DNA of 54,030 nt from contig NZ_BMLQ01000003.1 of the NCBI RefSeq assembly GCF_014645315.1, forward strand, positions 1 through 54,030, in the 5' to 3' direction. Below are positions 1 to 54,030 of this stretch, piece after piece (the first letter of the stretch is position 1; every line of letters begins with the position of its first letter). The notes beneath the pieces were generated by a model that was given only the letters and a program-made list of their open reading frames with translations, had not been told where the DNA came from and made no database searches. Origin of the DNA: Citricoccus zhacaiensis. GTDB taxonomy: Bacteria > Actinomycetota > Actinomycetes > Actinomycetales > Micrococcaceae. Position numbers and translations under genes: made by a program.

Positions 1-120
1 GAGAAACGACGGAACGAGCAACGCACCGACAAGGAAATCCGCCGCTGCATCAAACGCTACCTAGCCCGCCGCGTCTACCGGACCCTCAACACCTCAGCCA
101 CAGTCCCGACCGCGGCTTGA
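1..120 (+). pseudogene. IS110-type transposase, C-terminal end (cut by window edge)
   Basis: The first 39 codons stay open to a TGA at 118-120 and encode a very basic tail containing CIKRYLARRVYRTLN. This resembles the end of IS110-family transposases (typically ...LKRYLAREVYR...). The stretch just after the stop, TTGACAGACATAGAAGAG, also looks like the ends of actinobacterial IS110 elements. The rest of the gene lies outside the window, so I cannot say whether the element is intact. It marks the left border of the aromatic-catabolism region. The family assignment rests on recalled similarity of a short tail. Confidence 0.6.
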
Positions 121-171
121 CAGACATAGAAGAGTCCCGAACTCGACTGAAAGCGGGAGACCGGGCGTGCC

Positions 172-1212
172 TCAGAGTTCGGCGAACATGTCCGGCACGG
201 ACAGCTCCCCGGTGACCGTCCCGTAGGTGCGGGCGGTCTCGGCCAGCTCCTCCTGGGCCGCCAGGTTGAACTCGGGCCGGAACCGGGGCAGCTTCATCTT
301 CTCCAGCACCTCCGGCGGGGTCTGGGTGTAGGTGCCGGTGATCCGGCGGACCTCGTCCGGGTTCTGCTGGGCATACTCCAGTCCGCGGACCAAGGCCTCC
401 CGGAAGGACCGCACCAGGTCCGGATCGTTCTCGAGGGTCTCCTCGCTCGCGAAGTACCCACCGGTGTCGAGTTCGGGGTTGGCCTCCGCATACGGCCAGG
501 AGACGGCCACCATGCCGGCTTCCAATGCAGGGGTGACGAAGGGTTCCACCACGACTCCGGCGTCGAGCTGCCCGTTCTCCAACGCCGCCTGGACGTCCGG
601 GAAGGCCATCTCCATGAACTCCAGGGACCCGCCGTCTCCGCCGGCCTTGTCCATGACCTGACGGCACGCCGTGTCCCCGATGTTCGCCAGCTGGTTCGAG
701 GACAGCGTCTTGCCCGCCAGATCGCGGATGCTCTCGAATCCGGAGTCCGGGGCCGCGATGAGCGCCACGTTGTCCTGGCCGGGTTCGCCCGTGGTGGTGC
801 TGCCGGAGCAGAAGAACTTCAGGCCGATGCCCTGCGAACGGGCCACCATCATGGACACCACGTTGCCGAAGGCGAAGTCGAACTGGCCCGAGGAGACCCC
901 CGGGAAGGAGATGGCGCCACCGGAGGTCGACTCGATCGTGACGTCCAGGCCGGCCTCCTCGAAGAAGCCCTGCTCCTTGGCCAGGTGCAGGGGCGCGACG
1001 TCGACGATCGGGATCGCCCCGACCGTCACCGCGCGCAGGTCTCCGGAACCGCCAGCCGATCCGCCAGCTGATGTGGCGTCTCCACCGGTGTCACCACCGC
1101 CAGAGGGATCACCCTGCCCGCAGGCGGCGGCGGTCCCGGCCACCAGGGCCGCCGTCCCCACGGCGAGCAACCCCCGCCGGGTCAGTCGGGTGTTTCGCGT
1201 GTCCACGGTCAT
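172..1212 (-). CDS. ABC transporter substrate-binding lipoprotein, NMT1/TauA type (receptor 1)
   Basis: A 346-residue extracytoplasmic receptor for an ABC importer. The N-terminus has a TRRGLL twin-arginine-like patch, a hydrophobic stretch and a lipobox ending TAAAC, so the mature protein should be lipid-anchored. The body starts with VGAIPIVDVAPLHLAKEQG, followed by FDFAFGN and VVEPFVT, the usual framework of NMT1/TauA (SsuA-like) receptors. The ATG at 1212 was chosen because GGAAGGAGA precedes it and the signal peptide starts there. The start overlaps the stop of the upstream enzyme gene (ATGA), so it is the last gene of an operon running leftwards. It is closest in this window to the receptor at 2969-4066. 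The ligand is unknown; aromatic or 2-oxo acids are an inference from context. Confidence 0.88.
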   Translation of the reverse strand: MTVDTRNTRLTRRGLLAVGTAALVAGTAAACGQGDPSGGGDTGGDATSAGGSAGGSGDLRAVTVGAIPIVDVAPLHLAKEQGFFEEAGLDVTIESTSGGAISFPGVSSGQFDFAFGNVVSMMVARSQGIGLKFFCSGSTTTGEPGQDNVALIAAPDSGFESIRDLAGKTLSSNQLANIGDTACRQVMDKAGGDGGSLEFMEMAFPDVQAALENGQLDAGVVVEPFVTPALEAGMVAVSWPYAEANPELDTGGYFASEETLENDPDLVRSFREALVRGLEYAQQNPDEVRRITGTYTQTPPEVLEKMKLPRFRPEFNLAAQEELAETARTYGTVTGELSVPDMFAEL

Positions 1213-2972
1213 TCTCCTTCCGCGAAGCTGTGGGCCAGCACCCAGGAGGGGAAGTCGGCGATCTTCGCGTCGATGAGGATCGGCCGGTCCCGCGGACCGT
1301 CCAGCCACTCCTGCACGGCACCCAGGTCGGATTCCTGCCGCACGGTCACCGACGAGCAGCCGAAGCCGGCAGCGATGGCCGCGATGTCCGTCGGCGGGAA
1401 CTGCACCGTGTCCAGGCGGTCGGTCTCGTGGACGAAGTGGTGCACCTCGGCCCCGTAGGCCGCGTCGTTGTAGACCACCACCATCAGCGGCATCTTCAAC
1501 CGCACGGCGGTCTCCAGCTCCACGAGGGACATCAGCAGCCCGCCGTCACCCACGCCGGCAATGGCGATCCGGTCCGGGGAGGCCAGTTGGGATCCCATGG
1601 CGCTGGACAGGGCCAGACCGATCGACTGGAACGCCAGGGGCACGCAGTAGCCGGTGTTGTCCGGCACCCGGAAGTGCATGGCCGGGTAGGCGTTGAAGTT
1701 GCCGCCGTCCGGGACCACTATCCGTTCCATCGGGACCATCTCGTCCAGCCGGTTGGTCAGCAGCCGCGGATCGATCCGCCCGCTGTCCGGATCACCCGCG
1801 ATCACAGGCTCGGAGACGTCCTCGAAGGGCTGATCGCGCCAGTGCAGCGACTCCGCCACCCGGGCACGGGTCTCCTCGGTCCGGTAGCCCGTCTGCGCGC
1901 CCCCGGTGGAAGCCAGCCGTTCACCCAAGGCGACGGCGGCAGCGGAGGCGGTGAGGCCGGCGTCGCCCAACACCTCCAGGTCCACCGGGTAGTGGAGGCC
2001 GAACGCGCGCGGGGTGTCGTCCACCTGGATGACGGTCTTGCCGCGCAGGTGCGTGCCGTCCCGGGTGGTCCACCGGTTCAGGGCCGCGCCGAACACGAGC
2101 ATCACGTCGGCCTGGCGCACCAGCTCGGCGGCCCCGTCCGTGGAGAAGCCGCCCATCACGTCCAGGTGCCACGGGTCCTCGTGGAAGAGCCCGCGCCCCA
2201 CCGCCGAGGTGGTCAGCAGCGCTCCGGCGCGCTCGGCCAGGGCACGGATGGGCCCGACGCCGGCCGCGGCACCCCGGCCGCCCACGATCACCGGACGCTC
2301 GGCGCCGGCCAGCAGCTCGGCGATTCGCTCGACCGCCTCCGGCGCGGCGCCGGCGGGCGTGGGCGGTACGGGCGGGGCCACCGATTCCACCAGGGAGCGC
2401 TGGCCCTCCGGGATGGTGCCCTCCTGGACGTCCAGGGGCATGGACAGCACCACGGTGCGCCGGTCGTTGACGGCCCGGGTCACGGCGCGGATGGTGTCTG
2501 CCACGGCCGAGGCGGGGGAGTGCAGCCGCTCGGCCACCGCGCCCATGCCCTCGACCACCTTGTCCTGGTCGATGTAGAAGTTCGAACCGTACTGACCACC
2601 CGGGGTGTCCCCGGAGATCACGAGCACGGGGGTGCGGGACTTGGCGGCCTCACCGATGCCGGTGAGGGCGTTGGACAGCCCGCAGCCCTGGTGGACGGTG
2701 ACCACGGAGAGCCGGCCGGTGGAGCGGGAGTAGGCGTCGGCCATGCAGGCGGCGCCCATCTCATGCCGGGCCGCGGTGAAGGGGATCCCATCCGGACGCT
2801 GGTCGCTCGGGGCGATCAGCGCGTTGGTGGCCCGGAAGTTGCCGGAGCCGACCACGCCGAACACGTGTGCGGCGCCCATACGGGCGATGATCCGCCCGAC
2901 GGCCTCACTGACCTTCAGGGCTGCCGGGGGTGTGGGCGTCATGGTCTCGTGCTGCGGTGCCGTGGTGGTCAT
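1209..2972 (-). CDS. Thiamine-diphosphate-dependent enzyme, benzoylformate decarboxylase/acetolactate synthase superfamily
   Basis: A 587-residue ThDP enzyme with the standard PYR, middle and PP domains. The PYR domain has FTAARHEMGAACMADAYS with the catalytic Glu. The PP domain has the ThDP/Mg motif GDGGLLMSLVELE followed about 25 residues later by YND. Two positions look like 2-oxoacid decarboxylases rather than acetolactate synthase: GVVGSGN carries Ser where acetolactate synthase usually has Gly, and VVTVHQGCGLSNAL carries His at the benzoylformate decarboxylase His70 position (both aligned by eye). GGAGGG precedes the ATG. ATGA overlaps join it to both flanking receptor genes, so its substrate is probably the imported compound. 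Benzoylformate-type decarboxylation is possible, but another 2-oxoacid decarboxylase or lyase is not excluded. Confidence 0.8.
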   Translation of the reverse strand: MTTTAPQHETMTPTPPAALKVSEAVGRIIARMGAAHVFGVVGSGNFRATNALIAPSDQRPDGIPFTAARHEMGAACMADAYSRSTGRLSVVTVHQGCGLSNALTGIGEAAKSRTPVLVISGDTPGGQYGSNFYIDQDKVVEGMGAVAERLHSPASAVADTIRAVTRAVNDRRTVVLSMPLDVQEGTIPEGQRSLVESVAPPVPPTPAGAAPEAVERIAELLAGAERPVIVGGRGAAAGVGPIRALAERAGALLTTSAVGRGLFHEDPWHLDVMGGFSTDGAAELVRQADVMLVFGAALNRWTTRDGTHLRGKTVIQVDDTPRAFGLHYPVDLEVLGDAGLTASAAAVALGERLASTGGAQTGYRTEETRARVAESLHWRDQPFEDVSEPVIAGDPDSGRIDPRLLTNRLDEMVPMERIVVPDGGNFNAYPAMHFRVPDNTGYCVPLAFQSIGLALSSAMGSQLASPDRIAIAGVGDGGLLMSLVELETAVRLKMPLMVVVYNDAAYGAEVHHFVHETDRLDTVQFPPTDIAAIAAGFGCSSVTVRQESDLGAVQEWLDGPRDRPILIDAKIADFPSWVLAHSFAEGE

Positions 2973-4066
2973 TCGGTTCCCTCCGGCAGCAGGGCGTCCA
3001 GATCCGGGGCCTCGTCGATGACGCCGTACTTCACGGCGGCCTCGCCGAGGGCGGTCATGGCCTCGCGGGAGAAGTCCGCCTTGAAGCGCGGCAGGGTGAT
3101 GCGCTCCAGGATCTCCGGGTCCGTCTCGGTGTACTCGCCGATCACCTCGCGGACCACGTCCGGGTTCTCCTGGCTGTACTCCATGGACTTGCGCATGGCG
3201 CGGGTGAACGCCTCGACGTCCTCCGGCCGCTGCTCGATGACCTCCTCCGTGGTGAAGTAGCCACCGATGTCCAGGTCCGGGTGGGCCTCGGCGTAGGGCC
3301 AGGACACGGCCTTCAGGCCGGCGTCGAGGGACTGGGTCAGGTACGGCTCCAGGACGAGGGCCGCCTCCACCTGGCCGTTCTGCACGGCGGCCGCGGCATC
3401 GCCGAAGGCCAGCTCGATGAAGTCCATGTCCGCGCCATCACCGCCCGCGTTGTCCACCGCGAGGCGGATCGAGGTGTCACCGATGTTCATCAGGTTGTTC
3501 GAGGAGGCGGTCTGGCCCTGCAGGTCCGCGGTGGTCTCCAGCTCGGAGTCCTCCAGGGCGATGACGGCCGCGAAGTCCTTGCCCTCCTCGCCCGTGGTGG
3601 TGGTGCCGTTGGCGACGTACTGCAGCGGCAGGCCCTGGTCCCGGGCCACCATGAGGGAGACGGTGTTGCCGAAGGCGAAGTCATAGTCACCGGCCACCAC
3701 GCCGGGCACGGCGATGGCACCGCCGGAGGTGTTCACCACCTCGACGTCCAGGCCCTCCTCCTCGAAGAAGCCCTCCTTCACGCCCACGTGGATCGGGGCG
3801 ACGTCACCGATGGGGATGGCCCCGACCCGGATGGGGGTCAGGTCCTCCGAGCCGCTGCCGGTCTCGGTGCCGGCCGACGTCGCCTCCTCTCCGCCGGACG
3901 GCGCGCCGGAACCGCAGGCGGCCAGCCCCAGGGTGACGGTGAGGCTGACGGTGAGGATGCCGACGCCGGACGCGAGCGACCGGAGGCGTCCGCGGCGCGC
4001 GTGGGGTCGGCTGAGGTCTCGGTTGAGGGGTGGTGTCGGTGACGGTGTCAGTGATGGAGGGGTCAT
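2969..4066 (-). CDS. ABC transporter substrate-binding lipoprotein, NMT1/TauA type (receptor 2)
   Basis: A 365-residue receptor with a basic N-terminus, hydrophobic core and LAAC lipobox. VGAIPIGDVAPIHV, TSGGAIAVPGVV and LVLEPYLT match receptor 1 in the same places, so the two are paralogues. The Thr/Gly/Glu-rich linker after the lipobox is typical of lipoproteins. It is the first gene of the operon receptor 2, ThDP enzyme, receptor 1. Its stop overlaps the next start (ATGA). The ribosome-binding site is weak. Upstream, on the minus strand, lies TTGACA at 4116-4121 beside a perfect 15-bp palindrome at the end of the LysR gene, so LysR control is likely. No permease gene is in this operon; the core at 5258-8209 is the nearest. 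Confidence 0.88.
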   Translation of the reverse strand: MTPPSLTPSPTPPLNRDLSRPHARRGRLRSLASGVGILTVSLTVTLGLAACGSGAPSGGEEATSAGTETGSGSEDLTPIRVGAIPIGDVAPIHVGVKEGFFEEEGLDVEVVNTSGGAIAVPGVVAGDYDFAFGNTVSLMVARDQGLPLQYVANGTTTTGEEGKDFAAVIALEDSELETTADLQGQTASSNNLMNIGDTSIRLAVDNAGGDGADMDFIELAFGDAAAAVQNGQVEAALVLEPYLTQSLDAGLKAVSWPYAEAHPDLDIGGYFTTEEVIEQRPEDVEAFTRAMRKSMEYSQENPDVVREVIGEYTETDPEILERITLPRFKADFSREAMTALGEAAVKYGVIDEAPDLDALLPEGTE

Positions 4067-4115
4067 AGAGGCACCGTATGATGCGGATCACACGCGGTCC
4101 AATGATCGTTCTGTG

Positions 4116-4138
4116 TGTCAAACATAGATCTGATCTAT
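4116..4138 (-). promoter_or_regulatory. LysR-type operator with adjacent -35 box
   Basis: Bases 4124-4138 form a perfect palindrome, ATAGATC-T-GATCTAT, which contains the LysR-type T-N11-A pattern (T4125, A4137). On the minus strand it lies 2 bp upstream of a TTGACA hexamer (4116-4121) that faces the receptor 2 operon. An activator site touching the -35 box is classic for LysR proteins. The palindrome overlaps the stop codon of the LysR gene. I did not find a convincing -10 box. Confidence 0.6.
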
Positions 4139-5043
4139 AGGTTCGGGCCCTCGGTGGAGTGTCTCGTTGTGCCGAGGTCCCGGAGCTGGTCGACGGCCCA
4201 GGGGACGAACCAGGCCGTGGCCGAGGTTGGCGGCCGGGGTGCCGCGTAGGCGTGCACGGTCACGTCGGTATCCTCATAGGGCAGGGGCCATTGCTCGATG
4301 TCCCAGGCGTGGAACCACTCCGCGAGGAGGATCTCCGGCACGAAGGCGAGCAGGTCCGTGCCGGCCACCAGGGCGGGGATGGCGGAGAAGCTGGAGACGG
4401 CCACGGACCCGCCGGCCGGTGGCGGCATGCGGTCCTCGATGAGCGTGTGACCGGTGGAGCCGCGGATGACCACCCGGGCGGCGCGGGAGATGTCCTCGGC
4501 CGTCGGGCGCCCCGGTCCGAGGCGGCCGCGGCGGGCGATGCAGACGTAGCGGTCACGGCGCAGGGGCAGGGCGTGGACCTCACCGCGGGGACGGGCGGAG
4601 GCGATCGCCAGGTCGAGGACCCCGGCCGTCAGCAGGTCCGCGGCGGTGGTGGTGTCCAGCTGGACCACGTCCAGGCTGCAGCCGGGCGCGGTGGCGGCGA
4701 GGGCGGGGACCAACCGGGGCAGGAACACCAGCTGACCGAGGTCGGTGACGGCGATCCGGAAGGTGGCGGCGGCGTGGGCGGGTTCGAAATCTGCGAGGCT
4801 GGCCACCGCAGCGTCAGCCGCGGCGGGCATGGTGGCCACCTCCGCGTAGAGCTGGCGGGCAGCCCGGGTCGGCACCACCCCGCGGCCCGAGCGGGCGAAC
4901 AGCTCATCGCCCGTGGCGCGCCGAAGACGGTTGACGGAATGCGTGACGGACGGCTGGGTGAGGTTCAAGCGCGCCGCAGCGGCAGTCAGGGTGCCCTCCT
5001 CCATGACCGCGACGAAGACCCGGATGAGGTTCAGGTCGAGCAT
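4135..5043 (-). CDS. LysR-family transcriptional regulator
   Basis: A 302-residue regulator. The first 60 residues are the winged helix-turn-helix: LIRVFVAVMEEGTLTAAAA, then LNLTQPSVTHSVNRLR, then the wing LFARSGRGVVPT. The remainder is a periplasmic-binding-protein-like effector domain (TFRIAVTDLGQLVFLPRLV). It sits immediately upstream of the receptor 2/ThDP enzyme/receptor 1 operon in the same direction and is divergent from the ABC core operon, so it could control either. A LysR-type palindrome overlaps its stop codon. The effector is not deducible; the substrate or a catabolite of the adjacent enzyme is the natural guess. Confidence 0.93.
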   Translation of the reverse strand: MLDLNLIRVFVAVMEEGTLTAAAARLNLTQPSVTHSVNRLRRATGDELFARSGRGVVPTRAARQLYAEVATMPAAADAAVASLADFEPAHAAATFRIAVTDLGQLVFLPRLVPALAATAPGCSLDVVQLDTTTAADLLTAGVLDLAIASARPRGEVHALPLRRDRYVCIARRGRLGPGRPTAEDISRAARVVIRGSTGHTLIEDRMPPPAGGSVAVSSFSAIPALVAGTDLLAFVPEILLAEWFHAWDIEQWPLPYEDTDVTVHAYAAPRPPTSATAWFVPWAVDQLRDLGTTRHSTEGPNL

Positions 5044-5105
5044 GCGTGCCTCCTGGGCGCTGGCAGACCGCCGGGTGGGACGGCTTCTCCTGGGCGGTAA
5101 TTCAC

Positions 5106-5195
5106 TTGACAGTCAATATTGTTGAACTCTTGAACTAAGTCTCACTCGTGTCTAGTCTGGTTACAGCCTGTGGGACGGGTCACAATATTGTTGAC
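5106..5195 (+). promoter_or_regulatory. ABC core promoter with two CAATATTG operator sites
   Basis: A plausible promoter is TTGAAC (5130-5135), 17 bp, TAGTCT (5153-5158). CAATATTGTTGA occurs just upstream (5114-5125), preceded by TTGACAGTCAA (5106-5116). A second copy, ACAATATTGTTGAC (5182-5195), lies downstream of the expected start point, in the leader of the permease gene. The same 14 bases recur at 35758-35771 before a receptor gene and a divergent MarR gene. Sites on either side of a promoter suggest repression. Confidence 0.6.
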
Positions 5196-5257
5196 GAAAA
5201 TGTCAGCATAGCCGTCCCCAACGACCACCCCCTGTCGCGAGCGGAGCACCTCGATCG

Positions 5258-6319
5258 ATGACTGAACCAACCCCGTCCACCGGCGCGCCGGGCCAGCATG
5301 GCCCGGGCGGGTCCGGAGACATCCACCGTGAATCGGAGGTCGAGCGGTTGCACCGTCTCGAGTCCTCCAGTGGTTCCGACCGCCGCCGGGGAGATACCCG
5401 GCGGCACACCGATGCGGCCACCGTGGCCGGCCTCGATATCCCCACGCGGCCGGATCCGGCGGCTCCGCGCACCTCGGTGGCGCAGTCCGGGGTGACCGGA
5501 CGGCCGACGTCGTCCGGTCCGTCCCGGGCCACGCGCAAGCCGCGCCGCGATTGGGGGACCAAGTCCCTCGGGCTGGTGGGCCTGCTGGGCTTCCTGGTGA
5601 TCTGGGAGGTGCTGCCGCGCACCGGGATCGTGAATCCGACGTTCCTGCCCCCGGCCTCGGAGGCCATCGCGGATCTGTTCCGGAACGTCGGGCTGACCGC
5701 GTTCTGGCAGGCCGTCGGGGACACGATGTGGCAGTGGCTGCTGGGCATGCTGATCGCGTGTATCGCGGCGACTGTGCTGGGCTTTCTGATCGGCTCGTCC
5801 ACGTTCCTGCGCCGGTTCACGAACTCGACCATCGAGTTCATGCGACCGGTGCCGTCGGTGGCGTTGATCCCGCTGGCGGTGCTGCTGTTCGGTGTGGAGA
5901 TCGAGTCGGCCCTGCTGCTGATCGTGTACGCCTCCTTCTGGCAGGTGCTGATCCAGGTCCTGTACGGGGTGGCCGATGTGGACAACGTGGCCATGAACAC
6001 GGCACGGTCCTACGGGCTCGGTCCGCTGGCGCGGCTGCGCTACGTCATCTTCCCCACGGCGTTGCCGTACCTGATGACGGGGGTGCGCCTGGCCTCGGCG
6101 GTGGCCCTGATCCTGGCGATCACCGCCCAGCTGATCATCGGCAACCCGGGACTGGGCGCCGAGATCGCCAAGGCCCAGTCCGGTGGCTCCTACGTGGCGA
6201 TGTACGCCCTCATCCTGGCGACCGGCCTGCTCGGCGTCATCATCAACCTGGTCATGCGCATGATCGAGCGCAAGGTGCTGTCCTGGCACTCCTCGGTCCG
6301 AACGGAGGTCGCCAAGTGA
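5258..6319 (+). CDS. ABC transporter permease, SsuC/TauC type, with long N-terminal extension
   Basis: A 353-residue inner-membrane permease of the NMT1/TauA-type importer family. The first ~95 residues are polar and rich in Pro, Arg and Gly, which is unusual; typical family members are about 250-280 residues. The membrane part begins at LGLVGLLGFLVIWEVL and has about six segments. The coupling-helix (EAA-like) region is ARSYGLGPLARLRYVIFP. The stop overlaps the start of the second permease (GTGA at 6316-6319). Start choice is uncertain because the only Shine-Dalgarno-like GGAG is 12 nt upstream; a later start would shorten the extension. It probably pairs with the second permease as a heterodimer. 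Confidence 0.88.
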   Translation: MTEPTPSTGAPGQHGPGGSGDIHRESEVERLHRLESSSGSDRRRGDTRRHTDAATVAGLDIPTRPDPAAPRTSVAQSGVTGRPTSSGPSRATRKPRRDWGTKSLGLVGLLGFLVIWEVLPRTGIVNPTFLPPASEAIADLFRNVGLTAFWQAVGDTMWQWLLGMLIACIAATVLGFLIGSSTFLRRFTNSTIEFMRPVPSVALIPLAVLLFGVEIESALLLIVYASFWQVLIQVLYGVADVDNVAMNTARSYGLGPLARLRYVIFPTALPYLMTGVRLASAVALILAITAQLIIGNPGLGAEIAKAQSGGSYVAMYALILATGLLGVIINLVMRMIERKVLSWHSSVRTEVAK

Positions 6320-7227
6320 GCGCCGAAATCCCCCTCGCCTCGCACACCAACCTGCCGGACAGCTCCACCGGGGCCGCCCAGGCCAACCGGGCCGTCTCCC
6401 CGAAAGGCCCCTCGGGGCCCCGGCAGCCCCGCCCTGCCTCCAAGCGCGCCACCGGGGCGCTGAAGGGGTTGTTCTTCATCGCGGCCCTGCCCGTGATCCT
6501 GGTGCTGATCTGGTACATCTCCACCGCCGTGGGGGAGAAGAACTTCTTCGTGCCCACCCCGGCACTGCTGGTGGAGACGTTCTTCGCCACCTGGACCGGG
6601 GACCGGATCACCACGGATGTCATCCCCTCGCTGACCCGCCTGCTGATCGGGATCGCCGGCTCGATCATCATCGGCATCGTGGCGGGGCTGCTCATCGGCT
6701 CCGTGCGCTGGCTGCGCGCCCTGACCGAACCCACGCTGGAGTTCTTCCGCGCGATCCCGCCGACCGTGCTGATCCCGGTACTGATGCTGCTGATCGGCAT
6801 CGGCGATGACATGAAGGTCGCCGTCATCATCTCCGGAGCCGTCTGGCCGATCCTGCTGAACACGATCGAGGGCGTGCGCTCGATGGACGAGGTCCTCTCG
6901 GACACCACGCACACCTACGGGATCAAGGGCTTCAACCGCGTCCGCTATCTCATTCTCCCCTCGGCCATGCCGCAGATCATGGCCGGCATCCGCCAGTCCC
7001 TGTCGATCGCGCTGATCCTGATGGTCATCTCCGAGATGTTCGCCGCCTCCTCCGGGCTGGGCTTCACCATCGTGCAGTTCCAGCGGTCCTTCGCGATCCC
7101 GGAGATGTGGTCCGGCATCGTGCTGCTGGGCATCATCGGCGTGATCATGTCCTTCATCTTCCAGCTCATCGAGCGCAACGTACTGCGCTGGTACCACGGC
7201 CTGAGGGAGATCGAGAATGCGGCCTGA
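6316..7227 (+). CDS. ABC transporter permease, second subunit
   Basis: A 303-residue permease starting at the GTG that overlaps the preceding stop. After ~45 polar residues comes the first membrane segment (GLFFIAALPVILVLIWYIS). The EAA-like loop is THTYGIKGFNRVRYLILP and the end is IIGVIMSFIFQLIERNVLRW. It is clearly related to the first permease, sharing the FFRAIPPT/FMRPVPSV-type loop, so the two likely form the channel together. Translational coupling suggests equal stoichiometry. It is followed after 76 nt by the ATPase gene. Confidence 0.9.
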   Translation: MSAEIPLASHTNLPDSSTGAAQANRAVSPKGPSGPRQPRPASKRATGALKGLFFIAALPVILVLIWYISTAVGEKNFFVPTPALLVETFFATWTGDRITTDVIPSLTRLLIGIAGSIIIGIVAGLLIGSVRWLRALTEPTLEFFRAIPPTVLIPVLMLLIGIGDDMKVAVIISGAVWPILLNTIEGVRSMDEVLSDTTHTYGIKGFNRVRYLILPSAMPQIMAGIRQSLSIALILMVISEMFAASSGLGFTIVQFQRSFAIPEMWSGIVLLGIIGVIMSFIFQLIERNVLRWYHGLREIENAA

Positions 7228-7303
7228 GCCCACCGAATCCGTCAGCCCCCATCCAGTGCACGCCGATTCATCCCCCGAGTCTCACACCGAAAAGGAAGCC
7301 ACC

Positions 7304-8209
7304 ATGACTTCTGACCAGACCTCCACCGCAGGCACCGTCATCTCCCAGGGCGGCGTGGCCGAGACCCCGGACGGACTGATCACCGTCGGCAAGACCATGC
7401 CGGACGGTCAGGCCATGCTCTCCGTGCGGAACATGAAGAAGGTGTACCACACCGACGGCGGCGACATCGAAGCCGTCCGCAACCTCACCTTCGACCTGCC
7501 CCAGGGCCAGCTGGCCTGCCTGGTCGGGCCCTCCGGATCCGGCAAGACCACGCTGCTGAAGTGCATCGCGGGGCTGCTGGCCCCCAGCGCCGGGGAGGTC
7601 ACCCTGCATGGCAAGAAGGTCACCGGTCCGCCGAAGTCCATGGCCGTGGTCTTCCAGGAGTACGGCCGCTCCTTGTTCCCCTGGATGCGGGTGCGGGACA
7701 ACGTGGAACTGCCCCTGAAGAACGCCGGGATGGACAAGGCCAAGCGGGACGAGCTCGTGGACAACGCCCTCGAGGCCGTGGGCCTGGCCCACGTGCCCAA
7801 GTCCTACCCCTGGCAGCTCTCCGGCGGCATGCAGCAGCGCGTGGCCATCGCCCGCGCCGTGGCCTACCAGCCCCAGGTGCTGCTCATGGACGAGCCCTTC
7901 GCCGCCGTGGACGCCCAGACCCGCGCCGACCTGGAAGACCTCGTCCGCAGCGTCTGGAAGAAGCTCGGCGTCTCCGTCCTGTTCGTCACCCATGACATCG
8001 ACGAGTCCGTCTACCTCGGCGAACGCGTCATCATCCTGTCCTCCTCACCGACCGTGATCCAGGAAGATGTCCTGATCGACCTGCCGGACGAGCGCGATCA
8101 GCTCGAGACCCGCTCCTCCCAGCGTTTCTCCGAACTCCGCCACCACGTCTACGAACAGATCCAGCTCGCCAAGAAGGGCTTCCGCCCCGAGGACGCCATC
8201 GCCCGGTAG
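7304..8209 (+). CDS. ABC transporter ATP-binding protein, SsuB/TauB type
   Basis: A 301-residue ATPase that powers the importer. In order: Walker A GPSGSGKTT, Q-loop VFQEYGRSLFPW, signature LSGGMQQRVAIARA, Walker B VLLMDEPFAAVD, and the switch His in FVTHDIDES. The start at 7304 is preferred over an in-frame ATG at 7217 because AAAGGAAG lies 5 nt before it and the upstream codons overlap the permease gene. The first ~45 residues before LSVRNMKKVY are polar. This is the only ATPase of its kind in the window, although six cognate receptors are encoded. Confidence 0.93.
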   Translation: MTSDQTSTAGTVISQGGVAETPDGLITVGKTMPDGQAMLSVRNMKKVYHTDGGDIEAVRNLTFDLPQGQLACLVGPSGSGKTTLLKCIAGLLAPSAGEVTLHGKKVTGPPKSMAVVFQEYGRSLFPWMRVRDNVELPLKNAGMDKAKRDELVDNALEAVGLAHVPKSYPWQLSGGMQQRVAIARAVAYQPQVLLMDEPFAAVDAQTRADLEDLVRSVWKKLGVSVLFVTHDIDESVYLGERVIILSSSPTVIQEDVLIDLPDERDQLETRSSQRFSELRHHVYEQIQLAKKGFRPEDAIAR

Positions 8210-8296
8210 GGCAACGCCGACCACGCCAACCGGGACAGTGTGCCCCGGCGGCCGCGAAGTACGACGGTGCTGCGGTTGCCGGGGCGCGCTGCGTGG

Positions 8297-9172
8297 TCAA
8301 TCAATCTGGACAGCGGCTCCGCCGTCGGACCGTCCGTCAGCCGGCGTCGTGCTGCCGCCGGTGAAGACGTCTCCTTCGGCACCCAGGACGAACCGGTCGC
8401 CGGGCACGGCGTTGCGGAGGACTTGTACGACGGTGTCCGCATCTGTGGACACGCAACCCCACGACTCCGCCATGCCAGCGTGCAGGAAGATCGCGAACGA
8501 GAGTCCGGGCCGGGCCTCGGTGTCCGGAGGCCGGTTGAAGTTGACCACGACGGCCTGCTCGTAGAGCCCATCCTCCATCAACTCCCACAGACCTTCGTCC
8601 GGCCACTGGCCCTCACCCTCGAAGTACTGGTTGAAGTGCGGTCCCGGCCGCCCGCCCCAATGGCTGTCGGGCGACAGCTCGTGGTATTCCAGGTCCGTCC
8701 CCGGGTCCACTCGTCCGAACCCCTCGGTCATCGTGTAGGAACCCGTCGGGGTCTGCAGGGTATTGACCTCGGTCGTGTCCACGGGGCCGAACCCACCGGA
8801 GCCGATCCTGGCCGGCCGGACCCATTCTTCCGCGTATCCGCCTTGCACTCGATGGCAGCTCGTCAAGGTCGCCTCGGTGGTCTCCCGCTGCTCTCCGAGG
8901 GCGAACACCACGCGTTGGGCGTCCCCGGTATCGAAGCGGACTTCCCCGTCCGAGAGGCGGTGGCACGGCCCCGAGGTGGCCGGCGCCGCCTCCATCGGCT
9001 CCGGCGGCTCTGTCGATGCCGTCGCCGTGGGCCCGCCCGACGCCCCACCGCCCGGCGGAGGCGCCACCATGCAACCGGTCACGGTCGCGGCGATGGCCAC
9101 AGCGATCATCACGACTGCGGTCGGCGCCGTGACCGATGCGGTGCGCCGGTTCCGGCGCAGGGGGCCCTTCAT
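8297..9172 (-). CDS. YkuD-type (L,D-transpeptidase-like) lipoprotein
   Basis: A 291-residue predicted lipoprotein: basic N-terminus, hydrophobic stretch VVMIAVAIAATV and lipobox VTGC, then a Gly/Pro/Thr linker. The C-terminal part contains FAIFLHAGMAESWGCVS, which fits the His...Gly-Cys active site of YkuD L,D-transpeptidases, in the short-spaced form seen in some actinobacterial members. The usual SHGC is SWGC here. Such enzymes act on peptidoglycan stem peptides outside the membrane. The ATG at 9172 was chosen for the strong GGAGGA directly upstream. It is divergent from the peptide synthetase operon. The family call is moderate; activity is not assured given the altered motif. Confidence 0.65.
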   Translation of the reverse strand: MKGPLRRNRRTASVTAPTAVVMIAVAIAATVTGCMVAPPPGGGASGGPTATASTEPPEPMEAAPATSGPCHRLSDGEVRFDTGDAQRVVFALGEQRETTEATLTSCHRVQGGYAEEWVRPARIGSGGFGPVDTTEVNTLQTPTGSYTMTEGFGRVDPGTDLEYHELSPDSHWGGRPGPHFNQYFEGEGQWPDEGLWELMEDGLYEQAVVVNFNRPPDTEARPGLSFAIFLHAGMAESWGCVSTDADTVVQVLRNAVPGDRFVLGAEGDVFTGGSTTPADGRSDGGAAVQID

Positions 9173-9646
9173 TCCTCCATTATGGTCCGCCCTGATGCCA
9201 CTCGACGCCGCCCGATACTGCTCCGATGCCACCCGGGACTGCTCGACGCCGCCCGGGTGTCACCCGACGACGCCGCGGTTCCGGCCCCGGCCGCCTCGAC
9301 ACCGTCTCGAGCCCCAGGAGCCACCTTCGCGCCCGCGCGGGGCCGTCCCACGCGTCGTCCGTCCACATTCCATCTGACAGGGGTGTTCAGGTCCAGGTTG
9401 AGGAATTCGACTCATCGGTTCGAGGGTTACCCGCCAGTAGATCACGGGAGTCCACGTGGAGATCGGGTACCGGACAGGTGAAGAACCAGTAGGCCGTATG
9501 CCTACGGTCTTAGAGGGCAGTACGTGCCCACCGGTCGCTATCCCGTAACGCCCCTGTTACCGGCCGGTGGGTACGGACATGCGGGGCACGGGTCTGCATG
9601 CCTCCGGACCGTCGAGCGGTCCCACGACAGGCCAAAGAGACCGGGG
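9173..9646. other. Long intergenic region with structured leader before the peptide synthetase gene
   Basis: No gene is evident in these 474 bases. The right half can fold: GTAGGC/GCCTAC (9490-9495/9501-9506), then a nested hairpin with outer arms CCCACCGG (9528-9535) and CCGGTGGG (9564-9571) and inner arms GTAAC/GTTAC (9545-9549/9556-9560). If translation starts at 9647 or 9683, these lie in the mRNA leader. I recognise no known riboswitch consensus. The left half is GC-rich sequence without clear features. Confidence 0.45.
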
Positions 9647-12600
9647 ATGAGGAATCACCCCGTACCGACTCATGGGGGAAAATTGCCGCAGGACCACCGA
9701 AATGCCACGGCGAACGATGAACGGACCCCGACGACCTCGGGTGGGGGACGCGGCAACGCAGTCCTGACGGCCGAAACCGAGCACGGTCGTACGCAGGAGC
9801 CGTCCCTCACGGAGGAACTGGCCCTGTACTCCGGTGGACCGGCCGCCACGCCACGGACCCTCGTGGACATCCTGCGGGAGACCATCGCCAGCTACCCGGG
9901 GGCCCAGGCCGTGGACGACGGCACCACCGCCCTCAGCTACGCCGAGTTCGGTGAGCGGGTGGACGAGATGGCCCGGCGCCTGTGGTCCATGGACATCGGC
10001 GCGGGGGACCGCGTGGGAATCCGTGTGCCCTCCGGCAGTATCGACCTCTACGTGGCGATCCTCGGGACCCTCACAGCCGGTGCTGCCTACGTGCCCGTCG
10101 ACGCGGACGAGCCGGACGAGCGCGCCGGCACGGTCTGGGCCGAGGCCGGGGTGTGCGCCGTCGTGACCGAGGGCCTGACGATCTCGGCCCGGCCGGGCGT
10201 GGCCACGGTGGGCGGGGCCCCCGAGCCGCATCCGGAGGACGACGCGTGGATCATCTTCACGTCCGGCTCCACGGGCAAGCCCAAGGGCGTGGCCATCACC
10301 CATCGGTCCGCTGCGGCCTGGGCGGACGCCGAGGCGCAGATGTTCCTCCAGGCCGAGCCGCTGACGCGGGGTGACCGGGTGCTGGCCGGACTGTCGGTGG
10401 CCTTCGACGCCTCCTGTGAGGAGATGTGGCTGGCCTGGCGCAACGGTGCCTGCCTGGTGCCGGCGCCACGCTCACTCGTCCGTTCCGGTGAGGATCTCGG
10501 CCCCTGGCTGGCCGAACGGCGCATCACCGCTGTCTCCACTGTGCCCACCCTGGCGGCCATGTGGCCGCAGGAGGCCCTGGACAACATCCGTCTGCTGATC
10601 TTCGGCGGCGAGGCCCTGCCGGGTGAACTCGTGACGAGGCTGGCCGGCCCGGGGCGGGAACTGTGGAACACCTATGGCCCGACGGAGGCAACCGTCATCG
10701 CCTGCGGCGCCGCGCTGGACGGGGACGGCCCCGTGTCGATCGGGCTGCCGCTGCGGGGATGGGAACTGGCCGTCGTCGACCCCCAAGGCGATCCGGTCCG
10801 GTGGGGCGAGACCGGTGAGCTCATCATCGGCGGCGTCGGGCTGGGACGGTACCTGGACGCGGCCAAGGACGCCGAGAAGTACGCCCCGATGCCCTCCCTG
10901 GGTTGGGAGCGCGCCTACCGCAGCGGCGACCTCGTGGTCGCCGAACCCGACGGGCTGTTGTTCGCCGGGCGGGTGGACGATCAGATCAAGCTCGGCGGCC
11001 GCCGCGTGGAACTGGGTGAGATCGATGACACCCTGAGCCGCCTGCCCGGCGTGGCCGCCGGGGCGGCCGCCGTCCAGTCCACCCCGAGCGGGAACAAGGT
11101 CCTGGCCGGCTACCTGTTGCCTGAGCCCGGAACCACCCTGGACCTGAGCGCCCTGCGGCGCCGCCTGGCCGAGCAGCTTCCGGCCCCCTTGGTGCCGGCG
11201 CTGGCCGTCATGGACGAATTGCCGCTGAAGACCTCCGGCAAGGTGGACCGGAAGGCCCTGCCCTGGCCGGTGCAGCAGGCCGACGGCTCCGGGCACCAGT
11301 TGAGCGGGACCGAGGGCTGGATCGCCGACCTGTGGACCGAGCTGCTCGGCCCGCTCCCGCTGGACGGGGACAGCGACTTCTTCGCCTCGGGAGGGGCCAG
11401 CCTGGCGGCGGCCCATCTTGTCGGGAAGCTGCGAAGCCAGTACCCGGACGTGTCCATCGCGGACATCTACGCCCATCCCACCCTGGGAGCGCTCGCTGCG
11501 CACCTGGAAGGCCTGGAGTCCGGCGAGGACGAGGAACGCGAGCGTGAACCCACCCCGTGGTGGACGGGGCTGGTCCAGCTCCCCGTGATCCTGGGTCTCT
11601 ACGGGATCACGGGTCTGCGGTACCTGACCGGCATCGGCATCGTGTGCTGGTTCCTGTTCAACGTGGCACCCTTCCCGACCCTGTGGGTGCCGAATCCGCC
11701 GGTGTGGATCCTGATCACCGCCTGGGCCGTGCTGTTCAGCCTGCCCTCGCGGATCGTGTTCGCCGCGGCGGCATCGCGGCTGCTGACCGCCGGGATCGCG
11801 CCCGGGACCTATCCGCGGGGCGGAGCGGTCCACCTGAGGATCTGGGCCGCCGAACGGATCGTGACCTTCGGCAAGCTGGAACCGATCATGGGGACCTCTT
11901 GGGGCATCGCCTACGCCCGTCTGCTCGGCAACCGGATCGGCCGGGACGTCCACCTGGATGCCATGCCGCCGGTCACCGGCCTGATGAGCGTCGGTGCCTG
12001 CGCGTCGATCGAGTACGAGGTCGACCTGGGCGGGCATTGGCTGGACGGCGATCACCTCCACGTCGGCGCGCTGGAGATCGGCACGGGGGCCCGCGTGGGC
12101 ACCCGATCCGTGCTCATGGACGGCGCCTGCCTGGGGGAGAACGCCGAGGTCGATCCCGGGACCGTGGTCTCTGGCCCGGTTCCGGCCGGTGAACGCTGGG
12201 CCGGCTCGCAGATGGAGTACGTCGGCCAGGCCGGTGACGAGTGGCCGGTGTCCGAGCGGCCCCATCACGGGCGCCGTGGGGTCCAGCTGCTCTTCCCGCT
12301 GTCCCTGTTCGGCCTGGGCCTGCTGCCGGTGGTGTCGGTGGTGCCGGGAACCCTCGTGGTGATGTGGACCGTTCAGTTCCAGCAACTGGCACTGCTCTCC
12401 GACGTGCTGTGGGCCCTGGCCGCGCTGGTCCCCGTGTTCGCCGTGCTCACAGTGCTGACCTTCCTGTCCCTGATCGCAGGGGCGGTCCGATTGCTGGCCC
12501 GGCTGATCGTCCCAGGGCTGCATCCGTTGCATTCGGCCGCCGGCTGGGCGGTATGGCTCAGCAACCTGTTGCTCGCCAGGACCCTCATCGCGGTCTATCC

Positions 12601-13786
12601 GATCTACGCCAGCGTCCTGACCCCGCTGTGGTTCCGACTCCTCGGTGCCCGGGTGGGGCGCCACGTGGAGATCTCGACGCTGGAGTCGATCCCGCACCTG
12701 ACCGTCCTGGGTGATCGGTCCTTCATGGCCGACCACTCGATGGGCACCTCGGCTCGGGTGCGCCGGGGGTGGATGCACGTGGGCCCGACCTCCGTGGGAA
12801 GCCGGTCCTTCGTCGGCAACTCGGCCGTCGTCGGTCCGGACCGCCACGTGCCGGACCGCTCCCTCGTGGCCGTGCTCTCCTCGGCGCCGCGGGACATGCC
12901 GGAGGCCTCCAACTTCTTCGGCCGCCCCGCCGTCGAGCTGCCCCGGCCGGTGGACGGCGCAGACTCCGGACTGACCTATGACCCTCCCACGCAGCTCGTC
13001 GCCGCCCGTGCGGCCGTGGAGGCCTTCCGCCTCCTGCCCTTCATGATCGCCGCCTGGCTGGCCCTGGCCACCGTCTGGGTCATCTCCGAGATCTTGGACA
13101 ACGGCGGGTTCTGGGCCGCGGTGGCACTGTCCGGATTGGTGATGCTCGCCAGCAGCACCGTGGCCTGCACCATTGCCCTGGTGGCCAAGTGGGCCCTGGT
13201 CGGACGGTTCAAACCCGGCCGGCATGCCCTGTGGACGAGCTTCGTCTGGCGGAACGAGCTCGCGGACGTGTTCTCCGAGTCCCTGGCGGTGCCCGGGCTG
13301 GTCAGGATGAGCCTGGGCACACCGATGCTCAACATCTGGCTGCGGCTCATGGGGGCGAAGGTCGGCCGCCGCGTGTGGTGCGAGACCTGGTGGCTGCCGG
13401 AGTTCGACGTCATCGAGATCGGCCACGGGGTCAGCATCAATCGGGGCACCGTGCTCCAGACCCACCTCTTTCACGACCGCATCATGCGGATCGATCCCGT
13501 CCGGATGGAGGATCGATCCACCCTGGGTCCGAACAGCGTGCTGCTGCCCGGCAGCGTCGTCGAAGACGGCGCGACCGTGGGCCCCGGCTCGTTGGTCATG
13601 GCCCAGGAGACCGTTCCGGCCCACGGGCGCTGGGCCGGCAATCCGATCAGCCGCTGGGATCGGAAGTGGACCACGTCAGCCGGCCCGTCCGTGGCCGTGC
13701 CCGCCTCCTCGGGCCCTGTCCCGTCCGGCTCCCTGCGCACCGATCCGATCAACCGCACCATCACGACTGAAGGGCAAGCACGATGA
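9647..13786 (+). CDS. Pls/PosA-type membrane nonribosomal peptide synthetase (candidate epsilon-poly-lysine synthetase)
   Basis: About 1,379 residues. An adenylation domain comes first: A3 TSGSTGKPKGVA, A4 FDASCEEMW, A5 YGPTEATV, A7 YRSGDL, A8 GRVDDQIKLGGRRVELGE, A10 TSGKVDRKALP. A carrier domain follows, with FFASGGASLAAAHL (pantetheine Ser in GGAS). Then three repeats of two membrane helices plus a hexapeptide/acyltransferase-like soluble domain: six TM segments and three C-terminal modules. This is the layout of Streptomyces Pls, which links lysines through epsilon-amines. Read by eye against GrsA, the substrate code is DAESIGTVIK, which resembles a published lysine code. Start uncertain: ATG 9647 is used, a TTG at 9683 follows GGGGGA, and the frame is open to 9524. 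The stop overlaps the dapA-like start. Confidence 0.85.
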   Translation: MRNHPVPTHGGKLPQDHRNATANDERTPTTSGGGRGNAVLTAETEHGRTQEPSLTEELALYSGGPAATPRTLVDILRETIASYPGAQAVDDGTTALSYAEFGERVDEMARRLWSMDIGAGDRVGIRVPSGSIDLYVAILGTLTAGAAYVPVDADEPDERAGTVWAEAGVCAVVTEGLTISARPGVATVGGAPEPHPEDDAWIIFTSGSTGKPKGVAITHRSAAAWADAEAQMFLQAEPLTRGDRVLAGLSVAFDASCEEMWLAWRNGACLVPAPRSLVRSGEDLGPWLAERRITAVSTVPTLAAMWPQEALDNIRLLIFGGEALPGELVTRLAGPGRELWNTYGPTEATVIACGAALDGDGPVSIGLPLRGWELAVVDPQGDPVRWGETGELIIGGVGLGRYLDAAKDAEKYAPMPSLGWERAYRSGDLVVAEPDGLLFAGRVDDQIKLGGRRVELGEIDDTLSRLPGVAAGAAAVQSTPSGNKVLAGYLLPEPGTTLDLSALRRRLAEQLPAPLVPALAVMDELPLKTSGKVDRKALPWPVQQADGSGHQLSGTEGWIADLWTELLGPLPLDGDSDFFASGGASLAAAHLVGKLRSQYPDVSIADIYAHPTLGALAAHLEGLESGEDEEREREPTPWWTGLVQLPVILGLYGITGLRYLTGIGIVCWFLFNVAPFPTLWVPNPPVWILITAWAVLFSLPSRIVFAAAASRLLTAGIAPGTYPRGGAVHLRIWAAERIVTFGKLEPIMGTSWGIAYARLLGNRIGRDVHLDAMPPVTGLMSVGACASIEYEVDLGGHWLDGDHLHVGALEIGTGARVGTRSVLMDGACLGENAEVDPGTVVSGPVPAGERWAGSQMEYVGQAGDEWPVSERPHHGRRGVQLLFPLSLFGLGLLPVVSVVPGTLVVMWTVQFQQLALLSDVLWALAALVPVFAVLTVLTFLSLIAGAVRLLARLIVPGLHPLHSAAGWAVWLSNLLLARTLIAVYPIYASVLTPLWFRLLGARVGRHVEISTLESIPHLTVLGDRSFMADHSMGTSARVRRGWMHVGPTSVGSRSFVGNSAVVGPDRHVPDRSLVAVLSSAPRDMPEASNFFGRPAVELPRPVDGADSGLTYDPPTQLVAARAAVEAFRLLPFMIAAWLALATVWVISEILDNGGFWAAVALSGLVMLASSTVACTIALVAKWALVGRFKPGRHALWTSFVWRNELADVFSESLAVPGLVRMSLGTPMLNIWLRLMGAKVGRRVWCETWWLPEFDVIEIGHGVSINRGTVLQTHLFHDRIMRIDPVRMEDRSTLGPNSVLLPGSVVEDGATVGPGSLVMAQETVPAHGRWAGNPISRWDRKWTTSAGPSVAVPASSGPVPSGSLRTDPINRTITTEGQAR

Positions 13787-14805
13787 GTATGGTTCCCGAC
13801 AGGCTCGACACCGACTCGACCACTGCCAACGCCCCGAATGCGGCCTCCGCTGCGTTCGGCCGGGTCATCACCGCCATGGTGACGCCGTTCGACCACGCCG
13901 GCCGGCTGGACGAACGGGGCACGGAACGGCTGGCTGCCTGGCTGACCCGCGATGGCTGGAACGATTCCGTGGTGGTCAACGGCACCACCGGTGAGTCGAT
14001 CTCCACCACTGACCGGGAGAAGTCCCGGGCCATCCGCGCCGCCAAGCTGGGTGCCGCAGCCCATGGCGGCAAAGTGATCGCGGGCGTCGGGGCCGGGAGC
14101 ACGGCCCACAGCATCAAGCTGGCCAAGGAGGCGGCCTCGTCCGGTGCTGACGGGCTGCTCGTCGTGGCACCGTATTATTCCTGCCCCGGCCAGGCCGGAC
14201 TGCTGAAGCACCTGCTGGCCGTGGCCGACGCCACCAAGCTTCCCGTGATGATCTACGACATCCCCAAGCGCACCGGCATCGCGATCGAGACCGAGACGGT
14301 CCTGGCCGCCGCACGGCACCCACGCATCCTGGCCGTCAAGGAGGCCAAGGGCGATCTTGAGGGGGCCACCGAGGTCATGGGACAGACACACCTGGCGTAC
14401 TACTCGGGCGACGATGCGCTGAACCTGCCCTGGCTGTCCGTGGGGGCCACCGGCTTCGTGTCGGTGGTCGGCCACGTGGTGGGTGACCAGCTCACCCAGC
14501 TGGTGCAGCATCACGTCCACGGCCGGAACGCGGAGGCCCTGGCGCTGCACCGCCACCTCATGCCGCTCTTCCGCGGGATGTTCTGGGCCCCCGGTGCCGC
14601 GTCGGCCAAGGCCGCGCTGGGTGACCTGGGACTACCCGGCGGACCAGTGCGCCTGCCACTGGTCGATCTGACCGAGGGGCAGCGGCGCGAGCTGCGCCAC
14701 GTCCTGGCCGGGACGGTGACCGAGATGGGCGCGCCGGCGGATCCCGCCCGGGTGCCCACCGGCTGGCTTCCCGCAGAGGCCGCGGTCGGACGGGTCGGCC
14801 GGTGA
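13783..14805 (+). CDS. 4-hydroxy-tetrahydrodipicolinate synthase (DapA family)
   Basis: A 340-residue (beta/alpha)8 aldolase of the DapA family, the first committed step toward diaminopimelate and lysine. The active-site residues of the E. coli enzyme can all be placed: Thr44-type in VNGTTGES, Tyr107-type in PYYSCP, Tyr133 and Arg138 in MIYDIPKRTG, and the Schiff-base Lys in ILAVKEAKGD. It therefore looks like a genuine DapA and not a remote sialate or KDG aldolase relative. Its ATG overlaps the synthetase stop (ATGA) and its own stop overlaps the next GTG (GTGA), so the three genes are translationally coupled. A dedicated lysine-precursor enzyme beside a synthetase with a lysine-like code is meaningful. 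It may not be the cell's only DapA. Confidence 0.88.
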   Translation: MSMVPDRLDTDSTTANAPNAASAAFGRVITAMVTPFDHAGRLDERGTERLAAWLTRDGWNDSVVVNGTTGESISTTDREKSRAIRAAKLGAAAHGGKVIAGVGAGSTAHSIKLAKEAASSGADGLLVVAPYYSCPGQAGLLKHLLAVADATKLPVMIYDIPKRTGIAIETETVLAAARHPRILAVKEAKGDLEGATEVMGQTHLAYYSGDDALNLPWLSVGATGFVSVVGHVVGDQLTQLVQHHVHGRNAEALALHRHLMPLFRGMFWAPGAASAKAALGDLGLPGGPVRLPLVDLTEGQRRELRHVLAGTVTEMGAPADPARVPTGWLPAEAAVGRVGR

Positions 14806-16034
14806 CCTCGACGGACGGACCAGCGGATCGCCTCGGCACCCAGGACGGAGCCGTGGTTGCCGTGCCACGCCGGTCGAGGCGGATCGTCGGCCTCGATGCC
14901 GCCCGCGGGCTCGCGCTGATCGGCATGATCGCCATCCACGTCCTGCCCGAGGTGACCGAGACCGGCGAGACCACCCTGATCTGGGACCTCGGCTCGGGCA
15001 TCTCGGCCGCCTTGTTCACGTTCCTGGCTGGCGTCTCCCTGGCGCTGATGACCGGAGGCAACAAACCGGCGACCGGCGAGGCGCTGGCGGCCAAGCGGGT
15101 CGGCATCGCCGTCCGGGCCGTGGTGCTCATCGTCATCGGGCTGATGCTGGCGATCCTCAATCCGCCGGCCGGGATCATCCTGACCTACTACGGTGTCATG
15201 TTCCTCATGGCCATACCGCTGCTCGGGGCGCCCGCGCCGATGATCGCCACCGTGGCCGGAGTGTTCGCGCTGGCGGGGTCGCTGTTCATCCACCTCGTCG
15301 GCAACGCGATGCCGAACCTGGACGGTTATGACCCGTCGCTCGGCTCCCTCGTCGCCGAGCCGGACGCCACGATCGCCGCACTGCTGGTCACCGGCACCTA
15401 CCCCGTCCTGGCGTGGTCTGCCTTCCTCTGCGCCGGCCTCACCGTCGGACGGTTCAACCTGACCCTGCGGGACACCCACCTCAGGCTGATGGTGGTGGGC
15501 CTGACCATGGCACTGGTCACCTGGCTCGTCTCGTGGCTGTCCATCGAGGTCCTCGGCGGGTTCGACCGGGTCCTCGCGACCACGCCCGGGCTGACGGAGG
15601 ACGAGCTGGTGCGGTCACTGACCTGGGGCCTGGAGTTCACCACCCCGGACATCACCTCGGGCTGGTGGCTGCTGATGCTGTCACCGTATTCCGAGACCCC
15701 CGTGGAGGTCCTCAATGCCCTGGGCTGGGCCTTGGCCTGCCTGGGGGCCATGCTCTGGCTGGGTCAGCGGATCGGGACGTGGCTCCGGCCGCTGGCCCTG
15801 GTCGGCTCCATGACGCTCACGCTCTACGTGGTCCACCTGATCTTCCTGGCGACCGGACTGCTGCAGGAGTCCCCGTACATCTCGTTCTGGCTGCAGGTGG
15901 GCCTGGCCCTGCTGTTCGTGGTGCTCTGGCGCAATGTCACGGAGCGGTCCCAGGGCCCGCTGGAATGGATGACCACCACGGCCTCGTCCGCGGGGCAGCG
16001 GTGGTACCGGAGTCGAAAGTCCGGACGGTCCTGA
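14802..16034 (+). CDS. Membrane acyltransferase-like protein (HGSNAT/DUF418 type)
   Basis: A 410-residue polytopic membrane protein with roughly nine to ten hydrophobic segments. The start RRIVGLDAARGLALIGMIA is the signature of the heparan-alpha-glucosaminide N-acetyltransferase-like/DUF418 group, and the end (SMTLTLYVVHLIFLATGLL) matches the DUF418 tail. Members are thought to move acyl groups across membranes, but few are characterised. The GTG start overlaps the dapA-like stop, making this the third gene of the coupled operon. An obvious hypothesis is acylation or handling of the peptide made by the synthetase; the sequence does not prove this. A basic C-terminus follows the last helix. 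Confidence 0.72.
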   Translation: MTSTDGPADRLGTQDGAVVAVPRRSRRIVGLDAARGLALIGMIAIHVLPEVTETGETTLIWDLGSGISAALFTFLAGVSLALMTGGNKPATGEALAAKRVGIAVRAVVLIVIGLMLAILNPPAGIILTYYGVMFLMAIPLLGAPAPMIATVAGVFALAGSLFIHLVGNAMPNLDGYDPSLGSLVAEPDATIAALLVTGTYPVLAWSAFLCAGLTVGRFNLTLRDTHLRLMVVGLTMALVTWLVSWLSIEVLGGFDRVLATTPGLTEDELVRSLTWGLEFTTPDITSGWWLLMLSPYSETPVEVLNALGWALACLGAMLWLGQRIGTWLRPLALVGSMTLTLYVVHLIFLATGLLQESPYISFWLQVGLALLFVVLWRNVTERSQGPLEWMTTTASSAGQRWYRSRKSGRS

Positions 16035-16056
16035 GCGGAGAACCGGCGCCAGGGGC

Positions 16057-16062
16057 TAAAAT
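16057..16062 (+). promoter_or_regulatory. -10 box of a leaderless promoter
   Basis: TAAAAT lies 6 nt before the GTG at 16069, too close for a ribosome-binding site, so the mRNA should begin at or next to the start codon. Confidence 0.55.
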
Positions 16063-16068
16063 CGGGAT

Positions 16069-16338
16069 GTGACCATTGATCTCGCAGCCCGGGAGCAGGC
16101 CGGCCGTGCGCTCTACGAGCAGCGGATGGCGTTGCTGCCCGGACTGGGCCAGCCGCCAGCGCCGGCCTGGGAGGACCTGTCGGACGGCGAACGCGAACGC
16201 TGGTGCCGCCACACCGACGGTCCGGTGCCGGGCCTCGGCCCGACGCGCACCCGGCCCGTGACACGCACCCCGGGTGCCAGGGCCGACGGCGTGGACGGTG
16301 CCCCTGTGGACGACGCGACGCGGGCCCGCAGAGCGTAG
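16069..16338 (+). CDS. Small hypothetical protein
   Basis: An 89-residue open frame starting with GTG directly after a TAAAAT box. The N-terminal half is Glu/Arg/Leu-rich and likely helical (AREQAGRALYEQRMALLPGL, then WEDLSDGERERW). The C-terminal half is Pro/Arg/Thr-rich and probably disordered. The WEDLSDGERERW piece resembles short segments found in small actinobacterial proteins of unknown function. It stands alone between the synthetase operon and the IclR gene. I do not recognise a function. Confidence 0.5.
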   Translation: MTIDLAAREQAGRALYEQRMALLPGLGQPPAPAWEDLSDGERERWCRHTDGPVPGLGPTRTRPVTRTPGARADGVDGAPVDDATRARRA

Positions 16339-16356
16339 GGCGGACGCCGATCTCGG

Positions 16357-16362
16357 TAGGCT
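16357..16362 (+). promoter_or_regulatory. -10 box of a leaderless promoter (IclR gene)
   Basis: TAGGCT lies 6 nt before the ATG at 16369 with no room for a Shine-Dalgarno sequence. Confidence 0.55.
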
Positions 16363-16368
16363 CACACC

Positions 16369-17250
16369 ATGACGGAGAGCCCAGGAACCAGGCGGTCGGC
16401 AGGGGACAGCACCCTGGACCGGCTGATCCGGATCCTCGGCGCCTTCGACGCCGACCGGCCCGCCCTCTCGATCGCCGCCCTTGCCCGCCGGGCCGCCATC
16501 CCGCTGCCCACCGCCTACCGGTGGGTGGACCGGCTCACCGAAGCCGGTCTCCTGGAACGATCGGACGGTGACGTCCGGCCGGGAATGAAGCTGTGGGAGC
16601 TGGCCTCGCGCTCCTCACCGGGAACCTCACTGCGCCAGGCGGCCATGCCGTACATGGACGACGTCCAGGCGGTGCTGCGACAACACACGCAGATCGCGGT
16701 GCTGGACACGCACGGAGTGCTGGTCCTCGAGCGGCTCTCCGCGCGCGGGGCCGTGCCCAATCAGGCCACCATCGCCGGCCGCATGCCCACGTTCACCACC
16801 TCGCTCGGGCTCGTGCTGCTGGCGTTCGCCCGGCGCCACGTCACCGCATCCTTCCTCGCAGACCACGCCGCGGAGCTCGGAGCGCCAGTGGCTGGTCCGG
16901 GGCACGACGCCGGCCCCGGCAACGCCCGCGGGGTGGTCAACCCCACCGAGACCGAGCTGCGCCAGCAACTGGCCGAGATCCGCCGCCAGGGGTGGGCCTC
17001 GGTCGACGGGCAGATCGACTCGGAAGCCACCGGCGTCGCCGTGCCGGTCCTCTCGCCGGAGGGCCAGGCCGTCGCGGCTCTCGGCGTGGTGGTGCCCCGA
17101 TCCTCGGAATTCCGGCCCGGACTGGCACCGATGCTGCTCGCCGCGGCCCGGGGTATCAGCCGCGCGCTGGGCCCTCAGGTGGCCATGCCGGCGTCGGACA
17201 CGGTGTTCCCGCAGCACCAGCCCGTAGTGCTGCCGGACCCCGGGGAGTGA
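16369..17250 (+). CDS. IclR-family transcriptional regulator, probably of pobA/pca genes
   Basis: A 293-residue regulator. Residues ~18-75 form the winged helix-turn-helix (DRLIRILGAFDADRPALS, AIPLPTAYRWVDRLTEAGLL). The rest is the GAF-like IclR effector domain, with the typical TSLGLVLLAF and GWASVDGQIDSEATGVAVPV stretches. Members such as PobR and PcaR control 4-hydroxybenzoate and protocatechuate genes, and this one lies directly upstream of pobA in the same direction. An imperfect palindrome at 17268-17284, in the gap to pobA, is a candidate binding site. It appears to be transcribed as a leaderless mRNA. Confidence 0.92.
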   Translation: MTESPGTRRSAGDSTLDRLIRILGAFDADRPALSIAALARRAAIPLPTAYRWVDRLTEAGLLERSDGDVRPGMKLWELASRSSPGTSLRQAAMPYMDDVQAVLRQHTQIAVLDTHGVLVLERLSARGAVPNQATIAGRMPTFTTSLGLVLLAFARRHVTASFLADHAAELGAPVAGPGHDAGPGNARGVVNPTETELRQQLAEIRRQGWASVDGQIDSEATGVAVPVLSPEGQAVAALGVVVPRSSEFRPGLAPMLLAAARGISRALGPQVAMPASDTVFPQHQPVVLPDPGE

Positions 17251-17267
17251 CCCGCATCGCGGTCATC

Positions 17268-17284
17268 TTCTCGCTCAGTGAGAA
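17268..17284. promoter_or_regulatory. Candidate IclR-type operator upstream of pobA
   Basis: TTCTCGCTCAGTGAGAA pairs at seven of eight positions around a central C. It lies between the IclR gene and pobA. Placement and symmetry suit an IclR-protein site; no -35/-10 pair is clear nearby. Confidence 0.45.
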
Positions 17285-17419
17285 TCGATCCGTCAATCGC
17301 CTGTACGCTCCATCACACTGGTGGCAGAAGGCCCGGCCCTGCAGCCCGCGGCCTTGACGACATCCCCGCGCGGTGAGGCCCCGTCCGCCCGCGGAGCCCG
17401 GCACAACGAAGGAGTTGGA

Positions 17420-18670
17420 ATGGCCGCCAGCACAGCCAACGCAGACAACGCGGACAGAGCAGATACGCCCCAGGTCACCCGGACGCAGGTGGGCATCGTC
17501 GGGGGCGGCCCGGCCGGGCTGCTGCTCTCCCACCTGCTGGCGAAGCAGGGCATCGAGAACGTGGTCATCGAACTGCGGGACCACGAGACCATCAAGAACA
17601 CCCACCGCGCGGGAATCCTGGAACAGCAGGCCGTGAAGATGCTGACGGAGTCCGGCGTGGACGGTCGCGTGCTGACCCACGGTGACGAGCACGAGGGCAT
17701 CGACCTGCGCTTCAACGGGGAGTCCCACCCGCTGAACTTCCCGGACCTCGTGGACGCCACGGTCACCCTGTACGCCCAGAACGAGGTGTTCATCGACCTG
17801 GCCGCGGCCCGGAAGCGGGACGGCGGTGACATCCGCTACGAGTCCGAGGTCATCGAGGTGGCGGACCTGAAGTCGGACACCCCGAAGATCCGCTACAAGG
17901 ACGTCTCCGCCGGTGCCGACCCGGACGCCGTCCACGAGGTCCACTGCGACATCCTCGTGGGCGCTGACGGCTCCCGCTCCTTCTGCCGCCGCGCCGTGGG
18001 CCAGGAACAAGGCCACCAGGACTTCAAGATCGAGTACCCCTTCGCCTGGTTCGGCATCCTCACCGAGGCCCCGAAGTCCTCGCCGGAACTGATCTACGCG
18101 AACTCCCCGCACGGCTTCGCCCTGATCTCCCAGCGCTCCGCGAACGTCCAGCGGATGTACTTCCAGTGCGATCCGGCGGAGAAGACCGAGGACTGGTCGG
18201 ACGACCGGATCTGGTCCGAGCTGCAGAAGCGCGTGGACGGCCCTGACGGCTTCCAGCTCAAGACCGGCCCGATCTTCGACAAGACGGTGCTCGGCTTCCG
18301 CTCCTTCGTCCGCGAGCCCATGAGCCACGGCAACATGTTCCTGGCCGGGGACGCCGCGCACACCGTCCCGCCGACCGGAGCCAAGGGCCTGAACCTGGCG
18401 TTCGCGGACATCAAGGTGTTGTTCGAGGCCCTGGACTCGTTCTACGCCACCGGCTCCCGCGAGCTGCTGGACGATTACTCCGAGACCGCCCTGAAGCGCG
18501 TCTGGAAGGCGCAGAACTTCTCCTACTGGATGACGTCCATGCTCCACACCCGCAAGGACGCCCACCCGTTCGAGACCAAGCGCGCCCTCGGCGAGCTCGA
18601 GACCGTCACCTCCTCGCGCTACGGCCAGCAGTACCTGGCCGAGTCGTACACCGGCTGGCCGCACGCCTGA
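17420..18670 (+). CDS. pobA: 4-hydroxybenzoate 3-monooxygenase
   Basis: A 416-residue FAD enzyme that hydroxylates 4-hydroxybenzoate to protocatechuate with NADPH and oxygen. Visible motifs: the FAD-binding GIVGGGPAGLLLSHLL at residues ~28-43, the DG motif CDILVGADGSRSFCRR, and the second FAD motif NMFLAGDAAHTVPPTGAKGL. HRAGILEQQAVKMLTESGV and the C-terminal SRYGQQYLAESYTG are characteristic of PobA proteins. It is slightly longer than the Pseudomonas enzyme (about 394) because of a polar N-terminal lead. The ATG at 17420 is preceded by GAAGGAG. It sits between the IclR regulator and pcaH, so its product passes directly to the next enzyme in the cluster. Confidence 0.95.
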   Translation: MAASTANADNADRADTPQVTRTQVGIVGGGPAGLLLSHLLAKQGIENVVIELRDHETIKNTHRAGILEQQAVKMLTESGVDGRVLTHGDEHEGIDLRFNGESHPLNFPDLVDATVTLYAQNEVFIDLAAARKRDGGDIRYESEVIEVADLKSDTPKIRYKDVSAGADPDAVHEVHCDILVGADGSRSFCRRAVGQEQGHQDFKIEYPFAWFGILTEAPKSSPELIYANSPHGFALISQRSANVQRMYFQCDPAEKTEDWSDDRIWSELQKRVDGPDGFQLKTGPIFDKTVLGFRSFVREPMSHGNMFLAGDAAHTVPPTGAKGLNLAFADIKVLFEALDSFYATGSRELLDDYSETALKRVWKAQNFSYWMTSMLHTRKDAHPFETKRALGELETVTSSRYGQQYLAESYTGWPHA

Positions 18671-18681
18671 CCGGTGCCCGA

Positions 18682-18701
18682 CGCCGGCCCGCGGGCCGGC
18701 G
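18682..18701. terminator. Perfect 20-bp GC palindrome after pobA
   Basis: CGCCGGCCCGCGGGCCGGCG is fully self-complementary and could cap the pobA message or lower read-through into pcaH. There is no T-run, as is common in high-GC species. Confidence 0.5.
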
Positions 18702-18807
18702 CTGGAGGGGACCGGCCGACGTCGGGCCCGGTCTCCTCACCGCACCACCGCACCACCATCCTCCAATCCGCCCACTGCAGAACCAGAACCGTAGAAAGGA
18801 GCAGCCC

Positions 18808-19641
18808 GTGAGCAATGACATCACCGAGAACACCGGACCCGTCGTCGAGGACGACGAGACCTTTGACAACAGCCACGTGCTCGACCCCGCCGCGACGCAG
18901 GACTCCCAGGAGACCATCAGCGCCGAGATCAAGGACATCCACGACTCGGCGTCCGGGGAGACCCAGCCGCGCGTGAACTTCCCGCCGTACCGCAGCTCCC
19001 TGCTGCGCCACCCCACCAAGGACATGCACCACACCGACCCGGAGACCATCGAGCTGTGGTCCCCGGCCTTCGGCCACCGGGACGTCCACACCCTGGAGTC
19101 CGACCTGACCGTCCAGGGCAACGGCGAGCCGCTGGGCGAGCGCATGGTCGTCCGCGGCCGCGTGCTGGACGGCGACGGCCGCCCGGTGCGCAACCAGCTG
19201 GTGGAGATCTGGCAGGCGAACGCCTCCGGCCGCTACGTGCACAAGCGCGATCAGCACCCGGCGCCGCTGGACCCCAACTTCACCGGTGTGGGCCGCACCA
19301 TCACCGATGACAAGGGCTTCTACGAGTTCACCACCATCAAGCCGGCCCCGTACCCGTGGAAGAACCACCACAACGCGTGGCGTCCGGCGCACATCCACTT
19401 CTCGCTGTTCGGCACGGACTTCACCCAGCGCATGATCACCCAGATGTACTTCCCGGGCGATCCGCTGTTCAGCCTGGACCCGATCTACCAGTCGATCACG
19501 GACCAGAAGGCCCGCGACCGCCTGGTCGCTACGTACGATCACAACGTCTCCACGCACGAGTGGAACACCGGCTACTACTGGGACATCGTCCTGACCGGCA
19601 GCAACCGCACCTGGATGGAGGGCGACACCGATGCGCATTGA
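18808..19641 (+). CDS. pcaH: Protocatechuate 3,4-dioxygenase, beta subunit
   Basis: A 277-residue iron-bearing subunit of the intradiol dioxygenase that opens protocatechuate to 3-carboxy-cis,cis-muconate. The Fe(III) ligands of the Pseudomonas enzyme can be matched: Tyr408 in SGRYVHKRDQHPAP, Tyr447 in PAPYPWKNHHNAW, and His460/His462 in RPAHIHFSLFG. Residues ~1-50 are an acidic lead. The GTG start is preceded by AAAGGAG. The last 11 bases overlap the start of pcaG, the usual arrangement for this obligate heteromer. Confidence 0.97.
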   Translation: MSNDITENTGPVVEDDETFDNSHVLDPAATQDSQETISAEIKDIHDSASGETQPRVNFPPYRSSLLRHPTKDMHHTDPETIELWSPAFGHRDVHTLESDLTVQGNGEPLGERMVVRGRVLDGDGRPVRNQLVEIWQANASGRYVHKRDQHPAPLDPNFTGVGRTITDDKGFYEFTTIKPAPYPWKNHHNAWRPAHIHFSLFGTDFTQRMITQMYFPGDPLFSLDPIYQSITDQKARDRLVATYDHNVSTHEWNTGYYWDIVLTGSNRTWMEGDTDAH

Positions 19642-20272
19642 TCAGAACCAGTTGGCCGCGGCACGCGACGGGAGCGAGAAGCTGGTGCCGACCCCGGGCC
19701 AGACCATCGGCCCGTTCTTCGGCTACGCCTCCGGATACGAGAACGTGCACATTCCCTTCCGGGACGGCCAGCACCTCGTGAACCCTGCCAGCCCGAAGGC
19801 CGTGCGCCTGACCGGCACCGTCTACGACGGCGCCGGGGACCCGATCCCGGACGCCATGATCGAGATCTGGCAGGCCGACGAGAACGGGCAGATCCCGCAG
19901 GAGACCGGCTCCCTCGTCCGCGACGGCTGGACCTTCACCGGCTGGGGACGGGCCACCGCGGACAACGTGGGCACCTACACCTTCTCCACCGTCAACCCGG
20001 GGCCCACGGAAGAGGGCAAGGCGCCGTTCATCCACGTGGTGGTCTTCGCCCGCGGCCTGATGAACAAGCTGCACACCCGGATCTACCTGCCGGAGGACAC
20101 CGTCGCCCTCGAGAAGGACGCGCTGCTCTCCTCCGTGGAGGCGGACCGCCGCCAGACGCTGATCGCCGAGCGTGAGGCCGATGGCACCCTGCGGTTCGAC
20201 ATCCACCTGCAGGGCGAGCAGGAGACCGTCTTCCTGCAGTTCCCCGGCATCGAGTACCCGGTGCACGACTGA
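19631..20272 (+). CDS. pcaG: Protocatechuate 3,4-dioxygenase, alpha subunit
   Basis: A 213-residue structural partner of PcaH with the same beta-sandwich fold. TPGQTIGPFFGYA opens the domain; DAMIEIWQADENG and FTGWGRATADNVGTYTF follow. HVVVFARGLMNKLHTRIYLP occupies the place of the iron-ligand segment but lacks the HxH pair, as expected for the alpha subunit. It overlaps pcaH by 11 nt and ends before a large hairpin at 20321-20382. Confidence 0.97.
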   Translation: MRIDQNQLAAARDGSEKLVPTPGQTIGPFFGYASGYENVHIPFRDGQHLVNPASPKAVRLTGTVYDGAGDPIPDAMIEIWQADENGQIPQETGSLVRDGWTFTGWGRATADNVGTYTFSTVNPGPTEEGKAPFIHVVVFARGLMNKLHTRIYLPEDTVALEKDALLSSVEADRRQTLIAEREADGTLRFDIHLQGEQETVFLQFPGIEYPVHD

Positions 20273-20320
20273 TCCGGTTCCGAAGGATGAGTGCCGGCAC
20301 CACCCGGCACGCCGCCGCCT

Positions 20321-20382
20321 GATGGCCCGGCGGGACCTGCGCCTCCGTGACGAGAACGGACGCAAAGGCCCGCCGGGCCATC
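20321..20382. terminator. Large hairpin between pcaG and pcaB
   Basis: Perfect 14-bp arms, GATGGCCCGGCGGG (20321-20334) and CCCGCCGGGCCATC (20369-20382), with a smaller inner hairpin between them. TAGCCT at 20391-20396 follows and may be a -10 box for pcaB, so two transcription units may meet here. Confidence 0.65.
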
Positions 20383-20432
20383 GGTGCGGATAGCCTAGAA
20401 ACAACCCCACCATCCCAGGAGAGCGCCCACCG

Positions 20433-22037
20433 ATGTCCACGCCCGCGTCGCCGTCAGAACACCAGGCCACCGCGTCCGGTTCGGCCGGCCCAGCCGGTTC
20501 AGTTGGTTTGGACGGGTTGGCTGGTTTGCCCGGAGTGTCCGGACTGACGGCGTTGGCCGTGGAGGCCGACGCCGGCCTGCTGGACCCGCTGTCCTCCGGC
20601 ACCACCGCGGTGCTCCAGTCCTCGGACGCGAACTACCTGCTCCACCTGCTGCAGGTCGAAGCCGCGTGGACCGCCGTCCTCGCCGAGCACGGGATGGTCA
20701 CCGCCGTCCAGGCCGAGGCCGCCGCCGAGGCCGCCGACCCTCGCCACCTCGCGGACTACGACCTGATCGGGCTCGCCCACGCCGGCCAGAACGGCGGGAA
20801 CGTCCTCATCCCGGCGCTGAAGGCCATGCGGGCCCGGGCCGCGCAGGCCGCACCGACTGAGTCAGCCGTGTCCTCCGCCATCCACGTGGGGGCCACCAGC
20901 CAGGACATCATGGACACCGCCATGCTGCGGATGGCCGCCCAGGTCGCCGCGACGATCCTGGGGGACCTGCGCGCCGCCGTCGGATCCCTGGCCGCGATGG
21001 CCACCGAGCACCGGGCCACCCCGATGGTGGCCCGCTCCCTCGCGCAGCACTCCCTGCCCTCCACCTTCGGCCTGCGTGCCGCCGGCTGGATGTCCGGACT
21101 GGCCCAGGCCGGCCGCCGGCTCGAGGACGCCACCGCGGACCTGCCGATCCAGTGGGGCGGCGCCGCGGGCACCATGGCCGCCCTATCCGGCCGCGTGGCC
21201 AGGGCCCGGGCCGCCGGGACGCTGGATGCCGGCACTGATGCCTTCACCCTCGTCGAGGACCTGGCGCAGCGACTGGGCCTGACGGCCCCCGCCGGACCAT
21301 GGCAGACCAACCGCATGCCCATCACCGGGCTGGCCGCAGCGCTGGCCGATGTGGTCGCGGCCTGCGGGAAGATCGCCAATGACGTGCTGATCTCCGCCCG
21401 GATCGAGAACGGCGAACTCGGCGAACCGCTGGTGGCGGGCCGCGGGGGATCCTCCGCGATGCCGCACAAGCAGAACCCCGTGCTGTCCGTGATGATCCAC
21501 GCCGGCGCCCTCGGTGCCCCCGGCACCCTCGCACAGGTCCTCACCGCCGCCGGCGCCGCCAACGAGGAACGCCCGGACGGGGCCTGGCACGCCGAGTGGC
21601 CCGCCCTGCGCCAGCTGATGCGCACCGCCGGGGGAGCCGCCGCCCGGACGGCGGAACTCGTCTCCGGCCTGCGTGTCAACACGGACCGCATGGCCGAGAA
21701 CCTGAACCGAGTGGGGCCCCTGCTGGTCTCCGAGCGGCTCATGGCCGAACTCGCCCCGCTCCTCGAGCAGCAGGCCGGCGGCGAGCCCGGCTCCGGCCCG
21801 GCACGTTCCGGCAAGGAGCGATTGCAGGAGATCGTGGACCGCAGCCTGGAGTCGCAGCACAGCCAGCAACCGGGGAACGACTTCCGGAGCCTGCTGCGCG
21901 CCGCCCTACCGGACACCGTCTCGGACGCCGAGCTGGACGGCCTGCTCGACCCCGCCAACTACACCGGCGAGGCCACCACCCTGGTGGACCGTCTGGTGGC
22001 CGAGTACCGCAATTTCGCAGAATGGAGCACCACGTGA
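20433..22037 (+). CDS. pcaB: 3-carboxy-cis,cis-muconate cycloisomerase with collagen-like N-terminus
   Basis: A 534-residue member of the fumarase/aspartase superfamily that lactonises 3-carboxymuconate to 4-carboxymuconolactone. The superfamily signature is GRGGSSAMPHKQNPV. ATSQDIMDTAM and QWGGAAGTMAAL are other conserved blocks. It is longer than the usual ~450 residues. Residues ~16-38 form seven Gly-X-X triplets (GSAGPAGSVGLDGLAGLPG...), an odd collagen-like lead that is probably disordered. A second insert rich in Gly/Ser/Pro is near residue 450. AGGAGAG precedes the ATG. Its stop overlaps the pcaD start (GTGA). Confidence 0.94.
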   Translation: MSTPASPSEHQATASGSAGPAGSVGLDGLAGLPGVSGLTALAVEADAGLLDPLSSGTTAVLQSSDANYLLHLLQVEAAWTAVLAEHGMVTAVQAEAAAEAADPRHLADYDLIGLAHAGQNGGNVLIPALKAMRARAAQAAPTESAVSSAIHVGATSQDIMDTAMLRMAAQVAATILGDLRAAVGSLAAMATEHRATPMVARSLAQHSLPSTFGLRAAGWMSGLAQAGRRLEDATADLPIQWGGAAGTMAALSGRVARARAAGTLDAGTDAFTLVEDLAQRLGLTAPAGPWQTNRMPITGLAAALADVVAACGKIANDVLISARIENGELGEPLVAGRGGSSAMPHKQNPVLSVMIHAGALGAPGTLAQVLTAAGAANEERPDGAWHAEWPALRQLMRTAGGAAARTAELVSGLRVNTDRMAENLNRVGPLLVSERLMAELAPLLEQQAGGEPGSGPARSGKERLQEIVDRSLESQHSQQPGNDFRSLLRAALPDTVSDAELDGLLDPANYTGEATTLVDRLVAEYRNFAEWSTT

Positions 22038-22840
22038 GCACACCCGAGATCACCGCCATCCGCCTCTCCGGCGAGGGCGAGGCCGCCCCGGACAAGGACG
22101 TCCTGTTCGTCGGGGCCGGCCTGGGCACCGGCGTCCAGGCCCTCTGGGCGGAGGCCGCCAATGAGCTGGCGGACCGCTTCCAGGTCATCGGCTGGGACCT
22201 GCCCGGCCACGGCCAGTCGCCGGCCCACAACGAGCCGATCGCCATCGGGGACCTGGCCAACGCCGTGGCCGACCTGGTGAAGGCCCAGCATGCGGCCGGG
22301 ACCATCCCGGCCGGGGCCAAGGTCTACTACGCCGGCGTGTCCATCAACGGGGCGGTCGCCCTGCAGCTCGGCCTGGACCACGGGGAGCTGTTCGACGGCA
22401 TCGCCGTGATCTGCTCCGCCGCAAAGATCGGCCAGACCGAGGCCTGGCAGGAGCGCGCCACCTTCGTGGAGGCCGCCGGCACCCCGTCCATGGTGGCCGG
22501 CTCCGCCGAGAAGTGGTTCGCCCCGGGATTCATCGAGCAGCACGCCGAGCGCACCACCCGCCTGCTGCACACCCTGCAGGAGGCCGACCGCTTCTCCTAC
22601 GCCCGGCTGTGCGAGGCCCTCGGCGGCTTCGACGTGCGCGAGCGCCTGGGAGAGATCACCGTCCCGATCGTGGCTCTCCACGGCGCCGAGGACGGGGTCT
22701 GCCCGCCGGCCGACGGCGAGGCGATCGCGGCCGGCGTCGCCTCCGGTCAGGCCCATGTGCTGGAGAACGTGGCGCACCAGGCGCCGATCGAGAAGCCCGC
22801 CGAGACCGCAGCCATCCTGAAGGAGGCCTTCACCGCATGA
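22034..22840 (+). CDS. pcaD: 3-oxoadipate enol-lactonase
   Basis: A 268-residue alpha/beta hydrolase that opens beta-ketoadipate enol-lactone. The nucleophile elbow reads AGVSINGAV, so the usual G-x-S-x-G pentapeptide is G-V-S-I-N here. The acid residue is probably the Asp in GAEDGVCPP and the base is the His in ENVAHQAPIEKP. WDLPGHGQSPAH is the oxyanion-side loop region. The GTG start overlaps the pcaB stop and the stop overlaps the pcaC start (ATGA), so pcaB-D-C are translationally coupled. Identity is secured by position between pcaB and pcaC. Confidence 0.92.
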   Translation: MSTPEITAIRLSGEGEAAPDKDVLFVGAGLGTGVQALWAEAANELADRFQVIGWDLPGHGQSPAHNEPIAIGDLANAVADLVKAQHAAGTIPAGAKVYYAGVSINGAVALQLGLDHGELFDGIAVICSAAKIGQTEAWQERATFVEAAGTPSMVAGSAEKWFAPGFIEQHAERTTRLLHTLQEADRFSYARLCEALGGFDVRERLGEITVPIVALHGAEDGVCPPADGEAIAAGVASGQAHVLENVAHQAPIEKPAETAAILKEAFTA

Positions 22841-23286
22841 GTGAGAACCAGACCGGCCAGCCCGTGGGACACCAGATGGACCGCACCTCCCAGGAGGTCT
22901 ACGACGCCGGCATGGCCGTGCGCCGCGAGGTCCTCGGCACCGCCCACGTGGACCGGGCCGAGTCCAACAAGGACGAGACCACCGAGGACTTCCAAAACCT
23001 CATCACGCGCTACGCCTGGGGAACCATCTGGACCCGGCCGGGCCTGGACCGCAAGATGCGTTCGGCCGTCACCATCTCCGCGATGGTCTCAGGCGGATAC
23101 TGGGACGAAGCCGCCATGCACCTCCGCGCGGCCCTGCGGAACGGCCTGACCCGGGATGAGATCAAGGAGATCCTGCTCCAGACCGCCGTCTACTCCTCCG
23201 TCCCCGCCGCCAACATCGCCTTCAAGCTGGCCCAGGAGGTCTTCGCCCAAGTGGACGAGGACCTGGCCGCCGGCAAGGACCTCTGA
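22837..23286 (+). CDS. pcaC: 4-carboxymuconolactone decarboxylase
   Basis: A 149-residue all-helical enzyme of the CMD/AhpD-like family. It decarboxylates 4-carboxymuconolactone to the enol-lactone used by PcaD. GTIWTRPGLDRKMRSAVTIS and AAMHLRAALRNGLTRDEIKE are characteristic of the family. AAGGAGG lies inside the end of pcaD, ten bases before the ATG. Here pcaC and pcaD are separate genes; in many actinobacteria they are fused as pcaL. Confidence 0.95.
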   Translation: MSENQTGQPVGHQMDRTSQEVYDAGMAVRREVLGTAHVDRAESNKDETTEDFQNLITRYAWGTIWTRPGLDRKMRSAVTISAMVSGGYWDEAAMHLRAALRNGLTRDEIKEILLQTAVYSSVPAANIAFKLAQEVFAQVDEDLAAGKDL

Positions 23287-23297
23287 AAGGAACCGCC

Positions 23298-24566
23298 ATG
23301 AGCACCCCCTCCGCCCAGAACACCCTTCAGGACGCCTATCTCTACGATGCCGTCCGCACCCCCTTCGGCAAGGTCGGAGGTGCCCTCGCCAAGACCCGTC
23401 CGGACGACCTCGCCGCCGTCGTCGTCCGCGAGTCCGTGAAGCGGGCCCCGAAGCTGGCAGGCCTGCTGCCCGACGCCCCGGACACCGAGGGCACGGGCCT
23501 GGACGGCGACCTGGCCAGCATCGACGAGGTCGTCTTCGGCAACGCCAACGGCGCCGGCGAGGAGAACCGCAATGTCGCGCGCATGGCCACCCTGCTGGCC
23601 GGACTGCCCACCTCGATTCCCGGCACCACCGTGAACCGCCTGTGCGGCTCCTCGCTGGACGCCGCCATCATCGCCTCCCGCCAGATCAACGTGGGCGAGG
23701 CCGACGTCATGCTCATCGGCGGCGTGGAGTCCATGTCCCGCGCTCCCTGGGTGCTGCCCAAGACCGAGCGCCCGTTCCCCATGCACAACCTCGAGCTGGC
23801 CAACACCACCCTCGGCTGGCGCCTGATCAACAAGAACATGCCGAAGGAATGGACCGTCTCCCTCGGTGAGGCCACCGAGCAGCTGCGGGAGAAGTACGGC
23901 ATCACCCGTGAGCGCATGGACGAGTTCGCCGCCAACTCCCACCAGCTGGCCGCGAAGGCCTGGGACGAGGGCAAGTATGACAACCTGACCGTGCAGGTCC
24001 CGGACGTGGACCTGACCCGGGACGAGACCATCCGGCCCGACTCCACCGCCGAGTCCCTGTCCGACCTGCGCACCGTGTTCCGCAAGGAGAACGGCATGGT
24101 CACTGCCGGCAACGCCTCCCCGATGAACGACGGTGCCTCCGCAGCCTGGCTGGGCTCGGAGAAGGCCTCGGACATCCTCGGCCTGCAGCCGCTCGCCCGC
24201 ATCGCCGGCCGCGCCGCCGCCGCCAACCAGCCGCAGTACTTCGGCTACGCCCCGGTGGACGCCGTCAACCAGGCCATCGCGCGCGCGGGTATCACCTGGG
24301 ACGACATCGCGGCGGTGGAGCTCAACGAGGCCTTCGCCGCCCAGTCGCTGGCCTGCACGGACGCCTGGGGCGTGGACCTGGACATCGTGAACACGTGGGG
24401 CGGGGCCATCGCCATCGGCCACCCGCTCGGAGCCTCCGGCGCCCGCGTGCTCGGCACCCTGGCCCGCCGCCTCGAGGCCTCCGGCGACCGCTGGGGCGTC
24501 GCCGCCCTGTGCATCGGCGTGGGCCAGGGCCTCGCCGTGGTCCTCGAGAACGTCAACGCCCGCTGA
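23298..24566 (+). CDS. pcaF: 3-oxoadipyl-CoA thiolase
   Basis: A 422-residue thiolase that cleaves beta-ketoadipyl-CoA to succinyl-CoA and acetyl-CoA. The nucleophilic Cys is in NRLCGSSLDAA, the catalytic His in AIAIGHPLGASGAR, and the second Cys in LCIGVGQGLAVV. VELNEAFAAQSLAC is the usual NEAF block. GAAAGGAAC precedes the ATG. It is followed by an unusually long hairpin and then by pcaIJ, which supply its CoA-ester substrate. Confidence 0.95.
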   Translation: MSTPSAQNTLQDAYLYDAVRTPFGKVGGALAKTRPDDLAAVVVRESVKRAPKLAGLLPDAPDTEGTGLDGDLASIDEVVFGNANGAGEENRNVARMATLLAGLPTSIPGTTVNRLCGSSLDAAIIASRQINVGEADVMLIGGVESMSRAPWVLPKTERPFPMHNLELANTTLGWRLINKNMPKEWTVSLGEATEQLREKYGITRERMDEFAANSHQLAAKAWDEGKYDNLTVQVPDVDLTRDETIRPDSTAESLSDLRTVFRKENGMVTAGNASPMNDGASAAWLGSEKASDILGLQPLARIAGRAAAANQPQYFGYAPVDAVNQAIARAGITWDDIAAVELNEAFAAQSLACTDAWGVDLDIVNTWGGAIAIGHPLGASGARVLGTLARRLEASGDRWGVAALCIGVGQGLAVVLENVNAR

Positions 24567-24580
24567 CCCCACCCCCTCGC

Positions 24581-24641
24581 GTTTTCAGGCGACGTGGGGT
24601 GGGTCTGGGAGCCCAACACCCACCCCAAATCGACTGAAAAC
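24581..24641. other. Long composite hairpin between pcaF and pcaI
   Basis: Outer arms GTTTTCAG (24581-24588) and CTGAAAAC (24634-24641) enclose CGA/TCG and then inner arms TGGGGTGGGT (24595-24604) and ACCCACCCCA (24618-24627). The stem is interrupted but long and lies wholly between two pathway genes. It could be an attenuator, a processing site, or a terminator. Confidence 0.6.
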
Positions 24642-24675
24642 CAGACCCCTCTCATCCCCGCTACAAGGAGGAACG

Positions 24676-25437
24676 ATGCTTGAGTTCGTGGACTCGGCCG
24701 CCCAGGCCGTCTCCCGGATCACCGACGGCGCCACGGTGCTGATCGGTGGATTCGGCAATGCCGGCCAGCCGATGGAGCTGATCGACGCCCTGATGGATTC
24801 CGGCGCCACCGGACTGACCGTGGTGAACAACAACGCCGGTCAGGCCGACGCCGGCCTGGCCCTGCTGATCAAGGAGCGGCGGGTCGCCAAGATCATCTGC
24901 TCGTTCCCGCGCCAGTCCGATTCCTGGCACTTCGACGAGGCCTACCGTGCCGGTGAGATCGAGCTTGAACTCGTCCCGCAGGGCAACCTGGCCGAGCGCA
25001 TGCGCGCCGCCGGGGCCGGCATCGGCGGCTTCTTCAGCCCCACCGGCTACGGCACCCAGCTGGCCGAGGGCAAGGAGGTCCGCGAGATCGACGGCAGGCA
25101 CTACGTGCTGGAGTCCCCGATCCGCGGCGACTTCGCCCTGATCAAGGCCTACGCGGCGGACCCGGCCGGCAACCTCGTGTACCGCAAGACCGCCCGCAAC
25201 TTCGGCCCCGTGATGGCCACCGCCGCCGCCCACACGATCGTGCAGGTGGACGAGGTCCTCGAGGAGTCGCTGAACCCGGAGCACGTGGTGACCCCGGGCA
25301 TCTACGTGGACACCGTCGTCGGGATCCCGACCGAGTCCGGCGTGAAGGAGCGCGAGGAGCGCGCAGCCCTCGCCGCCGGCCAGCCCAAGCCCTGCCTGGC
25401 CACCAAGACCGCGGCCGAGCTGGCCGCCGAGAAGTGA
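24676..25437 (+). CDS. pcaI: 3-oxoadipate CoA-transferase, subunit A
   Basis: A 253-residue alpha subunit of the CoA-transferase that moves CoA from succinyl-CoA to beta-ketoadipate. GATVLIGGFGNAGQPMELID and VVNNNAGQADAGLALLI are the conserved CoA-binding blocks. KIICSFPRQSDSWHFDEAY matches PcaI-type subunits. AAGGAGG precedes the ATG. The tail of ~30 residues is Ala/Lys-rich. Its stop overlaps a possible GTG start of pcaJ. Confidence 0.93.
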   Translation: MLEFVDSAAQAVSRITDGATVLIGGFGNAGQPMELIDALMDSGATGLTVVNNNAGQADAGLALLIKERRVAKIICSFPRQSDSWHFDEAYRAGEIELELVPQGNLAERMRAAGAGIGGFFSPTGYGTQLAEGKEVREIDGRHYVLESPIRGDFALIKAYAADPAGNLVYRKTARNFGPVMATAAAHTIVQVDEVLEESLNPEHVVTPGIYVDTVVGIPTESGVKEREERAALAAGQPKPCLATKTAAELAAEK

Positions 25438-25439
25438 GG

Positions 25440-26117
25440 ATGAGCGAGATGAGCGAGTTCCGCAGCACCGACGCCCCGTTGACCCAGGACGAACTGGCCC
25501 AGGTCATCGCCGAGGACATCCAGCCCGGGTCCTTCGTGAACCTCGGCATCGGCCAGCCGACCACCGTGTCCAACTACCTCTCCCCGGAGAAGAAGGTCAC
25601 GCTGCACACCGAGAACGGCATGCTCGGCTTCGGTCCGCAGGCCACCGGGGACCAGATCGACGGGGACCTGATCAACGCCGGCAAGATCCCCGTGACCGAG
25701 CTGCCGGGGGCGAGCTACTTCCACCACGCCGACTCCTTCGCCATGATGCGCGGCGGCCACCTGGACGTCTGTGTGCTGGGTGCCTACCAGGTCTCCGCCC
25801 AGGGCGACCTGGCCAACTGGTCCACCGGCAAGCCCGGCGCCATCCCCGCCGTGGGCGGCGCCATGGACCTGGCGATCGGCGCCAAGGACACCTACGTGAT
25901 GATGGACCTCTTCACCAAGAAGGGAGACGTCAAGCTGCTGCCCGAGTGCACCTTCCCCCTGACCGGGGTGGGCTGCGTGTCCCGCATCTACTCGGACAGG
26001 GCCGTGCTGCTGCTGGACTCCTCCGGCATCGTCAAGGTCCGCGAGCTCCACGGCATCACCCTCGAGGAGCTCCGCGAGGCGCACCCCGAGGTCACCTTCG
26101 AGACGGTCGGGGCCTGA
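25440..26117 (+). CDS. pcaJ: 3-oxoadipate CoA-transferase, subunit B
   Basis: About 225 residues. This is the beta subunit that carries the catalytic glutamate, seen in the motif LHTENGMLGFGP. VNLGIGQPTTVSNYL and PLTGVGCVSRIYSD are further family blocks. Three starts are possible in frame: GTG 25434 (overlapping the pcaI stop), ATG 25440 and ATG 25449; the last has AGGA 8 nt upstream. The choice changes only a few residues. It is the final gene of the pca run and is followed by a strong hairpin. Confidence 0.93.
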   Translation: MSEMSEFRSTDAPLTQDELAQVIAEDIQPGSFVNLGIGQPTTVSNYLSPEKKVTLHTENGMLGFGPQATGDQIDGDLINAGKIPVTELPGASYFHHADSFAMMRGGHLDVCVLGAYQVSAQGDLANWSTGKPGAIPAVGGAMDLAIGAKDTYVMMDLFTKKGDVKLLPECTFPLTGVGCVSRIYSDRAVLLLDSSGIVKVRELHGITLEELREAHPEVTFETVGA

Positions 26118-26454
26118 TCCGCCACCACTGCTCCCGCTCGACCTGAGCCCGCCGGGGTCTCCCCGGCCCCACTGCACGACGCCGGCTGCGCACCCTGGGT
26201 GCGTGGCCGGCGTCGTGCTGTGGTCCGGGCCTGTTTGCTAAAGTAAGCAACTTGAGTGCGCCCAGCCTGGGCGCCGCACCCTGGGTGGTGGGTCAGTGAA
26301 GGCCGGCGCGGAACGTCGGTGCGGCTGCTGCCCGGGTGGATGTGAGGATCCGGTGTTGAGGCCGAGGCGCGCCCACGTGGCGCCCGTGTTCGACGTGCTT
26401 CCGCCGGCTCCCGTCGAGGAATGAGCAAGGCCGTCGCCGGCCGGAAGGGAAGCT
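26118..26454. other. Intergenic region: terminator, inverted repeat and possible leader
   Basis: A 337-base stretch without a gene. It holds the pcaJ terminator (26174-26218), an inverted repeat TTGCT-N6-AGCAA (26235-26250) that may be an operator, and a GCGCCC-agcct-GGGCGC hairpin (26258-26274). About 180 further GC-rich bases precede the monooxygenase start. I see no recognisable riboswitch in it. Confidence 0.5.
26174..26218. terminator. Terminator hairpin after pcaJ
   Basis: Outer arms GCACGACGCCGGC and GCCGGCGTCGTGC pair over 13 bp, with an inner CGCACCC/GGGTGCG stem. It shares its CGACGCCGGC core with hairpins at 27961, 29553 and 38019. Confidence 0.75.
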
Positions 26455-27894
26455 GTGGCTAGACAGCGCATCGCGATCATTGGAGCTGGACCGAGCGGCA
26501 TCGCCGCACTGCGGGCCTTCGAGTCCGCTGAACGGGCGGGGGAGGAGATCCCGGAGGTCGTCGCCTACGAGAAGCAGGATGACTGGGGCGGTCAGTGGAA
26601 CTATGACTGGCGTTCGGGCATCGACCAGTACGGCGAGCCCGTGCACTCCTCGATGTACCGCAATCTGTGGTCGAACGGCCCGAAGGAGGCGCTCGAGTTC
26701 GCCGAGTACACCTTCGACGAGCACTTCGGCCGCCCGATCTCCTCCTACCCGCCGCGTGAGGTCCTGTGGGACTACATCGACGGCCGGGTCCGGACGACGA
26801 ACGTCAAGGACAAGGTCCGGTTCTCCACGGCGGTCCGCTGGGTCGAGCACCATGAGGACCGGGACATCTTCACCGTCACCGTGGAGGACCTGAAGAACCA
26901 CCGGACCACCTCCTCCGAGTTCGACCGCGTCATCGTGGCCACCGGGCACTTCTCCTTCCCGCATGTCCCGGAGTTCCAGGGCATCGAGACGTTCCCCGGC
27001 ACCCTGCATCACGCTCATGACTTCCGCGGCGCCGAGAAGCTGGCGGACCAGCGCGTGCTGCTGATCGGTGCGTCCTACTCGGCCGAGGACATCGGCGTGC
27101 AGGCGTTCAAGATGGGCGCCCGCTCGGTGACCATGTCCTACCGGTCCGGCCCCATGGGCTACGACTGGCCGGAGGGCATGGAGGAGCTGCCGCTCCTCGA
27201 GCGCTTCGAGGGGACCACGGCGCACTTCTCCAACGGCGAGACCCGCGAGTTCGACGCGGTGATCCTGTGCACGGGTTACCTGCACAAGTACCCGTTCCTG
27301 CCCTCGAACCTCGCCCTGCAGTCCGGCAACAACATCTACCCGGCGGGGCTGTACCGGGGAGTGGTGTGGCAGGGGAACCCGAAGGTCTACTACCTGGGCG
27401 CCCAGGACCAGTGGTTCACCTTCAACATGTTCGACGCGCAGGCCTGGTATGTCCGTGACCTCATCATGGGCCGTGCCGAGCTGCCCACCGCGGCGGAGCG
27501 CGCCGAGCACCTGCAGGACTGGCACCGGCGTTTCCAGGGGGTCGGTGGCGACGCGGATGCCGTGCGCTTCCAGGCCGAGTACATCCGGGACCTGATCGAG
27601 GCCACCGACTACCCGATGTTCGACCTGGACGAGGTGGTGCGGATCTTCCTGGCCTGGAAGGACGACAAGAAGAAGAACATCCTGACCTACCGGGACAAGC
27701 CCTACCGCTCTGTGATGACCGGTTCCCTGGCCGCCGAGCACCACACCACCTGGCTGCAGGAACTGGATGACTCCCTCGAGCGCTACCTCTCGACCCCGGC
27801 GGAGACGGACGTCGAGAAGGCGGTCCGCGGCGCCGGCATGCCTGAGGTCCCGGGGCCGGGGGACGTCCGGGGTGAGGAAACTCCGACCGCCTGA
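26455..27894 (+). CDS. Flavin-containing monooxygenase, trimethylamine monooxygenase (Tmm)-like
   Basis: A 479-residue class B flavoprotein monooxygenase. It has the FAD motif GAGPSG (residues ~9-14), the FMO fingerprint FPGTLHHAHDF (F-x-G-x3-H-x3-F), and the NADPH motif GASYSAED. Blocks such as EKQDDWGGQWNYDWRSG, PVHSSMYRNLWSNGPKE and DQWFTFNMFDAQAWYVRD closely recall bacterial Tmm, which oxidises trimethylamine to its N-oxide. The GTG start follows GGAAGGGA. Lying between pca and phd genes it could act on another N- or S-containing substrate. No other methylamine genes are present, so the substrate is unproven. Confidence 0.75.
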   Translation: MARQRIAIIGAGPSGIAALRAFESAERAGEEIPEVVAYEKQDDWGGQWNYDWRSGIDQYGEPVHSSMYRNLWSNGPKEALEFAEYTFDEHFGRPISSYPPREVLWDYIDGRVRTTNVKDKVRFSTAVRWVEHHEDRDIFTVTVEDLKNHRTTSSEFDRVIVATGHFSFPHVPEFQGIETFPGTLHHAHDFRGAEKLADQRVLLIGASYSAEDIGVQAFKMGARSVTMSYRSGPMGYDWPEGMEELPLLERFEGTTAHFSNGETREFDAVILCTGYLHKYPFLPSNLALQSGNNIYPAGLYRGVVWQGNPKVYYLGAQDQWFTFNMFDAQAWYVRDLIMGRAELPTAAERAEHLQDWHRRFQGVGGDADAVRFQAEYIRDLIEATDYPMFDLDEVVRIFLAWKDDKKKNILTYRDKPYRSVMTGSLAAEHHTTWLQELDDSLERYLSTPAETDVEKAVRGAGMPEVPGPGDVRGEETPTA

Positions 27895-27960
27895 CCCGGA
27901 CCGGATCGCTCGGTTCGACTCCGATCTCCGGCCAGAGGGCCGGCTTCAGGCCCAGCGCAC

Positions 27961-28007
27961 AGCACGACGCCGGCTGCGCACCTTGGGTGCGCAGCCGGCG
28001 TCGTGCT
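27961..28007. terminator. Bidirectional terminator, perfect 22-bp stem
   Basis: Arms at 27961-27982 and 27986-28007 pair perfectly around a TTG loop. It lies between the convergent monooxygenase and MFS transporter genes and ends in TT. Confidence 0.85.
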
Positions 28008-28032
28008 GTTCCTCTCTGCCCTCGAAACGGGA

Positions 28033-29388
28033 TCAGTGCTCGTGGGTGGTGAGGTCGTGGTCTTTGGACTCGCGGGTCAGCACGAGGGCGACGATGGAGA
28101 CCACGGCCATGGCGCCGAGGAACACGGCCACCGGCACGATCGAGGTGCCGCCTCCCGGCCCGGCGTACAGGGTGGCCAGGATGGTGGGCGTGAAGCCGGC
28201 GCCGAGCAGGGTGGCCAGCTGGTAGCCCAGGGAGGCGCCGGTGTAGCGCGATCCGGTGCCGAACTGTTCGGCGATGAAGGCGGCCAGCGGGCCGTAGATC
28301 ATGCCGTGCAGGCCCAGGGCGATGGTGAAGGCCAGCAGCAGCACGATCCAGTTCGTGGAGGTGAGCATGCCGAACAGCGGGAACAGGAAGCCGACGAACA
28401 GGATCAGTCCGGCGATCATGACCGGGCGGCGGCCGAAGCGGTCGGAGAGGTGCCCGAACCAGACCACGAAGAAGATCGAGAAGATCGAGGCCAGGGCGAA
28501 GGCGTAGAGCACCGAGGAGCGCTCGGTACCGGCATCCGTGGAGTACTGGACGGCGAAGGTGGACAGCAGCACCTGCAGCCCGAACCCGCTGGCGCCGGCG
28601 AACATGGTCAGCAGCAGGGCCTTGGGGCGGCGCAGGACCTCCCAGATCGGCAGCTTCCGCCTTTCGCCGGAGGCTTCGGCCTGGGCGGCGGCGGCCTCGA
28701 AGATCGGGGACTCGCTGATCTTGGCGCGGATGACCATGCCGACGATCAGCAGGGCGAAGGACAGCAGGAACGGCACCCGCCAGCCCCAGGACAGGAACTC
28801 CTCCTGTGGGAGGACGGCGGAGAACGTGCCAAGGATGAAGGTGCCCAGGGCGGCGCCGGTGGGGGCGCCGGCGTTGGTGAAGGAGGCTGCGAAGCCACGC
28901 TTGCCGCCCTCGGAGTGCTCCAGGGCCATCAGGGCGGCGCCACCCCATTCACCGCCGACCGCGATGCCCTGACAGACGCGCAGGAAGACCAGCATGACCG
29001 CGCCCCAGCCGCCGATCGTCGCGGCGCCGGGCACCAGGCCGATCAGGGTGGAGGCCACACCCATGATGAGCATGGACAGCACCAGCATCTTCTTGCGGCC
29101 GAGCTTGTCCCCGAAGTGGCCGAAGATCGCCCCGCCGAGTGGGCGGGCGAGGTAGCCGGCGGCGAAGGTGCCGTAGGAGGCGATGGCGCCGGCCAACGGA
29201 TCCAGGCCGGTGAAGAAGACCGTGGGGAACACCAGCGCCGAGGCGGAGGCGTACAGCAGGAAGTCGTAGAACTCGATCGTCGAGCCGAGATAGCTCGAGA
29301 GGATGACGCGGCGGGACTCTCGGCGCTTGGTGGCCGGGTCGAGCGACGCCAGGTCCGGCGCGGCGGCCGTGGTGGTGTCGGTGGACAA
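28033..29388 (-). CDS. phdT: MFS transporter, metabolite:H+ symporter type (PhdT-like)
   Basis: A 451-residue, 12-helix transporter. The loop 2-3 motif GHFGDKLGRKK and its repeat GHLSDRFGRRP are both present, and SSYLGSTIEFYDFLLYASAS is typical of the MHS group (ShiA/KgtP/ProP). In the C. glutamicum phd cluster an MFS gene (phdT) sits next to the MarR regulator, as here, and is linked to phenylpropanoid uptake. Start: TTG at 29388, with GGAG 8 nt upstream; no better ATG fits. Two TTGA-N5-TCA(A/C) elements lie ~100 nt upstream. The gene symbol rests on synteny more than on sequence. Confidence 0.78.
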   Translation of the reverse strand: MSTDTTTAAAPDLASLDPATKRRESRRVILSSYLGSTIEFYDFLLYASASALVFPTVFFTGLDPLAGAIASYGTFAAGYLARPLGGAIFGHFGDKLGRKKMLVLSMLIMGVASTLIGLVPGAATIGGWGAVMLVFLRVCQGIAVGGEWGGAALMALEHSEGGKRGFAASFTNAGAPTGAALGTFILGTFSAVLPQEEFLSWGWRVPFLLSFALLIVGMVIRAKISESPIFEAAAAQAEASGERRKLPIWEVLRRPKALLLTMFAGASGFGLQVLLSTFAVQYSTDAGTERSSVLYAFALASIFSIFFVVWFGHLSDRFGRRPVMIAGLILFVGFLFPLFGMLTSTNWIVLLLAFTIALGLHGMIYGPLAAFIAEQFGTGSRYTGASLGYQLATLLGAGFTPTILATLYAGPGGGTSIVPVAVFLGAMAVVSIVALVLTRESKDHDLTTHEH

Positions 29389-29487
29389 GAAGTGCTCCAG
29401 TCTGGACGGGGAAGTGCGGTTCGTGCTGGGCGGTGTCCCGACCCTGCTGTGACCTGTAACACGATACGTATATGAAACACATTTCTC

Positions 29488-29516
29488 TTGAGAAAGTCAA
29501 CCATTGAGTTGTTCAC
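29488..29516. promoter_or_regulatory. Two MarR-type operators upstream of the MFS gene
   Basis: TTGA-GAAAG-TCAA at 29488-29500 and TTGA-GTTGT-TCAC at 29504-29516 are 16 bp apart. On the minus strand the first overlaps TTGACT (a -35 box) with TTTCAT 17 bp downstream. Confidence 0.62.
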
Positions 29517-29552
29517 GTCTGAGGAGCGATGGTCGTGTCCGGGCGCGCTAAA

Positions 29553-29607
29553 ACGACGCCGGCCACGCGCCCGGGCTGTGAGCCCCGGGGTGCGTGGCCG
29601 ACGTCGT
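29553..29607. terminator. Terminator hairpin after the MarR gene
   Basis: ACGACGCCGGCCACGC pairs with GCGTGGCCGACGTCGT (one mismatch) around a GC-rich inner part. It separates the MarR gene from the MFS promoter on the minus strand. Confidence 0.72.
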
Positions 29608-29625
29608 GAGAGGCGGGGTGCGGTG

Positions 29626-30192
29626 CTAGAAGGCGATCTTGAGCAACAGGGAGCGCAGCTGCTTGCGCTCGCGCGGGGACAGTGTGGAGAGGGTGTAGTC
29701 CTCCGAGTCCTCCAGGATCTTCAGGGCCCGGGCGTGGAGGTCGCGGCCGGCGTCCGTGGCGACGATGATCTTGGAGCGCCGATCCCGAGGGTCGGTCTCC
29801 CGCAGGACGGCGCCGCGCTGCTCCAGGTTGTCCACGAGGGCGACGATCTGGCTGGGGTCCAGGGCCAGGAACACGCCCATCTCGCGCTGGGAGGGGTTCT
29901 GCCCGCTGGCTGCGAGGGACAACACGGAGAACTGGCGGACCTTCAGGTCCATCCCCTCCAGCTGGTGGTTGGCGTGGCTGATGCCGCGGCCGCGGGCGCG
30001 CGAGGTCAGGAAGTGGATCTGCTCGGCGACGTTGGAGCACAGGAAACGCTCGATTCCGTCCGTCACCTCGCCGGCAGTGTCGCCGGCACCACTGGTGCCC
30101 GCCGGTGCCGGTGCCGTGGGGGCGGAGGTTGCGGCCGCGGCGCTAGCCGTGGCGGCAGAGCCGTGGGGGGCCTTGTCGGTGGAAGTAGACAT
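29626..30192 (-). CDS. phdR: MarR-family regulator of the phd cluster (PhdR-like)
   Basis: A 188-residue regulator. Residues ~1-40 are Ala/Thr/Pro-rich and likely disordered. The winged helix-turn-helix core includes VRQFSVLSLAASGQNPSQRE, LALDPSQIVALVDNLEQRG and the wing DPRDRRSKIIVAT. In C. glutamicum PhdR represses the phenylpropanoid genes around it; the same gene neighbours occur here. Start ATG 30192 is preferred over GTG 30216, which nearly abuts an operator, but the ribosome-binding site (GAGAA) is weak. TTGA-N5-TCAA sites lie at 30221, 30294 and 29488, so it likely represses itself, phdT and phdB-D. Confidence 0.82.
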   Translation of the reverse strand: MSTSTDKAPHGSAATASAAAATSAPTAPAPAGTSGAGDTAGEVTDGIERFLCSNVAEQIHFLTSRARGRGISHANHQLEGMDLKVRQFSVLSLAASGQNPSQREMGVFLALDPSQIVALVDNLEQRGAVLRETDPRDRRSKIIVATDAGRDLHARALKILEDSEDYTLSTLSPRERKQLRSLLLKIAF

Positions 30193-30220
30193 GCGTTTCT
30201 CGCAACCGTTCGTCACATCG

Positions 30221-30233
30221 TTGATTTGTTCAA
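30221..30233. promoter_or_regulatory. MarR-type operator upstream of phdR-like gene
   Basis: TTGA-TTTGT-TCAA has perfect 4-bp arms and the same N5 spacing as sites at 29488, 30294 and 38105. It lies 28 nt upstream of the regulator's start, a position suited to autorepression. Confidence 0.62.
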
Positions 30234-30293
30234 GTGTAGCCGCGCAACCCCTGGGGCGGCCGGACTCAGAGTGTTGTTAGTGAATGTACATCA

Positions 30294-30322
30294 TTGACTT
30301 TCTCAACGGTATGGGCTGTCAT
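30294..30322 (+). promoter_or_regulatory. phdB-like promoter with overlapping MarR-type operator
   Basis: TTGACT (30294-30299), 17 bp, TGTCAT (30317-30322). The operator TTGA-CTTTC-TCAA (30294-30306) covers the -35 box and is the reverse complement of the phdT-side site over its 13 bases. Confidence 0.65.
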
Positions 30323-30414
30323 GGACTCCAGAAGCGCCGACGGGCGCTTGCACCGAAGCACTCGAGCATCGTTCCGATCCACCGATCTGAACCCCCACCA
30401 CGCAAGGAGAACCC

Positions 30415-31344
30415 ATGTCCCTGAACGGCAAGGTAGCCATCGTCACCGGATCCGGAGCAGGCCTCGGCCTCGCCTACGCACAGGAACTGGCTCGCCAGGG
30501 CGCCTCGGTCATCATCAATGACGTGAACCAGGAGATCGCCGACTCCGCCGTCGCCTCCATCACCGAGGCCGGAGGTAAGGCTGCAGCTGTGGTGGCCCCC
30601 GTCGGCTCCTCCGAGACCGCCGACCTGCTGGTCAAGACCGCCGTGGAGACCTTCGGTGGCCTGGACATCCTGGTCACCAACGCCGGCATCCTGCGGGACA
30701 AGTCCCTGCTGAAGATGACCGACGAGGACTTCGACCTGGTCTTCACCGTGCACGTCAAGGGCACCTTCACGTGCGTCCGCTCCGCCTACGCCTACTTCAA
30801 GGAGAACGGTGTCGCCGGCCGGATCGTCACGATCGGCTCCCCGACCGGCCAGCGCGGCAACTTCGGTCAGACCAACTACGCCGCCGCCAAGGCCGGGATC
30901 GTGGGCATGGTCCGCACCTGGGCGATGGAGATGAAGAAGGCCGGCGTCTCCGTCAACGCCGTCATCCCGGTGGCGGCCACCGCCATGACCAAGACCATCC
31001 CGTTCTTCAAGGCGGCCGTGGAGGCGGACGAGCGCGGCGAGGCCATGCCGGAGTTCTTCCGCAAGGAGCTTGGCTTCGGGCCGGCCCAGGACGTGGCCGG
31101 CGTCATCGCCTTCCTGTCCTCGGAGGAGGCTGCCGGCATCACGGGCCAGGCCATCGGCGTCGGCGGCGACCGCCTGCAGGTCTGGTCCCACCCGGAGCCC
31201 GTGGCCACCAAGTTCCACGATGGCGGATGGGACTACGCGACCATGCTCGCCGAGGGCAAGGCACTCCTCGAGTCCAACCTGCAGTCCGTGGGTGAGAAGA
31301 TGCCGGAGCTGCCGGCCGAGCTGCAGCCCGAGACGGCCAAGTGA
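30415..31344 (+). CDS. phdB: Short-chain dehydrogenase, 3-hydroxyacyl-CoA dehydrogenase type (PhdB-like)
   Basis: A 309-residue SDR with NAD motif TGSGAGLG, NAG in LVTNAGILRDKSL, catalytic Ser in TIGSPTG and YAAAK. The ~60-residue C-terminal extension and overall pattern resemble the (R)-hydroxyacyl-CoA dehydrogenase part of peroxisomal multifunctional enzyme 2. The expected role is oxidation of the 3-hydroxy-3-arylpropionyl-CoA intermediate during side-chain shortening. AAGGAG precedes the ATG. Its stop overlaps the next GTG start, and a MarR-type operator covers its promoter. The symbol follows the gene order of the C. glutamicum phd cluster. Confidence 0.82.
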   Translation: MSLNGKVAIVTGSGAGLGLAYAQELARQGASVIINDVNQEIADSAVASITEAGGKAAAVVAPVGSSETADLLVKTAVETFGGLDILVTNAGILRDKSLLKMTDEDFDLVFTVHVKGTFTCVRSAYAYFKENGVAGRIVTIGSPTGQRGNFGQTNYAAAKAGIVGMVRTWAMEMKKAGVSVNAVIPVAATAMTKTIPFFKAAVEADERGEAMPEFFRKELGFGPAQDVAGVIAFLSSEEAAGITGQAIGVGGDRLQVWSHPEPVATKFHDGGWDYATMLAEGKALLESNLQSVGEKMPELPAELQPETAK

Positions 31345-32330
31345 GCGCGGGCATGAGCGCCAACACCGGGAGCGCCGGGAGCTCAGGGAGCACTGAGGGC
31401 ACGGGAGGCGCCGTCCGGTACGAATGCCGGGTGGACGTCGAGGCGGTGACCGCCATCGACATGCACGTGCACCTGGAAGTGGACGACTGCGGCCACGTGT
31501 CCATGCCGGAGGACGTCATGGAGGCTTCCTCGAAGTACTTCAAGGCCGAGGAGCGCACCCCGTCGATCGACCGGATCGGTGAGATCTACCGCGAGCAGAA
31601 GATGGCCGCGGTGGTCTTCACCGTGGATGCCAGCACCCAGATGAATCACGCGCCGAACTCCATCGACGACCTGGTGGCCGGCTGCGCCCGGAACAATGAC
31701 GTGCTGATCCCGTTCGGCTCCGTGGACCCCCGGAAGGGCCCGGCGGCGCTGATCGAGGCCCGCCGCCAGGCCGACGTGCTGGGGGTGCGCGGCTTCAAGT
31801 TCCACCCCTCCGTCCAGGGGTTCGACCCCTCGGATGAGCAGTTCCGCCCCCTGTGGGCCGAGCTCGAGCAGATCGGGCTGCCGTGCATCTTCCACACCGG
31901 ACAGAACGGCATGGGTGCCGGGCTGCCGGGAGGCCGCGGCATCAAGCTCAAGTACTCGAATCCGCTGCTGCTGGACGAGGTGGCGGCGGACCATCCGAAC
32001 CTGCCGATCATCATGGCCCACCCCTCGGTGCCGTGGCAGGACGAGGCCAACTCGATCGCCACCCACAAGGCGAACGTGTACATCGACCTCTCCGGCTGGT
32101 CGCCGAAGTACTTCCCGGAGTCGCTCGTGCGCCAGTCCAACAACGTGCTGTCCCGCAAGGTGCTGTTCGGTACCGACTTCCCGCTCATCACGGCGGAGAA
32201 GTGGATGCGGGCCTTCGCGGACCTGCCCCTGAAGGACGAGGTCCGGCCGCTGATCCTCAAGGACAACGCGGTCCGGCTGCTCGGCCTGGGCTCCACCGGA
32301 CGCTCCACCTCAGGGGCCCGGGATGCGTGA
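31341..32330 (+). CDS. phdC: Amidohydrolase-2 family protein (PhdC-like)
   Basis: A 329-residue TIM-barrel hydrolase. Metal-site residues are visible: HxH in AIDMHVHLEVD, His in CIFHTGQNG, His in IMAHPSVPW and Asp in FGTDFPLIT. Relatives include ACMS decarboxylase and gamma-resorcylate decarboxylase. In the phd pathway the equivalent protein is thought to cleave the aryl beta-ketoacyl-CoA to the aromatic acid and acetyl-CoA. Residues 1-25 are Ser/Gly/Thr-rich. The GTG start overlaps the phdB stop; ATG 31353 is an alternative. The stop overlaps phdD by 8 nt. Confidence 0.8.
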   Translation: MSAGMSANTGSAGSSGSTEGTGGAVRYECRVDVEAVTAIDMHVHLEVDDCGHVSMPEDVMEASSKYFKAEERTPSIDRIGEIYREQKMAAVVFTVDASTQMNHAPNSIDDLVAGCARNNDVLIPFGSVDPRKGPAALIEARRQADVLGVRGFKFHPSVQGFDPSDEQFRPLWAELEQIGLPCIFHTGQNGMGAGLPGGRGIKLKYSNPLLLDEVAADHPNLPIIMAHPSVPWQDEANSIATHKANVYIDLSGWSPKYFPESLVRQSNNVLSRKVLFGTDFPLITAEKWMRAFADLPLKDEVRPLILKDNAVRLLGLGSTGRSTSGARDA

Positions 32331-33516
32331 ACCCGTGAGCGGGACGGTGACCCCGTCTGACCTGTACGGCTTCGCCGAGCGCCTCACCGAGGCCGAGCGG
32401 TCCGTGCTGTCAGAGTTGGTCACCGTCCTCGACGAGCAGGTCAAGCCACACCTCAACGAGCACTGGGATGCGGCGACGTTCCCGGACGAGATCCGCCAGC
32501 CCCTGCGTGACCTGCAGCTGATGGACCCGCCGGCACTGAAGGCTGCCGGCGAGCCCCTCCGGGACATCCTCACGGGCTTCCGGAACTTCGAGCTCGCGCG
32601 GACCGACCTGAATGTCTGCACCTATTTCAACGCGCAGGCCGGGCTGTTCCGCACCGCGGTGCGCCTGGGTGGCTCCGAGGAGCAGGTGGCGGAGCTGGAT
32701 CCGAAGATCGTGGACTACTCCCTGACCGGTGTCTTCGCCCTGACTGAGCCGGACCACGGCTCGGATGTGGCCGGCGGACTGGCCACGTCGGCGCGGCGCC
32801 AGCAGGACGGGTCGTGGCTGATCAACGGCGCCAAGCGCTGGATCGGCGGGGCCTTCGAGTCGGACGTGCTGGCGACCTTCGCCCGGGACGAGGCGGACGG
32901 TGAGGTCAAGTGCTTCCTCGTCCCGCGTGAGGCCGAGGGCGTGACGCTGGAACTGATCCGGAACAAGGCCAGCCTGCGCATCATGCAGAACGCGCACATC
33001 ACCTACACGGACGTGCGGGTGGAGGAGGCGGACCGGCTCCAGGGGATCAACTCCTTCAAGGACGTCAGCCGGTGCCTGCGCAGCATGCGCTCGGATGTCG
33101 CCTGGATGGCCACCGGCGCCCAGGCCGGCGCCTTCGAGGCCGCCCTGCGCTACGTCCGCTCGCGGGAGCAGTTCGGCCGGCCGATCGCCGGGTTCCAGCT
33201 GATCCAGGAGAAGCTGGCGACGATGCTCGGCAACCTCACCGCCTCGCTGGGCATGGTGGTGCAGTTGACCGAACAGCAGGCGGCCGGCACCTTCAAGGAT
33301 GAGAACTCGGCGCTGGCCAAGATGTTCACCGCCCTGCGGCTGCGGGAGACCGTGGCGCTGGCCCGTGAGGTCTGCGGCGGCAACGGCATCACCCTGGACA
33401 CCGACGTCGCTCGTTTCCATGCGGATGCGGAGGCCGTCTATTCCTACGAGGGCACCCACGAGGTCAATGCCCTGATCGTCGGGCGGGCCATCACCGGGGT
33501 CGGGGCCTTCGTCTAG
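32323..33516 (+). CDS. phdD: Acyl-CoA dehydrogenase (PhdD-like)
   Basis: A 397-residue FAD flavoenzyme. The conserved block FALTEPDHGSDVAGGLAT, the sequence YVRSREQFGRPIAGFQLIQE, and the catalytic Glu in YSYEGTHEVNALIVGRAITG place it near glutaryl-CoA dehydrogenases. Its probable role is desaturation of arylpropionyl-CoA to the cinnamoyl-CoA level, which lets the route accept dihydro-cinnamates as well as cinnamates. Start ATG 32323 overlaps the preceding stop by 8 nt; GTG 32335 is possible. It ends the phdBCD coupled run. Confidence 0.86.
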   Translation: MREPVSGTVTPSDLYGFAERLTEAERSVLSELVTVLDEQVKPHLNEHWDAATFPDEIRQPLRDLQLMDPPALKAAGEPLRDILTGFRNFELARTDLNVCTYFNAQAGLFRTAVRLGGSEEQVAELDPKIVDYSLTGVFALTEPDHGSDVAGGLATSARRQQDGSWLINGAKRWIGGAFESDVLATFARDEADGEVKCFLVPREAEGVTLELIRNKASLRIMQNAHITYTDVRVEEADRLQGINSFKDVSRCLRSMRSDVAWMATGAQAGAFEAALRYVRSREQFGRPIAGFQLIQEKLATMLGNLTASLGMVVQLTEQQAAGTFKDENSALAKMFTALRLRETVALAREVCGGNGITLDTDVARFHADAEAVYSYEGTHEVNALIVGRAITGVGAFV

Positions 33517-33570
33517 AACCCTCCCTCTCGAGCGCAGGGTCACGAATTCATCACCGATGGACCGAGACCA

Positions 33571-33600
33571 TTGCACTTTCCAACTATTGTGATGTAGAAC
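33571..33600 (+). promoter_or_regulatory. Promoter of the MaoC/receptor unit, with degenerate MarR-type site
   Basis: TTGCAC (33571-33576), 18 bp, TAGAAC (33595-33600). TTGCACTTTCCAA (33571-33583) keeps the TTG...CAA ends and length of the phd operators, but the inner arm bases differ. Confidence 0.5.
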
Positions 33601-33623
33601 ACAGTTCCAAGGAGAAAAACACC

Positions 33624-34097
33624 ATGAGCGAAACCACCACTGCCAAGACCGTCGTCCCCTTCGACGAGGTTAAGAACCTTGCCGGGACGGACCTGGGTGT
33701 CACCGAGTGGCGCGAGGTCACCCAGCAGATGATCGACACCTTCGCCGATGCCACCGATGACCACCAGTGGATCCACACCGATCCCGAGCGCGCCAAGGAC
33801 GGTCCCTTCGGAGCACCCATCGCGCACGGCTTCCTCACCCTGTCCCTGATCATCCCGTTCTGGTCCGAGCTGTTCGACGTCACGGGCGTCAAGACCAAGG
33901 TCAACTACGGCCTCGACAAGGTCCGCTTCACCTCCCCGGTGACGGTCGGCTCCCGCATCCGCATGCAGATCACGGTCAAGGAGGTCTCCGAGGTCAAGGG
34001 CAACGGCCTGCACCTGGTGGCTGACGGCACCATCGAGATCGAGGGCCAGGAGCGTCCCGCGGTCGTCGCGACGTTCCTGTCCCGCTTCTACGCCTGA
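33624..34097 (+). CDS. phdE: MaoC-like enoyl-CoA hydratase (PhdE-like)
   Basis: A 157-residue hot-dog-fold hydratase. The R-hydratase motif is complete: FADATDDHQWIHTDPERA followed by GPFGAPIAHGFLTLSL, with catalytic Asp and His. It would hydrate cinnamoyl-CoA-type thioesters to the 3-hydroxyacyl-CoA used by the SDR. AAGGAG precedes the ATG. It is separated from phdD by its own promoter and is followed after 63 nt by a receptor gene, probably co-transcribed, which ties the receptor to the phenylpropanoid pathway. Confidence 0.87.
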   Translation: MSETTTAKTVVPFDEVKNLAGTDLGVTEWREVTQQMIDTFADATDDHQWIHTDPERAKDGPFGAPIAHGFLTLSLIIPFWSELFDVTGVKTKVNYGLDKVRFTSPVTVGSRIRMQITVKEVSEVKGNGLHLVADGTIEIEGQERPAVVATFLSRFYA

Positions 34098-34160
34098 GGC
34101 ACCCGCGCTCAGGCTCTCGCAGCCCGGCACCCCCGCCGGGCACGAACCCAGGAGAAATCC

Positions 34161-35168
34161 ATGAACAAGAAGTTCGCATCCCTCATGGCCACCGTCGCCG
34201 TGGCGGGCCTGGCCCTCACCGGCTGTGGTTCGGGCTCGCCGACCGGTGAGGGCGGCGGCTCGACGTCGGCCGGCGCTTCCGAAGGCGGCGGCACCTCCGG
34301 GGAGCTCACCCCGGTGACTGTCGGCGTGCTGCCGATCGCCCCCTCGGTGGGTGTCCAGTACGGCATCGAGAACGGCATCTTCGAGGAGCACGGCTTCGAG
34401 GTCGAACTCTCGACCCAGAACGCCGGCGCCGCCATGCTGCCCGCCGTCTCCAACCAGCAGATCACGTTCGGCGTGGGTAACCCGTTGTCCGTGATGACCG
34501 CGGTGGACCAGGGCCTGGACATGCGCATCGCGGCCGGGTACTCCAACTCGCTGGCCGAGGGTGATGACATCGCCGGCGTGGTGACCAAGGCGGACAGTGG
34601 CATCGAGGGCTATGCGGACCTGGAGGGCAAGGTCACCTCGCTCAACGCCCTGCGCACGCTCGGCGACCTGACCATCATGGCCGACGCCGAGGAGGCCGGT
34701 GCGGATCCGCAGGCCCTGGAGTTCACCGAGATGCCCTTCCCGGACATGCCCGCCCAGCTGGAGCAGGGCAACGTGGACGCGATCTGGGTGCCCGAGCCGT
34801 TCCTGAGCAGCGTGCTGGCGGACGAGGCCAACCAGCTGGTCGGCTACTCCTTCCAGGACGCCATCCCCGGCATGCCCACCATGGTGACCTTCACCTCCGG
34901 GGCCTACGCCGAGGAGAACCCGGAGGTCGTGTCCGACTTCGCCGCGGCGATGACGGAGGCACTGGCGGCCTCGGAAGAGGACCCGGAGGGCACTCGGGCC
35001 CTGCTGCCGGACTTCATCGACCTGCCGGAGGAGGTCGCTCAGAACCTCAAGATGGAGGAGCTCAGCGGCGAGATCCGCACCGACCAGCTCAACAAGACGG
35101 CCGAGCTGGCCGTGAAGTACGGCTTCATCGACGAGGCTCCGGATCCAGCGAAGCTGTTCATCCAGTAA
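34161..35168 (+). CDS. ABC transporter substrate-binding lipoprotein, NMT1/TauA type (receptor 3)
   Basis: A 335-residue receptor with a LTGC lipobox after AVAGLA and a Gly/Ser/Thr linker. The body starts VGVLPIAPSVGVQYGIENGI; QNAGAAMLPAVSN and WVPEPFLSSVL are ligand-site blocks. Its nearest paralogue here is the receptor at 39851-40879, sharing VGNP, IAAGYS/IIAGYS and PEPFLS. CCAGGAG precedes the ATG. It lies downstream of the MaoC gene without an obvious terminator between them and is closed by a strong hairpin. No permease is nearby. Confidence 0.9.
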   Translation: MNKKFASLMATVAVAGLALTGCGSGSPTGEGGGSTSAGASEGGGTSGELTPVTVGVLPIAPSVGVQYGIENGIFEEHGFEVELSTQNAGAAMLPAVSNQQITFGVGNPLSVMTAVDQGLDMRIAAGYSNSLAEGDDIAGVVTKADSGIEGYADLEGKVTSLNALRTLGDLTIMADAEEAGADPQALEFTEMPFPDMPAQLEQGNVDAIWVPEPFLSSVLADEANQLVGYSFQDAIPGMPTMVTFTSGAYAEENPEVVSDFAAAMTEALAASEEDPEGTRALLPDFIDLPEEVAQNLKMEELSGEIRTDQLNKTAELAVKYGFIDEAPDPAKLFIQ

Positions 35169-35207
35169 CACCGGTGGCGGGCCCGACGCCGGCCCTTCGC
35201 CTTCGCA

Positions 35208-35245
35208 GCGCAGCGCCCCGGATCTCGTGGTCCGGGGCGCTGCGC
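35208..35245. terminator. Bidirectional terminator, 15-bp stem
   Basis: GCGCAGCGCCCCGGA (35208-35222) and TCCGGGGCGCTGCGC (35231-35245) pair perfectly around an 8-nt loop. It separates convergent receptor 3 and the second MarR gene. Confidence 0.82.
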
Positions 35246-35273
35246 CGTGCTGTGAGGTTCGGCCCGGTCCGAC

Positions 35274-35723
35274 TCAGGCGGAGTGCTCGGCGAGGACGCG
35301 CTCCAGCAGGCCCATCAACTGGTCGCTCTCGGCCTCGGTCAGCGGCGTGAAGAGCCGGCGGTTGACCTCTAGGGCCGGCCCGTACATCTCCTGGAGCAGG
35401 TCATGCCCGGACTCGGTCAGGGTGGCCACGCGGCGGCGGCCGTCCCGGGCATCCCGGTGCACGCTGACCAGTCCGCGGGAGGCCATGCGGCTGACGAGCT
35501 CGGTCAGGGACGCCTTGTCCACGGCGAGCTGGGCGGCGATCTCGGTCTGGCTGAGGCCGGACTCCGAGCGGCCGAGGCAGAGCAGGAGCCCGAACTGGAT
35601 GCTCGTGTTCTCGGTGGAGACGTGCTCGGTCCAGAGCTGGCCGTGCAGGCTCAGCAGGCGGCGGACCGCGAGGCTGCGGAAGACCTGGGGAGGGGCCAGT
35701 TCGGTCTCGGTTCCGTTCATCAT
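35274..35723 (-). CDS. MarR-family transcriptional regulator (second)
   Basis: A 149-residue regulator with the MarR winged helix: LSQTEIAAQLAVDKASLTEL, VSRMASRGLVSVHR and the wing DARDGRRRVATLT. AGGAGG before ATG 35723 decides the start. It is divergent from receptor 4, and the AACAATATTGTT palindrome (35757-35768) lies in the gap. Because the same motif flanks the ABC core promoter at 5114 and 5182, this protein is the best candidate for the factor that reads it. It is only distantly similar to the other MarR protein of the window. Confidence 0.9.
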   Translation of the reverse strand: MMNGTETELAPPQVFRSLAVRRLLSLHGQLWTEHVSTENTSIQFGLLLCLGRSESGLSQTEIAAQLAVDKASLTELVSRMASRGLVSVHRDARDGRRRVATLTESGHDLLQEMYGPALEVNRRLFTPLTEAESDQLMGLLERVLAEHSA

Positions 35724-35756
35724 CGAGCCTCCTGACACGCCACGATCTGGGTGACA

Positions 35757-35818
35757 AACAATATTGTTGACAAAATCATGAGAATCTCTTGTCTGCCGGG
35801 ATCACGGCTGACTAGGCT
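35757..35818 (+). promoter_or_regulatory. Receptor 4 promoter with AACAATATTGTT operator
   Basis: The perfect 12-bp palindrome AACAATATTGTT (35757-35768) continues as GACAAAAT. Downstream is TTGTCT (35789-35794), 18 bp, TAGGCT (35813-35818). Fourteen bases (35758-35771) are identical to the site at 5182-5195 before the ABC core. Confidence 0.65.
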
Positions 35819-35891
35819 GTGTCTCACATTACAGGCATCCGTCCACCCCCGGCCGGTGCCATCTCGCACTTTGCCCTCCAGGAGCACCATC

Positions 35892-36893
35892 ATGATGAGG
35901 AAACTTCGCGTGGCCGCCGTCAGTGCAGCCGCCCTACTCGCCCTGACCGCCTGCGGTTCGGGGTCGCCGACGGAGGGTGGCACCACCACCGCCCCTGCCG
36001 AGGGATCCGAGCCGGCCGCCTCCGGCGAGCTGACCCCCATCGAGGTCGGCGTCATCCCGATCGTCGATGTCGCCCCGATCTACCTGGGCGTGGAGGAGGG
36101 GATCTTCGAGGAGCACGGTCTCGACGTCACCCTGACCCTGGCCCAGGGTGGAGCGGCGATCGTGCCGGCCGTCCAGTCCGGGCAGATGGACTTCGGCTTC
36201 TCCAACGTCACCTCCCTGATCATCGGGCGCGACGCCGGCCTGCCGCTGAAGATCGTGGCCACCGGCCCGCAGACCACCGGTGACGGTGAGGACGACTTCG
36301 CCCATGTCATGGTCCCGGCGGACTCCGATGCGACCAGCCTGGCCGATCTCGAGGGCAAGCGGATCGCCGTGAACACGCTGAACAACATCAACGATTCCGT
36401 GATCTCCGAGGGCATGAAGCAGGAGGGTGGGGACCCGGAGTCCATCGAGTATGTCGAGATGGCCTTCCCGGACATGGTCGCCCAGCTGGAGGCCGGCAAC
36501 GTGGACGCCATCGGCGCCGTGGAGCCGTTCGTGACCCTGGCCGAGGCCGCCGGCGCCAAGCGCGTCTACGGTCAGTACGCCGAGCCCGTGCCGGACCTCT
36601 CGATCGCCGCCTACTTCACCACGGACCAGAAGATCGAGCAGGATCCGGAGCTGGTGGACTCCTTCACCGCCGCGATGAAGGAGTCCCAGCAGTTCGCCAC
36701 GGACAATCCGGACATGGCCAAGGCAGTGCTGCCCAGCTACACCTCGCTGGAGCAGGACGTGATCGACGAGCTGACGATGCCGCGCTTCCCGCAGGAGCAT
36801 GACATCGCCTCCCTCGAGAAGATCGCCGAGCTGTCCCTGGAGTCCGGTCTGATCGACGCCATCCCGGCGACCGAGGACCTGATCGTCCAGTAA
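35892..36893 (+). CDS. ABC transporter substrate-binding lipoprotein, NMT1/TauA type (receptor 4)
   Basis: A 333-residue receptor: signal RKLRVAAVSAAALLALTAC with lipobox LTAC, then a Thr/Pro/Ser linker. VGVIPIVDVAPIYLGVEEGI, GGAAIVPAVQSGQMDFGFSN and AVEPFVTLAEAAG mark the fold. It is nearly a twin of the next gene, including whole DNA segments. GGAGC precedes tandem ATGs at 35892/35895. Its promoter carries the AACAATATTGTT motif shared with the ABC core, linking it to that transporter. A hairpin follows the stop. Confidence 0.92.
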   Translation: MMRKLRVAAVSAAALLALTACGSGSPTEGGTTTAPAEGSEPAASGELTPIEVGVIPIVDVAPIYLGVEEGIFEEHGLDVTLTLAQGGAAIVPAVQSGQMDFGFSNVTSLIIGRDAGLPLKIVATGPQTTGDGEDDFAHVMVPADSDATSLADLEGKRIAVNTLNNINDSVISEGMKQEGGDPESIEYVEMAFPDMVAQLEAGNVDAIGAVEPFVTLAEAAGAKRVYGQYAEPVPDLSIAAYFTTDQKIEQDPELVDSFTAAMKESQQFATDNPDMAKAVLPSYTSLEQDVIDELTMPRFPQEHDIASLEKIAELSLESGLIDAIPATEDLIVQ

Positions 36894-36910
36894 CGGCTGT
36901 CCACCACCGC

Positions 36911-36943
36911 ACCGGCCGGGTCTCCGCGGTGGGCCCGGCCGGT
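36911..36943. terminator. Hairpin between receptors 4 and 5
   Basis: ACCGGCCGGG (36911-36920) pairs with CCCGGCCGGT (36934-36943). It may reduce read-through from one paralogue into the other. Confidence 0.6.
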
Positions 36944-36971
36944 TCGCTGTTCGCACAGGAGAAGACTCGCC

Positions 36972-37991
36972 ATGTTCACCAGAAGACTACGTACCGTAGC
37001 GGTCACTGCGGCAGCCCTGTTCGCCCTGACCGGCTGCGGTTCCGGCTCCCCCTCGGATGAGGCCGGAGACGGATCCGCTCCCGCCACCGACGGCGGATCC
37101 GGGGGCGCCGGCGAGCTGACCCCCATCGAGGTCGGGGTCATCCCGATCGTCGACGTCGCCTCCATCTACCTCGGTGTGGACGAGGGCATCTTCGAGAAGC
37201 ACGGCTTGGATGTCACGCTGACCCTGGCCCAGGGTGGTGCGGCGATCGTGCCGGCGGTGCAGTCGGGGCAGATGGACTTCGGCTTCTCCAATGTCGCATC
37301 GCTGATCATCGGGCGCGACGCCGGCCTGCCGCTGAAGATCGTGGCCACCGGCCCGCAGTCCACCGGCAACGGCGAAGACGACGCGGCCGGAATCATGGTC
37401 CCGGCGGACTCCGACATCCAGGGGGTGGAGGACCTGGAGGGAAAGCGCGTCGCCGTGAACACGCTCAACAACATCAATCACGCCACCACCTACGAGGGCA
37501 TCAAGCAGGCCGGCGGCAATGTGGAGAACGTGGATTTCGTTGAGGTGGGTTTCCCGGACATGCAGGCCCAGCTCGAGGCCGGCAACGTGGACGCCATCAC
37601 TGCCGTTGAACCCTTCGTGACCATGGCTGAGCAGGGCGGCGCCCGGAACATCTATGGTTTCTTCGCCGAGCCGGTGAAGGACTTGTCCGTCTCCGGCTAT
37701 TTCACCACGGACCAGATGATGGAGCAGGAGCCCGAGCTGGTGGAGCAGTTCACCGAGGCCATGAAGGAGTCCCAGCAGTACGCCACGGACCACCCGGACG
37801 AGGCCAAGGCCATCCTGTCCAGCTACACCTCGATTGACCCCGAGATCGTGGAGGAGCTGACCATGCCGCTGTTCCCGCAACTGCACAACATCGCCTCCCT
37901 GGAGCGCATGGCTGAGATCCTCCAGGAGATGGGCTTGATCGAGGAGATCCCCGCGACCGGTGACCTCATGGTGGACGGCGCGGGCCAGTAA
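36972..37991 (+). CDS. ABC transporter substrate-binding lipoprotein, NMT1/TauA type (receptor 5)
   Basis: A 339-residue receptor with lipobox LTGC. The body VGVIPIVDVASIYLGVDEGI and GGAAIVPAVQSGQMDFGFSN is almost identical to receptor 4, and the two genes are adjacent in tandem, so they arose by duplication. Differences concentrate in the middle and C-terminal lobes (AGIMVPADSDIQGV versus AHVMVPADSDATSL; KDLSVSGYFTT versus PDLSIAAYFTT), which might shift ligand preference. CACAGGAG precedes the ATG. A terminator-like hairpin follows. Confidence 0.92.
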   Translation: MFTRRLRTVAVTAAALFALTGCGSGSPSDEAGDGSAPATDGGSGGAGELTPIEVGVIPIVDVASIYLGVDEGIFEKHGLDVTLTLAQGGAAIVPAVQSGQMDFGFSNVASLIIGRDAGLPLKIVATGPQSTGNGEDDAAGIMVPADSDIQGVEDLEGKRVAVNTLNNINHATTYEGIKQAGGNVENVDFVEVGFPDMQAQLEAGNVDAITAVEPFVTMAEQGGARNIYGFFAEPVKDLSVSGYFTTDQMMEQEPELVEQFTEAMKESQQYATDHPDEAKAILSSYTSIDPEIVEELTMPLFPQLHNIASLERMAEILQEMGLIEEIPATGDLMVDGAGQ

Positions 37992-38018
37992 CCCCATCCC
38001 CACCGCATGCGCACCCTG

Positions 38019-38059
38019 CGACGCCGGCCCCTCCCGTTCTCCGGGCGGGGCCGGCGTCG
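38019..38059. terminator. Terminator hairpin after receptor 5
   Basis: CGACGCCGGCCCC (38019-38031) pairs with GGGGCCGGCGTCG (38047-38059), followed by TT. Another member of the GACGCCGGC-core set. Confidence 0.75.
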
Positions 38060-38104
38060 TTCGCGGAGGCGGGAGGCGCGTGCCACGAATGTTCTCCACA
38101 ATCG

Positions 38105-38133
38105 TTGAAATACTCAATGGAATGGCGCACAAT
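38105..38133 (+). promoter_or_regulatory. phdA-like promoter with MarR-type operator
   Basis: TTGA-AATAC-TCAA (38105-38117) overlaps TTGAAA, with CACAAT 17 bp downstream (38128-38133). The same arrangement of operator on -35 box is seen before phdB, 8 kb away. Confidence 0.6.
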
Positions 38134-38196
38134 GAGGGTGAGTGTGGTCCGCCGCACAACAGCCGTACGCCATACCGCCGCTAGGAGTAGGAACGC

Positions 38197-39753
38197 ATGA
38201 ACAACCGTGGAATCGGGGACTGGATCCACCGCCGCCGCATCAAGTCCGCAGGGCGGGTCGCCGTCATCAGTGCCGCCGGCGAGCTGACCTATGACGACTG
38301 GGCCGTTCGCATCGACCGCCTGGCGGACGCCCTATCCCGGCGCGGCGTGAAGCAGGGCGACCGCGTGGCCTACCTCGGTGAGAACCACCCCTCGTTCCTC
38401 GAGGCCCTGTTCGCCGTGGGCTCCCTCGGTGCGGTGTTCGTGCCCCTCAACACCCGCTTGGCACCGCCGGAGATCGCTTTCGCCCTCGATGACTCGGGCT
38501 CCACCGTGCTCCTGGCGTCGGCCACCATGGAGCCGTTGGCGGTCTCGGGAAGCCGGGGGACCGGCGTCGGGCTCCTGGCCCTGGTCCAGGACGGCACGCC
38601 GGTGCCGGCCGAGCGGCAGGAGGGGGACCTGCCGGCCCTGGAGTATGAGGACCTGCTGCTCTCCGGTGAGCCGGTCCACCCAGACGTGGCCGTGGACCTG
38701 GAGGACCTGGCGATCATCCTCTATACCTCCGGCACCACGGGAAAGCCGAAGGGCGCCATGCTGACGCACGGCAACCTGACCTGGAACTCCTTCAACGTCA
38801 TCACGGACTTCGACATCATGTCCGACTCGGTGGCCCTGATGATCGCCCCGATGTTCCACGTCGCCTCCCTCGGGATGGGTGCGCTGCCGACCCTGCTCAA
38901 GGGCGGCACCCTGGTGCTGGAACCGCGGTTCGAGCCCGGGCGCGTGCTCGAGCTGATCGAGAAGCACCAGGCCACCTTCATCTCGGGGGTGCCGACCACG
39001 TATCAGCTGCTGGCCGAGCACCCGAACTGGGAGTCGGCGGACATCTCCTCATTGCGCCAGCTCACCTGCGGCGGCTCCGCCGTGCCGCTGCGCGTGCTCG
39101 AGGCCTACGAGAAGAAGGGCCTGTCCTTCACCAACGGCTACGGCATGACCGAGACGTCGCCCGGGGCCACCACCCTGCCCGCCCGCTACTCGCGGCCCAA
39201 GCAGGGGTCCGCGGGCCTGCCGCAGTTCCACACCTTCGTGCGGATCGTCGACCCGATGGGGGAGGTCTGCGCGCCCGGGGAGGTCGGCGAGATCCAGGTT
39301 CAGGGCCCCAACGTCATCAAGGCCTACTGGAATCGCCCGGAGGCCACGGCGGAATCCTTCGTGGAGGCTGAGGACGGCAGCTGGCTCAAGACCGGGGACA
39401 TGGGCTACCGGGACGAGGAGGGCTTCGTGTTCATCTCCGACCGCCTCAAGGACATGATCATCTCGGGTGGTGAGAACATCTACCCGGCGCAGGTGGAGCA
39501 GGAGATCTCCCAGCTGGACGGCGTGGCCGCCGTGGCCGTGATCGGCGTTCCGGACGAGAAGTGGGGCGAGGTCCCGCGCGCGGTGATCGTGGTCCGGGAC
39601 GGTCATGAGCTGACCGAGGAACAGGTCATCGGGCATCTCAACGGCACGCTGGCCCGCTACAAGATCCCGAAGTCCGTGGTGTTCACCGAGGAGATGCCGC
39701 GCACCGCCTCCGGCAAGATCCGCAAGCCGGACCTGCGCCGGCAGTTCGGCTGA
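38197..39753 (+). CDS. phdA: Acyl-CoA ligase for aryl/phenylpropanoid acids (PhdA-like)
   Basis: A 518-residue AMP-forming ligase. The P-loop is YTSGTTGKPKGAMLTHGN; further motifs are NGYGMTETSPG, TGDMGYRDEEGFVFISDR, DMIISGGENIYP and the catalytic Lys in RTASGKIRKPDLR. It should activate a carboxylic acid to its CoA thioester, the entry step for the SDR, MaoC and dehydrogenase enzymes upstream. TAGGAG precedes the ATG. The promoter carries the same TTGA-N5-TCAA element as the phd genes at 28-34 kb, so it likely belongs to that regulon despite the receptors in between. Confidence 0.85.
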   Translation: MNNRGIGDWIHRRRIKSAGRVAVISAAGELTYDDWAVRIDRLADALSRRGVKQGDRVAYLGENHPSFLEALFAVGSLGAVFVPLNTRLAPPEIAFALDDSGSTVLLASATMEPLAVSGSRGTGVGLLALVQDGTPVPAERQEGDLPALEYEDLLLSGEPVHPDVAVDLEDLAIILYTSGTTGKPKGAMLTHGNLTWNSFNVITDFDIMSDSVALMIAPMFHVASLGMGALPTLLKGGTLVLEPRFEPGRVLELIEKHQATFISGVPTTYQLLAEHPNWESADISSLRQLTCGGSAVPLRVLEAYEKKGLSFTNGYGMTETSPGATTLPARYSRPKQGSAGLPQFHTFVRIVDPMGEVCAPGEVGEIQVQGPNVIKAYWNRPEATAESFVEAEDGSWLKTGDMGYRDEEGFVFISDRLKDMIISGGENIYPAQVEQEISQLDGVAAVAVIGVPDEKWGEVPRAVIVVRDGHELTEEQVIGHLNGTLARYKIPKSVVFTEEMPRTASGKIRKPDLRRQFG

Positions 39754-39758
39754 CCGCC

Positions 39759-39795
39759 GCGGCCCCGGTCCGGCATCCTGCCGGACCGGGGCCGC
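39759..39795. terminator. Bidirectional terminator, perfect 16-bp stem
   Basis: GCGGCCCCGGTCCGGC and GCCGGACCGGGGCCGC pair around ATCCT, between the convergent ligase and receptor 6 genes. Confidence 0.85.
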
Positions 39796-39850
39796 ATCCG
39801 TGAGCGTGTCTGCCGTCCCAGGACGGGTTCGTCCTGGGGTCGAGGATGGT

Positions 39851-40879
39851 TCAGTCCAGGATGGTCTGGTCCAGGTCGGGCTCGGAGTCCAGGAAGCCGA
39901 ACTTGTGGGCGGTGGCGCTGAGGTCCTCGAGGATGGTGCGGTCGAGCTCCCCGGAGAGGTACTCCAGGTTGAGTGAGTCCACCACCGCGGCGTCCATGCC
40001 GGTGTAGTCGACGATGGCCTCCCGGAAGGCGTCCTCATCCGCCATGGCCAGTTCGGTGGATTCCGTGATGGCGTCCCGGAAGGCCGCCACCACCTCCGGG
40101 TTCGCCTCGGCGTAGTCGCCGTTCGTGAACGTCACCATCGAGTACAGGCCGTCGATGGCGCGCAGGGAATCGCCGATGAACTGGACGCCCTCCTGGGCGC
40201 GGCCCTGGCTGAGGAACGGCTCCGGGATCCAGGCGGCGTCGATGTTCCCCTGCTCGAGCTGGGCCAACTGGTCCGGGAACCCGATCTCCGTGAATTCCAC
40301 CTGCTCAGGATCGCCGCCGTCCGCCTCCACGGACTGCATGATGGTCAGATGCCCCTGGGTGTTCAGCGTGTTGACGGCCACGCGTTTGCCCTCCAGGTCC
40401 GCCCAGGAGGAGATGCCGGACTCCTCGAGCGCGATGACTCCGCTGGGGGCCTGGTCCTCCGGGTCGTCGACGTTCTCGTAGCTGGTGGAATACCCGGCGA
40501 TGATCCTGATGTCCAGGCCCTGGCTGTTGGCCAGCAGGATGGACTGGGGGTTTCCGACGGCGAACTCGACCGTTCCGCTGGACACGGCCGGCAGGAGGGC
40601 CGCGCCACCCTGGCCCTGCTGGATGGTCACGTCGAGTCCGTGCTTCTCGAAGATCCCCTCGTCGATCCCCAGGGGAACGGCGGCCGAGGTCGCGATGGGC
40701 AGCAGGCCGACGGTCACCGGCGTCAGTTCCTCCGTGCCAGCTGCGGCGTTCTCGGCTGGAGCCGAGGAGCTCGTGCCGCTCGGGCTGCCGCCGGAACAAC
40801 CCGTCAGCAACAGTCCCGCGGTGGCGAGGGTGGTCAGGGTGGTGAGCGCGGTGCGGATGATACGGCGAGATATGGCCAT
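39851..40879 (-). CDS. ABC transporter substrate-binding lipoprotein, NMT1/TauA type (receptor 6)
   Basis: A 342-residue receptor: basic start, long hydrophobic run, lipobox LTGC, Ser/Gly/Ala linker. VGLLPIATSAAVPLGIDEGI, GGAALLPAVSSGTVEFAVGN and WIPEPFLSQGR place it with receptor 3 more than with the others. GGAGCCACCC precedes the ATG. It is divergent from the LigM-like demethylase gene, sharing a 232-bp control region, so its ligand may be a methoxylated aromatic acid such as vanillate. That is inference from position only. Confidence 0.9.
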   Translation of the reverse strand: MAISRRIIRTALTTLTTLATAGLLLTGCSGGSPSGTSSSAPAENAAAGTEELTPVTVGLLPIATSAAVPLGIDEGIFEKHGLDVTIQQGQGGAALLPAVSSGTVEFAVGNPQSILLANSQGLDIRIIAGYSTSYENVDDPEDQAPSGVIALEESGISSWADLEGKRVAVNTLNTQGHLTIMQSVEADGGDPEQVEFTEIGFPDQLAQLEQGNIDAAWIPEPFLSQGRAQEGVQFIGDSLRAIDGLYSMVTFTNGDYAEANPEVVAAFRDAITESTELAMADEDAFREAIVDYTGMDAAVVDSLNLEYLSGELDRTILEDLSATAHKFGFLDSEPDLDQTILD

Positions 40880-40910
40880 GGGTGGCTCCTGGGCGGTGAA
40901 CGGTCGGGGA

Positions 40911-41035
40911 TGACGTCACCCCGTCCGGCTGGACAGTGTGATGGCGATCACTCTGACATCATCCGGCCGAAGCCGGGGACACTTTTCCTTTCAAGGGGAA
41001 CGCCGGTTTCGCTGACCGGCCGTCCTGTCTAGGTT
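40911..41035 (+). promoter_or_regulatory. Divergent control region of receptor 6 and the O-demethylase gene
   Basis: A likely demethylase promoter is TTTCGC (41007-41012), 17 bp, TAGGTT (41030-41035). Upstream are an inverted repeat GTGAT-ggcg-ATCAC (40938-40951) and the palindrome TGACGTCA (40911-40918), both possible operator sites. Confidence 0.5.
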
Positions 41036-41111
41036 GGACGCACCGGCCTCGTGGATCCCCTGACGACTGTCCGTGGGATCGAGGCCCGTCCCGATCGGGA
41101 GGATCATCACG

Positions 41112-42494
41112 ATGTCACAGACCGAAGCCACTGAATCACTCGCCCAGGCCATCGAACGGACCGGAAACCCCGTCGAGTTCCTGCGCAACCAGGACTGGCC
41201 GTCCATCACCTTCCCCATCACCCCGGAGTTCACCAACTGGCGCGACGAACAGCGGGCCTGGCGGACCACCGTGGCGCTGATGGACCAGTCCCACCACATG
41301 ACCCAGCTGTTCCTGGGCGGGGCCGATCTCCTGCCGCTGCTGGCGTCCATCTCCCCGAACACGTTCGTCACCTTCCGCCCCGGGGTGGCCAAGCAGCTGA
41401 TCTCCGTGAACCAGGACGGCTACCTGATCGGGGACGGCATCCTGTTCTACCACTCCGAGGAGCGCGAGGGCCTGGTGCTCGTGGGGCACCACATCCTCAT
41501 CGACTGGGTGCGGTTCACCGTGGAGAAGGCGCAGGCCGCCGGCCGGGACGTGCACCACCGGCTGGACCCGAACTCGAACATGCGCTCCGGCCCGCCCACC
41601 CTCTACCGCTACGAACTCCAGGGCCCGGAGGCGGACCGGGTGATGGAGAAGGTGTTCGGCGGCCCCGTGCCGGAGGTCAAGTTCTTCCACATCGCCGAGG
41701 TGCAGATCGCCGGTCGCACGGTGAAGGCCCTGCGCCACGGGATGGCCGGCCAGCCCGGCTTCGAGTTCTACGGGCCCTGGGAGGACCATGAGGCCGTCCA
41801 CGCGGCCTTGGTGGAGGCCGGTCAGGAGTTCGGTCTCCACCTCGTCGGGGCCAAGGCCTATTCGAGCTCGCCCCTGGAATCCGGCTGGATCCCCACGCCG
41901 TTCCCCGCGATCTTCGGTGAGGACTTCGCCGAATACCGGCAGTGGCTGCCCGCGGCCCGGGCCGGGTCGATCGGCGGCTCTCTCCACTCCGAGAATGTGG
42001 AGGACTACTACGCCACGCCCTACGATTTCGGGCTGGGTCGCTCGGTGCGGTTCGACCACGACTTCCACGGCCGCGAGGCCCTGGAGCGGCATGCCGAGAA
42101 CCAGACCCGGCGCAAGGTCACACTGCTGTGGAACGCGGACGATGTGGCCGGCGTCGTGAGATCCCAGGTCGAGGAGGGGACCCCGGCCAAGTACCTGGAC
42201 TTCCCGAAGGCACGGTACGGCTTCTATCAGATGGACGAGGTGGTGCGGGGCTCGCAGCGGGTGGGCATCTCCACGGATGCCGGCTACGTGGCCTTCCCCC
42301 AGCTGTACATGTCCCTGGCCACCCTGGACGCGACCATCGCGGACGGCGAAGAGGTCGAAGTCGTCTGGGGCGAGGACCCGGTCTCCCGCAAGCCCCAGGT
42401 GGACCAGGGCCACCGGCAGGTGAGGATCCGCGCCACCGTGGCCCCGGCCCCCTATCAGGAGTACGCGCGGACCCGGTACCGGGACAACGGCTGA
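41112..42494 (+). CDS. LigM/DesA-like tetrahydrofolate-dependent aromatic O-demethylase
   Basis: A 460-residue protein of the GcvT/aminomethyltransferase fold. The start (TGNPVEFLRNQDW, PEFTNWRDEQRAWRTTVALM, DQSHHMTQLFLGG), the centre (TVKALRHGMAGQPGFEFYGP) and the later ESGWIPTPFPAIF and VEDYYATPYDFGLGRSVRFD follow Sphingobium LigM and DesA closely. Those move the methoxyl methyl group of vanillate, 3-O-methylgallate or syringate to tetrahydrofolate. Here it would convert vanillate to protocatechuate for the pca genes. The ATG at 41112 is preceded by GGGAGG. It ends 2 bp from the convergent PadR gene. No Rieske-type vanAB pair is in the window. Confidence 0.83.
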   Translation: MSQTEATESLAQAIERTGNPVEFLRNQDWPSITFPITPEFTNWRDEQRAWRTTVALMDQSHHMTQLFLGGADLLPLLASISPNTFVTFRPGVAKQLISVNQDGYLIGDGILFYHSEEREGLVLVGHHILIDWVRFTVEKAQAAGRDVHHRLDPNSNMRSGPPTLYRYELQGPEADRVMEKVFGGPVPEVKFFHIAEVQIAGRTVKALRHGMAGQPGFEFYGPWEDHEAVHAALVEAGQEFGLHLVGAKAYSSSPLESGWIPTPFPAIFGEDFAEYRQWLPAARAGSIGGSLHSENVEDYYATPYDFGLGRSVRFDHDFHGREALERHAENQTRRKVTLLWNADDVAGVVRSQVEEGTPAKYLDFPKARYGFYQMDEVVRGSQRVGISTDAGYVAFPQLYMSLATLDATIADGEEVEVVWGEDPVSRKPQVDQGHRQVRIRATVAPAPYQEYARTRYRDNG

Positions 42495-42496
42495 CG

Positions 42497-43123
42497 TTAG
42501 GCGTCCTGGGCGCTCAGGGCGCCCAGTTCGTCCTGCGCATCCAGGTCGTCCAACTCGTCCAGGAGCTTCAGCCCCCGCTCGGCCCAGGCGATCTCCACGT
42601 CCGCGCGGTCCACGAGTCCCTCGTAGGTGAACCTCTTGAAGGCAGTGGTGCGGCGGTGCTGGGAGGCGGGGACGGTCTCGAGCCGGCGGTTGAGGGTCTC
42701 CGAGGTGCCGGCGATGACCTCGTCGATCTGCTGCTGCCACTGCCCGCGGAGCTGCAGGATGTGCTCCCGGTAGGCCGCCAACTGGTCGCGGGCGCGGTCC
42801 GGGGTGGCGTATTCGAAGTAGGCAGCCCGCAGGTGCATGGGGTCTCGGTCCCGGGTCCACTGCAGGTCTGAGTCCATCCACTCGCCGAAGGCCACGCGGC
42901 CCTGCTCGGTGATGGTGTACTCGATCTTCCGTCCCTTGCGGCCCCAGGGGACCTCCTCGGACTCCAGGAGCCCGTCCTGCAGCATCCGGCGCAGCTCCGG
43001 GTAGATCTGGGAATCGGGGGCGTGCCACACGTTGCCCACGGAGGAGCCGAAGCGCTTGGCCAGGTCATAGCCGGTCATGGGCTCCACGGTGAGCAGGGCC
43101 AGCAGCGCATTGCGCAGGGACAT
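42497..43123 (-). CDS. PadR-family transcriptional regulator
   Basis: A 208-residue regulator. The N-terminal winged helix has LRNALLALLTVEPMTGYDLA, SQIYPELRRMLQDGLLESEE and the wing GRKGRKIEYTIT. The C-terminal half is the helical dimerisation domain (AYREHILQLRGQWQQQIDEV). PadR proteins often sense phenolic acids. It is convergent with the O-demethylase gene with a 2-bp gap, so that gene is a likely target. AGGAAGG lies upstream of the ATG. Its promoter contains CCTATG-CC-CATAGG, a possible autoregulatory site. Confidence 0.92.
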   Translation of the reverse strand: MSLRNALLALLTVEPMTGYDLAKRFGSSVGNVWHAPDSQIYPELRRMLQDGLLESEEVPWGRKGRKIEYTITEQGRVAFGEWMDSDLQWTRDRDPMHLRAAYFEYATPDRARDQLAAYREHILQLRGQWQQQIDEVIAGTSETLNRRLETVPASQHRRTTAFKRFTYEGLVDRADVEIAWAERGLKLLDELDDLDAQDELGALSAQDA

Positions 43124-43239
43124 GTGGTCATCCTTCCTGCCGGACGCCCGGCTGTGGTCTGCTGCCTCGGTCTACTGCCTTGGGCTGCTGCACCGGGCGA
43201 ATCGGTGATCCGCACCACTGTAACGGGCCGCGACGCATA

Positions 43240-43269
43240 TACCTATGCCCATAGGGCCTTTGGGTGCAA
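43240..43269 (-). promoter_or_regulatory. padR-like promoter with internal palindrome
   Basis: On the minus strand: TTGCAC (43264-43269), 18 bp, TAGGTA (43240-43245). The inverted repeat CCTATG-CC-CATAGG (43242-43255) lies between and over the boxes, fitting autorepression. Confidence 0.5.
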
Positions 43270-43270
43270 C

Positions 43271-43288
43271 GTGACGCTCGGGCGTCAC
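43271..43288. terminator. Short hairpin after the aminotransferase gene
   Basis: GTGACGC-TCGG-GCGTCAC, a 7-bp stem with a tetraloop, 41 bp past the aminotransferase stop (minus strand). Confidence 0.5.
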
Positions 43289-43329
43289 ACCGGTGGGACC
43301 GGGATCTCGGTGCGCTCCAGGGCTGCCGA

Positions 43330-44544
43330 TCACGGGGCGTCTGGCAGGGCCCCGTTGAGCACCGGCGCCAGCCGGCGGACGCCCTCGCGCAGCGTCTCCG
43401 GTGCCACGAAGGAGAACGCGAGCCGGAAGTGGGGGTGGGGGCCGGCGTCGGGGGTGAAGGCGCCGCCCGGGACGAACACGACTCCGGCCTCCGCCGCCGT
43501 GTGCATCAGGGGCAGCGTGTCCAGCCCGTCCGGCATCCGCGACCAGACGAAGAAGCCGCCGGCCGGCCGGGTCCAGGTCACGCGCGGGTCCAGGGACTGC
43601 TCCATCTCGTCCACCAGGGCGTCGCAGCGGCGGGCGTACTCGGCGGCGCAACGGGCCACGTGGGCCTGCCAGTCGAAGCGGGTGAGGAACGCCGTGGAGA
43701 GCATCTGGCTGAACACCGGCGGGCACACGAAGGCCGACTCCGCCGAGAGGTAGAACTCGCGCAGCAGCGCCGGCGGCACCAGCGCCCAGCCGATGCGGAC
43801 GCCGGGGGAGAAGATCTTGGAGACGGTGCCGAGGTAGATGACCTGGTCGCGGTGGGCGGCGGCGATCGGAGCCACGGGGCCGTCCTCGAAGCCGAGCTGG
43901 CCGTAGGCGTTGTCCTCCACGATGAGGACGTCCTCCTCGCGGCAGATCCGGGCGACCTCCTCGCGCCGCTCGGCTGGCATGAGCGCCCCGGAGGGGTTCG
44001 CGTAGGAGGGGATCGTGTAGAGGAAGGCGACCCGGCGCCCGGCGGCGCGCAACTCCCGCAGGGTGGTGCGCAACATCGCCGGGATCAGCCCCTCGTCATC
44101 CGTGGGGGTGGTCACGGCGTCCAGCTCCCACGTGTTGAAGGTGTTCAGGGCGCCCACGAACGTGGGGTCCTCCATCACGACGACGTCCCCCGGGTTCCCG
44201 AGCATGCGCGCCGCGGTGTCGATGGCCGCCTGGGAGCCCGGCGTGATGACCACGTGCTCCGGATCCGCCCTCGCGATCCCGTCCGCGGCCATCACGGAGC
44301 AGACCGCGTCCCGCAGTTCGGGGGTGCCCTGGCCGGCGCCATACTGCAGGCTGAGGTGGCCCTGCCGGGCGACGAGTTCCTCGGCGATGATGCCGAGGTC
44401 GGCCAAGGGCAGGTCGTCCAGCCAGGGGTTGCCCCCGGCCAGCGAGATGACCCCGGGGGTCATGGCGAGGTCGAAGACATCCCGCACCGCCGACTGCTTC
44501 ACGCCGCGTGCGCGGTCTGAAAGGAACGCTGAAGGGCCGGCCAT
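43330..44544 (-). CDS. PLP-dependent aminotransferase, fold type I (2-aminoadipate/MocR-like class)
   Basis: A 404-residue aminotransferase. GVISLAGGNPWLDDLPLADL, QYGAGQGTPELRDAV, SYANPSGALMPAERRE and the PLP-binding Lys in LGTVSKIFSPGVRIGW are typical of the class that includes LysN-type 2-aminoadipate transaminases and the catalytic half of MocR regulators. No helix-turn-helix domain is attached, so it is a stand-alone enzyme. The substrate cannot be told from sequence. It appears leaderless: TAGCAT lies 7 nt before the ATG. Confidence 0.9.
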   Translation of the reverse strand: MAGPSAFLSDRARGVKQSAVRDVFDLAMTPGVISLAGGNPWLDDLPLADLGIIAEELVARQGHLSLQYGAGQGTPELRDAVCSVMAADGIARADPEHVVITPGSQAAIDTAARMLGNPGDVVVMEDPTFVGALNTFNTWELDAVTTPTDDEGLIPAMLRTTLRELRAAGRRVAFLYTIPSYANPSGALMPAERREEVARICREEDVLIVEDNAYGQLGFEDGPVAPIAAAHRDQVIYLGTVSKIFSPGVRIGWALVPPALLREFYLSAESAFVCPPVFSQMLSTAFLTRFDWQAHVARCAAEYARRCDALVDEMEQSLDPRVTWTRPAGGFFVWSRMPDGLDTLPLMHTAAEAGVVFVPGGAFTPDAGPHPHFRLAFSFVAPETLREGVRRLAPVLNGALPDAP

Positions 44545-44551
44545 GAGGCCG

Positions 44552-44557
44552 ATGCTA
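44552..44557 (-). promoter_or_regulatory. -10 box of a leaderless promoter (aminotransferase)
   Basis: TAGCAT on the minus strand, 7 nt before the ATG at 44544. Confidence 0.5.
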
Positions 44558-44664
44558 ACAACGGGCCGAGTCGCGGCGGAAGGGGTGGCGGCAGGCCGGA
44601 GCGGGACTCGCGCCGTGCTGGATCAGCACAGGTTCAGCCCCGGAACAGCTCAGATCAGTCCCGA

Positions 44665-45432
44665 TCAGCCCTGAGCGCCGTTGAGTTGGTTGGGGTCGCC
44701 GATCTCATCCAGCTCGTCGGAATCGCCGGTCCCGTCCTCGGGCGCGGCACCCTCCGTGTCCTCCGTGCCGAGCGATCCCTCATCGGGCGCCGGCTCGCCC
44801 GCCGGAGTGGTGAACTCCTCGCCCAGCTCCAGCTCGGGCAGGCCGAGGATCTCCTCGATCCGGACGCCGTTCACCAAGATCTCCGCGTTCTCCACCCCGG
44901 CCGCCGCTGCCGCGGTGCGGTTGAGCTGAGCCCGGATGCGGAACGACTCGCACTGACTGCGGGTCACCACGTCCCCGGTCAGCTCCACCGTCACGGTGTC
45001 ACCCTCCACGCGGCTGGAGGAGTAGAGCAGGCCGTCCTCGGACGGGTCCAGGGAGTTGGTGATGGCCGGGTCGCCGTGGCTGTACTGCTCGTCGTCGATC
45101 AGGAAGCCGACCGCGGTACCCACCCGGTCCTCGGTCTTGACCGGCACGGACGAGGCGCGGACCAGCAGGTCCTGGCAGGCGACGTCCCGGCCCGTGGTCG
45201 CCGGGGGGAAGTCCCCGCTCAGCGCCACGAAGTACAGCGGCAGTTCCGCATAGCCGTTCGCGTTCGCCTCGGGGAGGGCCGTGCCGTCCTGGTCGGTCGG
45301 TGTCTCGTTGGAGGAAGGGAAGATCGAGCACCCGGCAAGCACGACGGCGGCCAGTGCGGCTGTCAGTCCCGCGGCGGTCCGGCGCAGGGCCGGGTGGCCG
45401 GACGCGTGGTCCGGTCGGCGTCGCGAGGTCAT
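44665..45432 (-). CDS. GerMN-domain-like lipoprotein
   Basis: A 255-residue predicted lipoprotein: signal ending LAAVVLAGC, then a GerMN-like domain. LPLYFVALSGD, DGLLYSSSRVEGDTVTVELT and AEILVNGVRIEEILG match the domain's strand-helix pattern (sporulation/germination M-like, also found in non-sporulating actinobacteria). The last ~50 residues are Glu/Asp/Gly/Pro-rich. CAGGAG precedes the ATG. A second protein with the same domain type is at 51028-51741. Molecular function is unknown. Confidence 0.72.
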   Translation of the reverse strand: MTSRRRPDHASGHPALRRTAAGLTAALAAVVLAGCSIFPSSNETPTDQDGTALPEANANGYAELPLYFVALSGDFPPATTGRDVACQDLLVRASSVPVKTEDRVGTAVGFLIDDEQYSHGDPAITNSLDPSEDGLLYSSSRVEGDTVTVELTGDVVTRSQCESFRIRAQLNRTAAAAAGVENAEILVNGVRIEEILGLPELELGEEFTTPAGEPAPDEGSLGTEDTEGAAPEDGTGDSDELDEIGDPNQLNGAQG

Positions 45433-45452
45433 GGAACTCCTGAACGGCAGGG

Positions 45453-45947
45453 TTACGGCGGGGAATCCTGACTATCGTACTCCGCCCTCCCCGCCTCGCC
45501 GCTGCCGCGTTGCCGCACCCACGCGAGGACGTCATCGGGGTGGATCCGCCGGTGCGTCCCCCGGTATGTCACCGGGATCTCGCCGCGGTCCGCCAGTTGA
45601 CGCAGGTAGGTGTTGGAGACCCCGGCCAGCCGTGCCGCCTGTGAGGTGTTCAGCCACCGGTCCTGCTCGGACACCGTCACCGCCGCGCCCGAGGCGAGCC
45701 GGCCGAGCAGCTCGAGCACCGCCGCGGTGGCCACCGGCCCGAGCCGCACCGTGGTGCCGTCCAACACCACGGTGGCGTCCGGCGTCGTGCTCGGCTGTCC
45801 GGCGGGTGCAGGGGAGCTGGCGGGCGCAGGGGTGCCGACCGCCGCGAGGCCGGGGAGGCCGCGGAGACCGGTTAAGGTCTTCCGCTCGGCCTCGTCGAGC
45901 GGCCCGACGGTCGAGCTGCGGGTGAGGATGGGGATCTCTTCGGCCAT
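45453..45947 (-). CDS. Helix-turn-helix (excisionase/MerR-like) DNA-binding protein
   Basis: A 164-residue protein. The C-terminal ~55 residues carry an excisionase-type HTH: WLNTSQAARLAGVSNTYLRQ, LADRGEIPVTYRGTHRRIHP, DDVLAWVRQ. The central part (VVLDGTTVRLGPVATAAVLE, LLGRLASGAAVTV) is found in small proteins of this type that resemble antitoxins. Pro/Ala-rich linkers separate the parts. The ATG at 45947 follows a TAGGGT box by 7 nt, so the mRNA is probably leaderless. No toxin-like partner is adjacent. Confidence 0.72.
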   Translation of the reverse strand: MAEEIPILTRSSTVGPLDEAERKTLTGLRGLPGLAAVGTPAPASSPAPAGQPSTTPDATVVLDGTTVRLGPVATAAVLELLGRLASGAAVTVSEQDRWLNTSQAARLAGVSNTYLRQLADRGEIPVTYRGTHRRIHPDDVLAWVRQRGSGEAGRAEYDSQDSPP

Positions 45948-45954
45948 GGGCCCA

Positions 45955-45960
45955 ACCCTA
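45955..45960 (-). promoter_or_regulatory. -10 box of a leaderless promoter (HTH gene)
   Basis: TAGGGT on the minus strand, 7 nt before the ATG at 45947. The divergent gene at 46006 has its own box 33 bp away. Confidence 0.5.
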
Positions 45961-45992
45961 GTCAGGCTTACCCGGGGCGTCCGGTGCGCGGG

Positions 45993-45998
45993 TAGGCT
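45993..45998 (+). promoter_or_regulatory. -10 box of a leaderless promoter (CitE-like gene)
   Basis: TAGGCT, 7 nt before the ATG at 46006. Confidence 0.55.
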
Positions 45999-46005
45999 GG
46001 GATCC

Positions 46006-46851
46006 ATGCCCTTGCGTAACCGTCGTGCCGCCGCCCTGCCCGCCAAGTTGAGCCGTTCCTGGCTGCTGGTGAACGCGGCGAAGCCGGAGGATTTCGCCCC
46101 GGGGCTCGCCTCCGAGGCGGACTCGGTGCTGTTCGACATGGAGGCCGCGGTCCCGGCCGATCAGAAGGACGCCGCGCGCGCCAACGTGGTGGAGGCTCTC
46201 AACGGCGGCATGTCCGCGTGGGTCAGGATCAACGGGATCGACACCGATGACTGGCAGCAGGACCTGGAGGCCCTGTCCGGAGCGGATGGGCTGCGCGGTG
46301 TCATGCTGGCCCTGGCGGAGGAGCCCGAGCAGGTCACGCTGACCGCCATGCGGCTGCGCGCCGGCACCCCGGTGATCGCCCTGATCGAGACGGCCGTCGG
46401 GCTGGACAACGCCACCGCCGTGGCCAAGGCCCCCGGGACGTTCCGCCTGGCCTTCGGCACCAATGACTTCCGCAAGGACACCGGCATCTCGGACGACCCG
46501 ATGGCCATGGCCTACGCGCGCTCGCGGCTGGTCATCGCCTCCCGCGTGGGCAAGCTGCCCGGCGCGATCGACGGCCCTCCCGGCGCGGCGGACAACAACG
46601 CCACGGTGGTCGAGTCCTCCCGCACCACCCAGTCCATGGGCATGACCGGGCGACTGTGCCTCAACCGCGAGCAGGTCGAATCCATCAACCTGGCCCTGTC
46701 CCCGTCCGAGGACGAGGTCTCCTGGGCCGTGGACATGCTGCAGGCGCACCAGGCCGGGGCCTCCGTGGGCGATGGCTCCTACCTGCCCCGCCTGGCCCGC
46801 GCGCAGAAGATCGCCGACCTGGCCGATTCCTACGGGCTCTGGAACGCCTGA
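46006..46851 (+). CDS. CoA-ester lyase, HpcH/HpaI-CitE family
   Basis: A 281-residue TIM-barrel lyase. [43 protein letters not shown] and [11 protein letters not shown] are the family blocks, with the metal-binding Glu and Asp present. Members cleave malyl-, citramalyl- or citryl-CoA-type substrates; the exact one is not clear. The start follows a TAGGCT box by 7 nt (leaderless). A CCGCACC/GGTGCGG hairpin (46899-46919) follows its stop. It lies upstream of pdxST but is probably a separate unit. Confidence 0.83.
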
Positions 46852-46898
46852 GACCTCAGTCGGGCGTCACGCTTCGTCACCGGCGAACACCGAACACG

Positions 46899-46934
46899 CC
46901 GCACCCGGTCCTGGTGCGGGTAGATTCTCTACCC
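46899..46934. promoter_or_regulatory. Hairpins between the CitE-like gene and pdxS
   Basis: CCGCACC/GGTGCGG (46899-46905/46913-46919) may end the upstream message. GGGTAG/CTACCC (46918-46923/46929-46934) contains TAGATT, a possible -10 box for pdxS. Confidence 0.4.
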
Positions 46935-46990
46935 GAGAGCACCGGTGTGATCCCCTCCACCCCGGCCGGCCGCACCCGCAAAGGAACACC

Positions 46991-47983
46991 ATGAACAACA
47001 CCCCTGAATCCACTGAGCCCACCGAGTCCGCCATCGGTTCCTACACCTCAGACGCCTCCACCCCGGCCCCGGGCTCCATCGCCGATTCCGGACAGGGCTC
47101 GCCCCGCACCGGCACCGCCCGGGTGAAGCGCGGCCTGGCGGACATGCTCAAGGGCGGCGTGATCATGGATGTGGTCACCGCCGAGCAGGCCAAGATCGCC
47201 GAGGACGCCGGCGCCGTGGCCGTCATGGCCCTCGAGCGCGTCCCCGCGGACATCCGCGCCCAGGGCGGTGTGGCCCGCATGTCCGATCCGGACCTGATCG
47301 ACGGGATCGTCGAGGCCGTCTCCATCCCGGTCATGGCCAAGGCCCGCATCGGCCACTTCGTGGAGGCCCAGGTCCTGGAGGCGCTCAAGGTGGACTACAT
47401 CGACGAGTCCGAGGTCCTCTCCCCGGCCGACTACATCAACCACATCGACAAGTGGGACTTCACCGTCCCCTTCGTCTGCGGCGCCACCAACCTCGGCGAG
47501 GCCCTGCGCCGCATCACCGAGGGCGCGGCCATGATCCGCTCCAAGGGCGAGGCCGGCACCGGGGACGTCTCCGAGGCCGTCAAGCACATCCGCACCATCC
47601 GCGGCGAGATCGCGAAGCTGTCCGCGCTGAGCAAGGACGAGCTGTACGTGGCCGCCAAGGAGCTCCAGGCGCCCTACGAGCTGGTGGCCGAGGTCGCCCG
47701 CGAGGGCAAGCTGCCCGTGGTGCTCTTCACCGCCGGCGGCGTGGCCACGCCCGCCGATGCCGCGCTGATGATGCAGCTCGGCGCGGACGGCGTCTTCGTG
47801 GGCTCGGGCATCTTCAAGTCTGGCAACCCCGCGGCCCGCGCCGCCGCGATCGTGCGCGCCACGGCCCAGTACAACGACGCCGGCGCGGTCGCCGAGGCCT
47901 CGCGCGGTCTCGGTGAGGCGATGGTCGGCATCAACGTCGGCGACCTGCCCGCCCCGCACCGCCTCGCCGACCGCGGTTGGTGA
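46991..47983 (+). CDS. pdxS: Pyridoxal 5'-phosphate synthase, PdxS subunit
   Basis: A 330-residue TIM barrel that makes PLP from ribose 5-phosphate, glyceraldehyde 3-phosphate and ammonia. Lys residues of both active sites are visible in [15 protein letters not shown] and [16 protein letters not shown]-type [10 protein letters not shown] and [16 protein letters not shown] are also intact. The first ~35 residues are an extra Ser/Thr/Pro-rich lead. AAAGGAAC precedes the ATG. PdxT follows and supplies ammonia. Confidence 0.97.
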
Positions 47984-48032
47984 GCGCTCACCCTGCCGCG
48001 CGAGGCAGGACAGTGGGTCGGAGGATGCACCG

Positions 48033-48671
48033 GTGACGGGCGGGGACGGCACCGGGAGTCTCGTCGGGGTCTTCGCCCTCCAGGGGGACGTGGCCGAACA
48101 CGTGCGGGTGCTGACCGCGCTCGGCGCCCGGGTTCGCCCGGTGCGTTCGGCAGCCGATGTGGCCGGGCTGGACGGCCTGGTCATCCCCGGCGGAGAGTCC
48201 TCCGTGATGGACAAGCTCTCCCGGTTGCTCGGCGTGGCTTCGGCCGTCCGGCAGGCGATCAGGGAGGGCCTGCCCGTCTACGGCACGTGCGCCGGGATGA
48301 TCATGCTGGCCGAGACGATCGCCAACCCGATCGCGGGGCAGCAGAGTTTCGGCGGGCTGGACATCACCGTGCAGCGCAATGCCTTCGGCGGGCAGGTGGA
48401 GTCCTTCGAGACCGCCCTCGAGGTGCCGGAAGTCTCCGGGGACCCCGTGCACGCTGTCTTCATCAGGGCCCCCGCGGTGCTGCGCGCGGGACCGGACGTG
48501 CAGGTGCTGGCGAGCGTGCCGACGTCGCGACTGGAATCCGAACGGCCGGCAGAAGCCGGACCGGTCCCCGTGGCCGTGCTGCAGGAGAGCCTGCTGGCCA
48601 CGAGCTTCCACCCGGAGGTCACCGGCGACTGGTCCTTCCACCGCTACTTCCTGGAACACGTGATCCGCTGA
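48033..48671 (+). CDS. pdxT: Pyridoxal 5'-phosphate synthase, glutaminase subunit PdxT
   Basis: A 212-residue class I glutamine amidotransferase that releases ammonia for PdxS. The oxyanion/Glu loop is PGGESSVM, the catalytic Cys is in YGTCAGMIML, and the His/Glu pair is in TSFHPEVTGD. VGVFALQGDVAEHV is the usual start. The GTG at 48033 was chosen for GGAGG 8 nt before it and for placing the conserved start ~10 residues in. It lies 49 nt after pdxS and is likely co-transcribed. Confidence 0.95.
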   Translation: MTGGDGTGSLVGVFALQGDVAEHVRVLTALGARVRPVRSAADVAGLDGLVIPGGESSVMDKLSRLLGVASAVRQAIREGLPVYGTCAGMIMLAETIANPIAGQQSFGGLDITVQRNAFGGQVESFETALEVPEVSGDPVHAVFIRAPAVLRAGPDVQVLASVPTSRLESERPAEAGPVPVAVLQESLLATSFHPEVTGDWSFHRYFLEHVIR

Positions 48672-48690
48672 CCGGAGCCCGCCCTTCGAC

Positions 48691-48728
48691 GTCGGTTCAG
48701 TGTCGGTTCAGCGTCGGTCGGATAGAGT
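48691..48728 (+). promoter_or_regulatory. 11-bp direct repeats before the OafA-like gene
   Basis: GTCGGTTCAG at 48691 and 48702, then GTCGGTCG at 48713, repeat every 11 bp. TAGAGT (48723-48728) follows as a possible -10 box. An 11-bp direct-repeat array with GTTCA is reminiscent of PhoP-type response-regulator boxes. Confidence 0.5.
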
Positions 48729-48758
48729 ACTTCGCGTTCCAGCAGAGTCGGAGAAGTC

Positions 48759-51008
48759 GTGTCACCAGGTTCCACAGCGCCTCACCCAGGCACCCGGTTC
48801 CGGTCCGATATCCAGGGACTCCGTGCCCTGGCGGTGCTGCTCGTCCTCCTCTACCACGCTGGCCTGCCGTTCGCCCCCGGTGGGTACGTGGGCGTGGACA
48901 TCTTCTTCGTCATCTCCGGTTACCTCATCACGTCCGGGCTGCTCGCCCGCATCCGGGAGCACGGCCGGCTGGACCTCGTGGACTTCTACGGGCGGCGTGT
49001 CCGGCGCATCCTCCCTGCGGCCCTGGTGGCCCTGACCGGCACGGTGCTGCTGACCCTGGCGATCCTGCCGCGCTCCCGCTGGGATGCGATCGCCACCGAG
49101 GCCACGGGCAGTGTGCTGTTCGTGGTCAACTGGATCCTCGGGCAGGGGTCCACGGACTACCTGCGCCAGGACGAGGCCGCCAGCCCGCTGCAGCACTACT
49201 GGTCGATCGCCGTGGAGGAGCAGTTCTACCTGCTCTGGCCCCTGGTGCTCATCCTCGTCCTGGTGATCGCCGGGTGGCGTCACGCCCGTCAGGACCGTCC
49301 CGACGGCGGCAGGTCCCGGCACCGTGCCGCGTCCAGTCTCGCGGTGCTCCAGCGCCAGTGGATCGTGGGGGCCGCGGTGGTCCTGTTCATCGGCTCACTG
49401 GTGCACTCCCTGCACCTCACGGCGGTGAATCCGGGGATGGCCTACTTCGCCACCACCACCCGCGTCCACGAGCTCGGGATGGGCGTGCTCCTGGCCCTGT
49501 TCGCCACCCGGTTGGCGAACCTGCCCCGGCGGTGGACCCTGTCCCTGGGCTGGGCCGGACTGGCCGCCATGATCGGGGCCGGCGTCTCCTTCAGCGGAGC
49601 GACGTCCTTCCCCGGCGTCGCGGCCCTGGTGCCAACCCTCGGTGCTGCGGCCGTCATCGTCTCCGGCCTGAATGCCCAGGAGCGCGTCGGCGTCGGCTCG
49701 CTGTTGTCCCTGCGTCCCGTGACCGTCGTCGGGGACCTCTCCTACTCGCTGTACCTGTGGCACTGGCCGCTGATCGTCATGGCCACGTTCCTCTTCGGCG
49801 GACTGCCCTGGTACATCGGGCTGATGACGGCGGCCCTGGCCTTCCTGCCGGCCTGGGCCAGCTACCGGTGGGTGGAGAAGCCGTTCCAGCGGTGGACCGT
49901 CGTGCGGCCCCCCGGAAAGGCGATCCAGGTCGGTCTCGCCGCCTCGCTGGCGGTCATCGTCGGGACGGCGTCCCTGGACATCGCCACATCCCGAACCGGC
50001 CCCCATGGCTGGCAGCCACCCACCTATGCGGAGGCGTTGGACCAGGCTGCAGCGGAGCAGTCGGAGCGGGGCGTAGAGGACCAGGCGGGCGAGCCGGACC
50101 AGCCGGTTCCGTCGGGCCAAGCCGCCGAAGGCGACCACGGCACCGAGGGCTCCGGGGTGGGACCGGCGCTGCTCGGGGGTGAGCTGCTGCAGGCGGATCC
50201 GGAAGCTGCCTTGGGCCGCACTCCGCTCGAGGCGCTGCTGCCCGGGGCGGACACCGTTGACCTCGACCTGCCGGAGGCCTACGCGCAGGACTGCGTGCAG
50301 AGTGATCGGGAGACCGATCCACGCGCCTGCACCTATGGCCCGGATGACGCGGAGTTCCGCGTGGCCCTGACCGGCGACTCCCATGCGGCCCAGTGGCAGG
50401 CCGCCGTGAATCGGCTGGCCGCGGAGAACGGCTGGCAGGTCCGCACCTACCTGAAGTCCTCCTGCCCACTCACCGGTGGCCAGGTGTTGCTGGAGGGAGA
50501 CGTGTTCTCTGAGTGCGAGCAGTGGAACGCCGGGGTGATGGAGGAGTTGCGGGCCGGGGACTATGACCTCGTCCTGACGTCGTCCTTCACCTACGAGTCA
50601 CCCGAGGACCAGAGGTCCGTGCCGGAGGGCCACGCCGCAGCGTGGAACGCGCTGGCGGAGAGCGGGATCCCGGTCGGCGTGATCATCGACCCGCCGATTC
50701 CCGGCTACAACATCCCGGAGTGCATCGAGACCCGCCCGGACACCTATGTCCAGGAGTGCGGCTTCGCCGAGAACGAGGCCGAGCCCTCGGGGTCAGAGCA
50801 GCAGCGGGAGGCTCTGGAGCGTGCCGCGTCCGCGGTTCCCCTGGACGTGGTCGGCGGCATCTGCCCGGACGGCACCTGCCCCGCGGTCATCGGAACGGTG
50901 GTGGTGTGGCGGGACAAGAACCACCTCACCTCAACGTATGCCGAGTCGATGGCCCCTTGGCTCGGTCAGGTCCTCGAGGGACAGGGCCTGGTTCCGGCAC
51001 TCCGATAG
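48759..51008 (+). CDS. OafA/YrhL-type O-acyltransferase with C-terminal SGNH domain
   Basis: A 749-residue membrane protein. Residues ~10-400 form the acyltransferase-3 domain with ten or so helices: FRSDIQGLRALAVLLVLLYH, GGYVGVDIFFVISGYLITSG and YWSIAVEEQFYLLWPL. After a disordered Glu/Gln/Pro-rich linker (~430-480) comes an extracytoplasmic SGNH domain with the Ser in ALTGDSHAAQW and the Asp/His pair in DKNHLTSTYAE. Such proteins acetylate cell-wall or exported polysaccharides. The GTG start follows GGAGAAG. Direct repeats upstream suggest response-regulator control. Confidence 0.9.
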   Translation: MSPGSTAPHPGTRFRSDIQGLRALAVLLVLLYHAGLPFAPGGYVGVDIFFVISGYLITSGLLARIREHGRLDLVDFYGRRVRRILPAALVALTGTVLLTLAILPRSRWDAIATEATGSVLFVVNWILGQGSTDYLRQDEAASPLQHYWSIAVEEQFYLLWPLVLILVLVIAGWRHARQDRPDGGRSRHRAASSLAVLQRQWIVGAAVVLFIGSLVHSLHLTAVNPGMAYFATTTRVHELGMGVLLALFATRLANLPRRWTLSLGWAGLAAMIGAGVSFSGATSFPGVAALVPTLGAAAVIVSGLNAQERVGVGSLLSLRPVTVVGDLSYSLYLWHWPLIVMATFLFGGLPWYIGLMTAALAFLPAWASYRWVEKPFQRWTVVRPPGKAIQVGLAASLAVIVGTASLDIATSRTGPHGWQPPTYAEALDQAAAEQSERGVEDQAGEPDQPVPSGQAAEGDHGTEGSGVGPALLGGELLQADPEAALGRTPLEALLPGADTVDLDLPEAYAQDCVQSDRETDPRACTYGPDDAEFRVALTGDSHAAQWQAAVNRLAAENGWQVRTYLKSSCPLTGGQVLLEGDVFSECEQWNAGVMEELRAGDYDLVLTSSFTYESPEDQRSVPEGHAAAWNALAESGIPVGVIIDPPIPGYNIPECIETRPDTYVQECGFAENEAEPSGSEQQREALERAASAVPLDVVGGICPDGTCPAVIGTVVVWRDKNHLTSTYAESMAPWLGQVLEGQGLVPALR

Positions 51009-51027
51009 GAGAAGGCCCCGCCCGCGG

Positions 51028-51741
51028 TCAGGAGCCCTTCTGGCTCATAGCCTCCTGGATCGGGGTGCCCTCGAGGAGGATCTCGGCGGTGTAGACGCCG
51101 GCATTGGCCAGGGCGGTGTTCTCCAGCTGGGCGATGATGCGCGGATCGTCGCAGGTGCCTGAGGAGATCGGGGTGCCGGACAGGTCCACGGTCACGGTGT
51201 CGCCGGAGATGGAGATCTCCGTGACCTCGAGATCGGACTGGTAGAGCGAGTTGGTCAGTCCGGAGCCGACCTCGTACTCGGTCTGGTCCATCAGCACCTG
51301 GAGGCCGGCCTCCACGAAGGATGGATCCCCGACGTCTCCGGCACCCGAGACCGGTGCGGTGGACTCCATCAGGCTGCTGTCCCCACACCCCGGGAATTCG
51401 ATGCCCTCGAGGTTGTCCATCGCCACCCAGTACACGGTGGCCTCCGTGGCGCCCTGGGCGGTCTCGGATGCGGAGGCGGAACCTGAAGCTGAGGCCGAAC
51501 CGGACGGGGTCGAACTGGCCGAGGGCGAGGCGGTGGCAGAATCGCTCGGCGACGCTGACTCCGTCGCCGGCATCGACTCAGTGGCCGACGCGCTGGCGCT
51601 GGCGGTGTCACTCGGGGAGGGGGTGGGACTCTCGGAGTCCTCGCTGCCGCTCGGTCCGCAGGCGGTCAGGCCGAGGGACAGCACGGCGGTCAGGGCCGCA
51701 GTGGCAAGGAGCGGGCGTCGGGCGGTTCGCGTCTGACTCAT
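51028..51741 (-). CDS. GerMN-domain-like lipoprotein, Ser-rich (second)
   Basis: A 237-residue lipoprotein with LTAC lipobox and a ~65-residue Ser/Ala/Thr/Glu linker made of near-repeats (SASASATE, SASPSDSATASPSASS). The C-terminal GerMN-like domain includes TVYWVAMDNLEG, VTEISISGDTVTVDLSG and AEILLEGTPIQEA. The domain corresponds to that of 44665-45432. TAGGCT 7 nt before the ATG indicates a leaderless mRNA. Function unknown; the long linker suggests it reaches through the cell wall. Confidence 0.7.
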   Translation of the reverse strand: MSQTRTARRPLLATAALTAVLSLGLTACGPSGSEDSESPTPSPSDTASASASATESMPATESASPSDSATASPSASSTPSGSASASGSASASETAQGATEATVYWVAMDNLEGIEFPGCGDSSLMESTAPVSGAGDVGDPSFVEAGLQVLMDQTEYEVGSGLTNSLYQSDLEVTEISISGDTVTVDLSGTPISSGTCDDPRIIAQLENTALANAGVYTAEILLEGTPIQEAMSQKGS

Positions 51742-51748
51742 ACCCCTG

Positions 51749-51775
51749 AGCCTAGACGAGGCTGGCGCCTAGACT
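51749..51775. promoter_or_regulatory. Divergent leaderless promoter pair in a 40-bp gap
   Basis: TAGGCT on the minus strand (51749-51754) lies 7 nt before the lipoprotein start, and TAGACT on the plus strand (51770-51775) 6 nt before the DedA-like start. The -35 regions must overlap. Confidence 0.5.
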
Positions 51776-51781
51776 TGCCCC

Positions 51782-52327
51782 ATGATGGACTGGATCGCCT
51801 CCCTGCCGCTGGTCTGGGCCATCCTCCTGTTCTGGGGCGGCGCCATGTGCCGCTCCACCGCCACGTACGCCCTCGGCCGGGGAATCGCCGCCGGAGCCGA
51901 GCACACGGCCCTGCGCCGCTACATGTCCGGCCCGGTCTACCTGCGCGCCATGCGGTTCATCGACCGCTGGGGGCCCTGGGCCATCCCCTTCTGCTTCCTG
52001 ACGGTCGGCATCCAGACCGCGGTCATCGGTACGGCCGGCGTGACCCGCATGAGTTGGCGCCGGTTCCTCCCCGCCGCCCTGCTCGGATCCCTGATCTGGG
52101 GCATCATCTACGGGACCATCGGCATGGCCGTCGTCTGGGCGGTCATCACCACGGCCCTGGCGAGCCCGGTGGCGCTGCTCGCGCTGGTCCTGGCGCTGGC
52201 CGGCGTCGTGGTGCTGATCCTGTGGCGTACGGGAGGCCTCGCCCGGTTGCGGGCCTCGCGTGCCCAGCGCCGGGCCCACCGGGCGGCCCGGATTCAGGCG
52301 GACACCACGTCCGACGCCGGCCGGTAG
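51782..52327 (+). CDS. DedA/VTT-domain-like membrane protein
   Basis: A 181-residue membrane protein with about four hydrophobic segments. FIDRWGPWAIPFCFLTVGIQ and GVTRMSWRRFLPAALLGSLI match the core of the DedA (SNARE-associated/VTT) family, linked to lipid flipping and membrane homeostasis. The C-terminus is Arg/Ala-rich. ATG 51782 is followed at once by a second ATG. The last 34 bases overlap the convergent alanine dehydrogenase gene. Confidence 0.75.
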   Translation: MMDWIASLPLVWAILLFWGGAMCRSTATYALGRGIAAGAEHTALRRYMSGPVYLRAMRFIDRWGPWAIPFCFLTVGIQTAVIGTAGVTRMSWRRFLPAALLGSLIWGIIYGTIGMAVVWAVITTALASPVALLALVLALAGVVVLILWRTGGLARLRASRAQRRAHRAARIQADTTSDAGR

Positions 52328-53433
52328 TCCAGCTGCGGGTCCAGCCCCAGCGGTCCGGCCACGGCGTCGGTGACCCCCTGATGGGTGAGGACGCCCTCGT
52401 GGGCGTTCAGCCCGGACAGCAACCCCTCGTCCGCGGCGAGTGCCTCACGCCAGCCGTGGTCGGCGATCCGCAGGATGTAGGGCAGCGTGGCGTTGGTGAG
52501 GGCCGCCGTCGAGGTCTGGGGGACGGCCCCGGGGATGTTGGCCACGCAGTAGTAGATCTGCTCACCCACCCGGAAGGTCGGTTCCTGGTGGGTGGTGGGC
52601 CGGGAGTTCTCGAAGCAGCCGCCCTGGTCGATCGCGATGTCCACGAGCACGGAGCCGGGGCGCATGGACGCCACCATGTCCGCGGTGACCAGCTTGGGGG
52701 CGGCCGCGCCGGGGATGAGCACCGAGCCGATCACCAGGTCGGCATCCGCCACGGTCTCGGCGATGTGCATCTTCGAGGAGGCCAGCGTGTGCAACCGCCC
52801 CTGGTGCGCGGTGTCCAGTTCGGTGAGGCGGTTGAGGTTGATGTCCAGGACGGTCACGTCGGCGCCCATGCCGGCGGCGACCACGGCGGCGGCCTCCCCG
52901 GCGACGCCGGCCCCGATCACCGCCACGCGGGCCCGCCGGGTTCCGGGCACGCCGCTCATGAGGATGCCGGAGCCTCCCTGGGCCTGGGTCAGGTGGTAGG
53001 CGCCGGCCAGGGGAGCGAGGCGTCCGGCGACCTGGCTCATGGGGGCCAGGAGTGGCAGTGCGCGCCCGCGGGTGACGGTCTCGTAGGCGATGGCCGTGGT
53101 GCCGGATTCGAGCACGGCGTGGGTGAGCTTCGGATCAGCGGCCAGGTGCAGGTAGGTGAACAGCGTCTGTCCCCGGCGCATCAGGTGCCATTCGGGGCCC
53201 ACCGGCTCCTTGACCTTGAGCACCAGGTCGGCCTGGTCCCAGATCTCCTCGGCCGAGGGCACGATCCGCGCCCCGGCCTGCCGGTAGTCCTCGTCCGGGG
53301 TGCCTGAGCCGAGCCCGGCCCCGGACTGGACCATGACCTCGTGCTGGTGGTGGACGAGCTCCGTGACGCCGACGGGGGTGAGGCCGACGCGGAACTCGTT
53401 GTTCTTGATTTCAGTGGGGACGCCGATGAGCAT
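52294..53433 (-). CDS. ald: Alanine dehydrogenase
   Basis: A 379-residue NAD-dependent enzyme that interconverts L-alanine with pyruvate and ammonia. MLIGVPTEIKNNEFRVGLTP, the substrate Lys in LVLKVKEP, the catalytic His in FTYLHLAADP, and the NAD motif VIGAGVAGEAAA are all intact. The minus-strand TAACGT 6 nt before the ATG suggests a leaderless mRNA. Its 3' end overlaps the DedA-like gene by 34 bp on the opposite strand. Confidence 0.96.
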   Translation of the reverse strand: MLIGVPTEIKNNEFRVGLTPVGVTELVHHQHEVMVQSGAGLGSGTPDEDYRQAGARIVPSAEEIWDQADLVLKVKEPVGPEWHLMRRGQTLFTYLHLAADPKLTHAVLESGTTAIAYETVTRGRALPLLAPMSQVAGRLAPLAGAYHLTQAQGGSGILMSGVPGTRRARVAVIGAGVAGEAAAVVAAGMGADVTVLDINLNRLTELDTAHQGRLHTLASSKMHIAETVADADLVIGSVLIPGAAAPKLVTADMVASMRPGSVLVDIAIDQGGCFENSRPTTHQEPTFRVGEQIYYCVANIPGAVPQTSTAALTNATLPYILRIADHGWREALAADEGLLSGLNAHEGVLTHQGVTDAVAGPLGLDPQLDYRPASDVVSA

Positions 53434-53439
53434 GATTCG

Positions 53440-53445
53440 ACGTTA
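53440..53445 (-). promoter_or_regulatory. -10 box of a leaderless promoter (ald)
   Basis: TAACGT on the minus strand, 6 nt before the ATG at 53433. A weak match. Confidence 0.4.
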
Positions 53446-53484
53446 GCCTGCCGGGCCCGTTTCGGGGAGGGGCGATGCCGGCAC

Positions 53485-53490
53485 CATACT
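53485..53490 (+). promoter_or_regulatory. -10 box of a leaderless promoter (DUF456 gene)
   Basis: CATACT, 6 nt before the GTG at 53497, with no Shine-Dalgarno sequence in between. Confidence 0.45.
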
Positions 53491-53496
53491 GGGCAC

Positions 53497-53997
53497 GTGG
53501 ACTACGAGATCATCACCACTGTCATCGCCGGGTTGCTGTTGGTGGTGGCCGTGCTCGGCACCATCATCCCGATCCTGCCCGGTTCCATCCTGACCGTCAT
53601 TACGCTCATCGGCTGGGCCTGGGTCCTCGGCTCGCCCGCCGCCTGGACCGCCGCGATCATCGGCGCGGGCCTGGCCATCGCCGGCCTGAGCGCTTCAGCA
53701 GTACTGACCGGCCGGAAGATGAAACGCGAGCAGATTCCGAACGGCCCCGTCCTGGTGGGGGTGGTGTGCGCGATCGTGGGCATGTTCGTGATCCCCGTGG
53801 TCGGGCTTTTCGTCGGCTTCGCCGTGGGCCTGCTGGCGGCGGAGTTCGCCCGGCGCCGCGACTTCAAGGCCGCTGCGCGATCCTCCTGGGAGGCGCTGAA
53901 GTCCATGGGACTCGGCATCCTCGTGGAGTTCGGCTGCGCCTCGCTGGCCGCTTCGTCCTTCGCCATCGGCACTCTGGTGCACTTCCTCAACCGCTGA
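53497..53997 (+). CDS. DUF456 family membrane protein
   Basis: A 166-residue protein with Gly-rich hydrophobic segments: TTVIAGLLLVVAVLGTIIPI, then ILPGSILTVITLIGWAWVLG, a central SASAVLTGRKMKREQIPNGP loop, and GMFVIPVVGLFVGFAVGLLA. The pattern of paired glycine-rich hairpins around a polar loop is that of DUF456. The GTG at 53497 is chosen because a -10-like box sits 6 nt before it and the preceding in-frame codons are polar and overlap the ald gene. Function unknown. Confidence 0.75.
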   Translation: MDYEIITTVIAGLLLVVAVLGTIIPILPGSILTVITLIGWAWVLGSPAAWTAAIIGAGLAIAGLSASAVLTGRKMKREQIPNGPVLVGVVCAIVGMFVIPVVGLFVGFAVGLLAAEFARRRDFKAAARSSWEALKSMGLGILVEFGCASLAASSFAIGTLVHFLNR

Positions 53998-54030
53998 GAC
54001 GCCAGAACAACGACGGCGGCGCGTCACCTT

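What the first reader, a model, noticed from the sequence alone, without database searches (positions are those of the whole stretch)
9647..16034. Coupled operon of a Pls/PosA-type synthetase, a complete DapA and a membrane acyltransferase: candidate epsilon-poly-lysine-type pathway with its own lysine-precursor enzyme
Seen: the synthetase has A and PCP domains, six membrane helices and three tandem C-terminal domains, the Streptomyces Pls layout. Its stop overlaps the dapA-like start (ATGA), whose stop overlaps the acyltransferase start (GTGA). The DapA protein keeps every catalytic residue I can place. Known: Pls makes epsilon-poly-L-lysine; DapA commits aspartate semialdehyde to lysine/DAP. 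Inferred: the operon couples precursor supply, polymerisation and possibly acylation or export of a cationic isopeptide. I recall no characterised system with this trio.
Basis: partly seen in the sequence, partly recalled or inferred. Interest (0 to 1): 0.85.

Follow-up and report, generated by a model that had tools for sequence, protein, structure and literature searches.

The report
Polylysine synthetase operon carrying own DapA
An actinobacterium carries a compact gene set that should string lysine into a positively charged polymer and brings along its own spare enzyme for making more lysine, an arrangement shared by some of its relatives.

Summary
The trio is real. pls 9647-13786 overlaps dapA 13783-14805 by ATGA, which overlaps an acyltransferase gene 14802-16034 by GTGA. 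The synthetase is a Pls/PosA protein (TIGR02353) whose A-domain code, DAESIGTVIK, differs at one position from the solved epsilon-polylysine synthase domain 7wew. The DapA passes its family cut-off, keeps its catalytic residues and is distinct from the housekeeping copy. The third protein resembles HGSNAT. The order is conserved: of 31 genomes (395 family genomes searched) with this DapA, 28 have it between pls and the acyltransferase. Among 57 distinct loci of this Pls clade, 29 have dapA, 26 only the acyltransferase, 2 are cut at contig ends. A small fourth gene (16069-16338) goes with the dapA-bearing branch. At the same locus in three sister species pls and the acyltransferase are gone; the DapA left behind has K161M, losing its Schiff-base lysine, in 3 of 3, against 0 of 28 beside pls. 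A beta-lysine-code Pls in one sister species also sits with dapA and a KamA-family gene. Best reading: a lysine-homopolymer locus with a dedicated lysine-supply enzyme. Pls in such bacteria is already known; the dedicated DapA and HGSNAT-like partner are the new part. The product is untested.

The parts
9647..13786 (+). pls: Pls/PosA-family membrane-bound NRPS-like synthetase, 1379 aa
   Evidence: TIGR02353 607.5 bits, cut-off 423.1; best solved relative 7wew, epsilon-poly-L-lysine synthase
9875..11266 (+). adenylation domain, code DAESIGTVIK (lysine type)
   Evidence: PF00501 and TIGR01733; alignment to 7wew_A over residues 51-544, 634 bits against 350 for the next; code from alignment
11318..11506 (+). 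peptidyl carrier (thiolation) domain
   Evidence: PF00550, residues 558-620
11552..13681 (+). three repeats of membrane hairpin plus beta-helix (C1-C3)
   Evidence: AlphaFold2 model mean pLDDT 90.7; Foldseek hits are hexapeptide-type acetyltransferases over single repeats; hydropathy pairs
13783..13786 (+). ATGA overlap of pls stop and dapA start
   Evidence: sequence
13783..14805 (+). dapA paralogue (4-hydroxy-tetrahydrodipicolinate synthase), 340 aa
   Evidence: TIGR00674 250.8 bits, cut-off 206.15; catalytic residues; clade apart from housekeeping copies
14802..14805 (+). GTGA overlap of dapA stop and acyltransferase start
   Evidence: sequence
14802..16034 (+). HGSNAT-like multi-pass membrane acyltransferase, 410 aa
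   Evidence: PF07786 41.2 bits, cut-off 22; model pLDDT 91.2; the 12 Foldseek hits with E<=0.001 are ten named human HGSNAT chains and two titled only 'membrane proteins'
16069..16338 (+). small conserved protein, 89 aa, no Pfam match; probable downstream member of the cluster
   Evidence: relatives (E<=1e-3) in 32 of 33 loci of the dapA-bearing Pls branch and in none of the other Pls loci among the 184 searched; no Pfam match

Best explanation
The locus makes a lysine isopeptide homopolymer of the epsilon-poly-L-lysine type. The A domain activates L-lysine, the carrier domain holds it, and the three membrane-anchored beta-helix domains condense and release the chain (known for Pls, inferred here by homology). 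The co-translated DapA is an extra, active DHDP synthase that pulls aspartate semialdehyde into the lysine branch when the synthetase is expressed. The HGSNAT-like membrane protein most likely acylates an amine with cytosolic acyl-CoA, either on the polymer or on a surface target, as tailoring or self-protection. Shown: domains, code, active-site residues, conserved order, and loss of the DapA active site where pls is gone. Inferred: co-translation, lysine flux, product and acyl transfer.
For: Code DAESIGTVIK; 7wew gives DAESIGTVVK when read by eye off its alignment, and alanine at the second position is the lysine type in PMC10522769 (passages). In 28 of 31 genomes with this DapA it stands between pls and the acyltransferase on one strand. 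The pls-associated DapAs group apart from 30 housekeeping copies (100/98) and keep K161, R138, Y133, Y107 and T44 in 28 of 28 and T45 in 27 of 28. Three pls-less sister species have K161M in 3 of 3 and T44A or T45A, at the same locus and as sister group of the window DapAs (98/91). A Pls with code DGESVSVVNK, close to the published beta-lysine code, has dapA, an acyltransferase and a KamA-family gene beside it. Overexpressing dapA raised epsilon-PL production 19.8% in Streptomyces diastatochromogenes (Li 2021, as cited in PMC8506220, passages).
Against: dapA is dispensable: 26 of 57 loci of the clade lack it, and three members of the dapA branch appear to have lost it (L042, L195, L197). The host has a housekeeping dapA, and both copies differ from E. 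coli at most lysine-binding residues, so relief from feedback inhibition is no clear reason for a second copy. The three lone DapAs are related, so K161M may be one event; they still have open frames and dN/dS of 0.23-0.38, so they are not simply dead and could have a second role. No product or expression data, and the promoter scan found nothing. Acyltransferases of this family are multi-copy in the genome and also lie in the flanks of housekeeping dapA in 20 of 30 loci, so partnership with the polymer is not certain.
Confidence: 0.68

Rival explanations
1. The polymer is as above, but DapA was carried along as a neutral or general metabolic passenger and is not coupled to the polymer; its lysine goes to cell wall and protein.
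For: A housekeeping dapA exists, the extra copy is absent from some loci of its branch that keep pls, and it persists as an open frame in three species without pls.
Against: 28 of 31 genomes with this DapA have it directly between pls and the acyltransferase; the active site is lost in 3 of 3 copies left without pls and in 0 of 28 with it; the same DapA clade sits with a beta-lysine-code Pls and a KamA-family gene.
Confidence: 0.15
2. The DapA paralogue has a changed reaction (another aldol or lyase product used as polymer cap or signal) and is not a DHDP synthase.
For: The clade is well separated from housekeeping copies, differs from them at positions 48, 49, 56 and 80 of the E. coli lysine site, and the window copy has a C-terminal extension.
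Against: It keeps R138, Y133, Y107, T44 and K161, and scores over the dapA equivalog cut-off while staying below the cut-offs of the other aldolase models listed.
Confidence: 0.08
3. The locus makes plain epsilon-PL (or is silent in culture), and the acyltransferase modifies the cell surface, not the polymer, to protect the producer. This differs from the best explanation only in the third gene.
For: In the other Pls clade an M1 peptidase sits downstream of pls (60 of 67 loci); the Streptomyces peptidase PldII is an epsilon-PL-degrading enzyme postulated to protect the producer (PMC8117764); HGSNAT-like paralogues also lie elsewhere in the genome.
Against: 19 of 29 dapA-bearing loci have an M1 peptidase nearby as well, so the acyltransferase does not simply stand in for it.
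Confidence: 0.35

Closest known systems
Streptomyces albulus epsilon-poly-L-lysine synthetase (Pls) with PldII
   Same: A-T-(membrane hairpin plus beta-helix) x3 layout (layout of Pls from PMC8117764); A-domain code identical to 7wew in 9 of 10 positions (that 7wew is the S. albulus enzyme is recalled)
   Different: No PldII-type M1 peptidase found beside the window copy; dapA and an HGSNAT-like gene are there instead. The window genome's other Pls (C4) is of the peptidase type.
Corynebacterium variabile Pls (Jiang 2021, PMC8117764, parts 1 and 2 of 4 read)
   Same: Coryneform Pls, shown there to make epsilon-PL in S. coelicolor
   Different: [quoted passage not shown] no dapA mentioned in the parts read
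gamma-poly-diaminobutyrate clusters with dat and ask (PMC8117764 Fig. 1 legend)
   Same: Precursor-supply genes beside a Pls-family synthetase
   Different: Diaminobutyrate polymers, not lysine; PMC10522769 gives a phenylalanine at code position 2 for PDAP/PDAB synthetases
PosA, delta-poly-L-ornithine synthetase of Acinetobacter baumannii (PMC10522769, passages)
   Same: Same protein family; same Asp and Glu at code positions 1 and 3
   Different: Code DMEHNGTVSK (ornithine); alanine at position 2 here points to lysine
Human HGSNAT (8vlg and others)
   Same: Fold: ten of the 12 Foldseek hits with E<=0.001 are named HGSNAT, the other two are titled 'membrane proteins'
   Different: 13-15% identity, query TM-score 0.47-0.49, rmsd about 8-9 A, substrate unknown

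Membership tests
Pls/PosA cationic isopeptide synthetase | TIGR02353 terminal region over the curated cut-off | tested here: met
   607.5 against 423.1 bits
Pls/PosA cationic isopeptide synthetase | A and T domains, no classical condensation or thioesterase domain | tested here: met
   Only AMP-binding, PP-binding, Hexapep and Hexapep_2 found in Pfam at E<=0.001
Pls/PosA cationic isopeptide synthetase | Six membrane segments and three tandem C domains | tested here: met
   Three hairpin plus beta-helix repeats, pLDDT 90.7; hydropathy pairs
Epsilon-poly-L-lysine synthetase | Lysine-type A-domain code (Asp1, Ala2, Glu3) | tested here: met
   DAESIGTVIK; 7wew alignment; rule from PMC10522769 passages
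Epsilon-poly-L-lysine synthetase | Makes epsilon-poly-L-lysine | not testable with these tools
   No experiment possible
Canonical pls-pldII operon | M1 peptidase gene beside pls | tested here: not met
   No match of 100 bits or more in the stretches searched around the window pls (about 8 kb downstream) and its two same-genus orthologues (about 6 kb downstream); the C4 paralogue has it
DapA (4-hydroxy-tetrahydrodipicolinate synthase) | TIGR00674 over cut-off and below the cut-offs of sister aldolase models | tested here: met
   250.8 against 206.15 bits; HpaI-like, NanA and KdgD models below their cut-offs
DapA (4-hydroxy-tetrahydrodipicolinate synthase) | Catalytic T44, T45, Y107, Y133, R138, K161 | tested here: met
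   residue roles recalled, E. coli sequence from L293
DapA (4-hydroxy-tetrahydrodipicolinate synthase) | Enzyme activity | not testable with these tools
   Needs an assay
HGSNAT-like transmembrane acyltransferase | PF07786 over gathering score | tested here: met
   41.2 against 22 bits; 34 of 34 aligned sequences match at E<=0.001
HGSNAT-like transmembrane acyltransferase | HGSNAT fold | tested here: met
   Foldseek E 3.4e-5, probability 1.00, but TM-score only 0.49 and rmsd 8.8 A for the best hit
HGSNAT-like transmembrane acyltransferase | Catalytic histidine of the human enzyme | tested here: inconclusive
   H46 and H345 are invariant in 34 sequences; a profile search of PDB sequences gave no HGSNAT match, so the human position was not matched

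The most novel reading that the evidence does not exclude
A second kind of polylysine locus, in which the synthetase is paired with an HGSNAT-like enzyme that acylates the cationic isopeptide across the membrane using cytosolic acyl-CoA, giving a capped or partly acylated polymer. One branch of Micrococcaceae added a dedicated DapA that stays catalytic only while the polymer is made.
Probability: 0.25. Interest if true: 0.72.

Novelty: new variant of a known kind. Interest (0 to 1): 0.55.

Why it matters
Epsilon-polylysine is a commercial food preservative (PMC8117764), and engineers have raised its yield by adding dapA (PMC8506220); this locus suggests that evolution did the same and placed the two genes in overlapping frames. 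The sister species without pls offer a natural knock-out that makes the coupling testable. The acyltransferase partner points to a possibly modified polymer for which my searches found no report, and the natural role of epsilon-PL is said to be less well understood (PMC8117764).

Tried and rejected
A lysine-insensitive second DapA as the reason for the duplication: rejected as a distinguishing feature, because the housekeeping copies also differ from E. coli at most lysine-site residues. Isoleucine against valine at code position 9 as a marker of the two Pls classes: rejected, because Nesterenkonia-type dapA loci have VV. 'The acyltransferase replaces the peptidase': first suggested with a 3.5 kb limit, withdrawn after one search showed ORFs further downstream, three of which one search matched to Peptidase_M1, and recounted at 7.5 kb and 150 bits (19 of 29 dapA loci). 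Independent recruitment of dapA by the beta-lysine-code cluster: not claimed, since its DapA falls in the same clade, although on a long branch at an open fork. A dapA 'deletion' in L194 is an unreadable stretch in the sequence. In one search automatic code reading gave wrong letters at positions 5-6 for some rows; one search replaced it by alignment. Two class I loci have a DapA-family gene nearby that is not of the window clade: L255 (73 bits, 28%, on the other strand, dropped by the 140-bit limit) and L084 (other strand, 2.8 kb upstream; no match, nearest to housekeeping copies at 98 bits). Promoter and terminator scan: 0 promoters (0.3 expected), 2 terminators (1.5 expected).

Rows dropped before counts. 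L190, L191, L165, L177, L179 and L172 (duplicates or the housekeeping locus) left out and L194 set apart. L194 left out; duplicates and fragmentary rows left out (L172, L177, L179, L196, L200, L207, L208, L209, L213, L223, L232), rows under 1150 residues removed, the class I rows of the 80-locus set thinned to every fifth and every second row of L243-L262 removed; eight duplicate rows left out.

Literature: ten searches of the open-access library showed no title or abstract, and the passages I opened no text, describing a pls-dapA operon; subscription papers are not covered.
Full report
OBSERVATION. The synthetase has an A domain, a carrier domain and a Pls/PosA terminal region at 607.5 bits (cut-off 423.1). 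The model of residues 636-1345 has mean pLDDT 90.7 and reads as three repeats of helical hairpin and beta helix. Foldseek finds hexapeptide-type acetyltransferases for it.

WHAT THE SYNTHETASE ACTIVATES. The closest solved structure is 7wew, the A domain of an epsilon-poly-L-lysine synthase: 634 bits against 350 for the next, over residues 51-544. The code read from an alignment is DAESIGTVIK; 7wew, read by eye off the phmmer alignment, gives DAESIGTVVK. The PosA paper states that Asp and Glu at positions 1 and 3 are conserved in these enzymes and that alanine at position 2 goes with lysine (PMC10522769, passages seen). So lysine is the likely monomer.

TWO LYSINE-TYPE Pls CLASSES. Pls proteins at E<=1e-280 to the window Pls occur in 215 of 395 family genomes. 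The window genome has a second Pls (C4, 52% identical). All 8 genomes held for the genus have that copy, each with an M1-peptidase-like gene downstream; 3 of 8 have the window copy. Among 80 named loci (the best 80 of at least 593), 67 have code DAESIGTVVK without dapA or the acyltransferase, and 60 of these have the peptidase within 3.5 kb; 8 have the acyltransferase only; 4 have dapA and the acyltransferase; 1 is cut at the contig end. A FastTree of 110 Pls proteins (rows thinned, see Tried and rejected) puts the window type in one clade of 56 (support 99) and the peptidase type in another of 44 (98), 42 of which have the peptidase; the program warns of long branches and of an outgroup that is not one side of a branch. 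In the 57 distinct loci of the window clade, 29 have dapA plus acyltransferase, 26 the acyltransferase only, and 2 lie at contig ends. An M1 peptidase (150 bits or more) lies within 7.5 kb of 19 of the 29 dapA loci and of 0 of the 26 others; in L040 and L194 it lies on the other side, and in L040 a peptidase-type Pls is the neighbour. None was found near the window pls. The dapA loci of the clade sit in one branch of 33 (support 91): 29 with dapA, three without (L042, L195, L197), and the truncated L048, which has only a dapA fragment upstream. One gain and three losses is the simplest history.

CONSERVATION OF THE TRIO. A search of 395 family genomes (a sample) with the window DapA at E<=1e-95 hit 31, in 8 of 32 genera. 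In 28 of these the DapA stands directly between a window-type pls and an acyltransferase on the same strand. Of the 32 best Pls matches in the same genomes (1686 bits or more), 29 have dapA, one of them with an unreadable stretch (L194); three do not.

THE DapA. It passes the dapA equivalog cut-off. The housekeeping copy is elsewhere, beside RNase J. In an IQ-TREE tree rooted on E. coli, the pls-associated DapAs form their own group (32 rows, 100/98) apart from 30 housekeeping copies (94/86). Against E. coli DapA, 28 of 28 trio DapAs keep T44, Y107, Y133, R138 and K161, and 27 of 28 keep T45 (the exception is L040). The lysine-site residues S48 A49 H53 H56 G78 N80 E84 Y106 of E. coli read SIDKGGHY in the window and TSDNGNHY in the housekeeping copy; both lack the two histidines and the glutamate, so no difference in feedback is claimed. 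The choice of sites is recalled.

A NATURAL KNOCK-OUT. At the same place, between the ABC transporter genes and the IclR-pobA genes, three species (G002, G004, G005) have only dapA, and two (G003, G007) have no match to pls, dapA or the acyltransferase beyond chance. The lone DapAs are the sister group of the window DapAs (98/91), so loss of pls and the acyltransferase around them is the simplest reading. All three have K161M; two have T44A, one T45A, one Y133C. Their pairwise dN/dS (NG86) is 0.36, 0.38 and 0.23, against 0.09, 0.15 and 0.15 for the three window-type copies. So the active site goes when pls goes, while some constraint on the protein may remain. The sample is three related sequences, two of them near copies (96% identical): K161M may be one shared event, with later changes.

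A SECOND, DIFFERENT Pls WITH dapA. G002 also carries a distant Pls (33-35% identical) with code DGESVSVVNK, close to the published epsilon-poly-beta-lysine code DGESISVVNK (PMC10522769). Beside it are a DapA of the same clade, an acyltransferase, a GNAT gene and a KamA-family radical SAM gene (TIGR00238 246.4 bits, cut-off 199.2; below the lysine 2,3-aminomutase equivalog cut-off). Its genes have GC3 of 0.72-0.78, against 0.83-0.94 for the genes further out. Lysine supply followed by conversion to beta-lysine is the obvious reading. In 7 of 7 loci with codes beginning DFE from the class search, and in the DFE locus L131, no dapA of this kind was found. Nor was one found in the 20 lysine-code loci of the class searches.

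THE ACYLTRANSFERASE. All 34 aligned sequences match HGSNAT_cat. The model has mean pLDDT 91.2. The only 12 Foldseek hits with E<=0.001 are ten human HGSNAT chains and two chains titled 'membrane proteins', with query TM-score 0.47-0.49 and 13-15% identity. HGSNAT acetylates an amine on the far side of a membrane with cytosolic acetyl-CoA (recalled). H46 and H345 are invariant. A profile search of PDB sequences gave no HGSNAT match, so catalytic residues were not mapped. Caveat: the genome has five further loci matching this protein, and in 20 of 30 housekeeping dapA loci a relative lies in the flanks of about 1.5 kb. The family's link to dapA may therefore be older than its link to this operon.

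A FOURTH GENE. The ORF at 16069-16338 has relatives with the motif ALYEeR..LL.GL..P.AP.W..L.....RW in 32 distinct loci of the dapA-bearing branch of 33 (all but the truncated L048), including the three without dapA, and in none of the other Pls loci among the 184 searched. In 30 of the 32 it lies on the pls strand beyond the acyltransferase, at 38-199 or 1027-1426 bases; in L166 and L167 it lies elsewhere. Weak remnants are found in two lone-dapA loci (L163, L164). No Pfam family matches the window protein.

KNOWN CONTEXT. Pls homologues in coryneform actinobacteria, including Arthrobacter and Micrococcus, and epsilon-PL production by a Corynebacterium Pls expressed in S. coelicolor are published (PMC8117764, parts 1 and 2 of 4 read). 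Clusters for diaminobutyrate polymers with dat and ask are in its figure legend. A review reports a 19.8% rise in epsilon-PL on overexpressing dapA (PMC8506220, passages). One study notes that its Micrococcaceae strains share NAPAA clusters (PMC11078813, passages). I found no report of a pls-dapA operon in ten searches of the open-access library.

VERDICT. A real, conserved variant of a known kind of locus. The lysine-polymer and supply reading is well supported by sequence; the acylation reading is open.

Noticed in passing
G000:C4:18000-21950 (L019, L122): Second Pls paralogue, peptidase type, present in 8 of 8 genomes held for the genus. Upstream ORFs on the other strand look by eye like arginine-biosynthesis genes (not tested).
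   Followed up: partly
L162 8447-9502, L163 8900-9949, L164 9381-10430: Lone DapA copies with K161M and T44A or T45A: candidate pseudoenzymes still under some constraint.
   Followed up: partly
L130 5893-14198: Cluster with KamA-family gene, dapA, beta-lysine-code Pls, acyltransferase and GNAT gene, with low GC3, possibly acquired.
   Followed up: partly
L263-L292 (housekeeping dapA loci): A relative of the HGSNAT-like acyltransferase lies in the flanks (about 1.5 kb) of housekeeping dapA in 20 of 30 loci.
   Followed up: no
window 16069-16338: Small conserved gene restricted, among 184 Pls loci searched, to the dapA-bearing Pls branch, with no Pfam match.
   Followed up: partly
L044, L170, L174, L175, L182-L189: Twelve distinct loci have two acyltransferase genes flanking pls-dapA, the extra one upstream and divergent, and an M1 peptidase within 7.5 kb.
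   Followed up: partly
G000:C1:272034-280445 (L193): A 3566-residue open frame with several A and carrier domain matches, probably a conventional multimodular NRPS; a similar frame is in G006.
   Followed up: no
L131 8893-13422: Distant Pls-like protein in G005 with code DFECLSVVTK and an acyltransferase about 2.3 kb downstream.
   Followed up: no
L236: A DFE-code Pls locus with an HGSNAT-like relative nearby (149 bits), so the acyltransferase partner is not limited to lysine codes.
   Followed up: no
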